Positions 1-64,000 of a DNA stretch of 64,000 nucleotides are shown piece after piece (within the stretch, counting starts at the first letter, position 1; every line of letters begins with the position of its first letter). Where the stretch lies: positions 186,001 to 250,000 of the forward strand of contig CAIRYK010000042.1 in assembly GCA_903882805.1 (NCBI GenBank), read 5' to 3'. Made by a program: the position numbers and the translations under genes. Under the pieces are notes generated by a model. That model made no database searches, was not told the DNA's origin, and saw nothing but the letters and a program-made list of their open reading frames with translations. The stretch comes from an uncultured Bacteroidota bacterium (GTDB taxonomy: Bacteria > Bacteroidota > Bacteroidia > Chitinophagales > Chitinophagaceae).

Positions 1-135
1 GGCGGCGACCTTACCGAGGAAATAAAAGCGACAGGCATGCAAAAAATAGTGCAGGCATGGAGCGTAAACAATATTTTCCCGGAACCGGCGTTTGAAGACA
101 AATGTGTGCTTTATGTACCCAAGTTGTTAAAGTAG
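1..135 (+). CDS. C-terminal end of an unidentified protein (partial)
   Basis: An open frame runs from base 1 to a TAG stop at 133-135 and gives the last 44 residues of a protein whose start lies before the window. The tail ends in a hydrophobic and basic stretch (YVPKLLK). The fragment is too short for me to assign a family. The next gene starts about 190 bases downstream, so this is probably the end of a separate transcription unit. The frame, the amino-acid composition and the strand shared with the next genes make it likely to be coding. Confidence 0.55.
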   Translation, partial: GGDLTEEIKATGMQKIVQAWSVNNIFPEPAFEDKCVLYVPKLLK

Positions 136-323
136 GCACAATATTTGCTATAGTATTTTTAAGTATAACAGTTTAGAGGACTGTTGGCATAAGGCCAATG
201 AAGTGATAGCGAAGATTTGTTTTTTGCGGGCAATAGCAAAAACTAATCTTCAGGCGGTAGTTGCGAATAATGTTGTATTTTTATTTATCGAACTATTTAA
301 CCACCTCAATAATAAACCTTCTT

Positions 324-1406
324 ATGTCAAAATCAATTACGCTTTCGGTAATTATCGCGGTTTGCGTTGCTGCATATTCCTGCAATAAAAGCGCAACTAA
401 TACGGCTACAAACACCCCGGCGACGCTGGAGTTGCCGCAAACCACTTACCAATATTACGAAGTACGCTACCCCGAGCGTTTTTACGATAGCCTTAACAGG
501 GTCGCTACGCTCGGCAGGGTGCTTTTTTACGATGGCCACCTTTCGCTAAACAATGCTATATCGTGCGCAAGCTGCCATAAGCAGGCGTTGGCGTTTTCAG
601 ACAATGCAGCCCTGAGCGTAGGCTACGAAGGTCGGCTCACCAAGCGCAATTCACCCGGCTTCAATGCCCTAAATCGCACTTCAAATCTGTTTTGGGACGG
701 CCGCGAAAACAATATCAATAACCTTGCTTTAAAACCCATAACCAATCATGTGGAAATGGGGATAGACGATACTGCTGTATTGCCCAGCAAACTGGCTGCC
801 CTACCCTATTACCAAGATTTGTTTGTTTCTGCTTTCGGAAAAAGCACAATCACAGCCGGCAAAATATCGCAGGCTATTGCCGTATTTCTCAATAGCATTA
901 ATGGAAATGGCAGCAGGTTGAGTAAGTACAACACTGGTCAGAAAGATGTGCTTACAGCTCAGGAACTTTACGGAATGCAGCTGTTCGATACCAAATACAA
1001 CTGTGCAGCATGCCATTCGGGCGGCGGCGGTCCATACGGCGGCATGCCCGGATTTAAAGACATAGGGCTCGATCAGACCTATAAAGACGAAGGACGCGGC
1101 GGCCTGCCAGGTATGAGCGCTGAAAAAGGTAAGTTTAAGGTGCCTAATCTGGCCAATGTAGCCCTCACAGGCCCGTATATGCACGATGGTCGCTTCAAAA
1201 CGCTTAGCGACGTACTGGACCATTACAGTGGCAATATTCAAAACAGCGACAACCTGGATACACTGCTCAAAAAGAGCAACGGCGAGCCAATGCGCATGAA
1301 CATTAGCACACAAGAAAAGCAGGCAATTATTGCTTTCTTGGGTACGCTAACTGATTACGAGATTATTACCGATCCTAAATTTTCCAATCCCTTCCAAAAG
1401 AAATAA
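324..1406 (+). CDS. Di-haem cytochrome c peroxidase family lipoprotein (CcpA/MauG type)
   Basis: 360 residues. An N-terminal lipoprotein signal ends at Cys20 (AYSC), so the protein should be anchored facing the periplasm. Two covalent haem motifs are visible, CASCH at 81-85 and CAACH at 227-231. The family sequence FWDGR lies near 123-127, and GPYMHDGRF near 283-291 holds the Met286 expected to ligate a haem. Bacterial di-haem peroxidases reduce hydrogen peroxide with electrons from small cytochromes or quinol; MauG-like relatives oxidise proteins, so the substrate is uncertain. I chose ATG 324 over an in-frame ATG at 261 because it gives a clean lipoprotein signal. The barrel-like gene starts 3 bases after the stop, which suggests co-transcription. 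Confidence 0.9.
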   Translation: MSKSITLSVIIAVCVAAYSCNKSATNTATNTPATLELPQTTYQYYEVRYPERFYDSLNRVATLGRVLFYDGHLSLNNAISCASCHKQALAFSDNAALSVGYEGRLTKRNSPGFNALNRTSNLFWDGRENNINNLALKPITNHVEMGIDDTAVLPSKLAALPYYQDLFVSAFGKSTITAGKISQAIAVFLNSINGNGSRLSKYNTGQKDVLTAQELYGMQLFDTKYNCAACHSGGGGPYGGMPGFKDIGLDQTYKDEGRGGLPGMSAEKGKFKVPNLANVALTGPYMHDGRFKTLSDVLDHYSGNIQNSDNLDTLLKKSNGEPMRMNISTQEKQAIIAFLGTLTDYEIITDPKFSNPFQKK

Positions 1407-1409
1407 TCA

Positions 1410-2108
1410 ATGAAGAAATTATTGCTGATTGCTATACTGGCTGCAGGTGGCAACTACGCCGCTTTTGCACAGACCGATACCCTGACAAAAAAGTTAACCC
1501 ATTCGGTAGGCGTGCAAATAAACGGCCTGATAAAGCAGGTTTTCAACTTCAACAATACTAATACGCCAACTGGTAATCCATACTTGCTGACCTACTCAGT
1601 AAACTCTGTTAAAAATGGCTGGGGGGGGCGCGTTGGCTTTGGGTATGTATATACCGACAACGCCAGCAATGATGGCACTACCGACTTAAAAAGCACAATC
1701 AACCAGCTACAGGTAAGAGTAGGCTTTGAGAAAGCATTTAAACTTAATGAAAAATGGAGCGCAGGCGTAGGTATAGATGGACTTGCTAATGTAAACGATG
1801 ACAAAACAACCAGCAGGGTGGTTTCTTTCGACACCATAACTACCATTACCAAAAGCGCCATAAAAAGCTATGGCTGCGGCGCTATGGGCTGGCTGCGCTA
1901 CAGCCTCACGCCACATATACAAATAGGCACTGAGGCCAGCTTGTACTATACATCTGGCAAACAAACGCAGAGCGTTGCAATAACCCGTAAAGTTTTCACT
2001 GGCGGAGGCGGAACGTTCGAAACCTCTACAGAGATGAAAACAGAGCCCACGCTCAGCAATGCACTAATTAACCTGCCGGTGGTTTTCTATCTGCTCGTAA
2101 GGTTTTAA
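1410..2108 (+). CDS. Secreted, probable outer-membrane beta-barrel protein of unknown function
   Basis: 232 residues with a Sec signal peptide ending in AAFAQ (about residue 21). The mature part is rich in alternating polar and aromatic stretches with glycines (for example GWGGRVGFGYVY), and the protein ends in Phe (LVRF). Both fit a small outer-membrane barrel. I do not recognise a named family. It begins 3 bases after the cytochrome c peroxidase gene and ends before a hairpin, so the two probably form an operon. A role alongside the peroxidase in the envelope is inferred only from position. Confidence 0.75.
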   Translation: MKKLLLIAILAAGGNYAAFAQTDTLTKKLTHSVGVQINGLIKQVFNFNNTNTPTGNPYLLTYSVNSVKNGWGGRVGFGYVYTDNASNDGTTDLKSTINQLQVRVGFEKAFKLNEKWSAGVGIDGLANVNDDKTTSRVVSFDTITTITKSAIKSYGCGAMGWLRYSLTPHIQIGTEASLYYTSGKQTQSVAITRKVFTGGGGTFETSTEMKTEPTLSNALINLPVVFYLLVRF

Positions 2109-2155
2109 TGCAGGTTTTACGCTACTCGCTCAAAAATATTGTGCAAATACTTCAC

Positions 2156-2177
2156 GACGGCCCTTTAGTGGGCCGTC
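2156..2177 (+). terminator. Hairpin after the peroxidase/barrel operon
   Basis: A perfect 8-bp stem (GACGGCCC / GGGCCGTC) closes a 6-base loop 48 bases after the barrel stop codon. The following sequence is AT-rich but has no long T run, so termination strength is uncertain. Confidence 0.55.
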
Positions 2178-2205
2178 ATTATATGCAGGTGTAAAAAAGT
2201 ATTCT

Positions 2206-2213
2206 TATTTTTG
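2206..2213 (+). promoter_or_regulatory. Bacteroidota -7 promoter element before yebC
   Basis: TATTTTTG matches TAnnTTTG exactly and lies 34 bases before the yebC start codon. I see no good TTTG-type -33 element at the usual distance. Confidence 0.45.
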
Positions 2214-2247
2214 CGCTCTGAATCTCTAAATACTATAAGTTCCATAT

Positions 2248-2958
2248 ATGGGTAGGATATTTGAAGTTAGAAAGTCATCTATGTTTGCGCGATACGACCG
2301 TATGGCCAAACAGTTTAGCCGCGTAGGCAAAGAAATTGCGATAGCTGTAAAAAAAGGCGGTCCGGAACCCGACACCAACCCTATGTTGCGCAGGGTAATG
2401 CAGAACGCAAAGTCGTTCAACATGCCTAAAGACCGCATTGAAGCGGCTATTAAAAACGCAATGGGTAAAGACACCAGCAACTACGACGAGGTGCTTTACG
2501 AGGGCTATGCGCCTCATGGCATTGCGCTAATGGTGGTAACAGCTACCGACAATACTACACGCACAGTGGCCAACGTACGCTCGCACTTCAACAAAGGCGG
2601 CGGCACGCTTGGCAATAGCGGATCTGTAGGGTTCCTGTTCAAACAAGTAGGCACCTTCAAGCTAAAACCCGAGGGCCTGAACATGGACGATATGGAACTG
2701 GAGCTGATAGACTACGGACTGGAAGAAGTAGGCGAAGACAGCGAAGGAAACATTATAGTGCGTTGCGGGTTCACCGACTTTGGCAGTATGCAGAAAGCGC
2801 TGGAAGAAAAAGGACTAACGCCCATTTCATCAGCATTAGAGTGGTTGCCGCTCAATACTATAGAAGTATCTGAAGAACAGTCGGAAGATGTGTTTAAACT
2901 GATAGAAAGACTGGAAGCCGACGACGACGTGCAGCATGTGTTTCATAACATGGGCTAA
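2248..2958 (+). CDS. YebC/PmpR family protein (translation factor or DNA-binding regulator)
   Basis: 236 residues, the usual length for the family. The N-terminal half carries the conserved region (KEIAIAVKKGGPEPDTNP, then NMPKDRIEAAIKNA), followed by the YEGYAPHGIALMV strand and RSHFNKGGGTLGNSGSV. YebC-type proteins are known as transcription regulators, and some members help the ribosome through proline-rich stretches; which applies here cannot be told from sequence. The N-terminus is the divergent MGRIFEVRKSSMFARYDRMAKQ form, as in Bacteroidota, not MAGHSKW. It has its own -7 element upstream and an intrinsic terminator downstream, so it is probably monocistronic. Translation starts at ATG 2248. 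Confidence 0.93.
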   Translation: MGRIFEVRKSSMFARYDRMAKQFSRVGKEIAIAVKKGGPEPDTNPMLRRVMQNAKSFNMPKDRIEAAIKNAMGKDTSNYDEVLYEGYAPHGIALMVVTATDNTTRTVANVRSHFNKGGGTLGNSGSVGFLFKQVGTFKLKPEGLNMDDMELELIDYGLEEVGEDSEGNIIVRCGFTDFGSMQKALEEKGLTPISSALEWLPLNTIEVSEEQSEDVFKLIERLEADDDVQHVFHNMG

Positions 2959-2993
2959 TGGTTTAGCAAGGCTCCAAATCAATATTTTAGCGG

Positions 2994-3027
2994 GCGCTTA
3001 TCTGAAAAAGATAGGCGCTTCTTTTTT
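2994..3027 (+). terminator. Intrinsic terminator after yebC
   Basis: A 10-bp stem (2994-3003 with 3009-3018, one G-T wobble) with a 5-base loop is followed by CTTTTTT. It lies 36 bases after the yebC stop. A separate 14-bp palindrome of alternating GCGAAG/CTTCGC lies at 3047-3060. Confidence 0.85.
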
Positions 3028-3099
3028 CAAATCGCATACCGTGGCGGCGAAGCGCTTCGCTCCCCTGCCCATGTCGGTAAATTAATGTAAGTTTAGCCC

Positions 3100-3852
3100 A
3101 TGAAAACAGCAAGTTCATTACCATTGCTTGTTGGCCGTAAGCCCGTGCTGGAAGCGCTGGAGCAAGGCGCCACCATAGAGAAAATATTTATGCTGCGCAC
3201 CGCCAACGGAGCCGACATAATAGCCATAAAACAAAAAGCAAGAGAACTCAATATACCCATAAGTCAGGTGCCTGTTGAAAAACTGGACTACATGACTCGT
3301 TCGCAACACCAGGGCATCGTAGCATGGACGTCGTTGCTGCAATACACAGATCTGCAAGCGGCAATATCATTTGTTGTAGAAAAGGGCGAGGTTCCGCTAT
3401 TTCTGTTGCTGGATGGCATTACCGATGTGCGCAACGTGGGCGCTATAGCGCGTAGCGCACTGTGCTGCGGAGCTCAGGGCATTATACTGCCCACATCGCA
3501 TGCTGCCTCGCTTACGGAAGAGGCTATAAAAACTTCGGCTGGCGCGTTGCGCAAAATAATGCTGTGCCGCACACCTTCTGTGCCACAGGCTATGGATGTG
3601 TTGCGCCTGAACGGCATACAAGTGCTGGGCACGCAAATGAAGGGCAGTATACCGGTTTATGAAAGCGACCTTACAATACCATCTGTAATTGTAATGGGCG
3701 CTGAAGATACCGGTATCAGCAAGGATGTATTGAAACGCGCCGACCAACTGATACGCATACCTATGGCAGCCAATTTCGATTCGCTGAATGTTTCGGTAGC
3801 GGCAGGAATGATACTGTATGAGGCCTTGCGTCAGCGAATACTCACCAAATAA
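3100..3852 (+). CDS. rlmB: 23S rRNA (guanosine-2'-O)-methyltransferase, RlmB/TrmH family (SpoU)
   Basis: 250 residues. The N-terminal substrate-binding domain (about 8-85) begins with VGRKPVLEAL and includes SQHQGIVA. The SPOUT methyltransferase domain follows with its three motifs: NVGAIARSA (112-120, motif 1), MGAEDTGIS (199-207, motif 2) and IPMAANFDSLNVSVAAG (220-236, motif 3), which build the trefoil-knot SAM site. RlmB methylates G2251 of 23S rRNA in the peptidyltransferase loop; paralogues with other rRNA or tRNA targets look similar, so the exact nucleotide is family-based. The gene stands between an intrinsic terminator and the SDR gene. TAAGTTTA just upstream is a one-mismatch -7 element. 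Confidence 0.92.
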   Translation: MKTASSLPLLVGRKPVLEALEQGATIEKIFMLRTANGADIIAIKQKARELNIPISQVPVEKLDYMTRSQHQGIVAWTSLLQYTDLQAAISFVVEKGEVPLFLLLDGITDVRNVGAIARSALCCGAQGIILPTSHAASLTEEAIKTSAGALRKIMLCRTPSVPQAMDVLRLNGIQVLGTQMKGSIPVYESDLTIPSVIVMGAEDTGISKDVLKRADQLIRIPMAANFDSLNVSVAAGMILYEALRQRILTK

Positions 3853-3935
3853 ACAGATTGCCCCGCAACCGCATTAATTTTAGTTTTTATTTGCAACATA
3901 CTTATTAACTTCGGAAGGCTTAACAAATAATCATT

Positions 3936-4757
3936 ATGCTTTTACAGGGAAAGACTGCATTTATTACTGGCGCAAGCAGGGGTATTGGCGAGGCTATTGC
4001 ATTGAGGCTGGCACGCGAAGGGGCAAATATTGTAATTGTAGCCAAATCTGAAAAAGAAGACCCAAGGCTTGGCGGCACGATACACTCCGTGGCTATGAAG
4101 GTAAATGCAGCCGGCGGACGCGGACTGGCCGTGAAATGCGACATACGCGACGAAGAACAGATTATTTCCGCAGTGCAGCAGGCCATTTCCGTGTTTGGCG
4201 GTATAGATATACTCATCAATAACGCATCGGCAATATCGCTTACCAATACCGAACAAACCGAAACCAAACGCTTCGATCTGATACATGATATCAATGTGCG
4301 CGGTACATTTTTGGTAACCAAACATTGTGTGCCTTTCTTAAAAAAAGGCGACAATCCTCATATTCTTACCCTTTCTCCGCCCATAGATATGGAGCCCAAA
4401 TGGCTATCGCCATTTGTAGGCTACACGATGAGCAAATACAACATGAGCATGATGACCATGGCATGGGCAGCCGAGTTCAGAAAATATGGCATTGCCGCAA
4501 ACTCGCTTTGGCCAGTTACTACTATAGCTACTTCTGCAGTAAAAAACCTGTTGGGCGGCGACGAACTGATGAACAAAAGCCGTAAACCGGAAATACTGGC
4601 CGATTGCGCAGCATATATACTACAGCAAAAATCGAAGGAATGCACCGGCTATTTGTTTCTCGACGAAGATGTGCTGAAAGTAGCCGGCATCACCGATCTG
4701 GAGCAATATGCGGTAACGCCCGGCGGCGAATTACAGAAAGACCTTTACGTTAGCTAA
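3936..4757 (+). CDS. Short-chain dehydrogenase/reductase, HSDL2/AtuG-like
   Basis: 273 residues with a Rossmann fold. The cofactor motif TGASRGIG lies at 11-18, NNAS at about 91-94, and the catalytic YTMSK (YxxxK) at about 166-170. The pattern KSEKEDPRLGGTI after the first beta-alpha-beta unit and the PWL/LWPVTTIAT region are typical of the HSDL2-like and citronellol dehydrogenase (AtuG-like) branch, which often lacks the usual Ser before the Tyr; here the equivalent stretch is TLSPPIDME. The substrate is unknown, possibly a branched or fatty acyl alcohol. A strong bidirectional terminator follows directly, and the next gene converges on it. Confidence 0.85.
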   Translation: MLLQGKTAFITGASRGIGEAIALRLAREGANIVIVAKSEKEDPRLGGTIHSVAMKVNAAGGRGLAVKCDIRDEEQIISAVQQAISVFGGIDILINNASAISLTNTEQTETKRFDLIHDINVRGTFLVTKHCVPFLKKGDNPHILTLSPPIDMEPKWLSPFVGYTMSKYNMSMMTMAWAAEFRKYGIAANSLWPVTTIATSAVKNLLGGDELMNKSRKPEILADCAAYILQQKSKECTGYLFLDEDVLKVAGITDLEQYAVTPGGELQKDLYVS

Positions 4758-4761
4758 TTTT

Positions 4762-4801
4762 AAAAGCCCTAAACCTGTTCGATTACGGGTTTAGGGCTTT
4801 T
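4762..4801. terminator. Bidirectional intrinsic terminator between the SDR and AI-2E family genes
   Basis: A perfect 14-bp stem (4762-4775 with 4788-4801) begins with AAAA and ends with TTTT, so each strand reads a GC-rich stem followed by T residues. It sits between two convergent stop codons. Confidence 0.9.
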
Positions 4802-4804
4802 TCT

Positions 4805-5917
4805 CTATTTTTTTACTTTTATACGTTTCGTTTTGGGCGGCGTATCATCTACGCCTATAAGTAGCCCCCATGCCTGCAGGCCTTCTACCCTGTCGCATAC
4901 CAGTTTCAACATACCTACTATAGGTATAAACAGGAACATGCCCGGAACTCCCCAAAGGCTCTGCCCTATCACTACCGCCAATATGGATATAAACGGATTC
5001 ATCTTTACACGCCCCCCAACTACGCGAGGGAATAAAACGTTGGAGTCTATAAGATGAATGATAAATAAAGACAGTCCGACCTCCAACGCAAGACTTGCCG
5101 AGCTATTGGCAAAAGTCAGCAACATACAGATAACAATAGACGAGTAAATACCAAGATAAGGTATAATATTAAGCACAGCTGCCATAACGCCAAGCAATAT
5201 TGCATACTGCACGCCAAGGAACAGTAACGTAACGCAATTGGCTATCCCTACAAGGGCCATCTCTATTAGCAACCCCTGCACATAGGCGTTGATCATTCCT
5301 TTTGTCTCCATTATCACCTCCAGCACCTTGGGCCGATGATCGTCTGAAAACAAATGCAGCACAAAGCGTCGCAATAAATTGCGGTGATAGAGTATGAAAA
5401 AAGTAAATAGGAAAATAAACACCAGCAACAGTAAAATACCTGTAACAGACACAAACACACCACTAATAGAATGCGCTACCGACCCAAGTAAACTATTTGC
5501 GCTCTCGTGTATGTACCCTTTCTGATCTACTTTGTTTATGTGAAGTTTAAAAGATAACCAATGCTGAAAATCATCAAATATTTTTGAAAAACGAGGTTTC
5601 AATTCCGGAAAATCGCTGGAAAAACTAACCATTTGTAGTGCAAGGAAATAAACAAAAGACCCCAACCCAACAATAAATATAGAGACAGATGTAATGGCTG
5701 CTGCTGCCCTGCTAAACCGCAATCTGTTCTCTAAAAACATATTGAACGGATATAGCAATATGGCCACCAGCAATGCAAAAACCAATGGTATAATAATGCC
5801 GCTTGCTGCGCGGAGTATAATAAAAATCAAAACCAGCGCAAGGAGCGTAAGCGCAAGCCGGGCATAAAAAGGAAGCCTGAGTGTACCCATAATAAATATT
5901 GTATTTGCTTTTGCCAA
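4805..5917 (-). CDS. AI-2E family transporter (PerM/TqsA superfamily) integral membrane protein
   Basis: 370 residues, a normal length for this family. Hydrophobic segments fall near 17-55, 70-95, 150-185, 225-280, 295-315 and 325-345, giving about eight membrane spans. The family region near 240-260 (LLGVMAAVLNIIPYLG) and the later VVGGRVKMNPFISILAVVIG and WGVPGMFLFIPIVGMLKLV stretches are all present. Members export small molecules such as AI-2 or act as sodium/proton antiporters, and the substrate here is unknown. An in-frame ATG ten codons in (5890) is an alternative start; the stretch before it contains promoter-like sequence (TTTG then TATTTATT), so the shorter form deserves consideration. 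Confidence 0.88.
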   Translation of the reverse strand: MAKANTIFIMGTLRLPFYARLALTLLALVLIFIILRAASGIIIPLVFALLVAILLYPFNMFLENRLRFSRAAAAITSVSIFIVGLGSFVYFLALQMVSFSSDFPELKPRFSKIFDDFQHWLSFKLHINKVDQKGYIHESANSLLGSVAHSISGVFVSVTGILLLLVFIFLFTFFILYHRNLLRRFVLHLFSDDHRPKVLEVIMETKGMINAYVQGLLIEMALVGIANCVTLLFLGVQYAILLGVMAAVLNIIPYLGIYSSIVICMLLTFANSSASLALEVGLSLFIIHLIDSNVLFPRVVGGRVKMNPFISILAVVIGQSLWGVPGMFLFIPIVGMLKLVCDRVEGLQAWGLLIGVDDTPPKTKRIKVKK

Positions 5918-5999
5918 ACCTAAATGAAATAAACCACAACAAAAAATGCGTTTGTTGGCTAAGCGCTTTAGATGCTAGAATACCTTGTAAACTGCCAAT

Positions 6000-6034
6000 A
6001 AAAAGAGGTTATTGCAGTTGTGTACAATAACCTC
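6000..6034 (-). terminator. Intrinsic terminator after the DUF5777 gene
   Basis: A 10-bp perfect stem (6005-6014 with 6025-6034) with a 10-base loop. Read on the minus strand it is followed by TTTTTATT. It lies about 50 bases downstream of the DUF5777 stop codon. Confidence 0.85.
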
Positions 6035-6087
6035 GGTATTTTATAAGTTCTATTACTAGGGGTATTAATTAAACATGTGAAGATTGA

Positions 6088-7026
6088 TTACCATTCTTTT
6101 TTCTCAGCCGATTTTCTAAATTCTTTGGGCTTCACGACAGTAAACACCCTCGAAACATTGAAGCCAAAATGAATAGCGCCCTTCTCCCATGTATCGGTTG
6201 TTTGCCCTACAAAAGTGCGCTCGGTCATACCCGGAGAGTTAGAGAACAACAATTGGAATACGTGGCCTCCTGTTTCAATATCCAGTCCCAAGGCAAGCGC
6301 ATTGTACGTGCGCTGACCGTTGAATAAAAGGTCTGTATTGTTTAATCTGTAAAAATACTCTCCAGTAAGAGCCAGTCTTTTACTCAATTTTATACGCCCG
6401 CCAACACCCACAGCAAAAGTGTTGTTTGAAAACTTCGTGCTATCTACAAGGTTGTAATGTATTAATGTAGGCATCAATTGCAGTGATATGTTGTCGTTGA
6501 GCTTTCTGGCGACAAGCAGTTGGTTAGAAAAATACATTCTATTAGTGAAATACCATTCCTGTCCTGCTGCGAGCGTTGGCGCCGTCATAGTTTGAATAGA
6601 GGTCGACCCAAAATAGGTCAGCGTAATAGGCGTACCCTGCTTTTTCTGCTTCAAGAGTCTTACCTTCATAAAACCCTCATTTTCCTTGTTGTAAGCGCTA
6701 TGGGCTAACCCTATCATCAACCAGTCTGTAACACCATAATCAAGGCCAATCTTTGTAGTGGCGTTATCCAGGCCGAGGAAGTTCTCGAGCCCCTGATCAA
6801 GCCTGCCAAACCTGTGCGATATCCTGAAGTCGAGCACACCGGCGGCAAGGTTTTGCACACTGCTGCCGTTTATTATGCGCGTAGCTTTAAAGGTAGCCGT
6901 CACTTCTTCTTTCTTTTTGGGTTTCGACCCATCTTTATCCAGCATATCCATTAGGTCGTTGCTCTGGGCAAAAGCAGCAGATACCGAGCAAGATAGCGCA
7001 ATAAGGAGCGAAGTAAATTTATTCAT
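6088..7026 (-). CDS. DUF5777 family outer-membrane beta-barrel protein
   Basis: 312 residues. A Sec signal peptide ends at AAFAQ (about residue 21), followed by a short Asp/Lys-rich segment (LMDMLDKDGSKPKKKEE) and then a barrel. Conserved family stretches include ATRIINGSSVQNL, LDFRISHRFGRL, GLDYGVTDWLMIGLAHS and AGQEWYFTNR. DUF5777 proteins are Bacteroidota barrels of unknown function that are commonly encoded near YceI proteins and small cytochrome-like lipoproteins, as here. An exact -7 element lies 21 bases upstream, and a hairpin separates the gene from yceI, so it is probably transcribed from its own promoter while belonging to the same functional cluster. The C-terminus is KKEW. Confidence 0.85.
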   Translation of the reverse strand: MNKFTSLLIALSCSVSAAFAQSNDLMDMLDKDGSKPKKKEEVTATFKATRIINGSSVQNLAAGVLDFRISHRFGRLDQGLENFLGLDNATTKIGLDYGVTDWLMIGLAHSAYNKENEGFMKVRLLKQKKQGTPITLTYFGSTSIQTMTAPTLAAGQEWYFTNRMYFSNQLLVARKLNDNISLQLMPTLIHYNLVDSTKFSNNTFAVGVGGRIKLSKRLALTGEYFYRLNNTDLLFNGQRTYNALALGLDIETGGHVFQLLFSNSPGMTERTFVGQTTDTWEKGAIHFGFNVSRVFTVVKPKEFRKSAEKKEW

Positions 7027-7046
7027 ACTTAGGTTTTCTAAAAAAA

Positions 7047-7054
7047 CAAAGGTA
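7047..7054 (-). promoter_or_regulatory. -7 promoter element before the DUF5777 gene
   Basis: On the minus strand the sequence reads TACCTTTG, an exact TAnnTTTG match, 21 bases before the start codon. The expected leader is under 20 bases. Confidence 0.55.
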
Positions 7055-7064
7055 ACAAAATGAA

Positions 7065-7091
7065 GGAGCAGCGCCTCGTATGCGCTGCTCC
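7065..7091 (-). terminator. Strong hairpin between yceI and the DUF5777 gene
   Basis: A perfect 10-bp GC-rich stem (GGAGCAGCGC / GCGCTGCTCC) with a 7-base loop starts 9 bases past the YceI stop. The minus strand continues TTCATTTTG, a weak T-rich tail, so it may terminate partly or protect the 3' end. Confidence 0.65.
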
Positions 7092-7099
7092 GGTATGAT

Positions 7100-7654
7100 T
7101 TATTTTTGTGTCAGATTACTCTCCAGCGTTATGGTGGCCACTTTATTTATTTTGTCGGCCACTACTCCGGGTATCGCAATTTTATAGTCGGCAAGGGTTA
7201 CCGGGAATTTTGCTTTCAATGTGTAGCTGTTTCCTTTTACCGTTATTGTACCCGGTACACTTACATCATTGGTTACACCATGTATGGTTAGTTTGCCGCC
7301 TACTTTCGCATTATATGTACCATCCTTTGTAAAATTCACATCTGCCATATTTGCTATTGCGCCTTTAAACTCTGCTTTAGGAAACTTATCGCTCTCCATA
7401 TAGTTTTCGTTAAAATGCTCCTGCATCAACGCTCTTTCAAATTTGAAGCTCTTTACAAGTACCTGAAATACGAGGTCGCCTGTTTTTGTATCTACAATGT
7501 TGGCTACTTCATTGTTTATCGCGTCTATTTTCTCCGGCGAGCTAGCTGCTGTAGCTGTAAAAGAGATTTTCGCAGTGCGCGTCATTACTTTTTGTGCAAA
7601 ACCTGTGTTTGCGCCTATCGTCAGTATGCTCAGGGCTATGATAAACTTTTTCAT
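7100..7654 (-). CDS. YceI family periplasmic lipid-binding protein
   Basis: 184 residues with a signal peptide (to about GFAQ, residue 20) and a YceI-like lipocalin beta-barrel. Recognisable family strands are TAKISFTATA, VLVKSFKFERALMQEHFNENYMESDKFPKAEFKG (AEFKG is typical), GKLTIHGVTNDVSVPG and YTLKAKFPVTLADYKI. YceI proteins bind isoprenoid-type lipids, such as quinone precursors, in the periplasm. The gene lies 51 bases after the cytochrome-like lipoprotein gene and ends in a hairpin. With the OB-fold protein and that lipoprotein it probably forms one transcript driven from the promoter at 8594-8601. Confidence 0.93.
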   Translation of the reverse strand: MKKFIIALSILTIGANTGFAQKVMTRTAKISFTATAASSPEKIDAINNEVANIVDTKTGDLVFQVLVKSFKFERALMQEHFNENYMESDKFPKAEFKGAIANMADVNFTKDGTYNAKVGGKLTIHGVTNDVSVPGTITVKGNSYTLKAKFPVTLADYKIAIPGVVADKINKVATITLESNLTQK

Positions 7655-7705
7655 TTTTTCTGTTTGTGATAATTAAATAATAATGTTCAAAAATCGCTCG
7701 ATCGG

Positions 7706-8092
7706 TTAATTATTGAGCGCGCCAAGGTTAACCCACCTTGTTATTTTATTTATGTTGCAATCCGACAGCTTTGTTGAATTTTTAGGCATAGCGCTGTGGC
7801 CCGTTGATGGCGTTCCATTGATGTCGTTTAGCAACAGGTCTACATTAGCAACGTCTTTCAAACCTGCGTATGTCGAAAAATCATAGCCGCTGGTACTACC
7901 CGACGAATGACAACTGGAACCTGTATTGCAATAGGTTGTAATGATAGGCAATACATCTGTGCTATAGGTTATTGCTGTAGTATCGCAGGTAGTGATAGAT
8001 GGCGTAGGGTACAATTTGTCCGATTTATCGTTGTAACACCCTGCAAAAACCAATGCCAATCCCGCTAAAATTGTGATCTTCTTCATATTCAT
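7706..8092 (-). CDS. Small cytochrome-like lipoprotein of the DUF5777/YceI cluster
   Basis: 128 residues. A lipoprotein signal ends at VFAGC (Cys about 19). After a short linker comes YSTDVLPIITTYCNTGSSCHSSG, which resembles the YSxDIxPIFxxxC..CH start of Bacteroidota c-type cytochrome-like domains; here five residues separate the cysteine from the CH pair, so it is not a CXXCH motif and haem attachment is doubtful. SAMPKNSTKLSDCNINKITRWVNLGALNN is also typical of such domains (the MP and the final helix with W). The start could be ATG 8092 or ATG 8086. The spacing of 84 and 51 bases to its neighbours and the shared strand suggest an operon. Confidence 0.75.
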   Translation of the reverse strand: MNMKKITILAGLALVFAGCYNDKSDKLYPTPSITTCDTTAITYSTDVLPIITTYCNTGSSCHSSGSTSGYDFSTYAGLKDVANVDLLLNDINGTPSTGHSAMPKNSTKLSDCNINKITRWVNLGALNN

Positions 8093-8176
8093 TCCAAATT
8101 TTCTATTTTATGCTACTCCCGGGCCTTGCCAATTGCATTACACCCGAAAACAGGCTATTAATAATATCAATGGGCG

Positions 8177-8584
8177 TTACTTAATAACGCAGTCATTAAG
8201 CGCCACTCCCATATTGTTGCCCCTGCAAAAACCTTTAATGGTTACTGTTTGTCCTTTTGCAACCTTGGCTCCTTTGTCGCGCATGGTGCATTGCACTCCG
8301 GCCATTGGGTCGCCGCTATCCAGTATCATTACTATTCCGCCGTCCTGATTAGCAGACACATCCGTTACGGTACCCGATATTTCTATTACCTTGTCCAGAT
8401 AGCTGGCGTTAGCCTTAGTTTCGTCGGCTGTAAACTCTTTGTTTAGTTGCACAGCAGTCATGGTAATCCCCTTTATATCCTCAGCTTTGGGCGCCGGTTT
8501 CGTCCACATATAATAAGCTGTACATACACCTATTATTATCAGAAACCCCAAAACGACCGAAATTTTCTTCAACATACTATGCAA
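8177..8584 (-). CDS. Membrane-anchored OB-fold protein (tRNA_anti-like family)
   Basis: 135 residues. An N-terminal membrane segment or signal anchor (about 8-27, VVLGFLIIIGVCTAYYMW) is followed by an OB-fold of the tRNA_anti-like type: TAVQLNKEFTADETKANASYLDKVIEISGTV, then VMILDSGDPMAGVQCTM and KGQTVTIKGFCRG. In this family the domain is a periplasmic OB fold and not a tRNA-binding one. The first gene of a probable operon with the cytochrome-like lipoprotein and YceI, it has an exact -7 element 10 bases before its first ATG. ATG 8575 (MLKK) is an equally good start and would leave a leader of about 15 bases. Confidence 0.8.
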   Translation of the reverse strand: MHSMLKKISVVLGFLIIIGVCTAYYMWTKPAPKAEDIKGITMTAVQLNKEFTADETKANASYLDKVIEISGTVTDVSANQDGGIVMILDSGDPMAGVQCTMRDKGAKVAKGQTVTIKGFCRGNNMGVALNDCVIK

Positions 8585-8593
8585 TTATTAATA

Positions 8594-8601
8594 CAAATGT
8601 A
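8594..8601 (-). promoter_or_regulatory. -7 promoter element of the OB-fold/cytochrome-like/YceI unit
   Basis: On the minus strand TACATTTG matches TAnnTTTG exactly, about 10-19 bases before the two candidate start codons of the OB-fold gene. No clear -33 element. Confidence 0.5.
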
Positions 8602-8643
8602 AATAAAATAACCCCATCAGACAGCTAAAACCTGCAAGATATT

Positions 8644-9075
8644 TTAGTCGTCGCTTTTTCCCATTTCAGTAACCATTTTTCCTGTTCTATAGGCAGTTCC
8701 TCTGAATATTGAGATTACTTCGCCCTTAACATTGGTAGTAGTAACGTCGTAAAAACTAGTTTTATTCCCGTTATGTACTTCTTTAGCTTCTACAAACAAC
8801 AAATCGCCTTCAGCAGCCGAACGTACAAAACTGGCCGACACATCGAGCGCTACGCTCAGCCGCCCGTGCGAATTGCAAGCGAATGCAAAAGCGCTGTCGG
8901 CTGCCGCTACAAGTATCCCGCCATGCACTATCCCAAAACCATTCAGCATATCGCCCGTAATTGTGTAATGTAATCTGCAGTAACCTGTCTTATACTCATC
9001 AACAATAATGCCAAGCCATTTACTAAAGGCGTCGTTGCGCATCATTGTATCCAGAATCTTGTGGGTATCGTTCAT
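8644..9075 (-). CDS. paaI: PaaI family hotdog-fold thioesterase
   Basis: 143 residues. The hotdog helix and catalytic region read LNGFGIVHGGILVAAADSAFAFACNS, with the HGG motif and the following Asp (about residue 61) expected to act in thioester hydrolysis. DVSASFVRSAAEGDLLFVEAKEV and the TTTNVKGEVISIFRGTAYRTGK strand complete the fold. PaaI removes CoA from ring-hydroxylated phenylacetyl-CoA when the phenylacetate pathway stalls. No other paa gene is in the window, so the true acyl substrate is uncertain. It starts 42 bases after the DUF4838 gene ends, and a one-mismatch -7 element (TACATTTA) lies about 20 bases upstream. Confidence 0.85.
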   Translation of the reverse strand: MNDTHKILDTMMRNDAFSKWLGIIVDEYKTGYCRLHYTITGDMLNGFGIVHGGILVAAADSAFAFACNSHGRLSVALDVSASFVRSAAEGDLLFVEAKEVHNGNKTSFYDVTTTNVKGEVISIFRGTAYRTGKMVTEMGKSDD

Positions 9076-9117
9076 TAATCAACAGTTTTCTACGTATAAA
9101 TGTAATTCAGACCTTGT

Positions 9118-11376
9118 CTATTGCACAAATATCTCGTCGCAGGCTATCATTGGCTTTTTATTTTCCCGTTGCCTCCATGCGGGCAAGCTGGCCATATTGG
9201 CCGCAGTTACGCGAATATATCTTGCGTTAGTGGCCTTTGCACTAACCGATGCTTTTACTATACTCACTTTCATTTGTTCAGTCGCCTCATTTGGCGGTAA
9301 TACAGGCGACTGTATGGCTTTGTAGTTTACACCATCGTCCGATAGTTCTATGGTTACTTTTTCGGGTATAAAAATCCAGTGGCGCACATCGTTCAGGAAA
9401 TTCATGCTAATCTGCTTTATGTTTTGGGCCTTACCAAGATCTACTGTAGCCACCATGGGTACTCCATAAAAACACAGCCAGTTGTAGCTAAAGTCTGTAT
9501 AGCCCGGATTGCCGTCTATCAGCGTTCTGTTGCCCTTGGCAGGATAGTCTTCTGCAAATGGGTACTGTAGCGTTACGGTACCACCTATTGCCTTGGTAGG
9601 CGTAACGCCAGCTTTAATTATTGCATTCCATTCTTCCATATACTGATCGGGCGTCAGGCCGTCTTCGCTCAGTTCGGTAACGCCGGCCTTCTTACAGTTG
9701 GCTACAAATCGCGTCAGTTTATCGGCAAACTTCGGCTTCAATGCCCAGCCTTCTGTCTTGTCTTTCACCCAAAAACCATGTTTCTCTACACCAAAAAGTC
9801 GCGCCTGCTGAAATACGGTATATTCCAGTGGCAACCTTGCCCTCATCATCCGCTCCTGATATACCGGTTTGCCTTCAACAGCGCCCTCGGCCTTGTCCAT
9901 TATCGTGCTGAACTGGTCCAGCATTTCTGGCGACAAATACTTGTTCCACTCATTTACAGGGCTACCGTAAATATCGAGTTTGCGCCGCGATGCCAGCATT
10001 TTGTCTTGCAGCAGCGTAATATACTCCTGCAGGTGAGTGGCGGCATTGCCGTAGTAATCTCGCAAAAATGTTGTTGTCAACGTTTTCACGTCTGCTTTCT
10101 CATCTTCCAGTAGTTTAGCAGTAAGGTAGCTCCGCAGCTCAGCCCATTCGCCATAGGTATCGCCGCTACCCTGCGCAAACACGCCTTTCACTCCGTTTTC
10201 TTTCAGGTACTGCATATTGGGCTGCAGGGTATGGAAGTTGGGGAACGGAGCCAAGTAGTTGGTAAACTGAGTCAGGTAATCCCACACAAAAATATTGGGC
10301 GTTAGCGCCCCCCACGATTTAAGGTCGTTTCTAAAAGAAGCTGCGCTGCCCTCTTCCGCTAATGGGCGATCGCGGTAAGCGTCTATATTGCTCAGAAATA
10401 CATAAACATTCTTCGCGGGCTTTATGCTTCTGGGCGCTTTATGCGTATAGCCATAGGCAAGCGTCGTAAATGTACTATTGGGAAATGCAGACGCCACCCT
10501 ATTCACAAACTTTATCAGCGAACCGGCAGGCGAACCTTGTTCGTTATCGGTTGCAAGGCATTTATCGCATTGGCAATAGCCATTATCGTCGTTAGGGCTT
10601 ATCGACCAATACATCGCATCCGGATTAGCTGCGATGCGTTTCTTAAGCTCGGCTACCACTATTTTGTATACGCCTTCATTGCTCAGGCACAATTGCGATG
10701 CCTGCCTCACGCCTTTTACCTGGGCATAGTATTCAGGATTCGATTTAAAATAGGTTGCAGCAGGTACTAGCTTATTGTAGCTGTGACCCCACAGCCCCCA
10801 TAGGTCTTCCAGATTGTGTAGTTGGCGCCATTCCAGGTATTCGGCATCATGACTGGCTGGGTAATAGACCTCGCGATATACAAAATGCTGCTGATAGTCG
10901 TCTTTAAGCGAACCTGGTATTTCTATGCTTGCCGACACAGGTACTATGGCCGGTTCGCCGCTCATTTTTTTTATGTGCAGGTATTTTTCCAGGAAGTTGT
11001 AAACACCATAGATGAGTCCTTTTCCGCTACCTCCACAAAACACTATATCCTGCCCCACCGCTTGTACCCTATAGCTTTCTGGCGCCAGCTTCTGTGTATG
11101 CACCTTTTCTTCTTTTGCAGTATGGCCTATATATATGCCAGGCTCGGTAGCCTTTGCGCCTTCCGTTACTACCGGTAACAAAACGCCGCTTACCTTCTGA
11201 ATATACGATTGCAGCACTGTTGCCGAACGTTGCTCCAGTTTTGAAGCGCCTGCCGGTACTACTATCCTGTATTCCGACCGTCCATTAGCTACAAGCGGTA
11301 TATCTTGAGCCGATGTTTTACAGGCAGCAAACGAACCAAATGCAAACAGGGAAATGTATAAAAACCTATGAAACAT
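9118..11376 (-). CDS. DUF4838 secreted protein, glycosidase-like with a C-terminal discoidin-type domain
   Basis: 752 residues. A lipoprotein-like signal (FGSFAAC) is followed by an N-terminal domain of the kind placed before GH20-like catalytic domains (EYRIVVPAGASKLEQRSATVLQSYIQKVSG; IYIGHT; GLIYGVYNFLEKYL, about 25-150). The DUF4838 core follows (about 180-470) with YWSISPNDDNGYCQCDKC, YGYTHKAP and FVWDYLTQFTNYLAPFPN. Residues about 600-752 resemble an F5/8 type C sugar-binding domain (WLCFYGVPMVATVDLGKAQNIKQI, SDDGVNYKAI, ARYIRVTAAN). DUF4838 proteins are thought to be glycan hydrolases; the substrate is unknown. I chose ATG 11376 over an upstream in-frame TTG at 11382. An exact -7 element lies 17 bases upstream. 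Confidence 0.88.
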   Translation of the reverse strand: MFHRFLYISLFAFGSFAACKTSAQDIPLVANGRSEYRIVVPAGASKLEQRSATVLQSYIQKVSGVLLPVVTEGAKATEPGIYIGHTAKEEKVHTQKLAPESYRVQAVGQDIVFCGGSGKGLIYGVYNFLEKYLHIKKMSGEPAIVPVSASIEIPGSLKDDYQQHFVYREVYYPASHDAEYLEWRQLHNLEDLWGLWGHSYNKLVPAATYFKSNPEYYAQVKGVRQASQLCLSNEGVYKIVVAELKKRIAANPDAMYWSISPNDDNGYCQCDKCLATDNEQGSPAGSLIKFVNRVASAFPNSTFTTLAYGYTHKAPRSIKPAKNVYVFLSNIDAYRDRPLAEEGSAASFRNDLKSWGALTPNIFVWDYLTQFTNYLAPFPNFHTLQPNMQYLKENGVKGVFAQGSGDTYGEWAELRSYLTAKLLEDEKADVKTLTTTFLRDYYGNAATHLQEYITLLQDKMLASRRKLDIYGSPVNEWNKYLSPEMLDQFSTIMDKAEGAVEGKPVYQERMMRARLPLEYTVFQQARLFGVEKHGFWVKDKTEGWALKPKFADKLTRFVANCKKAGVTELSEDGLTPDQYMEEWNAIIKAGVTPTKAIGGTVTLQYPFAEDYPAKGNRTLIDGNPGYTDFSYNWLCFYGVPMVATVDLGKAQNIKQISMNFLNDVRHWIFIPEKVTIELSDDGVNYKAIQSPVLPPNEATEQMKVSIVKASVSAKATNARYIRVTAANMASLPAWRQRENKKPMIACDEIFVQ

Positions 11377-11393
11377 ACACAAGGTATTTTATA

Positions 11394-11401
11394 CAAAGGT
11401 A
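11394..11401 (-). promoter_or_regulatory. -7 promoter element before the DUF4838 gene
   Basis: On the minus strand TACCTTTG matches TAnnTTTG exactly, 17 bases before ATG 11376. The predicted leader is about 14 bases. Confidence 0.5.
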
Positions 11402-11499
11402 TTGAATGGCGTCGGGATTAGCAGAGCAAAGGCGCAATCAAATGACCAGCGGACAGCATATATAACTGTTAAATATCACCGGCCCGGTTGCATTCTTCG

Positions 11500-11739
11500 T
11501 CAGTTTTTACAAACCACAAATACAAACGGCACCTTGGTCCGTTCACGCAATGCCGACCGCAGCTTATTGGAGTCTTTAATGATTTTGTACTTCTGTAAAT
11601 CCACAATCTCTAACGCGGTTAGGTAGCAGCGCGAGTTGGTCATATAATTCAGATAAGACGATAAAAATACTGCCGAGGATACATCGGCGGCAATAATATT
11701 CTTTACATAGTGCAACCAGGCTTTATTTTGATTCCACAT
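11500..11739 (-). CDS. Small hypothetical protein (79 residues)
   Basis: An open frame of 79 residues, starting MWNQNKAWLHYV, alternating hydrophobic and polar, ending KVPFVFVVCKN. It occupies a 600-base space otherwise lacking a gene except the small lipoprotein upstream. I recognise no family and no exact -7 element precedes it. Composition and lack of low-complexity sequence make it a plausible gene, but chance cannot be excluded. Confidence 0.35.
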   Translation of the reverse strand: MWNQNKAWLHYVKNIIAADVSSAVFLSSYLNYMTNSRCYLTALEIVDLQKYKIIKDSNKLRSALRERTKVPFVFVVCKN

Positions 11740-11800
11740 AGGGCGTTCATTTTCTACTGATAAACAATATTGTTAGCAATAAACTCACTTTTCTACACAT

Positions 11801-11953
11801 TTAATACCTATACCTCTTGCTGGGTTTATATGCCTTCATCAAGTCGCCCTGACAACCGCATTTTTTACTTGAGTCGCACCCCTGTAACAATGCTCCGGCC
11901 ATTACTGCCAATACCATACTAAAAACGATCTTAACTAACTTTGTCCGTTGCAT
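11801..11953 (-). CDS. 50-residue lipoprotein, Cys/Lys/Tyr-rich
   Basis: ATG at 11951-11953, stop TAA at 11801-11803, 51 codons. The N-terminus is basic (MQRTK) and followed by a hydrophobic stretch ending in LLQGC, a lipobox-like site with Cys26. The mature part is only 25 residues: DSSKKCGCQGDLM, then a basic aromatic tail KPSKRYRY. Tiny lipoproteins with an SSKKCGC-like start are common in Bacteroidota, and their function is unknown to me. The gene is divergent from the downstream glycosyltransferase, and the promoter of that gene overlaps its 5' end, so the two may be jointly regulated. Confidence 0.7.
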   Translation of the reverse strand: MQRTKLVKIVFSMVLAVMAGALLQGCDSSKKCGCQGDLMKAYKPSKRYRY

Positions 11954-11967
11954 ATAATTTACTTTTG
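11940..11967 (+). promoter_or_regulatory. Promoter of the glycosyltransferase gene at 11983
   Basis: TTTG at 11940-11943, a 16-base spacer and an exact -7 element TACTTTTG at 11960-11967. The element overlaps the 5' end of the divergent small lipoprotein gene. It leaves a leader of about a dozen bases before the TTG start at 11983. Confidence 0.6.
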
Positions 11968-11982
11968 TAAAAATAGCTATTA

Positions 11983-13092
11983 TTGACTAATACCACGCCA
12001 AAAAAAATTCTAATCGCCCCGCTCGACTGGGGCCTCGGGCACACAGCCAGGTGCGTGCCTATAATCAGCTACATCCTAAGCCAGGGGCACATCCCAGTGG
12101 TTGCGGGCAATGCTGCTCAGCGTACTTTTATAGAGGAAACCTTTGGCGACATAGATTTTATCCATCTCGATGGCTACAACATTGTGTACACCAAAGCTAA
12201 TAAATGGGCGCAGGCAGGGCTGTTTTCGCAGCTACCGCAAATAAAAAAAACGATCGCTGCCGAAAACAAATGGCTCGCCGACGTTTGCCAGGCGCGACAA
12301 ATAGACGGTATCATTTCAGATAATCGCTACGGACTTTATCACAGCAAGATCCCCTCTGTAATCATCACCCACCAGCTACAAGTACAAACCGGTTTCGGAA
12401 CAATTGCAAACAATATCGTACGCTCGATTCATCACAAATACTTGAACAAATTTTGGTCGGTATGGGTACCAGATGTGCAGGACGAACAGCATAACCTCGC
12501 AGGAAGGCTTTCGCATAGCCTTGTAAAACCCGTTACTACTCAATACATCGGGCTGCTTTCCCGCTTTGCGGGCAAGCGTTATCCCGCTACTTCAAAAAAA
12601 TACTTATTGGTTTTGCTATCAGGCCCCGAACCTGCACGGTCGGAGTTTGAAGCCTTGTTGCTCCATCAGTTAGCCGGCTATACTGAGCCGGTTGTATTTG
12701 TTGCTGGTAGCGAAAACACTAACAAACCAGCTAACCTACCTGCAAATATCACCTGGTACAACAGGCTGCCGCATCAGCAATTAGGCCCGTTGTTGGCTGG
12801 AGCTGCAACTGTTATTTGCCGTAGCGGCTACTCTACCCTCATGGATCTTGTGGCGCTCAATAAGCGTGCTATACTTGTGCCTACCCCCGGACAAACAGAA
12901 CAAGAATACATTGCTAAACGAATGATGCAGGAAAAGGCATTTTATAGCGTTAAGCAAAGCAAATTCGACCTAAAAAATGCGATTAACGAACTTGACGCAC
13001 AACAACAGAAACCGCTGCCGGCTGATACCTGGCACAGCCGATACCAACCCATTCTCGATACATGGCTCGCCAGCCTACAGCCCATGCGATAA
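11983..13092 (+). CDS. Glycosyltransferase, GT-B fold, MurG/GT28-like
   Basis: 369 residues. The N-terminal Rossmann-like half starts KKILIAPLDWGLGHTARCVPIISYIL, where GLGHTAR resembles the MurG-type glycine loop (GTGGHV). The C-terminal half has LLVLLSGPEPARSEFE and the nucleotide-sugar-binding region AATVICRSGYSTLMDLVALNKRAILVPTPGQTEQEYIA, which matches the GT28 acceptor/UDP-sugar motif pattern. It probably transfers a sugar from a UDP-sugar to a lipid or polysaccharide, but donor and acceptor are unknown. The start is TTG 11983 (no upstream ATG fits), supported by the promoter that ends 15 bases before it. A bidirectional terminator follows. Confidence 0.82.
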   Translation: MTNTTPKKILIAPLDWGLGHTARCVPIISYILSQGHIPVVAGNAAQRTFIEETFGDIDFIHLDGYNIVYTKANKWAQAGLFSQLPQIKKTIAAENKWLADVCQARQIDGIISDNRYGLYHSKIPSVIITHQLQVQTGFGTIANNIVRSIHHKYLNKFWSVWVPDVQDEQHNLAGRLSHSLVKPVTTQYIGLLSRFAGKRYPATSKKYLLVLLSGPEPARSEFEALLLHQLAGYTEPVVFVAGSENTNKPANLPANITWYNRLPHQQLGPLLAGAATVICRSGYSTLMDLVALNKRAILVPTPGQTEQEYIAKRMMQEKAFYSVKQSKFDLKNAINELDAQQQKPLPADTWHSRYQPILDTWLASLQPMR

Positions 13093-13116
13093 TATTCTCA
13101 AATATAATTTTCAAAC

Positions 13117-13148
13117 AAAAAATGGTCGGCAGGCGCCGACCATTTTTT
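13117..13148. terminator. Bidirectional intrinsic terminator
   Basis: A perfect 14-bp stem (13117-13130 with 13135-13148) with a 4-base loop, starting with six A and ending with six T. It separates the glycosyltransferase from the convergent giant repeat gene. Confidence 0.92.
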
Positions 13149-13168
13149 GTTTATTGTATTGGTTGCTG

Positions 13169-16100
13169 CTATTGCTCTACAACCATATGGAACACTTTAA
13201 ATCCACTTTCTGAACGCAATGTTACCAGATACATACCGTTAGCCAGCGTGTTGCCGGCGCTTACGCGACCGTTAATTTTGCCATTGGTTACCGCGACATT
13301 GGTACGGTAAACTACCTGACCCAACATATTGGTTATTTCCACGGACAGTTCTCTGTCATTTACGTTATCAACCGAACCTTTCACTACAAACTCGCCCTTG
13401 TTAGGGTTAGGCAATATATGTATATCGCCGTTAATGGTAGAAACATCGTCTACGCCTACGCTGTTCACTTCAATGTATATCCAGTTGTGCGATGTTATCG
13501 GGCATACGCCGCTGCTGGTCACATTACAGCTTACCGAATCATACATGGTTGTGCTGAATGCATTGCTGCTGTATACCGATGTTGTTGCGCCCGGTACCGG
13601 AACGCCGTTAATCAGCCACTGGTAGGTTGGGTGCAGGCCTGCATTGGTAACGTTTGCGGTAAGCGTAACAGTCTTACCCGGACCTACATGGTAGCTTGGG
13701 CTTGCCGTGATATTTACATTCGGTATCAAAGCAGTATCTACAGATATCAGTTGCGAATAGCTTCTTGCAGTATCGTACATGAGGCAAGGATAGTTGCTGG
13801 TCATGAAGCAAGTAATAATGTCGCCATCGTCTGGTATATAGCTATACTCCGGACCTGCCGATACATTCAGGCCAAACTTCATCCAGATAAACGATGGAGC
13901 GGAACCGCCATACGTTGGAGCCGCTGTAAGTCTTACGGCCATGCCCTTACATACAGTATCGCCCGGGTCGGTAGTGATGCCTACCAGCGGTATCTGGTTT
14001 GCGCTCACCGGTATCACTTTAGTGAACATCGCAGTATCTGGCGTAGCGCAACGTTCGTTGCTGGTCATGGTTACTTTTATTATATCACCATTAGCAGGTA
14101 TGAAGGTGTAGCTTGAACCTACGCCCACGTCAACACCATTTACATTCCATACATAAGTAGGCGCTGTGCCGCCAAATGCAGGTACTGAAGTAAATGAGGT
14201 GGATGCGCCAGCGCATATAGTATCGCTTGTTCCGCCCGATGTGATGCTAACAGAAGGACGTACCGTTGGGTCGACAACAATAACAGCCGTGCCAGCCATT
14301 GTAGAGCTGCAACCTGTTATAGCGCTAATGGCCACCACCCTGTAAGTACCGCCTACTGTTTGTAGTCCGAAGTCGATAGCAGAGCCGGTGCCGGCAAACG
14401 AGCCGGTAGGCGTGCCGCCTACATACAAGAAGTAGTTTACGCCAACTGTAGAACCGCTTAGGTAAATGTGTACGCCGTTTCCGCCAGAGCAATAACTACC
14501 GCCGCCCGATACAGTATATACCGTAGGCAATGGCACTACCGCTACAGTGGTAGTAACAGCGCAACCTGCGCCGAGCGAATAAGTAACATTCGACAAACCT
14601 AAAGTTATACCAGTTATTCTTCCCGTTGTCAAACCTATTGGCGCAACGCCCGGGTTTGAGCTGGTCCATGTTCCACCGGTTATGCCGTTGGTGAGGATAT
14701 TGGTTGCGCCAAGGCAAATAATGGTGTTACCCCTTATCGATGTCGGCATTGGGTTAACTGTAATAGTAACCGTACGGAAACAACCTGCAGTATAAGTGAT
14801 GGTTGCAGTACCTGCGCGAACGCCTGTTACCACGCCAAAGGCATCTATGGAAGCTGTTGATGGATCGCTGCTGGTCCACGAGCCGCTTGGTGTAGCATCG
14901 TAGAGGTAAGTGTTCATTCCTTCGCATACCTGCGTAATGCCTACGATCGGATCTGGAAGAGGATCTACTATGATGTATTTAGTAGCAGTACAGCCTGTAC
15001 CCAATGTATAAACAATAGGAGCTACACCGGCAACAACGCCTGTAACAACGCCGCTGGTTAAACCAACTCTTGCTATAGTAGTGTCGCCGCTGGTCCATGA
15101 ACCTCCGGGTATTGCATCTGCCAAAGTAATGCTCTGACCTGCGCACACATTGCTCGGTCCGGTAATTGCCGGCGGCAAGTTATTAACGGTAACCACACGT
15201 ATTGCAAAGCAACCGGTAGGTAATGTATAAGATATTGTGGCTGTGCCCGGATTAAGCCCTGTTACCATACCAAACACATCTATAGGCGCTACAGATGGAT
15301 CTGAACTGCTCCAAGAGCCGCCCGGAGTTGCATCGGTAAGGTAGCTGCTGAGGCCAAGACAAACATTTGATGAACCAGCTATTGGCAACGGACCGGGATT
15401 AACGGTCATTGGAGTCGCAATATAACAACCTGTAAACAGCGTGTAAGTGATACTTGCCGTACCCGCAGATACGCCATACACCACGCCAGTGCCGCCGCCT
15501 ACAGTAGCGGTTGCCGGACGACTTGTTGTCCATACACCACCAGGTGTTGGGTCGAGCAATGTAGTTGTTTGACCCACACACACTTCTGAGCTGCCAATGA
15601 TTGGGGCCGGTAATGGATTAACTGTAACAGGCAATGTAGCCGGACAACCCGCAACAGAATAACTGATAGTTGTAATGCCTGCAGCTATGCCTGTAACAAT
15701 GCCTGTGCTTACACCTACTGTTGCTACGCCAGGGTTTGAGCTGCTCCATGCACCGCCGGTCACAATATCGCGGAGGGTGATGCTCTGACCTACGCATACA
15801 TTGGTAGGACCAGTGATAGCAGGTGGAGCAGGGTTAACCAACAAACGCTTAGTAGCGCGGCAGCCGGTAGGCAACGTATAAATAACGGTTACAAAACCGC
15901 CGGAAACGCCATATATCAAACCTGTTCTGCCGCTAAGCGTGGTAGCCGTGGCTATAAACGGATTGCTTGTAGTCCATGCACCTCCTTCGGTGGTATCTGT
16001 GAGCGTTATTGTTTGGCCTACGCACACAACACTATCGCCAAGTATTGGAGATACCGGATTAACTATTACTGTAGCCAGTGCGCTGCAACCTGAGCTGAGC

Positions 16101-19100
16101 GTATAAGATACCAGAACAGTGCCTGATGAAATACCAGTAACAATGCCTGTAGTAGAACCTATTGCGCCAATGGTAGGATCGGCAGAAACCCATACGCCGC
16201 CCGGAGTTGTTTCGAACAACGTGGTAGTTGAACCAACGCACACATTCGTAACGCCCGTAATAGGCGCAGGTACCGGCACCACTGTTATAGACTTAGTAAT
16301 AAAGCAACCTGTAGCCAATGTATAAGAAATGATGGCGCCGCCCGGAGCAATACCGTTTACAATACCGGTACCCGAGCCAATATCAGCAATTGCTGGCGCG
16401 CTGCTTGCCCATGTACCGCCGCCTACGTTAGTAAGCGTCAGTGTCTGACCTACGCATACTCTGTCTGAGCCTACGATAGGCGATGGCAGTGAATTAATAG
16501 TTATAGTGCGTGTTGCAATACAACCAGAAGGTAATGTGTAAGTGATAACCGATACGCCGGTAGCAACGCCGGTCACTACTCCAGAGCCTAAACCGATAGT
16601 GGCAACAGAGGTGTCGCCGCTGGTCCAGAGGCCGCCGGGCGTTGGGTCGGTAAGGCTAATAGTATAGCCTACGCAACCGCTAGCCGGTCCGGCAATAGCC
16701 GATGGTAACGGATGAACAAGAATTGAAGTAGAAACGCCGCAACCCGAACCTAACGAATAAGAGATGGTTGCTGTGCCTGCCGACATACCCGTAACCACAC
16801 CTGACAGCAAACCAACTGTAGCAACGCCGGGAGCTGTGCTGCTCCAGGTGCCTCCAAGTGTAGAGTCGAACAGGGTAACGCTTGAGTTAACGCACACTGC
16901 AGCCGCGCCTGTTATAGCCACGGGTACAGAGTTAACCGTAACAGTAGTGGTAGCCAGACAGCCTGATGGCATGCTGTACGTAATTTCGGCTGTGCCGGGA
17001 GCAACGCCTGTAACCACACCAGAAGTAAAGCCTATTGTGGCAATACCTGTTGAACCGCTTGTCCAGTTACCGCCGGTTACCGGATCGGTAAGCGTAGTGG
17101 TGCGACCAACGCAAACGTTTGGCGAACCTGCTATTGGAGCAATTGGGTAAACAGTCACTGATTTCACTGCATAGCATGCGGCAATGGCATAGGTAATGGT
17201 TGCCGAACCAGCGCTTACGCCGGTTACTACACCGGTTGTAATACCTACCGACGCTACTGGCGAGCTGCTGCTGCTCCAGGTGCCGCCGGCCACTGTGTTG
17301 GCCAGAGCAATCGTGTAGCCTGTACATACTTTCGATGCGCCGGTTATGGCGGCAGGCGTAGTATTTACATTCACAACAATAGATGATGCACAAACGCCAA
17401 GACCATAGGTAATGGTAGCCGTACCGGCCGATACGCCTGTTACCAAGCCGCCGGCTACTGTAGCCACGGCCGGCGCCAGCGTACCCCATACGCCGCCCGG
17501 CGTAGCATCGCTAAGCAATGTTGTCTGGCGTTCGCATATAGTGGTGGTTCCCGTTATAGGAGCGGGCGTTGGCAATACTGTAATAGTTGTGGTAACTGTG
17601 AGTCCTGGACCTACGCCCACTGAGTAAGATATAACCGCTGTACCCAAAGAAACGCCGGTTACAACTCCGGTAACAGGGTCGATAGGCGCGATAGCTGGCG
17701 CAGAGCTGGTCCAGGTGCCGCCGGGAACGCCGTCGGTGAGGGTTGAAGTTCTGCCCATACATACCGTACGCGCACCGCCTATAGGCGTTGGCGCTGAGGT
17801 AACAGTAACAATTTTGGTAGCAATACAACTTGTACCTATAGTATAGGTAATAGTAGATGTACCCAATGCAACGCCGGTAACTATACCCGTTGTTAAGCCT
17901 ACAGTAGCCACAGTAGTGGTACTGCTGCTCCAGGTGCCGCCGGGTACTGCATCGCTGAATGTGGTAGACGACGATACGCCTGTTACGGCTATACCTGTTA
18001 TAGGAGCCGGCATAGGTATTACGGTAACCACCGTAGTGACGCTACAACCCGACCCTATAGAATAAGTGATTAATGCTGTGCCGGCGCTTACGCCAGTAAC
18101 AATACCAGAGCTAAGACCAACTGTAGCAACAGCTAAGTTTCCGCTCACCCAGGTACCGCCGGTTACACCGTTACCCAAGGTAGTAGTAGCGCCTGCGCAC
18201 ATAGAGGTAACGCCCGAAATAGCCGTAGGCGATAAGCTCACAGCTACTGTAGTAGTAGCGTAGCAGCCTGTGCTGAGCATATAAGTAATGATAGTTGTAC
18301 CCACAGACAAGCCCGAGATAGAACCGGAAGAAAGACCTATGGTTGCTACCGCTGTGTTACTGCTGGTCCAGGTACCGCCGGGTACTGAGTTGGTAACCAC
18401 AGTAGAAGAACCAACGCATACCGCTGTGCTTCCTGATATAGCGCTCGGCGACAAGAATACAGTAACTACTCTTGTGCTGCTGCAACCTGCGCCAGCCGTA
18501 TAAGTAATTACGGCGGTGCCGGCAGATACGCCGGTAAATGTACCGGTAGTTCCGTCGATGGTTGCAACGGCTGGGTTGCCGCTCGTCCATACACCGCCGG
18601 TAACGGTGTTGCTTAATGTTGATGATTCGCCTACGCACACCCCGGCCACACCGGTTATTGCAGATGGAACAGGGTTAACAGTAACTGTTTGTGTAGCTAT
18701 ACAGCCAGAAGGAACAGTATAGGTAACAACTGCCGTGCCCGCAGAAATGCCTGCAAACACGCCGGTAAGCGAACCGATAGTACCCACAGCCGGTGCGCTG
18801 CTGCTCCATGTGCCGCCGGGCGTTGCATCTGTAAGCGTAGTGGTCAGTCCTATACATACGCTTGTGCCGCCTGCTATTGCAGCTGGCGATGGTATTACAG
18901 TAACGGTACGGAAGGCTGTGCAGCCTGAGCCCAGTGAATAAGTAATAATAGATGTGCCTGCAGTTACTCCGGTTATAATGCCGCTGGTAGAGCCTATTGC
19001 CGCAACCGCAGGGTTGCTGCTTATCCAGGCGCCGCCTGGCACTGCATTGCTCCACAGCACGCTTGCGCCTGTACACACCGGACTTGCGCCCAATATGGCC

Positions 19101-22100
19101 GTTGGCGTTGGGCTAACAGATATGGTAGTAGTAATAGCGCAACCCGTAGGCAGCGTATAAGTGATGGTAGACGTGCCCAGCGCAACGCCGGTTACAACGC
19201 CGGTGGTAGAGTTGATAGTAGCTGTGCCTGTGCTGCCGCTAACCCAGGTTCCGCCCGGTATACCGTCGCTCAGACTCATGGTAGAACCCACGCAAACTGC
19301 GCTTGGACCAGATATTGGTAGTGGTAGCGGATTGATTGTAACTGTGCGCACCACAAAGCAGCCAGCGGTATAAGTAATAACTGCCGTACCCGCGGTAACG
19401 CCGGTAACAATACCCGATGAAGAACCAATGGTGGCCACAGCGATATTGCTGCTCGCCCATGTACCCAACGGAGTTGCATCGGCAAGCGATGAACTTGCGC
19501 CAACACACATAGCCGCTGTACCCGTTATAGGCGATGGCAACGGACTAACAGATATAGTAGTAGTTATAGAACAACCTGTGCTGATAGTATAGGTAATAAC
19601 AGACGAGCCGGCAAAAACACCGGTTACAACGCCTGTAGTAGAGTTGATTGTAGCTGCGCCGCCTGTGCCGCTCCATGTGCCGCCGGGCGATGCATCAGTA
19701 AGCGTAGTTGTAGCGCCTATACACACTACCGGAGAACCGGAAATAGGCGATGGCAAAGGATTTACCGTTACGGTTCTGTAAGCCATACAGCCTGTGCTTA
19801 ATGTATAGGTAATGACCGCTGTGCCGGCAGTAACGCCTGTTACCACGCCCGATAATGAACCTATACCCGCCACACCCGTGCTGCCGCTTGTCCAGGAACC
19901 GCCGCCTGCATCAGTGAGCGTGATGGATGCGCCAACGCACACTACCGACGGACCGCTGATGGCGCCGGGCAATGGATTGACGGTAACAATAGCGGTAGTG
20001 TAACAACCGGTGCCAGGCAGACGGTAAGTAACAACCGATGTGCCTAACGAAATACCCATTGCCAGCCCCGATGACGAACCTATGGTAGCAACCGCAGTAT
20101 TACTGCTGGTCCAGGCCCCGCCCGACACACCGTTAGTGAGCGTAGAAGTAAAACCAAGACATAGCGCCGTGACACCCGTGATAGGCGTTGGGCCGGGATT
20201 GACTGTAAAAGTGACTGTGGTAAAACAACCGGTGCCCAACCTGTAGGTAATGGTAGATGTACCTGCCGATACGCCGGTAACCATACCCGTGCCCGATCCG
20301 ATAGTGGCGACGCCCGTATTGCTGCTGCTCCACGTGCCTGTGCCGGGACACAATAGCATGGTTAAACTGCCCTCGCATACGGATAGCGCCCCTGTTATTG
20401 CCCCGGGCAACGGACTAACGTAAACTGTGGTAGTAGCAATACATGCTCCGCCAAGCGAATAAGTAATTCTTGATGTGCCCGCAGTAACGCCGGTAACAAT
20501 ACCTGACGATGAGCCAACCGTGGCCACGCCTACAGTACTGCTTATCCATCTACCGCCGGGTGTGCCGTCGGTAAGGGTAGTGGTGGAGCCTACACAAATA
20601 GAGGTAGAACCGCCTATAGCCGACGGAGCTGCAGTGACTGTAACCACGGTTGTAGCATAGCAACCGGTACTGAGCGTATACGTAATAATTGATGTGCCTG
20701 CTGACAAGCCTGATACTATACCCAAGGTAGTAACTACAGGAGCCACAGCCGGATTGCTACTGCCCCACGTGCCGCCGCCGGGACAACTCAAAGTAGTACT
20801 TAGACCTACGCATAACGATGTAGAACCTGTAATAGCCGATGGTAGCGGATTGACAACAACCGGAGTTGTAGTGTAGCACCCTGTAGGCAAGCGGTAGGTA
20901 ATAATCGAGGTACCCAATGCAAGGCCGCTAACAATACCTGAAGTGGACCCGATGGGCGCCACTGCCGTATTGCTGCTGGTCCATGTGCCGCCGCCCGCAT
21001 CTGTGAGCGTAGACGTATAACCCAAGCAAAGCGCCGTAACCCCTGTTATAGGGTTGGGCGTTGGGTTGACCACTACCGATGCAGTTACTCCACAACCGGT
21101 AGAAAGTGAATAAGTAATAATTGCAGTGCCTGCAAAAAGCCCGGAAACAACGCCGGTAGTCGGGTCCACGTCAGCAACCGTAGGGTCGCTGCTGCTCCAC
21201 GATCCGCCCGTGGTAGCGTCGGCAAGGGTGGTGGTAAACCCTTCGCACACTACGCGGGTCCCTGTTATGGGCGCCGGTATGGGCAGCACAGTTATATCAA
21301 GCGTGGTCAGACATCCTGTTGGCAACGTATAGGTGATCGTTGTAAGTCCGGCCGATACGCCTGTTACAATACCAGTCAATGAACCTATAGTAGCTACGCC
21401 AGAAGCGCTGCTGGTCCATATACCGCCCGGACTGCCATCGCTAAGCGCCATTGTAGAGGCTACGCACACCGAGGTAAGACCTGTAATGAAAGAGGGTAAC
21501 GGATTGACCGTAACAACGGTTGTGGCATAGCAGCCATTGCTCACCCTGTAGGTAATACGCGCTGTGCCTGCGGCAACGCCGGTAACAACTCCAGTAGCAG
21601 AGCCCACCGTTGCAACCCCAATACTGCTGCTTGCCCATGTGCCGCCGGGCGTGGCGTCGCTAAGCGTGGTTGTCAACCCCTCGCACACAGTAAGCACACC
21701 GGTAATGGCCGGAGGCGTAGTATTGACCGTGACAGTTGTGGTCACCGTACAGCCGGTGCCCAATGAGTAGGTAATGATTGTAGTGCCGGCAAGTACGCCG
21801 CTAACAATTCCTGAACTTGAGCCTACGGTAGCCACAGCTGTGTTGCTGCTGGCCCATGTGCCGCCGCCTACTACATCGGATAGCGCTGTTGTAAATCCTG
21901 TACATACCACCGTAACGCCGGTAATAGGCAATGGCGCGGTGGTTACCGTTACCGTAGTGGTACTGGTACACCCTGTGGGCAACGTATAGGTGACTCGGGC
22001 CGTGCCTGCCGAGACCCCCGTGACGACTCCCGTAGTAGACCCTACCGTAGCAATAGCCGTAGGCGCGCTGGTCCATACCCCACCGGTGGTACTATCGCTC

Positions 22101-23158
22101 AGCGTAGTAGTTTGTCCTGCGCACAGTACAGTTGTTCCGGTAATAACCGCTGGAGGCGTATATAAAGGCAACCTCAGACCCGGGGTTGTAGACGTACCGC
22201 CCGAATAAGTGCAGGTTAGAATACAACGGTAATAAATAGTGCCTGTAATAGTAGGCACATAAGTAGCGTTTGTTGCGCCCGAAATATTTGTCCATGTAGC
22301 GCTGTCTGGCGACGACTGCCATTGGTAGGTGATGCCAGAACCAACAGTACTACCAGATAAAGACAATGTAGTAGTATATGTAGCGCAACCCCATGGCACT
22401 GAAGCAACAACAGTACCCGCAGATGGAGTGCCTGAACACTGACTCGACCAACGATATACCTGATTATTTGTTGGTGCATCCGTTATCAAGCAAGTAGTGC
22501 CAGATGAATAAAGAAATGAAGTTGATGTAGGTGTGGGAGATGTTCCATTGTTAGGTAACGTTTGATAATCGGAAGTACTGTTGGAAATACCAATAGCAAC
22601 ACCATAATACCCCATACCTGAATAGGTCGACGAACCATACACAAAATCAATTACTCCGCTGGTTTCGTATAAAATAACTTGCATGTTAATCCTGCAAGAT
22701 GTACAAGCCCCGGGCCATCCATATGCCTCAAAGTCTTTGAATTCGAAGGTGAAAGTCCTATTGGGTGCGGTACCCTGAGTTGCGTAGTAGGCTCTACTTC
22801 CGCTCCGGGATACAAGGTCGCACCAATATGGGAACAGCACGCCAACGCCTCCACTTGGTAGGTTTGCCGTACTAACGTTGTAAGCAGTGCCCGTTGAATT
22901 TACCAGCGACAACCAGCCATTAGAACAAGCAGAGAGCTGAGTATAATTGGTACCGCAATACCTAAAAGTAAAACCAATTGGAATGCCCGTAGATGTGCAG
23001 TCATCGCAGGCTGACATACCTCCTGATATGGCAGTACCAAAAGACGAGATACTACTATAGGTACCTGAAAATGCTGTAAATGAATACGATGCCGCAGTTT
23101 GCGAATAACCAACAAAACTTAAGCAGATAAATAGAAATAGTAGGGATAAGTTCTTCAT
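13169..23158 (-). CDS. Giant T9SS-secreted surface protein with about 35 Ig-like (Big_2-type) repeats
   Basis: 3329 residues. Order: signal peptide (1-20, ends GYSQ); a Cys-rich beta-sandwich region (about 21-240) of the kind found in Bacteroidota surface proteins (FRYCGTNYTQLSACSNGWLS); one Ig-like domain (about 243-334, TYQWQSSPDSATWTNI); about 35 tandem repeats of 72-73 residues (about 335-2876); a module beginning PTVYTVSGGG; three more Ig/PKD-like domains; and a T9SS type A sorting domain (last 85 residues: ILPNPNKGEFVVKG, GMYLVTL). Each repeat has the form PxPITGxxxVCxGxxTTLxD..GGTWxSS..VATVGxxxGxVTGVxAGTxxITYxLxTGC, typical of bacterial Big_2 domains. The protein should cross the outer membrane through T9SS, be cleaved at the sorting domain and stay on the cell surface or be released; adhesion is an inference. 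No frame break is visible over 10 kb. Confidence 0.93.
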   Translation of the reverse strand: MKNLSLLFLFICLSFVGYSQTAASYSFTAFSGTYSSISSFGTAISGGMSACDDCTSTGIPIGFTFRYCGTNYTQLSACSNGWLSLVNSTGTAYNVSTANLPSGGVGVLFPYWCDLVSRSGSRAYYATQGTAPNRTFTFEFKDFEAYGWPGACTSCRINMQVILYETSGVIDFVYGSSTYSGMGYYGVAIGISNSTSDYQTLPNNGTSPTPTSTSFLYSSGTTCLITDAPTNNQVYRWSSQCSGTPSAGTVVASVPWGCATYTTTLSLSGSTVGSGITYQWQSSPDSATWTNISGATNATYVPTITGTIYYRCILTCTYSGGTSTTPGLRLPLYTPPAVITGTTVLCAGQTTTLSDSTTGGVWTSAPTAIATVGSTTGVVTGVSAGTARVTYTLPTGCTSTTTVTVTTAPLPITGVTVVCTGFTTALSDVVGGGTWASSNTAVATVGSSSGIVSGVLAGTTIITYSLGTGCTVTTTVTVNTTPPAITGVLTVCEGLTTTLSDATPGGTWASSSIGVATVGSATGVVTGVAAGTARITYRVSNGCYATTVVTVNPLPSFITGLTSVCVASTMALSDGSPGGIWTSSASGVATIGSLTGIVTGVSAGLTTITYTLPTGCLTTLDITVLPIPAPITGTRVVCEGFTTTLADATTGGSWSSSDPTVADVDPTTGVVSGLFAGTAIITYSLSTGCGVTASVVVNPTPNPITGVTALCLGYTSTLTDAGGGTWTSSNTAVAPIGSTSGIVSGLALGTSIITYRLPTGCYTTTPVVVNPLPSAITGSTSLCVGLSTTLSCPGGGTWGSSNPAVAPVVTTLGIVSGLSAGTSIITYTLSTGCYATTVVTVTAAPSAIGGSTSICVGSTTTLTDGTPGGRWISSTVGVATVGSSSGIVTGVTAGTSRITYSLGGACIATTTVYVSPLPGAITGALSVCEGSLTMLLCPGTGTWSSSNTGVATIGSGTGMVTGVSAGTSTITYRLGTGCFTTVTFTVNPGPTPITGVTALCLGFTSTLTNGVSGGAWTSSNTAVATIGSSSGLAMGISLGTSVVTYRLPGTGCYTTAIVTVNPLPGAISGPSVVCVGASITLTDAGGGSWTSGSTGVAGIGSLSGVVTGVTAGTAVITYTLSTGCMAYRTVTVNPLPSPISGSPVVCIGATTTLTDASPGGTWSGTGGAATINSTTGVVTGVFAGSSVITYTISTGCSITTTISVSPLPSPITGTAAMCVGASSSLADATPLGTWASSNIAVATIGSSSGIVTGVTAGTAVITYTAGCFVVRTVTINPLPLPISGPSAVCVGSTMSLSDGIPGGTWVSGSTGTATINSTTGVVTGVALGTSTITYTLPTGCAITTTISVSPTPTAILGASPVCTGASVLWSNAVPGGAWISSNPAVAAIGSTSGIITGVTAGTSIITYSLGSGCTAFRTVTVIPSPAAIAGGTSVCIGLTTTLTDATPGGTWSSSAPAVGTIGSLTGVFAGISAGTAVVTYTVPSGCIATQTVTVNPVPSAITGVAGVCVGESSTLSNTVTGGVWTSGNPAVATIDGTTGTFTGVSAGTAVITYTAGAGCSSTRVVTVFLSPSAISGSTAVCVGSSTVVTNSVPGGTWTSSNTAVATIGLSSGSISGLSVGTTIITYMLSTGCYATTTVAVSLSPTAISGVTSMCAGATTTLGNGVTGGTWVSGNLAVATVGLSSGIVTGVSAGTALITYSIGSGCSVTTVVTVIPMPAPITGIAVTGVSSSTTFSDAVPGGTWSSSTTTVATVGLTTGIVTGVALGTSTITYTIGTSCIATKIVTVTSAPTPIGGARTVCMGRTSTLTDGVPGGTWTSSAPAIAPIDPVTGVVTGVSLGTAVISYSVGVGPGLTVTTTITVLPTPAPITGTTTICERQTTLLSDATPGGVWGTLAPAVATVAGGLVTGVSAGTATITYGLGVCASSIVVNVNTTPAAITGASKVCTGYTIALANTVAGGTWSSSSSPVASVGITTGVVTGVSAGSATITYAIAACYAVKSVTVYPIAPIAGSPNVCVGRTTTLTDPVTGGNWTSGSTGIATIGFTSGVVTGVAPGTAEITYSMPSGCLATTTVTVNSVPVAITGAAAVCVNSSVTLFDSTLGGTWSSTAPGVATVGLLSGVVTGMSAGTATISYSLGSGCGVSTSILVHPLPSAIAGPASGCVGYTISLTDPTPGGLWTSGDTSVATIGLGSGVVTGVATGVSVITYTLPSGCIATRTITINSLPSPIVGSDRVCVGQTLTLTNVGGGTWASSAPAIADIGSGTGIVNGIAPGGAIISYTLATGCFITKSITVVPVPAPITGVTNVCVGSTTTLFETTPGGVWVSADPTIGAIGSTTGIVTGISSGTVLVSYTLSSGCSALATVIVNPVSPILGDSVVCVGQTITLTDTTEGGAWTTSNPFIATATTLSGRTGLIYGVSGGFVTVIYTLPTGCRATKRLLVNPAPPAITGPTNVCVGQSITLRDIVTGGAWSSSNPGVATVGVSTGIVTGIAAGITTISYSVAGCPATLPVTVNPLPAPIIGSSEVCVGQTTTLLDPTPGGVWTTSRPATATVGGGTGVVYGVSAGTASITYTLFTGCYIATPMTVNPGPLPIAGSSNVCLGLSSYLTDATPGGSWSSSDPSVAPIDVFGMVTGLNPGTATISYTLPTGCFAIRVVTVNNLPPAITGPSNVCAGQSITLADAIPGGSWTSGDTTIARVGLTSGVVTGVVAGVAPIVYTLGTGCTATKYIIVDPLPDPIVGITQVCEGMNTYLYDATPSGSWTSSDPSTASIDAFGVVTGVRAGTATITYTAGCFRTVTITVNPMPTSIRGNTIICLGATNILTNGITGGTWTSSNPGVAPIGLTTGRITGITLGLSNVTYSLGAGCAVTTTVAVVPLPTVYTVSGGGSYCSGGNGVHIYLSGSTVGVNYFLYVGGTPTGSFAGTGSAIDFGLQTVGGTYRVVAISAITGCSSTMAGTAVIVVDPTVRPSVSITSGGTSDTICAGASTSFTSVPAFGGTAPTYVWNVNGVDVGVGSSYTFIPANGDIIKVTMTSNERCATPDTAMFTKVIPVSANQIPLVGITTDPGDTVCKGMAVRLTAAPTYGGSAPSFIWMKFGLNVSAGPEYSYIPDDGDIITCFMTSNYPCLMYDTARSYSQLISVDTALIPNVNITASPSYHVGPGKTVTLTANVTNAGLHPTYQWLINGVPVPGATTSVYSSNAFSTTMYDSVSCNVTSSGVCPITSHNWIYIEVNSVGVDDVSTINGDIHILPNPNKGEFVVKGSVDNVNDRELSVEITNMLGQVVYRTNVAVTNGKINGRVSAGNTLANGMYLVTLRSESGFKVFHMVVEQ
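14530..22156 (-). repeat. Tandem array of about 35 coding repeats, 207-219 bp each
   Basis: Counting the ITG...VCxG unit gives 35 copies in 7.6 kb. The copies diverge in sequence but keep length and key residues (VCxG, GGxW, GVVTGV, AGT, TGC). Repeat 20 (near 17.97-18.02 kb) lacks the first cysteine and repeat 21 (near 17.6-17.8 kb) lacks the second. Unlike a CRISPR array, the units have no unique spacers and lie inside one reading frame. Confidence 0.9.
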
Positions 23159-23936
23159 ATTTTTTATTTGAAAGCGTAACCTGCGTGCAGTAATTACACT
23201 ACAACGCAGTACAAAACCTCACATTCAAGAAGCCTTGAACTGTAAAGTTATTGTTATTTTTATTATCGTCAAGTAAAGTTAGGGGTTTTTATAGTAATCG
23301 GGAAATCTTTTACTTGATTTGCTTAGTTTTTGGTTAATATTTTTTGCATCATTAACGCGCAATTAATGAATATGGGGAGGTAGAAGCATTTTAACCAAAA
23401 AGTAAACCTTGCTCTAGCCCCAAAACTGCATAACAAAAAGCGGGCTGTACAGTTATAAATTATATTTTTATTTATATTTATGGTCTACAAATCATCTTCC
23501 AAAAAAAATAAATCCATGCAAATACCTAGGGAATACGTTACAATACACATCGTATTTCGGCAGATAATACCAAATCGACATTAAAATTCGGCGCCAACGC
23601 AAGGCATTGCGCCGTTAGGCGCTACAGGTTTGTAGCTGATTTATGTATTATTTATAGGCTGCGCCCCGTAGGGTTGCAACAATGTCCACATGGCGATTTT
23701 TAATGTCCAAACGGTATAATGTAACGCCTGAAAATGGGTGGTACGCTCAAAAAGGCGAATCGAAACAGGCATACAAATTTATAGCTCGCTATTGTTTAAA
23801 AATACAAAGACAGACATCAAGAAAGATGAACCGAAATGGAAGGATAGAAATAAAACGGCGTTCAGACTGAAGGGAAAAATAAGGAAGACTTACAGAACCG
23901 TTGATGTACTAAAGTAAATGGGGTAATAGTAGTATG
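23159..23936. other. 778-base intergenic region upstream of the giant gene
   Basis: AT-rich, with no convincing gene; the 62-codon open frame at 23682-23870 has an unusual basic composition and no promoter. It contains two one-mismatch -7 elements on the minus strand (TAACTTTA, around 23.25-23.28 kb), an interrupted palindrome at 23181-23209 in the likely leader of the giant gene, a 6-bp inverted repeat TTCAAG/CTTGAA at 23224-23239, and dispersed element copy A at 23609-23677. Confidence 0.6.
23609..23677. repeat. Dispersed two-hairpin element, copy A
   Basis: Hairpin 1 (GCGCC-gtta-GGCGC, 23609-23622), six bases, TTTGTAG (23629-23635), 24 bases, then hairpin 2 starting TGCGCCCCGTAGGG (23660-23677). 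A second copy at 60184-60250 keeps the same order and spacings with different stem sequences. Confidence 0.7.
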
Positions 23937-24656
23937 CTAATCTTGCTTACCAACTTTCTCCAACGCTTTCTGCGCGGCCACCTGGCCCGCCTCTTTTTTG
24001 TTGAAGCCAGTACCGCTGGCATACAGCTCCCCATTAAGCATTATGCCTACTGTGAACATTTTTCTGGTGGAGTCCATCTTCTCATCAATGGTCTCAAACT
24101 CGAGGGTGTAATTGTTGCGTTGCGCCCAGCTGAGCAGCTGGTTTTTGTAGTTGGTGTCGGTGCTTTCCATAGCATCAAGGTCTATGTACGAACGAATCAT
24201 TTGGTTCAGTATAAACTTGCGGGTCTTTATAAATCCCTGATCAAGGTATACAGCGCCAATCAGGGCCTCGAGTGCATTGCCAAATATGTGGCTGCGGCTC
24301 AGGCCCCTGTCGTTTTGGTTATACTGCACCAGCTTATTCAGCCCCATACGCAGGGCCACATTATTCATGGTTTCGCGCCTCACTATACGCGAGCGCAGTT
24401 CTGTGAGGTACCCTTCCGGTTGGTAAGGGTACTTCTTAAACAAATATTCGGCTATTATTGCGCCCAAAATAGCATCGCCCAAAAACTCCAGACGCTCATT
24501 GCTATTTGTTGCATCTTCCGGTTTAGACCGATGCATCAACGCAAGTTGGTAATAAGAAATATGCTTGGGGGTGAACCCAAGCAAATGTTCTAATTGCAGC
24601 GAAAGCTGCTCATGTGGTTTGTTTTTTTTAAAGATGCGATTTATTAGGCGCCGCAA
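23937..24656 (-). CDS. rnc: Ribonuclease III
   Basis: 239 residues. The RNase III domain (about 15-165) has the signature NERLEFLGDAILG at 53-65, supplying Glu54, Glu57 and Asp61, and GNALEALIGAVYLD at 126-139 with the catalytic Glu130. The residue matching the E. coli Asp114 metal ligand is Asn127, a variation I recall as usual in Bacteroidota. The double-stranded RNA-binding domain fills the C-terminus (about 168-237; NYKNQLLSWAQ, ASGTGFNKKEAGQVAAQKAL). It processes rRNA precursors and structured RNAs. The start codon lies 2 bases after the fabF stop, in the conserved order acpP-fabF-rnc. Confidence 0.96.
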   Translation of the reverse strand: MRRLINRIFKKNKPHEQLSLQLEHLLGFTPKHISYYQLALMHRSKPEDATNSNERLEFLGDAILGAIIAEYLFKKYPYQPEGYLTELRSRIVRRETMNNVALRMGLNKLVQYNQNDRGLSRSHIFGNALEALIGAVYLDQGFIKTRKFILNQMIRSYIDLDAMESTDTNYKNQLLSWAQRNNYTLEFETIDEKMDSTRKMFTVGIMLNGELYASGTGFNKKEAGQVAAQKALEKVGKQD

Positions 24657-24658
24657 AA

Positions 24659-25918
24659 TTAATCGGATGGTTTTTTAAAGATAACCGAAGCATTATGACC
24701 GCCAAAACCAAAAGTATTGCTCAACGCTACATTTACTATACGCTTTTGCGCCTTGTGGAAGGTAAAATTAAGCCTTGGGTCGAACGCCGGATCATCGGTA
24801 AAATGATTAATTGTAGGCGGAATCATGTCGTGTACAGTAGCAAGTATGCTGGCAATAGCCTCTATTGCTCCGGCAGCACCTAAAAGGTGCCCGGTCATAG
24901 ATTTTGTAGAGCTGATATTTACATTATACGCATGTTCGCCAAATACGCGCTGAATGGCGGTAATCTCGCTTATGTCGCCCAGTGGCGTAGAGGTGCCGTG
25001 TACGTTGATATAATCAATGTCTTCCGGTTTCAACCCTGCATCTTCCAGTGCGTTTTTCATAACATTGAAAGCGCCCAGCCCTTGCGGATGTGGAGCCGTG
25101 AGATGGTAAGCATCGGCGCTGAGGCCTCCGCCAGCCACTTCGGCTATAATAGTTGCGCCGCGACGCTTAGCGTGTTCGTACTCTTCCAGCACCAGGGCTC
25201 CCGCTCCTTCGCCCAGTACAAAGCCTTCTCTGTGCAGGTCGAAAGGCCTGCTGGCTGTTGATGGGTCGTTGTTGCGCTCGCTGAGGGCTTTCATAGCGTT
25301 GAAACCGCCTATGCCCGCTTCTGTTACCACCGCCTCCGATCCGCCGCATACAATAGCGTCGGCCTTGCCTATGCGTATGTAGGTGAGCGCATCAATGATG
25401 GCATTGGTAGAAGAAGCGCATGCGCTTACTGTAGAAAAATTGGGACCACGGAAGCCATACTTCATAGAAATATGACCGGATGCAATATCCAGTATCAGCT
25501 TGGGTATGAAGAAAGGATTGAAACGCGGAGTACCATCGCCCGAATTGAAGTTTTTCATTTCTTCAATGAAGGTGATCATACCTCCTATTCCTGAACCCCA
25601 AATCACGCCTACTCTGTCTTGGTTAATACCTTCCTCTGTAAGCCGGGCCGAACGGACAGCTTCATCTGCTGCAACAAGAGCAATTTGAGAAAAACGGTCG
25701 AGCTTGCGAGCTTCTTTACGTTCAAAGAAATCTTCAGGATTGAAGTTTTTGAGCTCGCAGGCAAATTTCGTTTTGAACTTTGTTACATCAAATTGCTTAA
25801 TGAAATCGGCGCCCGATACTCCATTGACCAACCCATCCCAATATGCGGGTATGCTATTGCCTAATGGCGTTAGGGCGCCGAGGCCCGTAACGACAACTCG
25901 TTTTAACGCTAAGTTCAT
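24659..25918 (-). CDS. fabF: 3-oxoacyl-ACP synthase II (KAS II)
   Basis: 419 residues, full length. The thiolase-fold condensing enzyme carries the triad Cys167 (VSACASS), His307 (NVHGTSTPLGD) and His344 (KSMTGHLLGAAGA). The N-terminus (KRVVVTGLGALTPLGN) and the FGFGGHNASV end are typical. It elongates acyl-ACP with malonyl-ACP in fatty acid synthesis. The start is ATG 25918, 35 bases after acpP. The operon acpP-fabF-rnc is widespread, and the acpP promoter at 26218-26225 probably serves all three genes. Confidence 0.97.
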   Translation of the reverse strand: MNLALKRVVVTGLGALTPLGNSIPAYWDGLVNGVSGADFIKQFDVTKFKTKFACELKNFNPEDFFERKEARKLDRFSQIALVAADEAVRSARLTEEGINQDRVGVIWGSGIGGMITFIEEMKNFNSGDGTPRFNPFFIPKLILDIASGHISMKYGFRGPNFSTVSACASSTNAIIDALTYIRIGKADAIVCGGSEAVVTEAGIGGFNAMKALSERNNDPSTASRPFDLHREGFVLGEGAGALVLEEYEHAKRRGATIIAEVAGGGLSADAYHLTAPHPQGLGAFNVMKNALEDAGLKPEDIDYINVHGTSTPLGDISEITAIQRVFGEHAYNVNISSTKSMTGHLLGAAGAIEAIASILATVHDMIPPTINHFTDDPAFDPRLNFTFHKAQKRIVNVALSNTFGFGGHNASVIFKKPSD

Positions 25919-25953
25919 CGAACGATTTTCAGTTACTGTAATTGTTTACTAAA

Positions 25954-26190
25954 TTACTTTACGTGTTCTTCCAGGTAAGAAACAGCCTGACCCACTGTAG
26001 TAATGGTCTCAGCTTGTTCGTCGGGAATTGAGATATTGAATTCTTTTTCGAATTCCATGATCAGTTCTACGGTGTCTAATGAGTCAGCGCCCAGGTCGTT
26101 TGTAAAACTCGCCTCAGGAGTAACTTCTGATTCGTCAACACCCAATTTGTCCACGATAATTTTCTTAACGCGATTTGCAATTTCAGACAT
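25954..26190 (-). CDS. acpP: Acyl carrier protein
   Basis: 78 residues, acidic, with the phosphopantetheine site GADSLDT, Ser37. It carries growing acyl chains for FabF and the other Fab enzymes. The frame is open upstream to 26238, but ATG 26190 ([10 protein letters not shown]) gives the standard ACP length, and the upstream 16 residues would overlap the promoter at 26218-26225, so 26190 is clearly the start. Confidence 0.97.
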
Positions 26191-26217
26191 AGATAATGCG
26201 TTTAAATTTTTATGCTG

Positions 26218-26225
26218 CAAAAATA
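26218..26225 (-). promoter_or_regulatory. -7 promoter element of acpP-fabF-rnc
   Basis: On the minus strand TATTTTTG matches TAnnTTTG exactly, 27 bases before the acpP start. It rules out the longer acpP start at 26238. Confidence 0.6.
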
Positions 26226-26559
26226 TACTTTTTAGCATAACGGTAAAGGAATATTTTGCCCAGCCGAAAATATTTTAGTCGCATAGTTTCAGCCATGCTG
26301 TTCAAACTCAGTGGCCAATTAAACAAACAATTGATTATCAATGGCTTGTGTGTTTATTGTAACACTTATAAAACTAAAATCACCTTTCAGAATAAATCCT
26401 CAGGCGGGCTTTCCCCTTCTATTTTCGCCCATTTTTCGACCAAAAACAGAAAATTAATGCAAATTTCACAACACTTCTACGAAGCTACAACATAGCAAAT
26501 AATCGCAACTGCTATATTTTGTTAAAAAACAAAAAAAAACGACAAAAACGCAAAAACAA
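26226..26559. other. AT-rich intergenic region, no gene seen
   Basis: About 330 bases between acpP and the response regulator gene. The only long open frame (26256-26495, plus strand) has poor composition and no promoter. I see no terminator with a clear stem for the response regulator, although a T/A-rich run follows its stop. Confidence 0.5.
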
Positions 26560-26979
26560 TTACTTTTTCAATACCCTGGTCTGCGAATAAATTACGAGCC
26601 TAATCGTCTCTTTTGTTAGCGGTTTTACAAGGTAATGCTTTACATACTTGTTTTCTTTAGCCTTCTGTATATCTCGCTTATCTACCGACGACGACAATAT
26701 GTATATTTTCACTCTTTCCTTTACCCGTTCATCAAGGTCGGCAAACTTTTCCAAAAACTGCCAGCCATTCATGAGCGGCATATTTATATCCAGAAACAAT
26801 ATTGCATTCGACTCCTCATTGGGCTCACTGTATTCCGAAGCGATATAGTTAAAACCCTCCCTCGGATCGAGGAAAGTTTTTATTGCCGCGTCGTTCACCG
26901 TTTTTGTTATAGTAACCGTGCAGATGGTGTTGTTAAACACATCGTCGTCAATAATAATAAACCTCGTAGATGCTTCCAT
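26560..26979 (-). CDS. Single-domain response regulator
   Basis: 139 residues, a lone receiver domain without an output domain. Acidic pocket at DDD (11-13), phosphorylation site Asp64 in LFLDINMP, and conserved Lys119 in LVKPLT; the switch Ser/Thr position is ILSSS (94-98). Such CheY-like proteins pass phosphate on or act by binding a partner. It lies 166 bases downstream of the TPR histidine kinase gene on the same strand, so the kinase is a plausible partner, though this is only inferred from position. Confidence 0.88.
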   Translation of the reverse strand: MEASTRFIIIDDDVFNNTICTVTITKTVNDAAIKTFLDPREGFNYIASEYSEPNEESNAILFLDINMPLMNGWQFLEKFADLDERVKERVKIYILSSSVDKRDIQKAKENKYVKHYLVKPLTKETIRLVIYSQTRVLKK

Positions 26980-27145
26980 TGTGATATTCGTTTATTATAG
27001 GTCATTCAGATGCCAAAATAAAATACTGGCAACACCTGCAATTTCAATTGAAAAACTTATTTGACCGGAAACACCTGGAAAGTAGGTGATTCATAAGAAA
27101 AACAGGTTCGGAAAATTAGTGTTATTTTCTGTTATAATCAACATT

Positions 27146-29221
27146 TTAGCTGGTATAAATTGGCAGTTCTACAAAAAAAACACTGCCATGCCCTTCTTCA
27201 CTAGCCACCCATATCCGCCCATTGTGCTGACTAACGATCTGCCTGCATATTGATAGGCCCAGTCCGTAAGCTTTTTCGCCTGCCGTGCCGCGGCGTTTGG
27301 CTTGTGTAAAAGGTTCAAAAATTGCCGACCTTATTTCAGCAGGAATCCCTATGCCGGTGTCGTGCACTTCTATTATCGCTTTATCGCCAGCTACCCGCAC
27401 CCATACATCCACCACATCATTGTACTTACTGAATTTCAAGGCATTGGTCGCCAGATTGCTAATTATTCGCTCTATTTTATCTTTCACCACATATACATTT
27501 ACAGGTTGTGGGGCCGGGTGCACGCTAATTTTTTGCATTTTCCTCTCTGCCAAAAACGCAAGCATGTTTGTCGACCTTACCGCAAGTTCGTTTAAGTCGG
27601 TATTTTCTTTAAATTCTGTTTTATCTGGTTGCCCGTCGTTATACTCCATTAGCTCGTTTATAAGCATTAGCGAGCTTTGCGCCGCGTTTATTATCAGTTG
27701 CAGTTGATCCTTTTCCTCCGGCTGTTCTTGCTTGTCCAGCACATGGCTGCTTAGCATTACCACCCCGCTAATTGGGTTGCGCAGGTCGTGGGCTACAGTA
27801 TGCAGAATCCGGTCTTTGTCGCGCAAACTTTGCTGTAGTTGCTCGGCAGTAGCCAACAGTTGTTCTTTCTGATTGCTTATCTGCCGGTTTAGCTCGGTCA
27901 GCTCCTGCACATTTTTACGGCTGCGCTTGTAGTTGCCAAAAATCATGTACAGAATAACCAAAACAAGCACTGAAAAAGCTATGGTAACGCTCAACGATAG
28001 CCGTTTCACTTCGTTATCTTTTTTGAGCAGTTTTAAATCGTACTGAGTTTCCAACGAATTGAGTATCCCTACAAAGTCGCTCTCTTTAAATTTTTGCTCA
28101 TTCTGGTCCACCGAATCTTTTGTAGAAAAGTACTTATTCACATGTTCATCGGCAAGCGCATGGTCGCATACAGCAGAATAGTATTTGAAAAGCGCAAAAT
28201 GGCTGCGCATTTTTATTGTCAGGTCGGGCGTTCTCAGCAATTCAACAGCCAGCGTATCCAGGTGCTTTTTCGCCTCCTGCAGTTCGTTTAGTTTCAAGTG
28301 CAGGTTTATATATTCAAGCCTGGCCAGCATGGCATCGCGGTTTTCGTATCCGGGCCGGCTGTTTATGGCAATACTCCGTCCCAGCAACCATTTTGCAGTA
28401 TCATTCTTTGATTGCGCTATATACACTTTTGCCAAATTGCCCAAAACCACACCACGAGCCACCTCAACAAACCCACCCAGCGAATCGACCATTTGCGGCA
28501 AAGGATTGGCAAGAAAATCAAGCGCCTTATCGTAATACAAAGCTGCGCTGTCCAGTTGATTGAGCCGGGTATAGCACAGCGCTATATCGTTATAGAGTTC
28601 CTGTTGTCGGGCAAATGTGTGTGCGCACATGGCCAATTTAGAAGCTTCATCAAAAGATTCCTTAAAAAAGCCGAGCGCCTCCCTATATCGTTCTTGCTTG
28701 TACGATAGTATACCCAGATGGTGGTCCTGGTCGGCGGAAATTGCCGGGTCGTGGTTCTCGAAATTGGCTACCCTGCTTCGGGTATAAAAGCTAAATGCTT
28801 TTCGGAGGTCGTTTTGAGTATAATAAAAGTCGCCAAAATTATTGAGCAAACGCACATATTCAAGCGGCATTTGCTCGTTTAGCTTTAATACCTCCATGAT
28901 ATATAGAAGACTATCCGCATAAAAATTAGATGAGTCCATCTTATGCTCATAATAATAATAGTCGGCAACAAACTTCACCGCTTTGTACTTGGCAAGTAGC
29001 TTATTATCAAAAAACGGTTTTAATGATGAGTCAACATAACGTAGCGCCCGGGCTTTATGTCCGGATATATATAAACGATCGCCAGTTTTTACTATTGTAT
29101 CCAGCTCGGGATCAAAAAAACTGATTTGCTTTTTTTTGCAAGAAGTCGCCCCCAGTAATATACCTGTACAAAACAGGCAAGCAATTCTAAATAAAAATAA
29201 CTTAATCCCTGCATTAGTCAT
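27146..29221 (-). CDS. TPR-containing sensor histidine kinase, lipoprotein-like N-terminus
   Basis: 691 residues. An N-terminal signal ends in GATSC (lipobox-like, Cys28), followed by tetratricopeptide repeats (about 35-380; FSFYTRSRVANFENHD, GILSYKQERYREALGFF, YNDIALCYTRLNQLDSAALYYDKAL). A membrane span (about 395-420, LSLSVTIAFSVLVLVILYMIFG) and a coiled coil precede the HisKA domain with His478 (HTVAHDLRNPIS), then an HATPase domain (DTGIGIPAE, GLGLSICRQIV). Periplasmic TPRs probably sense a protein or peptide signal. ATG 29221 is preferred to an in-frame GTG at 29227. An exact -7 element lies 55 bases upstream. The response regulator is the next gene. Confidence 0.92.
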   Translation of the reverse strand: MTNAGIKLFLFRIACLFCTGILLGATSCKKKQISFFDPELDTIVKTGDRLYISGHKARALRYVDSSLKPFFDNKLLAKYKAVKFVADYYYYEHKMDSSNFYADSLLYIMEVLKLNEQMPLEYVRLLNNFGDFYYTQNDLRKAFSFYTRSRVANFENHDPAISADQDHHLGILSYKQERYREALGFFKESFDEASKLAMCAHTFARQQELYNDIALCYTRLNQLDSAALYYDKALDFLANPLPQMVDSLGGFVEVARGVVLGNLAKVYIAQSKNDTAKWLLGRSIAINSRPGYENRDAMLARLEYINLHLKLNELQEAKKHLDTLAVELLRTPDLTIKMRSHFALFKYYSAVCDHALADEHVNKYFSTKDSVDQNEQKFKESDFVGILNSLETQYDLKLLKKDNEVKRLSLSVTIAFSVLVLVILYMIFGNYKRSRKNVQELTELNRQISNQKEQLLATAEQLQQSLRDKDRILHTVAHDLRNPISGVVMLSSHVLDKQEQPEEKDQLQLIINAAQSSLMLINELMEYNDGQPDKTEFKENTDLNELAVRSTNMLAFLAERKMQKISVHPAPQPVNVYVVKDKIERIISNLATNALKFSKYNDVVDVWVRVAGDKAIIEVHDTGIGIPAEIRSAIFEPFTQAKRRGTAGEKAYGLGLSICRQIVSQHNGRIWVASEEGHGSVFFVELPIYTS

Positions 29222-29275
29222 AACCACACGTTATCTATTATCCCATCTCCACTTAAGGTGTCTAAATCCGCAATT

Positions 29276-29283
29276 CAAATGTA
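29276..29283 (-). promoter_or_regulatory. -7 promoter element before the TPR histidine kinase
   Basis: On the minus strand TACATTTG matches TAnnTTTG exactly, about 55 bases upstream of ATG 29221. Confidence 0.45.
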
Positions 29284-29547
29284 CATACTCTTATTGCATA
29301 GCAGTTAATTAATTGCAAATATCAATAGACAAAAACGGCAGGGACAAGAGCAAAATCCAGAGATCGAAACGCTTCAATTCAATTTCAGAAAACACCTCGA
29401 TGAGTATAATAAAATCATGCGCAATAAAACTAGCAAAACACAGAAGTACTATGTTTTACCCTACGCAGCGCGACTTGCTGTTAGCTATATGTGGATAGAT
29501 TATGGTAGTATATGCCGATTCTATTCTGTGGGCAACCATTAATCGCT
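29284..29547. other. Intergenic stretch between divergent kinase and trxA promoters
   Basis: About 260 bases between two -7 elements that point away from each other. It holds a 61-codon open frame (29313-29498) with a poor composition that I do not regard as a gene, and no clear structure. Confidence 0.4.
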
Positions 29548-29555
29548 TAACTTTG
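29548..29555 (+). promoter_or_regulatory. -7 promoter element before trxA
   Basis: TAACTTTG matches TAnnTTTG exactly, 37 bases before ATG 29592. The longer in-frame start at 29502 lies upstream of it and is therefore unlikely. Confidence 0.6.
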
Positions 29556-29591
29556 TTGTTCGTTTTAAAAAACCATAATAAACAAATAACA

Positions 29592-29915
29592 ATGGCAGCA
29601 GTATACACTGATTCAAATTTCGACGCAGAAGTTATCAAGGCAGACAAGTTATCCATAGTAGATTTCTGGGCGCCCTGGTGTGGTCCGTGCCTGGCGTTAG
29701 GCCCAACTATCGAGGCGCTCGCTAAAGAATATGACGGCAAGGTAAACGTTGGAAAAATGAACATCGACGACAACCCTGAAGTGTCTGTAAAGTATGGCAT
29801 CACCAGCATACCATGCGTGCTTTTTATTAAAGACGGCAAAGTAGTAGATAAGCAAGTAGGCGCTGCGCCCAAAAATGCTTATGACAAAAAAATACAGAAA
29901 ATACTGGCTTCGTAA
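29592..29915 (+). CDS. trxA: Thioredoxin
   Basis: 107 residues with the active site WAPWCGPC (Cys30 and Cys33), the cis-proline region TSIPCVLFIKDG (a cysteine directly follows the proline) and a C-terminal helix. It has no signal peptide when started at ATG 29592, so it is cytoplasmic and should reduce disulfides in enzymes such as ribonucleotide reductase. After the CGPC motif comes LALGP instead of the common KMIAP. It has its own promoter and is followed by a terminator. Confidence 0.93.
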   Translation: MAAVYTDSNFDAEVIKADKLSIVDFWAPWCGPCLALGPTIEALAKEYDGKVNVGKMNIDDNPEVSVKYGITSIPCVLFIKDGKVVDKQVGAAPKNAYDKKIQKILAS

Positions 29916-29943
29916 TAAGTCGTTTGTGTTATAAATAGGAAAG

Positions 29944-29971
29944 TGCACCCGCAACCCGGGCGCGTTTTTTT
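29944..29971 (+). terminator. Intrinsic terminator after trxA
   Basis: An 8-position stem (29944-29951 with 29957-29964; one wobble and one mismatch) is followed by seven T. It lies 29 bases after the trxA stop. Confidence 0.8.
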
Positions 29972-30043
29972 ATTTATAACCCATCTCTGCTATGCGCTAT
30001 ACAGCCTCGTAGTATTTTGCCTCCAATAAACTATTTTCGCGCC

Positions 30044-30676
30044 ATGATCGAAGGCATCAAACACATTATTTTCGACCTTGGCGGCGTATTGCTCAATATC
30101 GACTATTCGCTTACAGAACAGGCATTTGTAGCTGCAGGCATAACCAATTTCCCTCAACTCTACTCTCAACTCAACCAGTCATCGCTGTTCGACAAATGGG
30201 AGATGGGACAAATAGAAAGGGAAGAATTTATCGAGACCCTGCAAAAAGCATCGCCGGCAACACTGACCGAAGATAAGATTGTACATGCCTGGAATGCCAT
30301 GTTGCTCGACTTTCCGGTACGCCGCCTGCAATTACTGCAACAACTGCGCATGTATTACGACCTGCTGCTACTAAGCAATACCAACGAAATACACGAACAT
30401 GCCTTTAATGATATACTAATGCAAAGCCACGGCATGCCAAATATTGGCGTGTTTTTCGACAAAGTATATCTGTCGCACAGAGTGGGATTGAGAAAACCTA
30501 TGAGGGAGATTTTTGAACGCGTGCTGGATGACAATGGACTTAGAGCAGAACACACCCTGTTTATCGACGACAGCCCTCAACACATAGCTGGAGCCAGGGA
30601 ACTGGGTATACAAACTATTTACCTGGAGAAAGGTATGACCATAGAAAAAGATATTTTCAAAAACATAAAACGCTGA
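30044..30676 (+). CDS. HAD-superfamily hydrolase (YihX-like phosphatase)
   Basis: 210 residues from ATG 30044. Motif I is IIFDLGGVLLNID with nucleophile Asp11; motif II is LLLSNTNEIHE; motif III Lys is in RVGLRKPMREIF; motif IV is FIDDSPQHIAGARELG. The helical cap is of the HAD-IA type. YihX-like enzymes dephosphorylate sugar phosphates such as glucose-1-phosphate; the substrate here is unknown. The in-frame start at 30017 adds nine residues that do not fit the family start, and the FDLGGVL motif normally lies within about 12 residues of the N-terminus, so 30044 is preferred. It converges with the DUF4834 gene, whose stop is 5 bases away. Confidence 0.88.
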   Translation: MIEGIKHIIFDLGGVLLNIDYSLTEQAFVAAGITNFPQLYSQLNQSSLFDKWEMGQIEREEFIETLQKASPATLTEDKIVHAWNAMLLDFPVRRLQLLQQLRMYYDLLLLSNTNEIHEHAFNDILMQSHGMPNIGVFFDKVYLSHRVGLRKPMREIFERVLDDNGLRAEHTLFIDDSPQHIAGARELGIQTIYLEKGMTIEKDIFKNIKR

Positions 30677-30680
30677 GCGC

Positions 30681-30902
30681 TTATCTAACCTCTTCGTAAT
30701 CTATATAGTCGCCTTCTTTATTGCCTTTACTCCTTACCCGGTTGGCATTGGCCGATCTTTTTTCCATTTCTTTCATTTGTTCCTGCATTTGGCGCATGCG
30801 GTCGTCGGCGGTAGAAGCCATACGCAATATAGGAAGAATATATTTGGCCAAAGCGCGAAATAAGAACCCTATGATTAAAACAGTGATGATGAATTTGAAC
30901 AT
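30681..30902 (-). CDS. DUF4834-like small membrane protein
   Basis: 73 residues. One N-terminal membrane span (FKFIITVLIIGFLFRAL) is followed by a charged Met/Gln/Glu/Lys-rich helix (DRMRQMQEQMKEMEKR) and an acidic end (GDYIDYEEVR). This layout fits the Bacteroidota DUF4834 family, function unknown. I start it at ATG 30902, because the frame's earlier ATG (30911) overlaps an exact -7 element. This leaves a leader of only a few bases or none. Confidence 0.7.
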   Translation of the reverse strand: MFKFIITVLIIGFLFRALAKYILPILRMASTADDRMRQMQEQMKEMEKRSANANRVRSKGNKEGDYIDYEEVR

Positions 30903-30908
30903 AGCTGA

Positions 30909-30916
30909 CAAAGATA
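30909..30916 (-). promoter_or_regulatory. -7 promoter element before the DUF4834-like gene
   Basis: On the minus strand TATCTTTG matches TAnnTTTG exactly and ends only 6 bases before ATG 30902, implying a leaderless or nearly leaderless transcript. Confidence 0.5.
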
Positions 30917-30978
30917 GAACACTATGCGTTTTATAGCGCGTTAATGAAAATATAATTGCGTTGCGCTCACTATTTAAA

Positions 30979-31008
30979 TTGTGAGAAAAGAAAATAGTTG
31001 TATATTTG
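30979..31008 (+). promoter_or_regulatory. Promoter of rimP-nusA
   Basis: TTG at 30979-30981, a 19-base spacer and an exact -7 element TATATTTG at 31001-31008. The predicted start of transcription near 31012 gives a leader of about 50 bases that contains the hairpin at 31031-31058. Confidence 0.7.
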
Positions 31009-31030
31009 CTACGGATTTAAAAAAGAGAGA

Positions 31031-31058
31031 GGGGACACATGTTGTCCCCTTGTTTTTT
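31031..31058 (+). promoter_or_regulatory. Terminator-shaped hairpin in the rimP leader (candidate attenuator)
   Basis: GGGGACA (31031-31037) pairs with TGTCCCC (31043-31049) across a 5-base loop and is followed by TTGTTTTTT. It lies between the promoter and ATG 31063. As written it is an intrinsic terminator inside the leader of the operon that encodes NusA, a termination factor, so attenuation is a natural hypothesis. Confidence 0.6.
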
Positions 31059-31062
31059 AACT

Positions 31063-31521
31063 ATGGCCGAGATAACAGAAAAAATATACGCTATGCTGGA
31101 GCCCCTGTTGGAGGGTACAGACATTTTCATAGTAAGCATAAAAGTAAAGCCTACCAACAATATCAAGGTTTTTCTGGATGCCGACAGCGGTTTTTCTATA
31201 GAAAAATGTACATTTATAAACCGTAAATTGTATGCGCAGATAGAACTTGCAGAAATGTTTCCTGAAGGCGACTTTTCGCTCGAGGTATCTAGCCCCGGTA
31301 TAGACGAACCGTTATTATGGTTCAGACAATATCAGAAAAATATAGGCCGCACCGTATGCGTGACAGATAGTGAAGGCAAAGAAACAACCGGCGTAATGAA
31401 AGGCGCCACCGAAGAAAAAATAACGCTGGAAGTAAAACCTGCAAAACAGAAAGATGCGATTTTAACTGTTGAAATACCATTTTCAAACATCAAAAAAACA
31501 GTAGTTCAAATCATTTTTTAA
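31063..31521 (+). CDS. rimP: Ribosome maturation factor RimP
   Basis: 152 residues from ATG 31063. The N-terminal alpha/beta domain contains IKVKPTNNIKVFLDADSGFSIEKC and the conserved LEVSSPGIDEPL; the C-terminal SH3-like domain contains GRTVCVTDSEGKETTGVMKGA. RimP assists maturation of the 30S ribosomal subunit. The longer start at 31039 lies within the leader hairpin and is rejected. nusA follows after 40 bases, in the conserved rimP-nusA-infB order. Confidence 0.95.
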   Translation: MAEITEKIYAMLEPLLEGTDIFIVSIKVKPTNNIKVFLDADSGFSIEKCTFINRKLYAQIELAEMFPEGDFSLEVSSPGIDEPLLWFRQYQKNIGRTVCVTDSEGKETTGVMKGATEEKITLEVKPAKQKDAILTVEIPFSNIKKTVVQIIF

Positions 31522-31561
31522 TTAAGCATACCCGGTAAAACGGGAGCGAAAAAGAGAGCAT

Positions 31562-32809
31562 ATGGCAAGTATCAACCTCATTGACTCCTTTCAGGAGTTT
31601 AAAGACGCCGAAAACATTGACCGGCCTACCCTGATGAAGGTATTAGAAGACGTTTTTAAAACGTTGCTGCGCAAGAAGTATGTTACGGACGAAAACTTTG
31701 ACGTAATCGTAAACGACCAAACAGGCGACTTGGAGATATTTCGCAGAAGGGTAATTGTGGAAGATGGAATGGTTGAAGATGAAAACCTGCAGATACCACT
31801 TTCGATGGCTATAAAAATTGAGCCCGACTATAGTGTAGGCGAGGAAGTGTATGAAGAAGTAGACGTACGTAATTTTGGCCGCCGCGCAATACTTGCTGCA
31901 AAACAAACGCTTGCAGCCCGTATCGGCGACTTGAAGAAAAATAACCTGTTGAAAAAATACGCCGACAGAATAGGCGAAATTATTAGCGGAGAAGTATACC
32001 AGATCTGGAAAAAAGAAATATTACTGCTCGACGACGAAGGCAATGAGCTGATAATGCCTAAGAGCGAACAAATACCAACAGACTTCTTTAAAAAAGGCGA
32101 AACTGTGCGCGCAGTAGTAAGAAAAGTAGAAATGCGCAACAACTCGCCTATCATTATTTTGAGCCGCACAGCGCCTTCGTTTCTGGAAAAACTGCTGGAA
32201 ATTGAGGTGCCCGAAATTATGGACGGCCTGATAGTAATAAAGAAAATAGTTCGCGAACCCGGCGAACGCGCCAAAGTAGCCGTAGAAAGCTACGACGACC
32301 GTATAGACCCGGTAGGCGCTTGCGTAGGTATGAAGGGTAGCCGCATACATGGTATAGTACGCGAACTAAGAAACGAAAATATAGACATCATAAACTATAC
32401 CGCCAATTTGCAATTGCTGCTGCAACGCTCGCTTACACCGGCCCGCATCAACAAAATGGAACTCAATAACGACGACCATAGCGCTGATGTGTATCTGGAT
32501 CCAGATCAGGTGTCGCTGGCAATAGGCAAAAAAGGCGTAAACATTAAATTGGCGCAAGAACTGACCGGCTATAGCATAGACGTTTACAGAGATGTGAAAG
32601 AAGAAGTAGGCGAATATGATATTGACCTTGATGAATTTGCAGACGAAATTGAACCATGGATTATTGATGAATTCAAGCGTATAGGTTGCGATACCGGATT
32701 GAGCGTGCTGGCCCTATCAGCCGAAGAACTGGTAAGACGCACAGACCTTGAAGAAGAAACAGTGCGCGACGTAAGGAAAATACTGGAAGCTGAATTCAAC
32801 AATGAATAA
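31562..32809 (+). CDS. nusA: Transcription termination/antitermination factor NusA
   Basis: 415 residues: NusA N-terminal domain (about 1-130, binds RNA polymerase), S1 domain (about 135-205; GEIISGEVYQIWKKEILLL), and two KH domains with CVGMKGSRIHGIVREL and LAIGKKGVNIKLAQELTGYSIDV. The C-terminus is short and acidic (EADEI-type region, then LSALS..VRKILEAEF, one helical repeat), as in Bacteroidota. It modulates pausing, termination and antitermination of rRNA operons. It sits in the rimP-nusA-infB unit, and its own dosage could be controlled by the leader hairpin before rimP. Confidence 0.96.
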   Translation: MASINLIDSFQEFKDAENIDRPTLMKVLEDVFKTLLRKKYVTDENFDVIVNDQTGDLEIFRRRVIVEDGMVEDENLQIPLSMAIKIEPDYSVGEEVYEEVDVRNFGRRAILAAKQTLAARIGDLKKNNLLKKYADRIGEIISGEVYQIWKKEILLLDDEGNELIMPKSEQIPTDFFKKGETVRAVVRKVEMRNNSPIIILSRTAPSFLEKLLEIEVPEIMDGLIVIKKIVREPGERAKVAVESYDDRIDPVGACVGMKGSRIHGIVRELRNENIDIINYTANLQLLLQRSLTPARINKMELNNDDHSADVYLDPDQVSLAIGKKGVNIKLAQELTGYSIDVYRDVKEEVGEYDIDLDEFADEIEPWIIDEFKRIGCDTGLSVLALSAEELVRRTDLEEETVRDVRKILEAEFNNE

Positions 32810-32818
32810 TGGGGAAAA

Positions 32819-32846
32819 AACAGGTCGGATTACAGCTCGACCTGTT
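32819..32846 (+). terminator. Hairpin after nusA
   Basis: A 9-bp perfect stem (AACAGGTCG / CGACCTGTT) with a 10-base loop, 9 bases after the nusA stop. No T run follows directly, so it may only slow or partly stop transcription into infB. Confidence 0.5.
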
Positions 32847-32962
32847 AAGTTGGTAGGCTTTTTGTGGTAGATTATTTTAATAAACCATGGCGCCTACGTA
32901 TAATAGTATTTTGATTTAAACCAATGAAATACAAAACTCGGCCATATTTTGTAAAAATGGCG

Positions 32963-32970
32963 TATGTTTG
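32963..32970 (+). promoter_or_regulatory. -7 promoter element before infB
   Basis: TATGTTTG matches TAnnTTTG exactly, 59 bases before ATG 33030. It overlaps the upstream in-frame ATG at 32964, which argues for the later start of infB and for a separate infB promoter. Confidence 0.55.
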
Positions 32971-33029
32971 TGTACAGGGCTTGGGCTGAAGGGCGCCTTG
33001 GGCTAAAATTATCTGAAGTAAATAGAAGA

Positions 33030-36000
33030 ATGATAACAACAACAACAAAGACACCCAGGTTACTGGAGGCTGCAAAAGAGTTTAACATTGGTAGAGAAAC
33101 ACTTGTAAAGTTTCTTACCGATAAAGGCTTCGAAATGAGCAGCAATCCAAGTACCAAGTTAACGGAAAAGATGTATAACGCCTTGCAGGTAGAGTTTGCA
33201 CAAGACAAACAAGCCAAACGCAAGAGCGAAGAAATAGCGCTGCCCAAAGGGTCGCTATTGGATACGCTTAGACGAACTACTATGCCCGAAAAAAAGGAAG
33301 AGCCCAAGCCTGTTGCGGCTCCGGCAAAGCCTCAACCTACCGTTGTAGCTCCGCCGCCGCCAACACAACCCATGCCCATAGCTACACCGGCAGCGCCAAA
33401 GCCGGCAGAAGTAAAACCAAAAGAAGAGGCTCCGAAAGAAGCTGAAATAATAATCGACAAAAAACCAGAGGTTGCTACGCCAGTAATTGTCGAAGCGCCC
33501 AAAAAGCCTGAACCGGTTGCACAGCCGGTTGTAGCCCGAATAGAGGTACAGGAAAAACCTGCGTCTCCACCTGTAGAAGTAAAATTAGCGCCAGCTACTC
33601 TTGTAGCTGAACCTGCAAAAGTGGAACCTGCGCCAAAACCTCAGGAAGTAAAAGTAGAAGCAGCGACAAAACCGGTAGCAGAGGTTAAACCAACCGAACA
33701 GGCCGAAGTACCTACTCCGCAGGAAACAGCCAAACCAGCGGTTGCAGAAAAAGAAATAGAAGCGCCCGAACCACCGGAACATCTGGAAATAAGAGCGCCC
33801 AAAATAGAAGGCCCCAACATACTCGGCAAGATAAACCTTGACGATATGAACCTTGCTTCAAGACCCAAAAAGGGCGCTATGAAGAAAAAGGAAATGGAGA
33901 AAAAGAGCCTGCGCCCTACACCTCCTCCCGCGCCCGCGCCCGACAATCGATTTGCAAGACCTACACCGCCGCCGCCAGCCGACCTCCGCCCACGCAGAGA
34001 TCCAGTTGTGCCAGCCGAAGAGGTAAAACCACTGAAAATTGTTACTCCTGAAAAAGAAAGCGCACCGGCTCCGGAAGAAGAAACTCCCGGCAAACCTGAA
34101 CATATAGAAATGAGGGCACCTCGCCTTGAAGGGCCCAAAATAATAGGTAAAATAGAATTGCCTGTGGCGCAGCCATCGGGCAATAATAACAACCGCCCCG
34201 ATAATCGCGAAAAGCGCAAACGCAAACGCATACCGGTAGAAAAGAAACCCGAAACGCACAAACCAGACCCGAATAACCGCGACAGAAACGCGGCTCCGGG
34301 CACAGGCGGCGCGCCAGGTCAAAATCCACGTACTCCGAATCCTAACTTCAACAGAGAGCGCAGACCATCAGGACCGCAAACAGGTCATGGACCAAATGCG
34401 CGCCCTGCAGGCGGAGGCGGTAACTTCAGACCAGGCGGAGGACAAAACCAAGGCCAGGGAGGCGAACGTCGCAGCATGCCGCCGCGTAACAACACGCCGG
34501 TTACTGCACAACAACAAGAAATTGATACAAAAGCAATTCAGGACAAAATACGCGAAACACAAGCTAAGCTCACTGGCTCAACGCGTAGCAAAAACCTTAA
34601 AGCCAAATATCGTCGCAACAAGCGCGATGAAATGGCCGACAAACGCGCTGCCGCTGAAAATGCAGAACAAGCTAACCTTATACAGGTTACTGAGTTCATT
34701 TCTGTAAGCGAACTGGCCAACCTGCTCAACGTTAGCTTTGCCGACGTTATCAGTAAGTGTATGAGCCTGGGTATAATGGTGTCAATCAACCAGCGTCTGG
34801 ATGCAGAAGTTATCGAACTGGTAGCAAGCGAATTTGGCTACGACGTTGAGTTCATTAATCTGGAGCAAGAAGCCGAAGAAGTAATAGACGAAACAGATGA
34901 AGAAGCCGATCTGAAACCACGAGCGCCTATTGTTACCATCATGGGTCACGTAGACCATGGTAAAACATCGTTGCTCGATTATATACGCAGTGCAAACGTG
35001 GTAGCAGGCGAGGCCGGCGGTATCACACAGCACATTGGCGCATACCAGGTTACCACGGCTACGGGCAAGAAAATCACCTTCCTCGATACACCTGGTCACG
35101 AGGCGTTTACAGCGATGCGTGCACGCGGCGCTAAAGTGGCCGACGTGGCGGTAATAGTAGTAGCGGCCGACGACGCAATAATGCCACAGACCAAAGAGGC
35201 AATATCGCACGCACAGGCAGCAAACCTGCCCATGATATTTGCTATCAATAAAATAGATAAAGAAGGCGCTAACCCTGAAAAAATCAAGGAGCAACTTGCG
35301 CAACTGAACATACTGGTAGAAGACTGGGGCGGTAAATACCAAAGCCAGGAAATATCGGCCAAGAAAGGTATCAACATAGACTTGCTGCTAGAAAAAATTG
35401 GCCTCGAAGCAGAATTGCTGGAACTTAAAGCTAATCCGGATCGTAATGCAACCGGTAGCGTAATTGAGGCTTCGCTCGACAAGGGTCGCGGCTATCAGTC
35501 TACCATACTGGTACAAAATGGCACGCTTCGTCAGGGCAATATGATTGCCTGCGGACAACACTACGGTAAAATCAAGGCAATGTTCAACGAACGCGGCCAG
35601 CGCGTTACCTCAGCCGGCCCATCGGCTCCTGTTCAGGTATTGGGCCTCAACGGCGCACCACAGGCTGGCGAAAAATTCAGAGTGTTTGAAAACGAAGATG
35701 AAGCTAAGGAACTGGCTAACCACCGCGCTCAAATAATGCGTGAGCAAGGTATCAGAGCTCGTAAACACATTACGCTCGATGAAATCGGTCGTCGTCTGGC
35801 GCTGGGTAACTTTAAAGAACTGGGCGTTATCATCAAGGGCGACTTCGATGGCTCGGTAGAGGCATTGAGCGATTCCTTGCAGAAACTGTCTACACAGGAA
35901 GTTGCTGTAAATGTGGTGCACAAAGGCGTGGGACAGATTACAGAAAGCGATGTGTTGCTGGCTACGGCATCAGACGCTATCATCATTGGTTTCCAGGTTC

Positions 36001-36425
36001 GTCCATCTATGCAGGCTGCAAAACTTGCAGAGCAGGAAAATATAGAAATACGTACTTACTCTATCATATACGACGCCATAGAAGAAATAAAGAGCGCTAT
36101 GGAAGGTCTGCTGGAACCAAAGGTGGAAAAGAAAACAGTTTGCAACATAGAAGTGCGCGAAATCTACAAGATCAGCGGCATAGGTACTATTGCAGGTTGT
36201 TATGTGCTTGATGGTAAGATGACCCGCCAAACCAAACTGAACCTGGTGCGCGATGGTATCGTAATTTTCACAGGCGAACTTTCTTCGCTGAAACGTTTCA
36301 AAGACGACGTGAAAGACGTAAATGCCGGATACGAATGCGGACTTATGGTGAAAAACTATAACGATGTGCGCATAGGCGACATAATAGAAGGTTTTGAAGA
36401 AGTAGAAGTAAAACGTACTTTATAA
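33030..36425 (+). CDS. infB: Translation initiation factor IF-2
   Basis: 1131 residues. The IF2 N-terminal domain begins [22 protein letters not shown], followed by a long Pro/Ala/Lys/Glu-rich linker (about 85-480), a second IF2_N region near 565-630, and the GTPase domain: G1 GHVDHGKTS at about 639-647, G3 [17 protein letters not shown]4 NKID. Domains II-IV follow with [16 protein letters not shown] and the C-terminal fMet-tRNA-binding part. IF-2 positions initiator tRNA on the 30S subunit and promotes subunit joining. The extended frame start at 32964 overlaps a promoter, so ATG 33030 is chosen; it gives the family's usual start. A terminator follows. Confidence 0.96.
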
Positions 36426-36447
36426 TAAATCAACTAATATCAATACT

Positions 36448-36476
36448 AAGAAGCCCGCCAAATAGCGGGCTTCTTT
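36448..36476 (+). terminator. Intrinsic terminator after infB
   Basis: A perfect 11-bp stem (36448-36458 with 36465-36475), a 6-base loop and a short T tail, 22 bases after the infB stop. Confidence 0.88.
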
Positions 36477-36567
36477 ATGCCCTGTTTTCAACCGAAAAAT
36501 GTAATTTCGAATAACAGATAACAAACCTAACCTTTGCAAATTGCCCTCTGCACCAAACAAGCCAGAA

Positions 36568-37446
36568 ATGAACAAAACTGCAATAACCCTGCTTTCCGAC
36601 TTTGGCACTCGCGACGCTACTGTAACTGTGGCAAAAGCCATACTTATGCAAAGTATAGAGGGGTGCAAAACAGTTGTAGATATATCGCACCATGTGCAGC
36701 AATACGATCTGCAACAGGCCTCTTATTTACTCACCTCGGCATATAGCCATTTTGCAAAAGGCACAGTGCATGTGCTCGCAGTAGATATTTTTTCTGGCAC
36801 ATCGCCCGTAATGGTACTTGCCGAAAAAGACGGCTATTACTTTATAGCCCCCGACAATGGATTACTCCCCATGGCTTTCCCCGACCTGACCGTAGCCCTG
36901 CGTTGCGCAACATTTACTAAACCTTATTTATATCACGACTGGATGAATGCCGCCGCGGCGGCTATTAGAGCTATAGCAAACAAAAACCATAATACTGTTT
37001 ACGAACAACAAGAACTTAGCTACCAGCGGCACAGGCTACAAACGAGAATTATGCCTTATGGACTGCAATGCAACATACTTTACATAGATCGTTATGAAAA
37101 TGTGGTGCTCAACCTTAGCAAAAAAGAATTTGAAGCGCTAATAGGCGATAAGCCATTTACTATACAGGTAACCGGTAAACTGAAATTGAGTGAAGATTTT
37201 GCAAGCAAGGCGCTACCGGCAACAGTACATAACCATGCTGCCCCAAAACTCTTAGTTACCACCGTGAGCGACAACTACAATGCAGCGCCTGTGGGCGAGC
37301 CTCTATGTCGGTTTAATGAGGCCGGATATCTGGAGATAGCGCTCAATCACGATCAGGCCGCCACCCGCATTCTTGGCGCCGATTGCAGAAGTAATCTGCG
37401 GTATAAAACAATAGATATACTGCTCAACGCACCCGAAAAACGATAG
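36568..37446 (+). CDS. SAM hydroxide adenosyltransferase (DUF62 / chlorinase-fluorinase superfamily)
   Basis: 292 residues. Family motifs: AITLLSDFGTRDATVTVAKAIL at the N-terminus, VVDISHHVQQYDLQQASYLL, HVLAVDIFSGTSPV, and YFIAPDNGLLPMAFP. The C-terminal beta-rich domain contains YIDRYENVVLNLS. These enzymes hydrolyse S-adenosylmethionine to adenosine and methionine using an activated water; the related halogenases differ at the anion site. The physiological role is unclear. ATG 36568 is preferred to an in-frame TTG at 36541. It lies 31 bases before csaA on the same strand, so the two may be co-transcribed. Confidence 0.88.
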   Translation: MNKTAITLLSDFGTRDATVTVAKAILMQSIEGCKTVVDISHHVQQYDLQQASYLLTSAYSHFAKGTVHVLAVDIFSGTSPVMVLAEKDGYYFIAPDNGLLPMAFPDLTVALRCATFTKPYLYHDWMNAAAAAIRAIANKNHNTVYEQQELSYQRHRLQTRIMPYGLQCNILYIDRYENVVLNLSKKEFEALIGDKPFTIQVTGKLKLSEDFASKALPATVHNHAAPKLLVTTVSDNYNAAPVGEPLCRFNEAGYLEIALNHDQAATRILGADCRSNLRYKTIDILLNAPEKR

Positions 37447-37477
37447 TTTTAAACACAGCGCTATACAATTCACTACT

Positions 37478-37822
37478 ATGAGTACCATAACTTTCGAGGA
37501 TTTTGAAAAAATTGACACACGACTTGGCCGCATCATAGAAGCTACAGACTTTCCTGAAGCCAGAAAGCCAGCGTTTAAATTGCTTATAGATTTGGGGCCC
37601 GAAATTGGCATTAAACGATCGAGCGCACAACTGGTAGGCGCACATACAAAAGAAGAATTAAATGGCATGCTGGTGGCCTGTGTGGTCAATTTCCCGCCAC
37701 GGCGCATTGGTAGGTTCGAGTCGGAGGTGCTTACACTTGGTTTTAAAAATACGGCAGGAAGCGGTTACGTGGTTGTCACCGCAGCAAACGAAAATGTTGC
37801 GCTTGGAGACAGACTAAGCTAA
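37478..37822 (+). CDS. csaA: CsaA-like tRNA-binding (EMAP-type OB fold) protein
   Basis: 114 residues, a single tRNA-binding OB fold. The start TFEDFEKIDTRLGRIIEATDFPEARKPAFKLLIDLG, then GIKRSSAQLVGAHT, VACVVNFPPRRIGRFESEVLTLGF and the end VALGDRLS match CsaA, described as a secretion-related chaperone in Bacillus and a tRNA-binding protein by structure. The gene is downstream of the SAM hydrolase gene and convergent with the TPR gene, whose stop lies 9 bases away. Confidence 0.92.
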   Translation: MSTITFEDFEKIDTRLGRIIEATDFPEARKPAFKLLIDLGPEIGIKRSSAQLVGAHTKEELNGMLVACVVNFPPRRIGRFESEVLTLGFKNTAGSGYVVVTAANENVALGDRLS

Positions 37823-37830
37823 CAAGAATG

Positions 37831-39648
37831 CTATTGCGCTTCGCTTTTTAGCTCCTTAAGCCTTTGCCTTGAGGTTTGCACATAGGTGCTGCCCATGTAG
37901 TCTATTATTAGTTGCTCGTAATACTCGCGCGCTTTGTCTTTTTGGTGCAGATCGTATTGGTAAATCTCCGCCATTTTAAATACAGCATCATCGCCCAATA
38001 CATCTTCCTTATACTTTTCGTAAATCGTTTTCAGGTAACCAATAGCCTTGTCGTAATCGTGTTTTTTTCTGGCCATCTCTGCCCTAAACATGAGGATATC
38101 GTCGCATAGAGGGTGTGTGGGATATTCGTGGTTGAGGCTATCCAGTACCAGTTCGGCTGCCTTGTCTTTATTTTGTTCGGCAAGCAATCCGGCATGAGCA
38201 AAACGCTCAAGCGGTAGGGTAAGGCTATCTTCTACATTTTCTGTTATCAGTACCGACAGGTAAAGTGCGTCATTGGCTATCAACTGGCTTGTTGACGCTT
38301 TCAAAATCGACAACTGTCTTTGCGCCCATTCAAAATCGCCACGGTAGTAGGCCAGTTTGGCATTCCTAAATCGGGCGTCCTCACCCATTGCATCCTGCTT
38401 AAAATCTTTATCAACCTGGCTATAGGTAAGCGATGCATCCCAAAGCTTTCCTAGCAACAAATAATAGTCGCCCATTTGCAGTTTAAAAGCCCCTGCCATA
38501 TTTCGCCTTGTGTCGGGTTCGGCAACTGCTTTTTTTAGTACCTCTATCGCCTGCGGTACCTTATCTGCATAGCGCGCCAGTAGCATTGCATAGTCCGATG
38601 CAGTTTGCATGCAATAATACTTAGGGTATTGCGCTAGGAAGGTATCGTACTGTATCGCAAGCGCAGCGACATCCTCTGGCTTCCATACGTGATTACCTGT
38701 CAGATTTACCAATGCCGCATTCAGCTTTTCGCTTTTTGCCATCACATAAAAAGGCAATTCCGGCCCTTTGGCTATTACATCGTCATACGCACGGCCCGCT
38801 GGTTCGTATTGTTTAGCGGCAATGGCTGCCCGAGCCAGATCCATCAGTCTTCTGCCATCCTCTTTGTTTCGTTCATCTATAGCTTCTATCTGTATCAATG
38901 CGCCATCCCAGTCATTCTTCTGGGTGTAAATCCAGGTCAGAATCTCTGCGAAATACACATTATCCGGCTGTTCATTTATCTTTTTTACCAGCAGCTTCTG
39001 CGTTTGTTGCAGTTTGGCTGCATCTGCGCCCAATATCTCCAGCAATATTTCTTTAGCATTATCGAGGTTTACCGCCTGCCCGGGATAGGCCACTATCAAA
39101 GCGTCGAGCGCTTTCTCGACATTACCCGTCTTAGCATGCAATTTGGCCAGCTGACCGCTGTAGATATAAGCAAACGGCGCGCCCAAAATAGAAATTGCTT
39201 TCTCATAGGCAGCAATCGCATACTCATCTCTACCGCCATCGCTGAAAGCTTTTACCAGCCGCTGCGTGTACATATCATCGCCATTGATGGTATTGATTAG
39301 AGCGTCGAACTTTTCTTTGGCTTTAGCCGCATTGCCCTCAAGCGCCAGCACATTTCCTAAATCTATTTGTAGAAAAGCATTCTGACGCAGCGTCATTTGT
39401 TTTTCTACCACCTTCTCTGCCTGTTTATACTTTTTCAGATTAATGAGTGTATTCAGGTACTCGGTATATACCGAGTCTGGATTCAAGCCATATACCTCGG
39501 CATAGATATTTAGCCCCTTTTCATAGTTTTTTTCAGCAATATACTGCCTTGCCTGCGAGGCTGTCGCCTGCGCCATTGCAGCGTTGCTGCACAGCGACAT
39601 GCACGCAATCAGGAAACCGCCTTTTACTATGTTGTTTATTATCTGCAT
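37831..39648 (-). CDS. Secreted tetratricopeptide-repeat protein
   Basis: 605 residues from ATG 39648, with a signal peptide ending NAAMAQ (about residue 27). TPR helices fill the rest; examples are ARQYIAEKNYEKGLNIYAEVYGLNPDS, LGNVLALEGNAAKAKEKF, and near the C-terminus EMARKKHDYDKAIGYLKTIYEKYKEDVLGDDAVFKMAEIYQ and DKAREYYEQLIIDYMGSTYVQTSRQRLKEL, the last resembling BamD/YbgF-type repeats. Such proteins scaffold envelope complexes; no specific partner can be named. The track's longer frame starts at a TTG (39663); the -7 element at 39668-39675 would leave only a few bases before it, so ATG 39648 is preferred. Confidence 0.85.
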   Translation of the reverse strand: MQIINNIVKGGFLIACMSLCSNAAMAQATASQARQYIAEKNYEKGLNIYAEVYGLNPDSVYTEYLNTLINLKKYKQAEKVVEKQMTLRQNAFLQIDLGNVLALEGNAAKAKEKFDALINTINGDDMYTQRLVKAFSDGGRDEYAIAAYEKAISILGAPFAYIYSGQLAKLHAKTGNVEKALDALIVAYPGQAVNLDNAKEILLEILGADAAKLQQTQKLLVKKINEQPDNVYFAEILTWIYTQKNDWDGALIQIEAIDERNKEDGRRLMDLARAAIAAKQYEPAGRAYDDVIAKGPELPFYVMAKSEKLNAALVNLTGNHVWKPEDVAALAIQYDTFLAQYPKYYCMQTASDYAMLLARYADKVPQAIEVLKKAVAEPDTRRNMAGAFKLQMGDYYLLLGKLWDASLTYSQVDKDFKQDAMGEDARFRNAKLAYYRGDFEWAQRQLSILKASTSQLIANDALYLSVLITENVEDSLTLPLERFAHAGLLAEQNKDKAAELVLDSLNHEYPTHPLCDDILMFRAEMARKKHDYDKAIGYLKTIYEKYKEDVLGDDAVFKMAEIYQYDLHQKDKAREYYEQLIIDYMGSTYVQTSRQRLKELKSEAQ

Positions 39649-39667
39649 GCTTTGGGCTATCAATGTT

Positions 39668-39675
39668 CAAATTTA
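39668..39675 (-). promoter_or_regulatory. -7 promoter element before the TPR gene, part of a direct repeat
   Basis: On the minus strand TAAATTTG matches TAnnTTTG exactly, 20 bases before ATG 39648. The same CCTAAATTTG sequence occurs again 21 bases upstream (39689-39696), so the promoter may be doubled or the pair may be an operator. Confidence 0.55.
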
Positions 39676-39706
39676 GGTAACCTTGTCCCAAATTTAGGGT
39701 TTATTA

Positions 39707-40516
39707 TTAATGGGCATTCTTATCGAAAACATAATTGTTGCCGTCGAACACATATACCGCGTATTTTCCGGTTGGGTATTCATCAATTTTGTTGATGATA
39801 GGCGCCAGTATCCGCTGTTTATCTCCTGTCACCCGTATTTCGGGGTTAACATCGTTGGTGAGGGTAGATACACACGCTACGCTTAGCGAATATAACGTGG
39901 TGTTTCTGTTAATAAAAAGCGGCGCAGGATTGAGCTTGCCTCCATAGATTGTATATGCGTCGAGGAAAAACTCTTTGCTCTTTATTGAATACATTGCCTT
40001 GCTCGAAAACAGATAATACACCCTACCCGACTTATTGGTTACGGTATTCAGTTTTGTATACCATTCGCCATTGCGCTCCTCGCCGCTACCATCTGGCTTT
40101 TTCGATACATCATTGAGCACTGCCGTAGCAATCGTGGTGTCATTAACCCTAAAAAGCACAATAGCATCAAAATAGTTGATGGCGGCTCCGGTTTCTGTAT
40201 CCCAATTAAAAATGCGCACCTTACCGTCTTCCGACGTCAAAATATTCATTTGATCTTCGACAGACACCCGCTTCATTTCGCTGGTCAGCAACAACTCGTT
40301 GTTTTTGCCTGCTTTAAGCAAATAACGGAGCAACTGTTTATTCAGAATTTTCAGTGTATCTGTCGCTTTTTCCGACGGCCGATCTCGCAGGTAGTTGATT
40401 TTCTTGAAAGCATCAAGGATGTATTCCTCAACCTCTGTCGGCGACTGTGCTACCGAGCGGGCTGACGCAAATAACCCCAAACTAAGTACAAAAAGAATCT
40501 TCAAGGCAATCCGCAT
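39707..40516 (-). CDS. Secreted protein of unknown function (269 residues)
   Basis: A signal peptide ends SVAQ (about residue 24). The mature protein is a mix of helix and strand with no motif I recognise; it contains repeated mentions of charged loops (SSKAMYSIKSKEFFLDAYTIYGGKL) and ends YAVYVFDGNNYVFDKNAH. The N-terminal part (EEYILDAFKKINYLRDRPSEKATDTLKILNKQL) looks helical. It lies on the minus strand between two other secreted-protein genes and after a strong terminator, so it probably has its own promoter, which I could not identify. Confidence 0.75.
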   Translation of the reverse strand: MRIALKILFVLSLGLFASARSVAQSPTEVEEYILDAFKKINYLRDRPSEKATDTLKILNKQLLRYLLKAGKNNELLLTSEMKRVSVEDQMNILTSEDGKVRIFNWDTETGAAINYFDAIVLFRVNDTTIATAVLNDVSKKPDGSGEERNGEWYTKLNTVTNKSGRVYYLFSSKAMYSIKSKEFFLDAYTIYGGKLNPAPLFINRNTTLYSLSVACVSTLTNDVNPEIRVTGDKQRILAPIINKIDEYPTGKYAVYVFDGNNYVFDKNAH

Positions 40517-40590
40517 TTTCGACTTTTAATGGTTGGAAAAAAGAATCTGCAAAATACCCATTTTATTGGCCAAATAAAAACAGAGGTACA

Positions 40591-40637
40591 CGCTATAAAG
40601 CAAAAACGCCCAGGGCGGGCGTTTTTGCTTTATAGCG
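40591..40637 (-). terminator. Terminator-like hairpin with a perfect 21-bp stem
   Basis: 40591-40611 pairs perfectly with 40617-40637 across a 5-base loop (AGGGC). The stem includes a GCGTTTTTGC segment, so either strand reads a T run inside it. It lies 19 bases after the beta-helix stop and 75 bases before the next gene. Confidence 0.85.
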
Positions 40638-40655
40638 TAGCTATCGTACTTACAA

Positions 40656-42443
40656 CTACTGTAGCGTAATTTTTTCCACGGCCCTACCGTCTGAACCATT
40701 TGTCCATACTATTGCATACAACCCCTTGGGTAACATATGCACATCCAATACAGATAGGGCATTATCAACCGCATGAGTCAATACCATTTTTCCTGTCGCA
40801 TCCATAAGCATCAAATTACCCTTAGCTCCAGGTGTAGACACATAAACCGTTGTTGAAGCAGGATTGGGATAAATTGCCAAACCCTGAGTAACAATAGGCT
40901 TATGAACAAACAATGGCCCTGTACCCGATCCATATTCAAAGGAGCCTAAGTCAACATTAAGCCCATATATGCGGTAGTTGCCATCTTTGTCGGTTGCTCC
41001 CGTACGCACCACCGAATTATCGCCAGCGTTAATACAAGCAGATGTTGGCAACAGTCTAAAGTTGGCTGCTGTTGCATCTTCAGAATACGATACTGTGAGC
41101 GTGGGCGCCACCATACCCGGAGCAATACCTACAATATTTGTTGTGGTGTCGCTTGTTGGCCACATAGACCAAGATGACAAAGAATCGAAGCCGGCAATAA
41201 CAAACTCAGTTGCCGTAGGATGCGCAATCCAGTTATGATCAAACTGTATACCCGCATTGCAAGCGCCGCTAATGCTTGGCCTGCCTGGATTGCCGACGAA
41301 AATATTGTTCTTAATTATCAGCGGTTCAGTATCGTTTGTTACAGAAATTGCGTCCGAATTATTTATTATCTGGTTATTGGCTATTGTAGCTTTAGCTCTG
41401 TATACTTTTATACCAGCGCCACCGCCCTCTGCATAGTTATTAGCAATAACATTGTTGATCACGGTAAAATAAGTACTGTCCGGACCGTCGCCATTTATGC
41501 GCACACCCGATCCACCCTCTATTGCGCCGCAACCCGTCGATACCGTTTGTTTGTTATTGCACATAAGATTGTTGTATATCTCCACATATCCGTTGCCGCA
41601 TAGTATCGCAGCGCTATTCTTGGTTTCGTTATGATGAAATATGTTATCGTGCACTATCGCATTGGGATAATGAGCGCCTATAGGATACAATACTACAGGT
41701 GCATCGGCAACATTGTTTTCATATAGCTCATTGCCGTGCAAATTCGCCCCTGATACAGCGCCGTAAAACACATTCCACCCGGTGTTGTGGTGCATTTTAT
41801 TGCCCTCGATGTTCATGCTGTCGCCAACAAACGTGATAACAAAAATAACGTTGCCAATTTTAGAAATATGATTGTCGTAGAAATTACAATCCTTTATTTC
41901 TAAGTAGTGCGGCGCATACAGATACAACAAATCATTGCTACGCGCACTATTGCTAAAAAAGTTACAGTTTTTTATGCTCAGACTCCTGCTGATATATAGT
42001 GTTTGCACAGTAGGCAAAGTAAGCGCAGATAGCGAATCGAACTTTGTGTAAGAAAAGTTACAATATTGCAACTCCGAGGAGTCGGTTCCGCTTCCTGTGA
42101 ATCCTTCATACTGTATACCTCGCCAGCCGCCCATGGGCGACACAGGGCTGTTATCAGACCAACCGGAGGTATCGTTTATAGTAAAGTTGATGGGCATTCC
42201 GGCAGCGCCTGTTGCTCTGAGCATACCGAAAACGCGTAAAGAATACGGGCCTTGAAAAATAACTTCTACCCCCGGATCAATACTGAGCGAAGAAGACACA
42301 GGTACCTGAATATCATTGTATATCAGGTAGGGCGACCCAGCGGCTGTCCAATGGCCGGAAACAGTTGAGGAGGTAATACTTGTAGCAGCTTGAGTGTTGA
42401 ATGAAAAGGCTGCGCCCAAAAAGAGTAATGCTATTTTTTTCAT
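40656..42443 (-). CDS. Secreted right-handed beta-helix protein with T9SS sorting domain
   Basis: 595 residues. A signal peptide ends TQAA (about residue 20). Residues about 60-420 show parallel beta-helix spacing: repeated short strands with Asn and Gly turns, such as LQYCNFSYTKF, IKNCNFFSNSARSN, LEIKDCNFYDNHI, NIEGNKMHHN, IYNNLMCNNKQ and TVINNVIANNYAEGGG. The pectate-lyase-type fold suggests polysaccharide binding or cleavage, but no catalytic motif is clear. The last 75 residues are a type A sorting domain (GLAIYPNPASTTVYVS, LPKGLYAIVW), so the protein is a T9SS substrate like the giant protein. A one-mismatch -7 element (TATTTTTA) lies upstream. Confidence 0.88.
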   Translation of the reverse strand: MKKIALLFLGAAFSFNTQAATSITSSTVSGHWTAAGSPYLIYNDIQVPVSSSLSIDPGVEVIFQGPYSLRVFGMLRATGAAGMPINFTINDTSGWSDNSPVSPMGGWRGIQYEGFTGSGTDSSELQYCNFSYTKFDSLSALTLPTVQTLYISRSLSIKNCNFFSNSARSNDLLYLYAPHYLEIKDCNFYDNHISKIGNVIFVITFVGDSMNIEGNKMHHNTGWNVFYGAVSGANLHGNELYENNVADAPVVLYPIGAHYPNAIVHDNIFHHNETKNSAAILCGNGYVEIYNNLMCNNKQTVSTGCGAIEGGSGVRINGDGPDSTYFTVINNVIANNYAEGGGAGIKVYRAKATIANNQIINNSDAISVTNDTEPLIIKNNIFVGNPGRPSISGACNAGIQFDHNWIAHPTATEFVIAGFDSLSSWSMWPTSDTTTNIVGIAPGMVAPTLTVSYSEDATAANFRLLPTSACINAGDNSVVRTGATDKDGNYRIYGLNVDLGSFEYGSGTGPLFVHKPIVTQGLAIYPNPASTTVYVSTPGAKGNLMLMDATGKMVLTHAVDNALSVLDVHMLPKGLYAIVWTNGSDGRAVEKITLQ

Positions 42444-43098
42444 AAGTCGGTGTTGGTTTTATAAAAATAGTAATAAATATCAAAATGAGCTAAACAAATG
42501 GCCGAACGATGTAGCATTAAAAAACTCAAATACAACCATTGTTCTGCTACAAAATACAATTGGGCAATGTTATCAAAATCCCCCCCTTTAGAGACGCAAA
42601 ATATTATGCATTCGTTAGTATAAAATCAAAAAATATTTACTGCTGATGCTTGACGTTAACAAACTGAGCGCTATAAAGGAATAACACCCTTGGTATCTCC
42701 TGAAAACTACAATAAAAAATTACCCACGCGCAACAAATACCGAAGATTTTAGCGCAAAAGTAGAAATACTGCGACGGCGAATGGTTGTGACTTCTCAACA
42801 TATCTTAATCGCCGTTACCTCGCCTTTATTATGTCCATACAACCTATAAAAGATAACGAACGCAGCAAAATAGAAATATAATTGAGATTGCGCTGTACTT
42901 CAAACATCATATCCCAATTATAAACCGCATTTGCAAAATTGATTTAATTTAACTGGCTGACTTTGTTGCTCATATCGGCTACGATTTGGTAAATGGGACC
43001 AACAAAACTATAAAGGCAATTGGTTGCATTTTACCTCAACTTCCGAATCATACATAGCATTACCAAATGTTACAAGCTACTTCCAGTTCAACGTTTTC
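42444..43098. other. 655-base region without a clear gene, before the broken kinase
   Basis: AT-rich. I see no complete open frame with good composition, no repeat and no clear hairpin. A short stretch near 42.97-43.05 kb has a coding-like frame on the plus strand (HIGYDLVNG...), but it is only about 30 codons and too short to call. It may be remnant sequence next to the rearranged locus. Confidence 0.4.
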
Positions 43099-43950
43099 CT
43101 AATCTTCAATCACGCAAACACCAGCACAAACACTGCCCCCACCACCTTCAGGGCAGATGACCTCAATACTTCCGCCATGCAGCCGCATAATCTGTTTAGA
43201 TAGGCTTAGGCCAATGCCTGATCCGGCGTTCTTGGTAGTAAAAAAGGGGATGAATATTTTGTCAATGACTGTTTTGTCTATGCCCGTGCCATTGTCGGCT
43301 ACATATATCAGGGTTTTGTGGTTGTATTGCTCAGCAATTAGTTCTATAGAAGGATTAGTGCAACCGGCAAGGGCATCTGCGGCGTTATTGATGAGGTTGA
43401 GCAGCACCTGCTCTATCAAATCCGGGTCGAGATGGACACTTAAAGACTCATTTTTTACAGTTAATTGGAGGTGTATCCCTTTTTCTTTCAAACGTTCTTG
43501 CTGCAGCAGACACACCCTTTCTAAAAGGCTTTTGATGTTTACTGTCTTGAAATCTGCGACAGGCAAGGTTATGAGACTTTTGTATTGGTTCACAAAATTC
43601 ATCAAGCCAAGGCTTCTGTTCTCTATCACATTTAGCCCTTGCTGCATATCGTTTCTGGTTTCGTTGTCCATGTGGCCAATAGCGGACAGGTGTTGCATTT
43701 TCTTTTTTAGCGTGCCGGAAAGTGAAGAAATAGGTGTTAAGGAATTCATTATTTCGTGGGTAAGCACATGCAGTAATTGTTCCCAGGCTTGTAGCTCAGT
43801 ATGTTCCAGTTCGGCTTTTATGTTTTGAATGGAGATCAGTCTGTGTTCTTTGCCCTGGAGCCCAAATGTGGTGGCGCGCGCCATCAACTTAAGTTTGTCG
43901 CCCTTTATTACCGTCTCAAAAACGGGGCTGTTGCCAGGCTGCAAGGTGGT
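43099..43950 (-). pseudogene. Sensor histidine kinase, N-terminus missing
   Basis: The C-terminal ~278 residues of a NtrY/efflux-associated type kinase are clear: LMARATTFGLQGKEHRLISIQNIKAELE before the HisKA box LTHEIMNSLTPISSLSG (the phospho-acceptor His), then an N box NLINNAADAL, G1 DNGTGIDK and G2 GSGIGLSLSKQIM. Homologous kinases are about 430 residues with a membrane-anchored sensor part; that part is absent, and the frame continues into sequence antisense to the HlyD fragment. The 5' ends of both genes meet at 43.93-43.98 kb. Without a start codon and sensor it is probably non-functional. Usually this kinase pairs with a sigma-54 regulator and an efflux system; that regulator is missing here. 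Confidence 0.82.
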
Positions 43951-43965
43951 GCTGCAAAGCGATAT

Positions 43966-44751
43966 GGAGGAAACAAAGAATTGCGCAAGACAGGGGCCAT
44001 ATCTGAAAACGAATATGCCGACAGCAAGCGGGAACACGACTACCTTCAAAACCAAAAGCGCGTGGCCATAAATGCCTACAACATAGATTCGGCCTACATA
44101 GCGGCACAAATGCTAACACTGAACAAGAGCATTCAGCGCATGGACAACAACCTATCGGTTATCCATAAAATACTGGACCAGCTCTACGTGGTTGCCCCCA
44201 TAGGTGGCCAGCTATCGAGCCTTGATGCAACGGTGGGGCAACTGAAAAAACCCGGCGACAAACTGGGGCAAATAGATGTGATGGACTACTATAAAATAAT
44301 AGTAAAAATGGACGAACGTTATGTTTCGAAAGTTTTTGCAGGACAAGAGGCCGTAATGGACTATATGGGCAAAAACTATGCACTGAAGGTATCGAGGATA
44401 TTGCCGGAGGTAAAGGACGGGACATTTTTTATATATCTACTCTTTGATGGCGCTGTGCCCGACGGCATAAAGCGTGGACAAAACATACCGGTGAAGTTTA
44501 AGTTTGGCGGTGTTACAAAAGCCATTATGGTGAGCCGGGGTGCATTTTATCAATCAACGGGTGGCAACTGGGCCTATGTGCTGGACGGCGATAAAGCCAC
44601 TAAGCGCAATATAAAAATAGGCCGCCAAAATGTGGACACCTACGAGGTACTTGAGGGCCTTGAAGAGGGCGAAACCATCATCACATCTACCTACAAAGCA
44701 TATAACGACAAAGACCAATTGATATTGAACAACAAAAAACTGGAACAATGA
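43966..44751 (+). pseudogene. HlyD/RND-type periplasmic adaptor, N-terminus missing
   Basis: About 260 C-terminal residues of an adaptor that normally has about 415. It starts within the hairpin region (NKELRKTGAISENEYADSKREHD) and continues with the barrel and membrane-proximal parts (VVAPIGGQLSSLDATVGQLKKPGDKLGQIDV, FYQSTGGNWAYVLDGDKATKRNIKIGRQNVDTYEVLEGLEEGETIITSTY). The signal anchor and the first half of the lipoyl-like domain are lost; the apparent upstream start at 43801 lies antisense to the kinase fragment and is not credible. The stop overlaps the ATPase start (ATGA). The transport system would lack a normal adaptor unless another gene supplies it. Confidence 0.82.
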
Positions 44752-45437
44752 TAAAAACCACGGCGCTTAAAAAAATCTACAAAACCGAAGAAATAGAAAC
44801 AACGGCTTTGTATGAAGTAGATATGCACATAAAAGCAGGCGAGTTTATCGCCATTACCGGCCCATCGGGGTGTGGCAAATCTACATTGCTGAATATATTG
44901 GGCATGATAGACAAGCCCGATGGCGGCGAATACTATTTCAATGATGTACCCATTGCTGGTTATAATGAAAAACAGCGCGCCAACTTGCGCAAAAACAATA
45001 TCGGCTTCATTTTCCAGAGCTTTAATTTGGTGAACGAACTGACTATTTTTGAGAATGTGGAGCTGCCACTGCTCTATACAGGCATGGGTAACAGCGAAAG
45101 AACTAAGAAAGTAGATGCACTGCTCGACCAAATGAAAATGTCGCACCGCCGCAACCACTATCCGCAGCAGCTTTCGGGTGGGCAACAGCAGCGGGTGGCT
45201 GTAGCCAGGGCCATCAGCAACAGCCCCAAGGTGATTCTTGCCGATGAACCGACGGGCAATCTGGATTCCCGCCACGGCGACGAGGTAATGAAACTACTAA
45301 TGGAACTGAACGAGGCAGGCACCAGCATCATCATGGTCACCCACTCGCAACATTATGCCCAGTTTTGCCGCCGCACCATACAGCTGCTTGATGGAAAAAT
45401 TGTAACCGAACGCATCAACTCCGAATTCTATGTTTAA
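44748..45437 (+). CDS. ABC transporter ATP-binding protein, MacB/LolD type
   Basis: 229 residues. Walker A GPSGCGKST (38-46), Q-loop in FIFQSFNLV, signature LSGGQQQRVAVARA, Walker B VILADEPTG, D-loop NLDS and H-loop MVTHSQ. The family powers MacB/LolCDE-like mechanotransmission, which drives export through a periplasmic adaptor and not by pumping across the inner membrane. It overlaps the adaptor fragment by 4 bases (ATGA) and the permease by 8 bases, so all were one operon. The gene is intact, but the promoter that once lay before the adaptor has been lost with the truncation. Confidence 0.93.
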   Translation: MIKTTALKKIYKTEEIETTALYEVDMHIKAGEFIAITGPSGCGKSTLLNILGMIDKPDGGEYYFNDVPIAGYNEKQRANLRKNNIGFIFQSFNLVNELTIFENVELPLLYTGMGNSERTKKVDALLDQMKMSHRRNHYPQQLSGGQQQRVAVARAISNSPKVILADEPTGNLDSRHGDEVMKLLMELNEAGTSIIMVTHSQHYAQFCRRTIQLLDGKIVTERINSEFYV

Positions 45438-47811
45438 GAACTATATCAAGATTGCAGTACGCAACCTATTGCGCAACAAACTGTATTCCGGCATCAACAT
45501 ATTGGGCCTGGCCATTGGCTTGGCGTGTTTCATCATCATTGGCCTGTGGATACAAGATGAATTGAGCTACGACAAGGATTTCAAAAATGCCGACCGTATC
45601 TACCGGGTAGCAAACGATTTGGTAACCAATGGAGTGCCCAGCCCCATGGCAGCAGCCGACCCACGTATAGCCGATTTTGTGCGCGACGAATATCCCGAAG
45701 TAGAAGCAATAGCCCGGATACTAAATGTGCCTACCTTGCTTACCAACAACAACAAAAGCATTTACGAAACCAAAACATTTTGTGCTGACACCACGTTTTT
45801 CAAAATTTTTAGCCACGACTTTATAGAAGGAGACCCCCAAACAGCCCTACACCGAGATGCCTTAGTGCTTACCCACAGCATGGCCCAAAAGCTGTTCGGT
45901 AACGAAAGCGCCCTTGGCAAAACGGTGTACATAGAAAACGAAAAAACCAAGAACGAAAAAGTTCCCAGATTGGTAACGGGAGTAATAAAAGACAATACCA
46001 GCAAAACTCACTTTACCCCGCTGGTAATTATAGCCAAGGGGCGAAACATGGATATGTTTGAGCATACCTATGCCCTATTCAAGCCCGGCTACGACCCAAA
46101 GCGGTTTGTAGAACACATTTGGCCCGAGCTGAACAATAAGTTCTTTAAGAAAGATTACGAGGCCGATGCCCAGGCATTGACTATGAATTTACAGCCGTTG
46201 AAAAAAATCCACTTGCAATCGAACCTGTTGTGGGAACTCGAGCCTAACGGCAACCTAACCACGGTGTATATATTCTCTGTTATAGCATTCCTCATTTTGC
46301 TCATTGCTGCCATCAACTATATGAATCTCGCCACCGCCAAATCGTACGACAGGTCGAGGGAAGTAGGTGTTCGTAAAGTTCTGGGAGCAACAAGGAAGCA
46401 GATAATTGCACAGTTCCTTACCGAATCGGTAGCGCTGTCGCTACTGGCATTGGCGCTTGCTTTGGCATTTGTAGAGATTACCTTACCATTTTTCAACAAA
46501 CTGTCCGACAAAAGCATATCGCTTAATCTGTTGCAACCTACTATTACCATTGGTGCGCTCGCGCTCACGCTGTTTGTTGGGCTAATATCGGGTGTGTATC
46601 CTGCTTTTTTTGTGTCTTCATTCGCCCCCATCAAGGCGCTTAAAGGCACGATGGACACCACCAAAAACAAACCGACGCTACGCAAAACGCTGGTGGTAGT
46701 GCAGTTCTCTTTTTCTATTGTTATGCTTATTGCCACTATTGTGGTTTCCAAGCAACTGGCCTATGCCAAAAACACTGACCTCGGCTTTACCAAAGACCAG
46801 GTGATGCTACTGACCCTAAACGACCCAAACGTAAGGAGCAAAACGGAAACCATAAAAGAAGAATTGCTGAAAAACCCAAATATAACCGCCGTATCGGCAT
46901 CCCACAATGTACCCGGTAGCGATATGTATAAGTTCTACCACAAATTTGAAATGCCTACCGGTGAAATGGAAGCCAAGCTGATAACCACCATGCTGGTAGA
47001 CTATGATTACCACGAACTGATGGATTTCCATTTTGTAGCTGGCTCAAAATTCGACAAAAGCATGAGCCCTCAGCTGGATACCACCCTATTTGTCATTGCC
47101 AATGAATCGGCGGCAAAGATGCTGGGCTGGAAAGACCCAATTGGCAAAAATGTGTCAACCGGCAGCTCGTCGGGATTCAAAAAAGGAAAGTGCGTGGGTG
47201 TAATTAAAGACTTCCATACGGCATCACTACACGAAAACATCCCCCCTATGGTATTCAGGTTGGCACGCAAGGGTTTCTTGTACCTTTCTGTAAAAGTGCG
47301 CCCTCAGCATATTAAGGAGACAGTGGCCGCCGTGGAAAAGACCTATAAATTATTTAGCCAAGGTTTCCCTTTTGAGTATTCGTTTCTCGATGAGACCTTC
47401 AATAAGCAATACGAAAAAGACGAGCGGCAAAACACTATTTTTAAATGGCTGGCGGGGCTGTGTATTTTTATTTCGTGCCTTGGGCTTATGGGCTTGGCTT
47501 CGTTCTCTACCCGGCAGCGCACCAAAGAAATCAGTATCCGCAAAATATCGGGGGCATCGGTGCCTGATATCATACTGCTACTGACCAAGGACTTCATAAA
47601 ACTGGTACTGATTGCGTTTGTGATTTCACTACCAATAGCCAACTTTGCCATGAACAAGTGGCTACAAAACTTTGCCTACCATACCGATATTGGGTGGCTG
47701 GTATTTGCGGTATCGGGGCTGGCAGCAGTGCTTATAGCCATTGCCACCATAAGCATACATACCATACAAGCAGCCAATAGAAACCCTGCCACTGTTCTAA
47801 AGTATGAGTGA
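45430..47811 (+). CDS. ABC transporter permease, FtsX/MacB-like (duplicated FtsX)
   Basis: 793 residues, full length for this Bacteroidota family. An N-terminal membrane span (NILGLAIGLACFIIIGLW) is followed by a periplasmic MacB_PCD domain (about 50-280), the first FtsX domain (about 285-400; YMNLATAKSYDRSREVGVRKVLGATRKQII), a second periplasmic domain (about 440-650) and a second FtsX domain (about 670-790; ASFSTRQRTKEISIRKISGASVPDIILLL). It should export a peptide, lipid or drug, or transmit stress, together with the adjacent ATPase and an adaptor. The adaptor gene is broken, so this permease may be an orphan. A hairpin follows. Confidence 0.92.
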   Translation: MFKNYIKIAVRNLLRNKLYSGINILGLAIGLACFIIIGLWIQDELSYDKDFKNADRIYRVANDLVTNGVPSPMAAADPRIADFVRDEYPEVEAIARILNVPTLLTNNNKSIYETKTFCADTTFFKIFSHDFIEGDPQTALHRDALVLTHSMAQKLFGNESALGKTVYIENEKTKNEKVPRLVTGVIKDNTSKTHFTPLVIIAKGRNMDMFEHTYALFKPGYDPKRFVEHIWPELNNKFFKKDYEADAQALTMNLQPLKKIHLQSNLLWELEPNGNLTTVYIFSVIAFLILLIAAINYMNLATAKSYDRSREVGVRKVLGATRKQIIAQFLTESVALSLLALALALAFVEITLPFFNKLSDKSISLNLLQPTITIGALALTLFVGLISGVYPAFFVSSFAPIKALKGTMDTTKNKPTLRKTLVVVQFSFSIVMLIATIVVSKQLAYAKNTDLGFTKDQVMLLTLNDPNVRSKTETIKEELLKNPNITAVSASHNVPGSDMYKFYHKFEMPTGEMEAKLITTMLVDYDYHELMDFHFVAGSKFDKSMSPQLDTTLFVIANESAAKMLGWKDPIGKNVSTGSSSGFKKGKCVGVIKDFHTASLHENIPPMVFRLARKGFLYLSVKVRPQHIKETVAAVEKTYKLFSQGFPFEYSFLDETFNKQYEKDERQNTIFKWLAGLCIFISCLGLMGLASFSTRQRTKEISIRKISGASVPDIILLLTKDFIKLVLIAFVISLPIANFAMNKWLQNFAYHTDIGWLVFAVSGLAAVLIAIATISIHTIQAANRNPATVLKYE

Positions 47812-47833
47812 CCGTAAGTTAAAGGTCAACTTT

Positions 47834-47882
47834 GCAAATGGGTATCGCTCATCGTATGGTTCGATTGGCGATACCCATTTGC
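47834..47882 (+). terminator. Hairpin after the permease gene
   Basis: A perfect 15-bp stem (47834-47848 with 47868-47882) with a 19-base loop, 22 bases after the permease stop. The stem has T runs on both strands. Confidence 0.65.
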
Positions 47883-48051
47883 TATTGAGATTATGCCTTT
47901 TCATGCCTTCACCAAATTTCACGTTTTTTACCTGCAGATACAACAATCTAATACCAACCGATAATAATTACATTTGCACCTTGAAAACACCCCGATAATA
48001 AAATGGCTAATTATTACGGTGGCATAATAGCTTTAAAATCTACATACTGCT

Positions 48052-50160
48052 TTGAAACAAATCATCCAATCTTTTAAAACCGGAGAAACCATTCTTGAAG
48101 AAGTACCTGCACCAATTGCAAAACGAGGTTGCGTACTGATAAAGACTACCCGCAGTTTGGTGTCGGTAGGTACTGAGCGTATGCTGGTAGAGTTTGGCAA
48201 AGCCAATATGCTGCAAAAAGCCATGCAACAGCCAGATAGAGTAAAACAGGTTTTGGGTAAGGTGAAAACAGATGGACTGAAACCCACGCTTGATGCCGTT
48301 TTTAATAAACTTGGGCAGCCGCTTCCTTTGGGTTATTGCAATGTAGGCCGCGTAGTAGCTGTAGGCGAAGGCGTTAACGACTACAGCATTGGCGACCGTG
48401 TGGCATCAAACGGCCCTCATGCAGAGTATGTGAGCGTTCCCAAAAACCTTTGCGCTCACATACCGGATAATGTAACAGACGAAGAAGCTGCCTTTACCGT
48501 AATTGGCTCCATTGGCCTGCAGGGCATACGGCTGTGCAATCCGCAATTGGGGGAAACAATTGTTGTTGTGGGGCTGGGATTGATTGGTTTAATTACTGCA
48601 GAATTGTTGGTGGCCAACGGATGCACTGTGATAGGCATAGACCTCGACCCTAATAAGATTGAAATTGCAGCAAAGAAAGGCATCATTGGCATCAACCCAA
48701 GGGAAGGGGTAGATGTGGTGAAATTTGTAACCGACTATACCGACAATGCGGGCGCCGATGGTGTGATCATCACCGCTTCTGCAAAAACAGATGAAATAAT
48801 TGCTCAGGCTGCAAAAATGAGCCGCAAACGCGGTCGTATAATATTGGTTGGGGTTATAGGCCTCAATATCAGTCGCGCCGACTTTTATGAAAAAGAACTC
48901 ACCTTTCAGGTTTCTTGCTCGTATGGCCCCGGCCGCTACGACGATAGCTACGAAAAAGGAGGAAACGACTATCCCCTACCCTTCGTAAGGTGGACGGAAC
49001 AACGCAATTTCAAAGCCATACTCCAAACTATATCATCCAAAAAACTGGATGTAGCATCGCTCATCACTGAGCGCATTCCGCTGCAAGACTTCAACAAGAT
49101 TTACTCGAACATAAGCAATAAAGAATCTATTGCATCGATAATAGAATACCCTGAGCAGAGCAATTCGTCGGATACTGTGACTGTAACCAGCGGTACTTTT
49201 TCTGCCGGACAGGGTGGCATTGGTATTATTGGCGCCGGCAACTTCACCAGCATGACCATGCTGCCGGTACTTAACGAAATAAAAGCGCCTGTTTATTCTA
49301 TTGCCAGCTTGGCTGGCGTTACCGGCACTTCGCTGGCAAAAAAGTACAAAATAGGCAAGAGTACTACCGACTATAAAAGCATATTGCAAGACCCCGCAAT
49401 AGACCTGGTAATTATAACTACTCGTCATAACGAGCATGCACACATGGTGGTAGAAAGCCTCAAAGCTGGCAAACATGTGTTTGTAGAAAAACCACTTGCC
49501 ATAACCCGCGAAGGATTGGACGAAATACTGAAAGCATACAATGGCAGCAAAACACTGACTGTTGGCTTTAATAGACGCTTTTCGCCGCATATGCAAAAAG
49601 TAAAGCAGCAGGTGGGTAATGTGCCTATGAATGTAATAGCCACCATGAACGCGGGCGCAATACCTGCCAATGTGTGGGTACACGACATGAAAGTAGGAGG
49701 CGGCCGCATAATAGGCGAAGCCTGCCACTATATGGACCTCATAACCTACCTTACTGGCAGCAAAATCAAGGCAGTGTGTATGAACGCAATGACCCAAAAC
49801 CCGCAAGCCAATACCGATAATGCCAGCATATTACTACAATATGAAAACGGTAGCACAGGTGTAATTAACTATTTTGCCAATGGCAGCAAATCATATTCTA
49901 AAGAAAGAATTGAAGTATACGCACAGGAACGCACCATTATTACCGACAATTTTCGGATAACCGAGGGCTATGGCACAAGCAACTTCTCTAAACTGAAAAC
50001 CAATGTAGACAAAGGACACGCGGCGCAGTTTAAGCTACTGGTAGAACGGATAAAAACCGGAGGCCAGGCGCTCATACCTATGGACGAAATTGTGAACACA
50101 ACACTGGCCAGCTTTGCAGCAATAGAAAGCCTGATGGAACGTAGATGGGTGGAGGTGTAA
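48052..50160 (+). CDS. Bi-domain oxidoreductase: medium-chain dehydrogenase fused to Gfo/Idh/MocA
   Basis: 702 residues. The N-terminal half (1-about 370) is a zinc-type medium-chain dehydrogenase (VLIKTTRSLVSVGTERMLVEFGKA, GDRVASNGPHAEYVSVP, and the NAD site VVVGLGLIGLITAELLVANG). The C-terminal half (about 385-702) is a Gfo/Idh/MocA dehydrogenase (GIIGAGNFTSMTMLPVL; HVFVEKPLAI; RIIGEACHYMDLITYLTG). This fusion is found in polysaccharide loci, often next to heparinase II/III, and is thought to act on uronic or amino sugars, but its reaction is not established to my knowledge. The start is TTG 48052, giving the family's MKQIIQSFKTG start. The neighbours wecB, heparinase-like and glycosyltransferase genes support a surface glycan role. 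Confidence 0.9.
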   Translation: MKQIIQSFKTGETILEEVPAPIAKRGCVLIKTTRSLVSVGTERMLVEFGKANMLQKAMQQPDRVKQVLGKVKTDGLKPTLDAVFNKLGQPLPLGYCNVGRVVAVGEGVNDYSIGDRVASNGPHAEYVSVPKNLCAHIPDNVTDEEAAFTVIGSIGLQGIRLCNPQLGETIVVVGLGLIGLITAELLVANGCTVIGIDLDPNKIEIAAKKGIIGINPREGVDVVKFVTDYTDNAGADGVIITASAKTDEIIAQAAKMSRKRGRIILVGVIGLNISRADFYEKELTFQVSCSYGPGRYDDSYEKGGNDYPLPFVRWTEQRNFKAILQTISSKKLDVASLITERIPLQDFNKIYSNISNKESIASIIEYPEQSNSSDTVTVTSGTFSAGQGGIGIIGAGNFTSMTMLPVLNEIKAPVYSIASLAGVTGTSLAKKYKIGKSTTDYKSILQDPAIDLVIITTRHNEHAHMVVESLKAGKHVFVEKPLAITREGLDEILKAYNGSKTLTVGFNRRFSPHMQKVKQQVGNVPMNVIATMNAGAIPANVWVHDMKVGGGRIIGEACHYMDLITYLTGSKIKAVCMNAMTQNPQANTDNASILLQYENGSTGVINYFANGSKSYSKERIEVYAQERTIITDNFRITEGYGTSNFSKLKTNVDKGHAAQFKLLVERIKTGGQALIPMDEIVNTTLASFAAIESLMERRWVEV

Positions 50161-50217
50161 ATGACAGCTAACTCAGTTTTTCAAAACCAAAGAGAAGGTA
50201 ATTACCATGCACATGGA

Positions 50218-50248
50218 TTTGCTTGCATGATTAAATACGCTAACTTTG
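50218..50248 (+). promoter_or_regulatory. Near-consensus Bacteroidota promoter of the two-gene module
   Basis: TTTG at 50218-50221, a 19-base spacer and TAACTTTG at 50241-50248, an exact fit to TTTG-N19-TAnnTTTG. The predicted start of transcription (about 50252) is at or next to the first ATG, 50253, so the transcript may be leaderless. Confidence 0.7.
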
Positions 50249-50252
50249 TGTT

Positions 50253-50423
50253 ATGAAAGCTAAAGATACAAATAGGCAAATGGAGAAGCCTAAAAGAGTT
50301 TTGCTTACAAAAGAGGGAACGATAACAAGTGTTGTAGGAGACAGAAAAGTTACATTTCGCTATATCACACCCATGGAATTGAAAAGAATGCGCCGCACCA
50401 CTTACGATTATCTAATTAAATAG
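50253..50423 (+). CDS. Small basic protein (56 residues), first gene of a two-gene module
   Basis: 57 codons including the TAG stop, beginning MKAKDTNRQMEKPKRVLL. The sequence is strongly basic (about one residue in four is Lys or Arg), with a predicted beta segment (ITSVVGDRKVTFRYIT) and a helical end (PMELKRMRRTTYDYLIK). I recognise no family. Its TAG is followed immediately by the ATG of the next gene. With a transcription start near 50252, either ATG 50253 is used leaderless or the internal ATG 50280 is used. A small basic protein upstream of a larger one could be a regulator or antitoxin-like partner; this is speculation. Confidence 0.6.
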   Translation: MKAKDTNRQMEKPKRVLLTKEGTITSVVGDRKVTFRYITPMELKRMRRTTYDYLIK

Positions 50424-50948
50424 ATGTTTGATAATGGCTACAAATTTAGTTTGGTTGACAAGAAATCGCATAACAACGATGACTTGTTATACACCCATTA
50501 TTATACTTTCCGTGGAAAACGGAGATACATACTTTTGGCAGAAGAGTACGTAGGCTCTATTTTTATCGTCAAATTTTACCCACATTCGCATCGACTATCT
50601 CCACATAAATACAACGTTTTGTTAGCCGACTATGATGCAATGCATGTAATTCGTACTGCAATTGATGTTATGCTATACATTTATAAATCGAGCCCATTTG
50701 CATCATTTGGTTTTATAGCAGCAAACTCCATTTTTGATGATTATAAAGAAACAGTTTATAACAACAAGCGGTATCGCATATATCGCCAACTAATGGCAGA
50801 TTTTTTTCCCTCCGATTTGTTTGCCCACGTAGCCAATGAAATGAATGGAGCTTATTTGCTGGTAAACAGAACAAACCAAGATATTGATACCTTTACCGGC
50901 AATGCGTTGAAAATGTTTATCTACCATTATCCAGATTTAGATACATAA
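50424..50948 (+). CDS. Unknown protein (174 residues), second gene of the module
   Basis: The start codon follows the upstream stop with no gap. The protein is rich in Tyr, Phe and His: YTHYYTFRGKRRYILLAEEYVGSIFIVKFYPHSH, a middle region SFGFIAANSIFDDYKETVYNNKRYRIYRQLMADFFP, and AYLLVNRTNQDIDTFTGNALKMF near the end. The middle stretch vaguely recalls acetyltransferase-like folds, but no acetyl-CoA site is clear. I know of no function. It lies between the bi-domain oxidoreductase and wecB genes, in a polysaccharide region, and shares the promoter at 50218-50248 with the upstream gene. Confidence 0.7.
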   Translation: MFDNGYKFSLVDKKSHNNDDLLYTHYYTFRGKRRYILLAEEYVGSIFIVKFYPHSHRLSPHKYNVLLADYDAMHVIRTAIDVMLYIYKSSPFASFGFIAANSIFDDYKETVYNNKRYRIYRQLMADFFPSDLFAHVANEMNGAYLLVNRTNQDIDTFTGNALKMFIYHYPDLDT

Positions 50949-50974
50949 CAACCGCCAACCAAACAACACCACAA

Positions 50975-52075
50975 ATGCTAATAGACATTATAGCCGGCGC
51001 AAGGCCAAATTTTATAAAGATAGGACCAATAATAGCTGCAATAGAAGAACAAACTAAAAACGGTATTGATATTCATTACCGCCTTGTGCATACTGGTCAG
51101 CATTACGACAAAAAAATGAGCGGCGATTTTTTTGAGCAGCTCAACATTCCTGCGCCTCACCACAATCTGGAGGTAGGCTCGGGTACGCAAGCCGAACAGA
51201 CTGCCCGTATAATGGTGGGTTACGAAAAACTGTTGCTTGAAAAACCTTGCGATCTGTGTATTGTAGTGGGCGACGTAACATCCACTATGGCTTGCTCGAT
51301 AGCAGCCAAGAAAATAAACAATATAAAAGTAGCGCATGTAGAGGGCGGCATCAGGTCGGGCGACTGGACCATGCCGGAAGAAATAAACCGCATTGTTACA
51401 GATTCTATATCCGACTATTTCTTCACTACCTCAGAGGTTGCCAATCGCAACCTGCGGAATATGGGCGTAACTGACGAAAGGATATTTTTTGTGGGCAATA
51501 CCATGATAGATACGCTTTATAAGCAAATGCCCCGCTTCAGCCGCCCAGCGCTTTGGGACACTTTTCACCTCGAAGCCCAGGGCTACATAATTATGACCCT
51601 GCACCGCCCTGCAAATGTGGACAATAAAGATAATCTGCGTGAACTGATAAACGCAATTGTTACCTCGTCGCGGGGAATGCCATTGGTGTTTCCGGTACAC
51701 CCCCGTACGGCAAAAATGCTGGAGAATACGGGCATAACTGCGTCTAATCTGCATGTAATAGAGCCGCTCGGATATCTGGAATTTAACTACCTCGTGCAGA
51801 ATGCAAGAGCGGTTATAACCGACTCTGGCGGTATTACCGAAGAAGCTACGGTTATGAGCATACCCTGTATGACGCTACGCGACAGTACTGAGCGCCCCGA
51901 AACCTGCACAGTAGGCACAAACGAGCTTTTGGGTACAAATCCCGCAAGCATTGCTCCGGCCTTTGAGCGCCTGTTTTCCGGACAATGGAAAAAGGGCGCA
52001 ATACCCGAGTTGTGGGACGGGCATACAGCTTCGCGTATCGTTGCACAAATAATTAACCTCTTCAGTTTAAAATAA
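50975..52075 (+). CDS. wecB: UDP-N-acetylglucosamine 2-epimerase (non-hydrolysing)
   Basis: 366 residues with the GT-B-like fold. Conserved motifs: AGARPNFIKIGPIIAAI at the N-terminus, LVHTGQHYDKKMSGDFF, VEGGIRSGDWTMPEEINRIVTD, FPVHPRTAKML and the UDP-binding ITDSGGITEEATVMSIPCMTLRDSTERPET. It interconverts UDP-GlcNAc and UDP-ManNAc, supplying ManNAc for surface polysaccharide. It starts 26 bases after the unknown 174-residue gene and may be co-transcribed with it. Confidence 0.95.
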   Translation: MLIDIIAGARPNFIKIGPIIAAIEEQTKNGIDIHYRLVHTGQHYDKKMSGDFFEQLNIPAPHHNLEVGSGTQAEQTARIMVGYEKLLLEKPCDLCIVVGDVTSTMACSIAAKKINNIKVAHVEGGIRSGDWTMPEEINRIVTDSISDYFFTTSEVANRNLRNMGVTDERIFFVGNTMIDTLYKQMPRFSRPALWDTFHLEAQGYIIMTLHRPANVDNKDNLRELINAIVTSSRGMPLVFPVHPRTAKMLENTGITASNLHVIEPLGYLEFNYLVQNARAVITDSGGITEEATVMSIPCMTLRDSTERPETCTVGTNELLGTNPASIAPAFERLFSGQWKKGAIPELWDGHTASRIVAQIINLFSLK

Positions 52076-52232
52076 TATATTAGCGCCGCTTACACACGGT
52101 GTTGCAATTAACAATAATTGCATACTCATATAAAAACCTTTAACTTAGTCGCTTCTGAAGAACGACTGAAACAGTCATAATAGCGATAATCAATATAGAG
52201 ACACAATCAAGGACAATCAGTCAATACAGAAT

Positions 52233-54890
52233 ATGGAAGAATTACAAACCGATGGACTAAGTGTAATTATAAATGTACTACTGCAAGTAAGCGATTGCGT
52301 TTTAGAAATTTCTGACAGCCATATTCTCACCAATGTATGGAACAATACAGAGGACACAAGCTTTTTTTTTACTTCAAAAAATATAGGCAGTCCTATTACT
52401 TCTTTAGACCACATACCCTTCAAAACACAACTTACAAACCTGGTTAGCGCTTTTTTTCAAACCGGTGAAAAAGGCGCGTTCAATTATTCTGGCATAACAG
52501 AAAATAACCTCACTACCTATACAATAAAGGGAATAAACAGCCATCCAAGCACAGGTTACATGCTGGCTACTATAGAGCGTCATAGTTCGCCGCTTTCGAA
52601 GGGGCCAGTTGAATCGGAATGGGTAATGGCCCTCGACTCTTCGAGCGACGGCGTTTGGGACATAAACCTTGAAACATCAACCATTTCATTTTCGGAGAAA
52701 TGGCACCGAAATTTCAAATATGCCGCTAACGAAATAACCACCATAAATCAGTGGACTGCCTTGGTTCATCCCGACGACCTGAAAGCATTGATTAATATCA
52801 TTGAAGCCCATTTTGCCGGCACGATTCCATTTTACCATGCCGATATACGTATAATGCAAAAGGACGGCAATTACCGATGGGTGGCCAGTAAGGGTGTATT
52901 CATATCGAAAGGGGCTGATGGCAAACCTATGCGTTTCATAGGCACTCATACTGATATTAACCAACAAAAAATTGCCGAAGAAAAATACCACGATACTGCC
53001 GCCTTGCTGGCGCAACTTATCAACAATCTGCCAATAGGTATTGCGCTTACCGGAGGCGATAATAGATTTATATATGCTAACCAGATGTTTTGCAACATCT
53101 ATGAAATAGCAGCAGGACCTGAATCGCTTGTAGGAACGGACATTGTAACTGGCATTCAGGAGTGGAAGCGCTTTTTCATCAACCAGGAAGCATTTGTTCA
53201 AAAAACAATGGAGAATTTAGCCAACCAGACTCCGTCGCTTAACGAAGAATGGATGCTGGAAGACGAGCGCATACTCAACCGTGATTATATTCCGTTGTCG
53301 TTATACAATAAAAAAAGTTGTTCATTGTGGTTGCTTACCGATATTACCAACCACAAGAATACCGAAAAACGATTTGAAGACCAACGCAATTTTTACGAAA
53401 ACGTACTCAATTGCATACCAGCTGACATTGCAGTATACGATATCAATCACAGGTATTTGTTTGTCAATCGCCACGCGTTCAAAAACGACGAGCTGCGCCG
53501 GTGGATGATTGGCAAAACAGACATAGACTATGCCCGGTACAGCAATAGGCCGGATTCTTTCTTCGAAACCAGATTTGCCCAAATGGACAACGCCGTTGCA
53601 AAACGGGAGCAAATAAAAAACATAGAAAAACTTATTGCAAAGGATGGAACCGTAGGTTATCACTTAAGGTTACTCAACCCCGTGTTTTACGAAAACGGCG
53701 AACTGGAAATGATCATGGCCTATGGCGCTAATATTACCGACCTGATAGTAGCGCAGGAGGCCATGAAAACCAGCGCCGACACTTTTGCCAGCGCATTCGA
53801 CTATTCAGGTATCGGCATGGCTATTATAAGCCCCGATGGCAAATGGCTTGATGTAAATAAAGTTTTGTGCCAGCTTACAGGTTATGTTAAAGATGAATTG
53901 CTGCAACTAAATATAAACGACATTACACATCCGGCTGATGTAGAAAAAGATCGAAATATGATAGTGCAACTACTACGCAAAGAACTAACTACATATTCGC
54001 AAGAAAAAAGATACATATCAAAAGAAAAGAAAATCATTTTAGTGTCGCTCACCGTATCGCTGGTATGGAACCCCGACAAAACGCCGAAGTTTTTCATAGC
54101 GCAGGTAGTAGATATTACCGCAAAAAAAGAACTGGAAAACGAAATAAACAGGAAAAATGTGACGCTTGAGGCTACCAAAACAAGCCTTGTGAACAAAATA
54201 AACCAACTCGAAGAATTAAGCCACATTATTGCGCACAATCTGCGTGGTCCAGCCAACAATATTAAAATGCTGAGCGATGTGCTCATTACAAAACACAACC
54301 CCCAGGCTACTGAAGCCGAACGTGAACTAAGCGCAGCATTTTCAGAACCAGAAACAATAGAACTTATAAGAGAAAGCAGCGTAGCGTTGGTTAGCAGTCT
54401 GGATACGCTAATGAAGATAACTGAAATAAAACTGAACAGTGAAATACCATTTGACGATTGTGATGTTTGTATTCTTATACAAGAAATAACCACACAATTG
54501 CAGGGTATCATATTCGAAAAACAAGCGGCCTTTCATGTAGATCTCCACCCAAAGAATGTAAAATACCCCAGAGCATATCTGGAAAGTATTTTGTATAATT
54601 TAATCAGCAATTCGCTTAAATACTCGAAACAGGGAATACCGCCAGTTATCACCATAAAATCCCGAATAGTAGACGACCGGGTGCAGATATCGGTAAAAGA
54701 TAATGGCATGGGTATAGACCTTAATAAATATGGCTCAAAAATGTTTAAACTGAATCAGGTTTTCCATAAGGGCTATGATAGTAAAGGGGTGGGATTATAC
54801 ATTACCAAAACACAGATAGAATCATTTGGAGGAAAAATAGAAGTGCATAGCGAACTAAATGAAGGATGCGAGTTTGTGGTTACGCTTTAA
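52233..54890 (+). CDS. Cytoplasmic multi-PAS sensor histidine kinase
   Basis: 885 residues, with no clear membrane span. After an N-terminal region of about 130 residues come four PAS-like units: about 130-250 with a PAC-like tail (RWVASKGVFISKGADGKPMRFIGTHTDINQQK), about 255-365, about 385-510 (FYENVLNCIPADIAVYD) and about 515-640 (FDYSGIGMAIISPDGKW, the last with PAC). A coiled coil leads to HisKA with His668 (HIIAHNLRGPANNIK) and an HATPase domain (DNGMGIDL; GVGLYITKTQIESFGG). It should sense an internal signal such as redox or light or a ligand. No receiver is fused and no regulator gene is adjacent. It follows wecB by 157 bases, and I found no clear promoter. Confidence 0.9.
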   Translation: MEELQTDGLSVIINVLLQVSDCVLEISDSHILTNVWNNTEDTSFFFTSKNIGSPITSLDHIPFKTQLTNLVSAFFQTGEKGAFNYSGITENNLTTYTIKGINSHPSTGYMLATIERHSSPLSKGPVESEWVMALDSSSDGVWDINLETSTISFSEKWHRNFKYAANEITTINQWTALVHPDDLKALINIIEAHFAGTIPFYHADIRIMQKDGNYRWVASKGVFISKGADGKPMRFIGTHTDINQQKIAEEKYHDTAALLAQLINNLPIGIALTGGDNRFIYANQMFCNIYEIAAGPESLVGTDIVTGIQEWKRFFINQEAFVQKTMENLANQTPSLNEEWMLEDERILNRDYIPLSLYNKKSCSLWLLTDITNHKNTEKRFEDQRNFYENVLNCIPADIAVYDINHRYLFVNRHAFKNDELRRWMIGKTDIDYARYSNRPDSFFETRFAQMDNAVAKREQIKNIEKLIAKDGTVGYHLRLLNPVFYENGELEMIMAYGANITDLIVAQEAMKTSADTFASAFDYSGIGMAIISPDGKWLDVNKVLCQLTGYVKDELLQLNINDITHPADVEKDRNMIVQLLRKELTTYSQEKRYISKEKKIILVSLTVSLVWNPDKTPKFFIAQVVDITAKKELENEINRKNVTLEATKTSLVNKINQLEELSHIIAHNLRGPANNIKMLSDVLITKHNPQATEAERELSAAFSEPETIELIRESSVALVSSLDTLMKITEIKLNSEIPFDDCDVCILIQEITTQLQGIIFEKQAAFHVDLHPKNVKYPRAYLESILYNLISNSLKYSKQGIPPVITIKSRIVDDRVQISVKDNGMGIDLNKYGSKMFKLNQVFHKGYDSKGVGLYITKTQIESFGGKIEVHSELNEGCEFVVTL

Positions 54891-54993
54891 CTCTGTCATT
54901 TATCCTTGTGATGGCCAATGGTCTTGACGGATTGAACTAATTTTACACGGCGTTAATTAAACCAGTCTTTTATCCAACCGCCCATATAAATAT

Positions 54994-56901
54994 ATGCCCG
55001 GAAAAATCAGCAATATTATCAACCTCATTACTAATATGGGGGGGCGCTACGTAGGCTTCAGAGCAACTCACGAAGTGATGAGGCGTACAGGTATGCTGAA
55101 ACGGAAATTCCCGACAAACCCACCCTACCAACAATATTTAACCCTTGCCGACTGGAAACGCACCCCTGCAAAATTTTTTTTCACCAATCGCGAATCGCTC
55201 GATTTTGAACGACGTCCTTCACAAGACCTTAAAACGAGGTTCGAGGATTATAAAGCGGGCAAATTCCTGCTCTTTAATAGCATTAGCGCCAACCTTGGCG
55301 CCGATTACGACTGGATAACCAATCCCGATACACAATATAAATACGACATTAGCAAACACTGGACCGAAATACCAGATATGTCGAAAGAAGCGGGCGACAT
55401 CAAGTATGTATGGGAAAAATCGCGCTTTTCGTATCTACACGATATTATCAGATACGATTACCACTTCCGGCAAGATTGCGCCTCGCTGGTATTTGCCGAT
55501 ATTCTATCCTGGATAAAGGCTAACCCGGTAAATTGCGGACCAAACTACCGCTGTAGTCAGGAAATGTCGTTGCGCACGCTCAACTGGCTGTTTGCGCTGC
55601 ACTACTACCGCAACTCACCTTTGCTTACCGACGAGGTTTTCAACCAGATGCAATATGCCCTTTACTGGCACTTGCATCATGTATACAATAATATCAACTT
55701 TTCGCGCATAGCGGTGCGCAACAACCACGCCATTAGCGAAACCCTTACGCTTTACCTTGGAGGGTTGTTTTTCCCTACCCTACCGGGCGCAGCAACCTGG
55801 AAACAAAAAGGCAAACAATGGTTTGAAGAAGAAATTGCCTACCAGATATACAACGATGGTACGTTTCTGCAATATTCCATGAATTATCACCGTATTGTAG
55901 TGCAGCTGCTCACCTGGGGCATAACGCTATCTGAGAAAAACGGAGAGCGCTTTTCTGGCGCAGTTTACGACCGCGCAGGCAAATCGGTGCAATTTTTACG
56001 CACTTGCATGATAGACGAAAACGGATGGCTGCCTAACTATGGAGCTAACGACGGGGCTCTGTTTTTTAAACTAAGCGATGGCCATTACCGCGACTATAGA
56101 CCGCAGCTGCAAGCCCTTGCCGCAGCGCTGGGCATGAACGCCGGCATGCCAACCGATATGGAAGATGCACGCTGGTATGGCCTGCCTCCTGTAATAAATA
56201 ATGGCTGGCTGCCGCAAAATGGCGCGCACACCTTCGCCAAGGGCGGTTATTATGTGGTGCGCGAGCCCCATACGCTAACATTTATTAAGTGCGGCACCTA
56301 CCGAGATCGCCCGCAACATGCCGACGGCCTGCACCTGGATGTATGGTATAAAGGCGAAAACCTGCTGGTGGATGCCGGAAGTTATAAATATAATACTGAT
56401 GATGCTACGGTTCGCTATTTCAGCGGTACAGCGTCGCACAATACTGTGATGTTGGGCAACCACGACCAAATGCTGAAAGGCGGCCGGTTTATCTGGTATT
56501 ACTGGACCGAATGCCTGCTGCCAGCCGTTACAGAAAACAAAGACAACTTTACTTTTAGCGGAAGCATATTAGCCTTCAAACATATCAAGAACGGCATAGA
56601 GCATAAAAGAACGGTAATAAAACACAAAGGCTTACCTATATGGGAAATTACCGACCAAATTATTAACAAGCCCGATCAACTGCCTATGCGCCAGTTATGG
56701 CATCTGCCGCCCGATGAAGTAAATGCAATAACATTTGCTGCCACTACCAACACCGCGCCGCTACAGCCTGAGAAAAACGAAGGATGGCGATCGCAACTTT
56801 ATGGGTTTAAAGAAAAAACTACTGAATACTGCTTTACCACCGACGGCAACAACATAACAACCACCATAAGCATAGCAGCCGAAACAATAGCGGTGAATTA
56901 A
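54994..56901 (+). CDS. Heparinase II/III-like (alginate lyase-like) protein
   Basis: 635 residues. The N-terminal alpha/alpha toroid (about 40-380) contains YRCSQEMSLRTLNWLFALHYY and INFSRIAVRNNHAISETLTLYLGG; the C-terminal Heparinase_II_III beta-sandwich holds RPQHADGLHLDVWYKGENLLVDAGSYKYN and SGTASHNTVMLGNHDQ, with the conserved His residues. Such proteins beta-eliminate uronic acid-containing polysaccharides, and in glycan loci they are often linked to bi-domain oxidoreductases, as here. There is no obvious signal peptide, so location is uncertain. Its gene precedes a short lipoprotein gene and lies upstream of the divergent NDH-2/sigma pair. Confidence 0.9.
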   Translation: MPGKISNIINLITNMGGRYVGFRATHEVMRRTGMLKRKFPTNPPYQQYLTLADWKRTPAKFFFTNRESLDFERRPSQDLKTRFEDYKAGKFLLFNSISANLGADYDWITNPDTQYKYDISKHWTEIPDMSKEAGDIKYVWEKSRFSYLHDIIRYDYHFRQDCASLVFADILSWIKANPVNCGPNYRCSQEMSLRTLNWLFALHYYRNSPLLTDEVFNQMQYALYWHLHHVYNNINFSRIAVRNNHAISETLTLYLGGLFFPTLPGAATWKQKGKQWFEEEIAYQIYNDGTFLQYSMNYHRIVVQLLTWGITLSEKNGERFSGAVYDRAGKSVQFLRTCMIDENGWLPNYGANDGALFFKLSDGHYRDYRPQLQALAAALGMNAGMPTDMEDARWYGLPPVINNGWLPQNGAHTFAKGGYYVVREPHTLTFIKCGTYRDRPQHADGLHLDVWYKGENLLVDAGSYKYNTDDATVRYFSGTASHNTVMLGNHDQMLKGGRFIWYYWTECLLPAVTENKDNFTFSGSILAFKHIKNGIEHKRTVIKHKGLPIWEITDQIINKPDQLPMRQLWHLPPDEVNAITFAATTNTAPLQPEKNEGWRSQLYGFKEKTTEYCFTTDGNNITTTISIAAETIAVN

Positions 56902-56926
56902 AATAGAATAATATTCAATTGGGGTT

Positions 56927-56934
56927 TATCTTTG
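56927..56934 (+). promoter_or_regulatory. -7 promoter element before the small lipoprotein gene
   Basis: TATCTTTG matches TAnnTTTG exactly, 18 bases before ATG 56952. It argues for starting the gene at 56952 and not at 56919. Confidence 0.5.
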
Positions 56935-56951
56935 CCCCACTTCTTAGAAAC

Positions 56952-57455
56952 ATGAAAGCAAAACTGAAACTACTTACCATATTTGTACTGATCGCATTTT
57001 GGATAACATCGTGCGCACCCAAGTACCATGCCGATGACCACAGAGGGTACTACCCCGATGGCGACTACAAAGAGCACCACTACCTCAACAAAAAGACAGA
57101 ATTCAACCCTAAAAAAGAAGACCCTTCCAAGCTGAAAGGCAATAACACCAATAAAAAGAAAGAAGCCAAACAAAAAAATAAAGCACGCAAAGAAAAGCAA
57201 GCTGCCGAAAAAGAACAACGCGCTGCGGCAAAAGAAGCTGCCGCAAAAGCCAAGGCAGATAGAAAAGCAGCGGAACAAGAACTTGCCGATAAAATAAAAG
57301 CGGAAAAGGAACAAGATAAAGCCAAGGACGAACCCAAAAAAGAAGAAACGCCAAGCGCTGAACCTAAACCAACCGAAGAACCTAAAAAGGAGGAACCTAA
57401 GCCAGCCGAGGAACCCAAAAAGGAAGAGCCGAAGCCGGAGGAGCCGCAGAAGTAA
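56952..57455 (+). CDS. Lysine/glutamate/proline-rich lipoprotein
   Basis: 167 residues from ATG 56952. A lipoprotein signal ends WITSC (Cys20); the mature N-terminus has many His/Tyr residues (APKYHADDHRGYYPDGDYKEHHYL). Then comes a highly charged Lys/Glu/Ala helix (about 60-130, KKKEAKQKNKARKEKQAAEKE and repeats) and a C-terminal Pro-rich tail with near-repeats EEPKKEEPKPAEEPKKEEPKPEEPQ-like. It resembles small cell-envelope proteins that span the periplasm or link to the cell wall, but I assign no function. Repetitive composition makes paralog comparison unreliable. Confidence 0.75.
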   Translation: MKAKLKLLTIFVLIAFWITSCAPKYHADDHRGYYPDGDYKEHHYLNKKTEFNPKKEDPSKLKGNNTNKKKEAKQKNKARKEKQAAEKEQRAAAKEAAAKAKADRKAAEQELADKIKAEKEQDKAKDEPKKEETPSAEPKPTEEPKKEEPKPAEEPKKEEPKPEEPQK

Positions 57456-57583
57456 CCATCGATTTTAATACCGTATTTGTATAATATAGCGAGACGGCAA
57501 CACTTACCCCAACAAATAAAATCTCTAATTTGGCAACGGTTGTGCCATCCCGCTATAAACTGCAATAGATTAATCACATGTTG

Positions 57584-58948
57584 CTAAAGCCCATGTATAT
57601 CTAATGATGTTGAATGAAGGCATCTTCTTGAATGCTGATCAATTTCAGCTGTTTTTTGCACAAAAGGTCTTATGATCAATCTGTTTCCTTTTTCGTAGGT
57701 AAGAAAACTCCAGCACCAGTTGGCCAGTACCACCAATTTATTTCTAAACCCAACCAGGTAGCTGATATGAATGAGCAGCCACATTAGCCACGCCATCCTT
57801 CCTTTTAGTTTTAGCCCTACCGGAAATTCAGCAACTGCTTTTTTTCTGCCAATAGTAGCCATCGCTCCCTTATCCAGATACTTAAAAACCTTAGGGCGCA
57901 ACCCGCCGTGTATCTGCTGTATAGCCATACCCAAGTAAGCGCCCATTTGCATGGCCGGCTGCGCAACGCCGGGCAGGCCAGCCGGATATTTACTTGTTTT
58001 GAAGGAGGCAATGTCGCCGATAGCGAAAATATTTGTGAAGCCGCGTACCATACAATATTCATTCACTACAAGTTTTCCTTTTTCTACACAGGCTGCAGGC
58101 ATTCCTTCCGGCATATTCCCTTTTACCCCTGCCGACCATATTACTGTACTACTGTCTATCGTTTCACCATTACTCAGTATCAGCGTCTTACCATCATAAT
58201 GTTGGGCTTTTGCATTTGTCAGCACTTTTACGCCCATACTCAACAGGTCGTTGCCAGCTACTACCCCTGCGGTTGGAGACATAGCTGGTAACAGGCACTC
58301 GCCACCCTCAAGCAAGTAAATGTTCATATCTGCCATATTGAGCGTAGGGAAATCCTTTGTTAGCACATGCTTTCTCAGTTCTGCTATTGCGCCAGCCATT
58401 TCCACGCCTGTAGGTCCACCACCAATTATTACAATTGTCAGTAATTTTTTCTGCTCCTCTTTATCTACAGTCAGGCTGGCCTGTTCCAATGTCTGAATCA
58501 ACTGACTTCTTACATTTAGTGCGTCGGGAATGGTTTTTAGTGGTAAGGCATATTTTTCCATACCCGAATTGCCAAAATAATTGGTCTTAGACCCGGTTGC
58601 AATGATAAGGTAGTCGAAAAAAACCGTTCCAACAGGCGTAACAATCTGCATCGACTGCGCATCAATGCGCGTTACTTCCAGCATCCTATAATGAAAATCT
58701 TCAGCTTCCCACATTTCTTTGCGCAACGGACTGGCAATAGCATCGGGTTGCAGTCCCGCGGTAGCCACCTGATACAATAGGGGATGAAATGTATTGTAAT
58801 TTTGCTTGTCGAACACCACCACCTGAAAACCCTTACCCCGCAAATTGTTGATGGCAGCAAGTCCGCCAAAACCTCCGCCTATAATTACTACCCTTGGTTT
58901 TCCTGTTTCTGGAATGTTTACTGATGTGCTGGAAACGCAATCTGTCAT
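57584..58948 (-). CDS. ndh: Type II NADH dehydrogenase (NDH-2-like) / FAD-dependent oxidoreductase
   Basis: 454 residues from ATG 58948. FAD-binding GxGxxG-type motif VVIIGGGFGGLAA at the N-terminus, NAD-binding TIVIIGGGPTGVEMAGAIAEL in the middle, and the FAD-contacting NIFAIGDIASF. The C-terminal MAWLMWLLIHISYLVGF stretch fits the membrane-anchoring end of NDH-2. It would oxidise NADH and reduce quinone without pumping protons. A frame start at 58996 is possible, but it overlaps the likely promoter and the family's start is near the FAD motif, so ATG 58948 is chosen. It is divergent from the ECF41-type sigma gene, and an ECF41-like promoter lies directly upstream. Confidence 0.9.
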   Translation of the reverse strand: MTDCVSSTSVNIPETGKPRVVIIGGGFGGLAAINNLRGKGFQVVVFDKQNYNTFHPLLYQVATAGLQPDAIASPLRKEMWEAEDFHYRMLEVTRIDAQSMQIVTPVGTVFFDYLIIATGSKTNYFGNSGMEKYALPLKTIPDALNVRSQLIQTLEQASLTVDKEEQKKLLTIVIIGGGPTGVEMAGAIAELRKHVLTKDFPTLNMADMNIYLLEGGECLLPAMSPTAGVVAGNDLLSMGVKVLTNAKAQHYDGKTLILSNGETIDSSTVIWSAGVKGNMPEGMPAACVEKGKLVVNEYCMVRGFTNIFAIGDIASFKTSKYPAGLPGVAQPAMQMGAYLGMAIQQIHGGLRPKVFKYLDKGAMATIGRKKAVAEFPVGLKLKGRMAWLMWLLIHISYLVGFRNKLVVLANWCWSFLTYEKGNRLIIRPFVQKTAEIDQHSRRCLHSTSLDIHGL

Positions 58949-58996
58949 AACTTTAGTTTTTAAATCAACTCCGGTTATTTTATCCGGTATATACAA

Positions 58997-59023
58997 GACT
59001 AATGAAGCCGTATTTTTGTGACA
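58997..59023 (-). promoter_or_regulatory. ECF41-type sigma promoter driving the NDH-2 gene
   Basis: On the minus strand TGTCACA (59023-59017), a 16-base spacer and AGTC (59000-58997). The consensus reported for ECF41 sigma factors is TGTCACA-N16-CGTC, so the -35 and the spacer match exactly and the -10 by three of four bases. It points into the NDH-2 gene and leaves a leader of about 40 bases before ATG 58948. Confidence 0.65.
59011..59018 (+). promoter_or_regulatory. -7 promoter element of the ECF41-type sigma gene
   Basis: TATTTTTG matches TAnnTTTG exactly, 27 bases before ATG 59046. It overlaps the -35 element of the ECF41 promoter on the opposite strand, so the two promoters would compete. 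Confidence 0.55.
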
Positions 59024-59045
59024 CTATATCGAAATATTTTTTTTG

Positions 59046-59890
59046 ATGGACATTTACACCAACAATAGCGACATATTGGGCGACTACCGGCCACAACTTT
59101 TGCAACTGCTTACAAGATGACGCAAAGCATGGCAGAGGCCGAGGACATATTACAGGATGCACAACTGGCACTACTGGCGGTGAATGCAGCCTCAATTTCG
59201 TCACCGCGAGCTTACCTTATGCGCACGGTTGTCAATAAAAGTATAAATAGCATCAATAAGCGGAAACTGATCAACTATCCGGGCATAGATCTCCCCGAAC
59301 CGCTCACTGAGCACAAGTGCGCTTCAATATCCCAGTACGATGTAACTTATGGTTTGCTACTATTGTTGCAGCGTCTTAATCCACAGGAACGAGCCGTTTT
59401 TATACTAAGAGAGAGTTTTGACTACGAATACGCAGAAATCGCAGAAATATTGGATATTACAACCGACAATTGCCGGCAAATTTATCATAGATCGAAAGAA
59501 CGTGTTGGCAAAAAGACATCAAGATTCAATACCTCTGCTGCCGAAAACCGGGCATTTTCTGAGGCATTTATGAAAGCTGCTTCGGGCGAACTGTCTGAAT
59601 TCGTGAAGATGTTGAAAAAAGACATGATCATATACTCCGATGGTGGCGGTAAAGTGTCGGCCGCTATACATCCTATTATTGGCTTAGAAAATTGTCTTAA
59701 ATTCCTGCAAGGCCTGAATGCTAAGCGCGGCAACGACCTCTACTCAACCTCTACTTCATTAAATGGGCAACCGGCAATGGTGTTTTATCTTAAAGAAACC
59801 AATGCTGTAGATACTATAGTATTGCTCGAAAATGAGGAAAACTCTATATCGGCCATGTATGTGGTTCGCAATCCCGATAAGTTCTTTTAG
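59046..59890 (+). pseudogene. ECF41-type RNA polymerase sigma factor with a one-base frameshift
   Basis: Translation from ATG 59046 gives MDIYTNNSDILGDYRPQLLQ and then a stop at 59118-59120; the correct frame resumes at about 59108 with Y-K-M-T-Q-S-M-A-E-A-E-D-I-L. Adding one G in CTGCT near 59108 restores an uninterrupted product of about 281 residues: region 2 (AEDILQDAQ), region 4 helix (LNPQERAVFILRESFDYEYAEIAEIL) and a fused C-terminal SnoaL-like domain. The ECF41 landmarks are all present: LPEPL (for WLPEPL), DGGGK and NPDKF. The start at ATG 59117 would lose region 2.1. It may be a true mutation, a sequencing error or programmed frameshifting. It is divergent from NDH-2, a likely target. 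Confidence 0.85.
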
Positions 59891-60183
59891 CCCATATTTA
59901 TTACCCCAAACGTTTATTTTTTAATCGTACGAGCCATTTTTTACAAGAACCCTTACTCGAAGGCTGCACTTTACGCGATGGTAGGAAACAATACTCGCGC
60001 AAGACAGGTAATTTTTCATATTTTTTGTCGTTTACTCTCTGGATAAGAGGCCGACTTCTGGTCGACCAAAGATCGGAGTCGACAGTCATCAGGTTCGCGG
60101 ATGGTTGGGGATTGTCTGAACAACTTATTAAGCTGTTTTTTTGTTTAGCTGCTAGGTTTCGGTGGGTATATTAAATGCCGATA

Positions 60184-60250
60184 TGCCCCGTTAGTGGGCA
60201 ACCCTGTTTGTAGAAAAACATCGTAAATTACGGTTATGCCCTTATGGGGC
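60184..60250. repeat. Dispersed two-hairpin element, copy B
   Basis: Hairpin 1 (TGCCC...GGGCA, 60184-60200) with a CGTTAG-containing loop, six bases, TTTGTAG (60207-60213), 23 bases, then hairpin 2 (GCCCttatGGGGC-like, 60237-60250). Order and spacings match copy A at 23609-23677, although the stems differ in sequence. Confidence 0.7.
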
Positions 60251-60286
60251 TATCCGGTTTGCGAATACGATAGCCCCTGGGGCATA
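60235..60286. repeat. Nested inverted repeat (each arm is itself a hairpin)
   Basis: The arm at 60235-60254 (TATGCCC..GGGGCTATC) is inverted at 60269-60286 (GATAGCCCC..GGGCATA) across 14 bases. Each arm can also fold on itself, so a cruciform or alternative RNA folds are possible. Confidence 0.65.
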
Positions 60287-60300
60287 GTATCTAACCTCCT

Positions 60301-60332
60301 CGAAGAGTCTCTGCCCTTAGCAGGACTCTTCG
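60301..60332. repeat. Strong 32-base hairpin
   Basis: CGAAGAGTC and CTGC pair with GCAG and GACTCTTCG (60301-60314 with 60320-60332), one bulged T and a CCTTA loop. No T run follows on the plus strand, so it is not a plain terminator; it resembles dispersed hairpin repeats. Confidence 0.65.
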
Positions 60333-60421
60333 ATACTCGCGCCGGGTGGTGCATGGTCGGAACCTTAACTCAGCCCCACCCCTTCACAAAAACATTATCT
60401 ACCACAACAACCGCTAATTAC

Positions 60422-60429
60422 TATTTTTG
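60422..60429 (+). promoter_or_regulatory. -7 promoter element of the GT4 gene
   Basis: TATTTTTG matches TAnnTTTG exactly and ends 8 bases before ATG 60438, implying a very short leader. Confidence 0.55.
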
Positions 60430-60437
60430 CGGTCGCA

Positions 60438-61679
60438 ATGAACATATTACTGATTCACCAGTATTTTTTGGAAGAAAACGACCCCGGCGGCTCGCGCTGG
60501 AACGAGTTTACGCGTGTATGGACCGAACAGGGACATACCGTAACCGTGCTGGGCGGCATGATGCACTACAATGGCAAGGAGAAGATTGCTGAATATAAAG
60601 GCAAGAATTTTGTAAAAAAGCAACAAGGTGCTGTTACAGTATGGCGTTGTCACGTGTCGGAGGCATACAACAAGCATTTTGTGGGCCGGTTGTGGGGGTA
60701 TTTTTCTTTTATGTTCTCGTCGCTATATGCTGGTTTGTTTAAGGCTAAGGGCAAGTTCGATGTAGTTATTGTTACCTCACCTCCGCTTTTTGTAGGGGCA
60801 TCGGGCTATCTGGTATCGCGTTTGCGGAGTATGCCGTTTGTATTTGAGGTACGCGATTTGTGGCCCGAGTCAGCAATAGATACAGGTGTGCTTACCAACA
60901 AGTTGGTGATAAAGCTGGCCTATTGGGTGGAGGGTTTTATATACAAGCGCGCGAGGCTCATTAATGTGCTAACCCCGGCCTTCTATACTGCCCTGCGCGA
61001 CAAAAAAGGTATTGTTGAAAGCAAACTGATACAAATATCCAATGCATCAGACTTTAGCCTCTCAGAAAAACTGTTGCATACCTTCGACCGCGAAGCGTTC
61101 CGTAAGCAACACGACCTCGATGGGCGTTTTGTGATAACCTATGTTGGTGCGCATGGTGTGGCCAACCATCTGGAACAAGCGCTGGATGCTGGCGAGGCTC
61201 TTGCCGACACCAATGTGCTGTTTCTGATGATAGGTCAGGGTATGGAAAAAGATAGACTCATAAAACTGGCTTCCGACCGTAAGATAACTAATGTGCGTTT
61301 TCTGGATTCGGTGCCCAAGGCCGAGGTATTTTGCTACATACTGGCATCTGAAATGGGCGCTTCCATCCTAAAACGTGTAGACACTTTCAAGACGGTATAT
61401 TCCAACAAAACATTCGACTACATGTCGTGCAAGCGACCTATACTGATGGCTATAGACGGCGTGAGCCGCGAGTTGGTAGAAGCCGCAGGCGCAGGAACGT
61501 ATGTAGAACCCGAAAATACAGGGGAATACAACCGCATAATACGCGAATATCTGAAAGACCCGCAAAGGCTGGTACGCGAGGGCGAGAGCGGCTATAGATT
61601 TGCTAAAGAAAACTTCGACCGCGAGGTGTTGGCAAAAAAATACCTTGACCACATAAGCGGCATACTAAAGCGTAAATAA
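60438..61679 (+). CDS. Glycosyltransferase family 4 (WbuB-like)
   Basis: 413 residues with a GT-B fold. The N-terminal domain starts [39 protein letters not shown], a WbuB-like pattern with GGSR, and has [17 protein letters not shown]. The C-terminal domain has [20 protein letters not shown], then the region with [34 protein letters not shown], which holds the nucleotide-sugar binding site. It probably adds an amino sugar such as FucNAc to a lipid-linked glycan. The next gene, a phosphoglycosyl transferase, begins 1 base after its stop, so they form an operon. wecB upstream would supply a precursor. Confidence 0.93.
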
Positions 61680-61680
61680 C

Positions 61681-62307
61681 ATGAACAGAAGTCTACTTAC
61701 TACTATTTACATAAACTTCACAAAGCCGCTCGCCGATTTTTTTGTAGCGCTGGTAGTGTTTATCATTCTTTCGCCTGTTTTTCTGGTGGTGGTGATTTTA
61801 TTGGCTATCGCTAATTCCGGTAAGCCATTCTTCTTTCAGCGCAGACCAGGCAAAAACGAAAAAATATTCAAGGTCATCAAGTTTAAGACCATGAACGACC
61901 GAAAAGATAAGCATGGAGAACTGTTGCCAGATGCCGATAGATTGACAGCAATAGGTAGTTTCATTCGCAAAACTTCGCTTGATGAGTTGCCCCAAATGCT
62001 GAACGTGATAAAGGGCGATATGAGCATAGTAGGTCCGCGACCGCTGCTGGTTGAATACCTACCACTATACAACGACACCCAAAAACACCGCCACGATGTA
62101 CGCCCCGGCATTACCGGCTGGGCACAGGTAAATGGCCGAAATGCAATAGCGTGGAAACAAAAATTTGATTACGATGTGTGGTATGTAAACAATATCAGTT
62201 TTCTACTCGATTTTAAGATATTGCTCCGTACTGTGCGTAATGTGGTAAAATCTGAAGGTATCAGTTCAGCCACATCGGCTACTATGGAAAAATTTACGGG
62301 TAGCTGA
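61681..62307 (+). CDS. Undecaprenyl-phosphate glycosyl-1-phosphate transferase (PglC/WcaJ-type initiating enzyme)
   Basis: 208 residues, the short monotopic form. A membrane segment (about 17-45) is followed by [20 protein letters not shown], the catalytic TSLDELPQ with Asp101-Glu102, [12 protein letters not shown] and [18 protein letters not shown]. It transfers a sugar-1-phosphate from a UDP-sugar to undecaprenyl phosphate, starting a surface glycan repeat unit. The gene follows the GT4 gene by 1 base; the shared terminator overlaps its stop codon. Confidence 0.94.
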
Positions 62308-62322
62308 TAGCTACCCGTTTTT
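62296..62322 (+). terminator. Intrinsic terminator overlapping the PglC-type stop
   Basis: A perfect 10-bp stem (62296-62305 with 62309-62318), GAT loop and TTTTT tail. The stop codon is inside the hairpin. It separates the operon from the convergent ABC exporter. Confidence 0.9.
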
Positions 62323-62338
62323 CATTATTTTCTGTTTT

Positions 62339-64000
62339 CTATGATTTCTTGTTGAGTGATATCTCTTTTCGCTCGCCTATCTGCTGGCGCCACATAGCGT
62401 AATAGAGTCCTTTTTCTTCTACCAGCGATGCATGCGAACCAGTTTCTACAACATTTCCCTTTTCCAGTACATAGATGCGGTCGGCATGCATAATGGTAGA
62501 CAGCCTATGGGCTATCATTATGGTTATGTGCTTGCGCTGGGCGGTAATACTGCGAATGGTCTGAGATATTTCCTCCTCAGTGAGTGAATCAAGCGCAGAT
62601 GTAGCCTCGTCAAATATCATCAGTCTTGGCTGGCGCAATAGTGCGCGGGCTATAGATATACGCTGGCGTTCGCCTCCAGACAGTTTTAATCCACCTTCAC
62701 CTATCATGGTATCTATGCCGTTCTCAGCACGCGACAGCAGGTTCTGGCAGGATGCGCGTTGCAGCGCTTCATTAATATCTTCTTCAGTAGCTCCCGGGTT
62801 TACAAAAAGCAGGTTTTCCTTTATAGTACCCGAAAACAGTTGCGGATCTTGGGTTACCAACCCCATCTGGTGGCGTAGCTCTTCGTAGTCTATATTGGCT
62901 TCGTCGTGGCCATTGTAATAAATGTGGCCCTTGTTGGGGTGATACAAGCCCACCAGCAATTTCACCAATGTGGTTTTACCGCTGCCCGATGGGCCTACGA
63001 ACGCCACTGTTTCACCTAATTTCACGTCGAACGATATACCATCCAGCGCAGGGCGCGAAGATGAGTTGTGTTTGAACGTTACATCTTTGTATTGCAGATG
63101 CTCAATACCATTTATTGCTTCAGGGCGCTCGGGTGTGTATTCTACAGGTTTCTTAAACAGTTCTTGTATGTTATTGAGCGATGCCTCTGCTTCGCGATAC
63201 GACATGATAACGCTGCCTATTTCTTGCAATGGGCCAAAGATGAAAAACGAGTAAAACAACAGCGTAAGGTATTGCCCGGGGGTTATAGAGCCTTTGTAAA
63301 TAAATATCAACAGGCACATTACAATAGTTTGCCGAAGCAGGTTTACAAATGTGCCCTGCACAAACGATATCATGCGTATGCTACGCACTTTTTTTAGCTC
63401 CAGTTGCAGTATTTTGATAGTAGTAGCATTCAGGCGTCTGATCTCCTGTTGGGTCAGCCCCAGACTTTTCACCAGTTCTATATTGCGCAACGATTCGGTA
63501 GTAGAGCCAGCCAGTGCATTGGTTTCTTTTACAATCGTTTTCTGAACAATCTTTATCCGTTTGCTGAGCGCGCTTATCAAAATGCTCAAAAGAATGGCGC
63601 CGCCTATGTAAACAATTGGCAGCATGGGGCTCAGCTTCAACGTATAGCCAATTACCACTACAATGCCAATGACTGACGGCAACAGCACATTGAAAAACGA
63701 GTTGATAAACTTCTCACAATCGGTGCGCACTTTTTGCAATACAGAAAGTGTCTGTCCGCTGCTTTGGTCTTCAAAATCCTGATAAGGCAGTCGCAAGGCA
63801 TGTCGCAATCCGTCTGTATACAACCGGGCGCCGTATTTCTGAATCACCACGTTTACTGTATAATCCTGAAAGTTTTTAGCAATACGCGATACCGTTGCCA
63901 CGCCTATAAGCATTCCAATCAGGCCAAGCGCTCCGTATACAAACTGCGCCATATCGCGATGCACCAACCCTTCCTTATCAACAGTGAGCGGGTGATTTAC
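62339..64000 (-). CDS. ABC exporter (MsbA-like, fused permease-ATPase), N-terminus beyond the window
   Basis: The frame is open to base 64000 and gives 553 residues; whole proteins are about 600, so the first part, including at least one membrane span, is missing here. The permease part is at the N-terminus, and the ATPase part has Walker A GPSGSGKTT, Q-loop VTQDPQ, signature LSGGERQRISIARALL, Walker B LMIFDEATSALD and H-loop IAHRLST. An internal TTG at 63967 is not the start. It probably flips a lipid-linked glycan or exports a lipid or peptide. The position beside the glycan operon supports glycan export, but this is inference. Confidence 0.92.
   Translation of the reverse strand, partial: VNHPLTVDKEGLVHRDMAQFVYGALGLIGMLIGVATVSRIAKNFQDYTVNVVIQKYGARLYTDGLRHALRLPYQDFEDQSSGQTLSVLQKVRTDCEKFINSFFNVLLPSVIGIVVVIGYTLKLSPMLPIVYIGGAILLSILISALSKRIKIVQKTIVKETNALAGSTTESLRNIELVKSLGLTQQEIRRLNATTIKILQLELKKVRSIRMISFVQGTFVNLLRQTIVMCLLIFIYKGSITPGQYLTLLFYSFFIFGPLQEIGSVIMSYREAEASLNNIQELFKKPVEYTPERPEAINGIEHLQYKDVTFKHNSSSRPALDGISFDVKLGETVAFVGPSGSGKTTLVKLLVGLYHPNKGHIYYNGHDEANIDYEELRHQMGLVTQDPQLFSGTIKENLLFVNPGATEEDINEALQRASCQNLLSRAENGIDTMIGEGGLKLSGGERQRISIARALLRQPRLMIFDEATSALDSLTEEEISQTIRSITAQRKHITIMIAHRLSTIMHADRIYVLEKGNVVETGSHASLVEEKGLYYAMWRQQIGERKEISLNKKS

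Follow-up and report, generated by a model that had tools for sequence, protein, structure and literature searches.

In the accessible parts of PMC3426412, ECF41 sigma factors are distinguished by a WLPEP linker motif, by target promoters of the form TGTCACA ... GTC or GTT, and by a neighboring gene encoding a carboxymuconolactone decarboxylase, an oxidoreductase or an epimerase. The oxidoreductase class found beside ECF41 genes includes the Pyr_redox_2 domain, and a divergent ECF41-oxidoreductase pair is reported there for 15% of cases (Table 4 of that paper). The window analyzed here, a stretch of 64,000 nucleotides, contains a sigma factor gene which shares with the ECF41 proteins of B. licheniformis and R. 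sphaeroides region 2, the LPEP linker, region 4 and a C-terminal extension of approximately 100 aa. Known ECF41 loci and this one also have in common a divergent Pyr_redox_2 oxidoreductase gene behind a TGTCACA-type promoter. The window gene differs from them in that its frame is broken near the start, the W of WLPEP is replaced while LPEPL is kept, and the partner is NDH-2-like. The layout of the locus is that of a standard ECF41 system, with its regulator broken.

The first-pass annotation had described a complete region 2, a region 4 and a SnoaL-like tail in the restored frame. The two sigma regions were recovered in the 3' piece of the gene (Table 1) as Pfam matches to Sigma70_r2 (25.2 bits, from profile position 17 on) and Sigma70_r4_2 (46 bits). 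The SnoaL-like tail was recovered only indirectly: the C-terminal 116 aa alone gave no Pfam family match even at E<=1, and this part is covered by alignment to SigJ only. The SigX4 model (TIGR02957), a related model and not the definition of ECF41, aligned along the 257-aa piece with 223 bits, below its NCBIfam cut-off of 323.25 (a score taken for the window gene of the clade), and the SigJ model did so with 212.1 bits against a curated cut-off of 271. The solved SigJ chain 5xe7, which we take to be that of Mycobacterium tuberculosis, was aligned with the 257-aa piece over chain residues 27 to 297, including the end of the C-terminal extension; the piece has no counterpart of about the first 26 chain residues. 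LPEPL, DGGGK and NPDKF, also named in the first-pass annotation, were all found in the -1 frame, and the latter two are presumably conserved motifs of the ECF41 C-terminal extension. Neither is spelled out in the accessible text of PMC3426412 (0 occurrences). Domains, C-terminal extension, promoter and neighboring gene all fit the original assignment: the gene is of the ECF41 type, whose sigma factors carry a fused C-terminal extension. One continuous frame including the first region-2 helix is absent, so that as assembled it is an interrupted ECF41 gene and not a working member.

Reading frames and site of the break

Frame 0 starts at ATG 59046 (+) and runs for 24 sense codons to TGA 59118-59120. 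In the -1 frame, a single uninterrupted open stretch extends from 59069 to a stop codon whose last base is 59890; no ATG, GTG or TTG start occurs in it before 59117. The internal ATG 59117, from which a 257-codon ORF (+) proceeds in the -1 frame relative to 59046, overlaps TGA 59118 (ATGA). The early stop and the otherwise unbroken remainder of the gene were read directly in the sequence, as first described.

Table 1. Features of the locus, and other likely frame breaks found in the same assembly. Positions are those of the window unless another stretch is named.
Feature	Position	Strand	Basis or detail
Accessory segment between heparinase-like gene and glycosyltransferase gene	56902..60437		Comparison with six relatives
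Extra NDH-2-like FAD/NAD(P) oxidoreductase, 454 aa, intact, ATG 58948	57584..58948	-	Pyr_redox_2 + NDH2_C
Predicted ECF41-type promoter, TGTCACA-N16-AGTC, ending 48 nt before ATG 58948	58997..59023	-	Motif from the accessible parts of PMC3426412
5' piece: start codon, 24 codons, TGA; ECF sigma factor N-terminus	59046..59120	+	Frames, profile scores, composition
Frame change to -1; interval holds four-T run 59098-59101	59098..59110	+	Profile scores by switch point
3' piece, 257 codons: rest of region 2, LPEPL linker, region 4, C-terminal extension	59117..59890	+	
Histidine kinase ORF, last residues look out of frame	43099-44112	-	G5 run 43140-43136
TPR-histidine kinase gene split into two ORFs	L106 11168-13206 (G000:C42, ~171.2-173.2 kb)		A8 run 11825-11832
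Mannosyltransferase-like membrane protein gene, apparently split	L108 1859-3438 (G000:C32, ~41.9-43.4 kb)	-	A5 run 2955-2951

The break was located by scoring read-throughs that change frame after codons 8 to 24 against a family profile made from 55 of 64 relatives, nine having been dropped with fewer than 21 residues before the position of the internal Met. The best score, 304.1 bits, was obtained with a switch after codon 18, at the T-run 59098-59101, compared to 301.9 and 301.5 bits after codons 19 and 20, respectively, and 303.0 bits after codon 21, the place near 59108 where the first-pass annotation had put a missing base. The 3' piece alone scored 280.8 bits, and very early switches, in which hardly any frame-0 sequence is used, scored approximately 293.8 bits. 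Approximately 13 bits of the gain by read-through came from the -1-frame residues just before ATG 59117 and approximately 10 bits from the frame-0 piece. Because the frame-0 residues raise the family-profile score, the 5' piece belongs to the sigma gene, and by analogy it would be the first helix of region 2. The composition of the 5' piece is coding-like in frame 0 alone (21 codons), and that of the 3' piece is coding-like at 0.13 nats per codon, which is the 5th-25th percentile of long ORFs. Since switches after codons 18-21 score alike, the break is placed within approximately 59098-59110. The frame change itself is present in the sequence; position 59108 is not singled out, and by these scores the T-run would fit at least as well as the break site. 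An imperfect 17-nt direct repeat (82%) was observed at 57824-57840 and 59095-59111, its second copy spanning the frame break; this is probably a chance occurrence.

Correction of the frame by slippage, which the first-pass annotation had offered beside loss of the regulator, was not supported. Both frames are coding, which would be in keeping with programmed -1 frameshifting or slippage yielding a full-length protein, but no X_XXY_YYZ slippery heptamer was seen at the site by eye, the 100 nt downstream have no stable fold (z 0.25, with 117 of 200 shuffles folding at least as well), and the break was found in 0 of 62 informative relatives. A four-T run is short for transcriptional slippage. This is the least probable of all the explanations considered.

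Relatives of the gene and frame breaks elsewhere in the assembly

A comparison with close relatives had been proposed at the outset. In the ECF41 search of 394 family genomes, 30 of the matches listed were taken up as loci, and 64 relatives in all were fetched from two collections. The break point was read in one frame in all 62 relatives whose DNA reaches it; the other two, L009 and L023, are cut by a contig end before it. No close relative was found: the best protein identity among the 394 family genomes was 44%, a class sample of 395 genomes gave no higher score (best other match 44% over 252 residues), the viral contigs searched yielded no relative, and segment 57500-60400 had no match in plasmids.

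In a maximum-likelihood tree of 66 rows, the 3' piece joined L067, L068, L069 and L071, ECF41 genes from the same bacterial family with 37-44% identity, in a clade with support 100/94. All four are intact, unlike the window gene. The end branches were 0.69 for the window protein, 0.61 for L067 and 0.96 for L068, with L069 and L071 on a longer stem of 1.41. Of 41 alignment columns with conservation in 85% or more of the other rows, the window protein departs at 7, compared to 5 for L067, 8 for L068, 9 for L069 and 8 for L071. Judged by these columns, the remaining 257 codons appear no more decayed than the intact sister genes, and the few departures argue against a long decay. The lack of decay beyond the intact sisters and the absence of the break from all 62 informative relatives agree with the initial view of a recent event or an error. 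In another family relative, an ECF41-like match (G102:C4:29045-29734) contains two internal stop codons and its first 26 residues are unmatched; it is possibly also a broken copy.

Re-initiation, weighed against inactivation, would have ribosomes terminate at TGA 59118, resume at ATG 59117 and produce a 257-aa sigma factor with altered activity. The ATGA overlap and the undecayed, coding-like 3' piece make this possible, but it is unlikely. ATG 59117 stands at the conserved Met position of the family (Met in 43 of 55 aligned relatives), and the overlap therefore follows from the break, requires no selection and is no evidence of coupling. Moreover, the part before the conserved Met is missing in none of the 62 informative relatives, and the one match without it, that in G102, also has internal stop codons.

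Frame breaks elsewhere were sought with a home-made coding HMM in 414,754 bases (the window and 20 stretches), 1,541 of them N. The HMM found 79 of 80 simulated one-base deletions in mid-gene and 19 of 80 when these lay 60 nt after the start, and it missed the sigma-factor break itself. From 91 frame-switch events, 41 entries that returned to the same frame and three that switched at a stop were removed; the remaining events were judged by rule and by eye from their junctions, and the counts are rough. Three other likely one-base breaks were obtained, each at a homopolymer of five to eight bases (Table 1). The TPR-kinase split is supported by Pfam, and in the mannosyltransferase-like gene a Pfam match was found in the first piece only. 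Beside the histidine kinase ORF, a usual-looking kinase ending was observed to be open in another frame at window 43113-43205. In same-genus controls counted by eye, there were none in 400 kb of G002, approximately two in 220 kb of G004 and approximately one in 180 kb of G012. Three breaks in 415 kb compared to approximately three in 800 kb is no clear excess, and one-base breaks are background in these assemblies, mutation or error alike. With three other likely breaks in the assembly, both a mutation and an assembly error would be quite ordinary.

An assembly or sequencing error would mean that the gene is intact in the organism, that the assembly miscounts the bases of a short run, and that the lesion may be absent from the cell. 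The three other likely frame changes, each at a run, the place of the T4 run among the best-fitting break points and the absence of other damage within the gene all speak for an error, but the rate of breaks is not clearly above that of the same-genus controls. Natural frameshift mutations likewise favor runs. We regard an error as a serious contender, at somewhat below even odds, and recent inactivation is slightly favored over it.

The divergent oxidoreductase and its predicted promoter

The NDH-2-like oxidoreductase was 25% identical to E. coli Ndh over 384 columns, and a second copy of such an enzyme is encoded on contig C69 of the genome. The pattern TGTCACA-N15-17-MGTC had three matches in the 4.94-Mb genome compared to 13 for a reversed control pattern; it is not enriched genome-wide, and the case for the promoter is its position. 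Of the three matches, 59023-58997 is the only one with an ORF of at least 80 aa starting at most 300 nt downstream on the same strand, and when the 97-bp intergenic stretch was shuffled 200,000 times by mononucleotides, such a match arose in 33 of the shuffles.

In other phyla, an exact TGTCACA-spacer-NGTC site was found in 24 of 35 ECF41 loci within the stretch examined per locus. Four of these loci (L007, L025, L027 and L031, all Chloroflexota) have a Pyr_redox-type neighbor beside the sigma gene, with 22-25% identity to the window enzyme, and the site lies at or within approximately 100 nt before the match to this distant oxidoreductase relative. They differ from the window locus in that the enzyme is distant, the gene order is not divergent and the sigma gene is intact. 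Among 29 loci of the family, the exact promoter form was present in one, L086, and 12 others had TGTCACGTT ... GTT or GTC, mostly before a carboxymuconolactone decarboxylase-like gene (named by eye). The nearest genes, L067 and L068, had no such promoter site, and no NDH-2-like match was found within the 1.5-kb flanks of L067, L068, L069 or L071.

Relatives of the NDH-2-like enzyme were found in 11 of 394 family genomes including this one, the ten others with 51-56% identity. At nine of these ten loci, the 1.0-1.5 kb flanks contained no ECF41 relative and no upstream TGTCA[C/T]-type site apart from a poor match in L142, at 0.3 kb. At the tenth, G435, an intact ECF41 gene is located on the same strand at a distance of approximately 4 kb, but the 8.5 kb around the ECF41 and NDH-2 genes contained no TGTCA[C/T]-type site. 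The NDH-2-like oxidoreductase of the window is likely to be the ECF41 target. No paper linking ECF41 to an NADH dehydrogenase was found in a literature of incomplete coverage, which hence is no proof of novelty, and a search for frameshifts in ECF sigma factors of Bacteroidetes gave none about ECF41 by title.

Both genes lie in an accessory segment (Table 1). When six same-genus genomes were compared at the glycosyltransferase gene (window 60438), the segment of approximately 3.5 kb was absent from the same place in all of them, and the lipoprotein-like ORF, the oxidoreductase and the sigma gene had no match there in 6/6. In five of the six, no more than approximately 100 nt separate the end of the heparinase-like gene (window 54994-56901) from the start of the glycosyltransferase gene. 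The sixth, G009 (L199 5633-9352), carries 3.7 kb of other DNA at this place, in which an acetyltransferase-like gene as well as two similar small lipoprotein-like ORFs were recognized by eye. Because the place is empty in five relatives and carries different cargo here and in G009, it appears to take varying accessory DNA and may be a variable insertion site. Around the segment, no notable flanking repeat was found, and no transposase was noticed on scanning the ORF list of the window. ECF41 relatives (E<=1e-20) were found in 1 of 35 genus genomes, namely this one.

A proposed recent inactivation of the regulator

An isolated, recent one-base frame change near the start of the ECF41 gene, disabling it, is the reading we prefer, with a probability of about 0.5. 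An intact ECF41 protein would switch on the divergent oxidoreductase from the promoter at 59023-58997. After a one-base change near the start of the sigma gene, possibly at a short homopolymer, translation from 59046 would cover 24 codons only. Initiation at ATG 59117 would leave out the first region-2 helix, so that the resulting 257-aa protein would probably not bind RNA polymerase properly, and the oxidoreductase would have been deprived of its dedicated activator. The frame of the oxidoreductase is intact, as it would be in a pair that still functions or after a very recent loss, and this counts against inactivation. We infer that the lesion is present in the living cell and inactivates the sigma factor.

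Taken together, these results favor an ordinary recent mutation or an error of assembly; a novel mechanism of protein production is not indicated, and neither re-initiation nor recoding is likely. It is very improbable that a reversible slip in the short run toggles an accessory respiratory switch formed by ECF41 and the extra NDH-2, or that a re-initiated, truncated sigma factor has a new activity.

In annotation, the entry for this gene should read frameshifted ECF41 sigma factor; beyond that, the break has little significance. An NDH-2-type enzyme as ECF41 target would, if true, be a new variant of a known oxidoreductase class and not a new class. The predicted regulon consists of one gene, the extra NDH-2-like enzyme behind an ECF41 promoter, and, tested with an intact regulator, it would link the ECF41 switch to quinone reduction.
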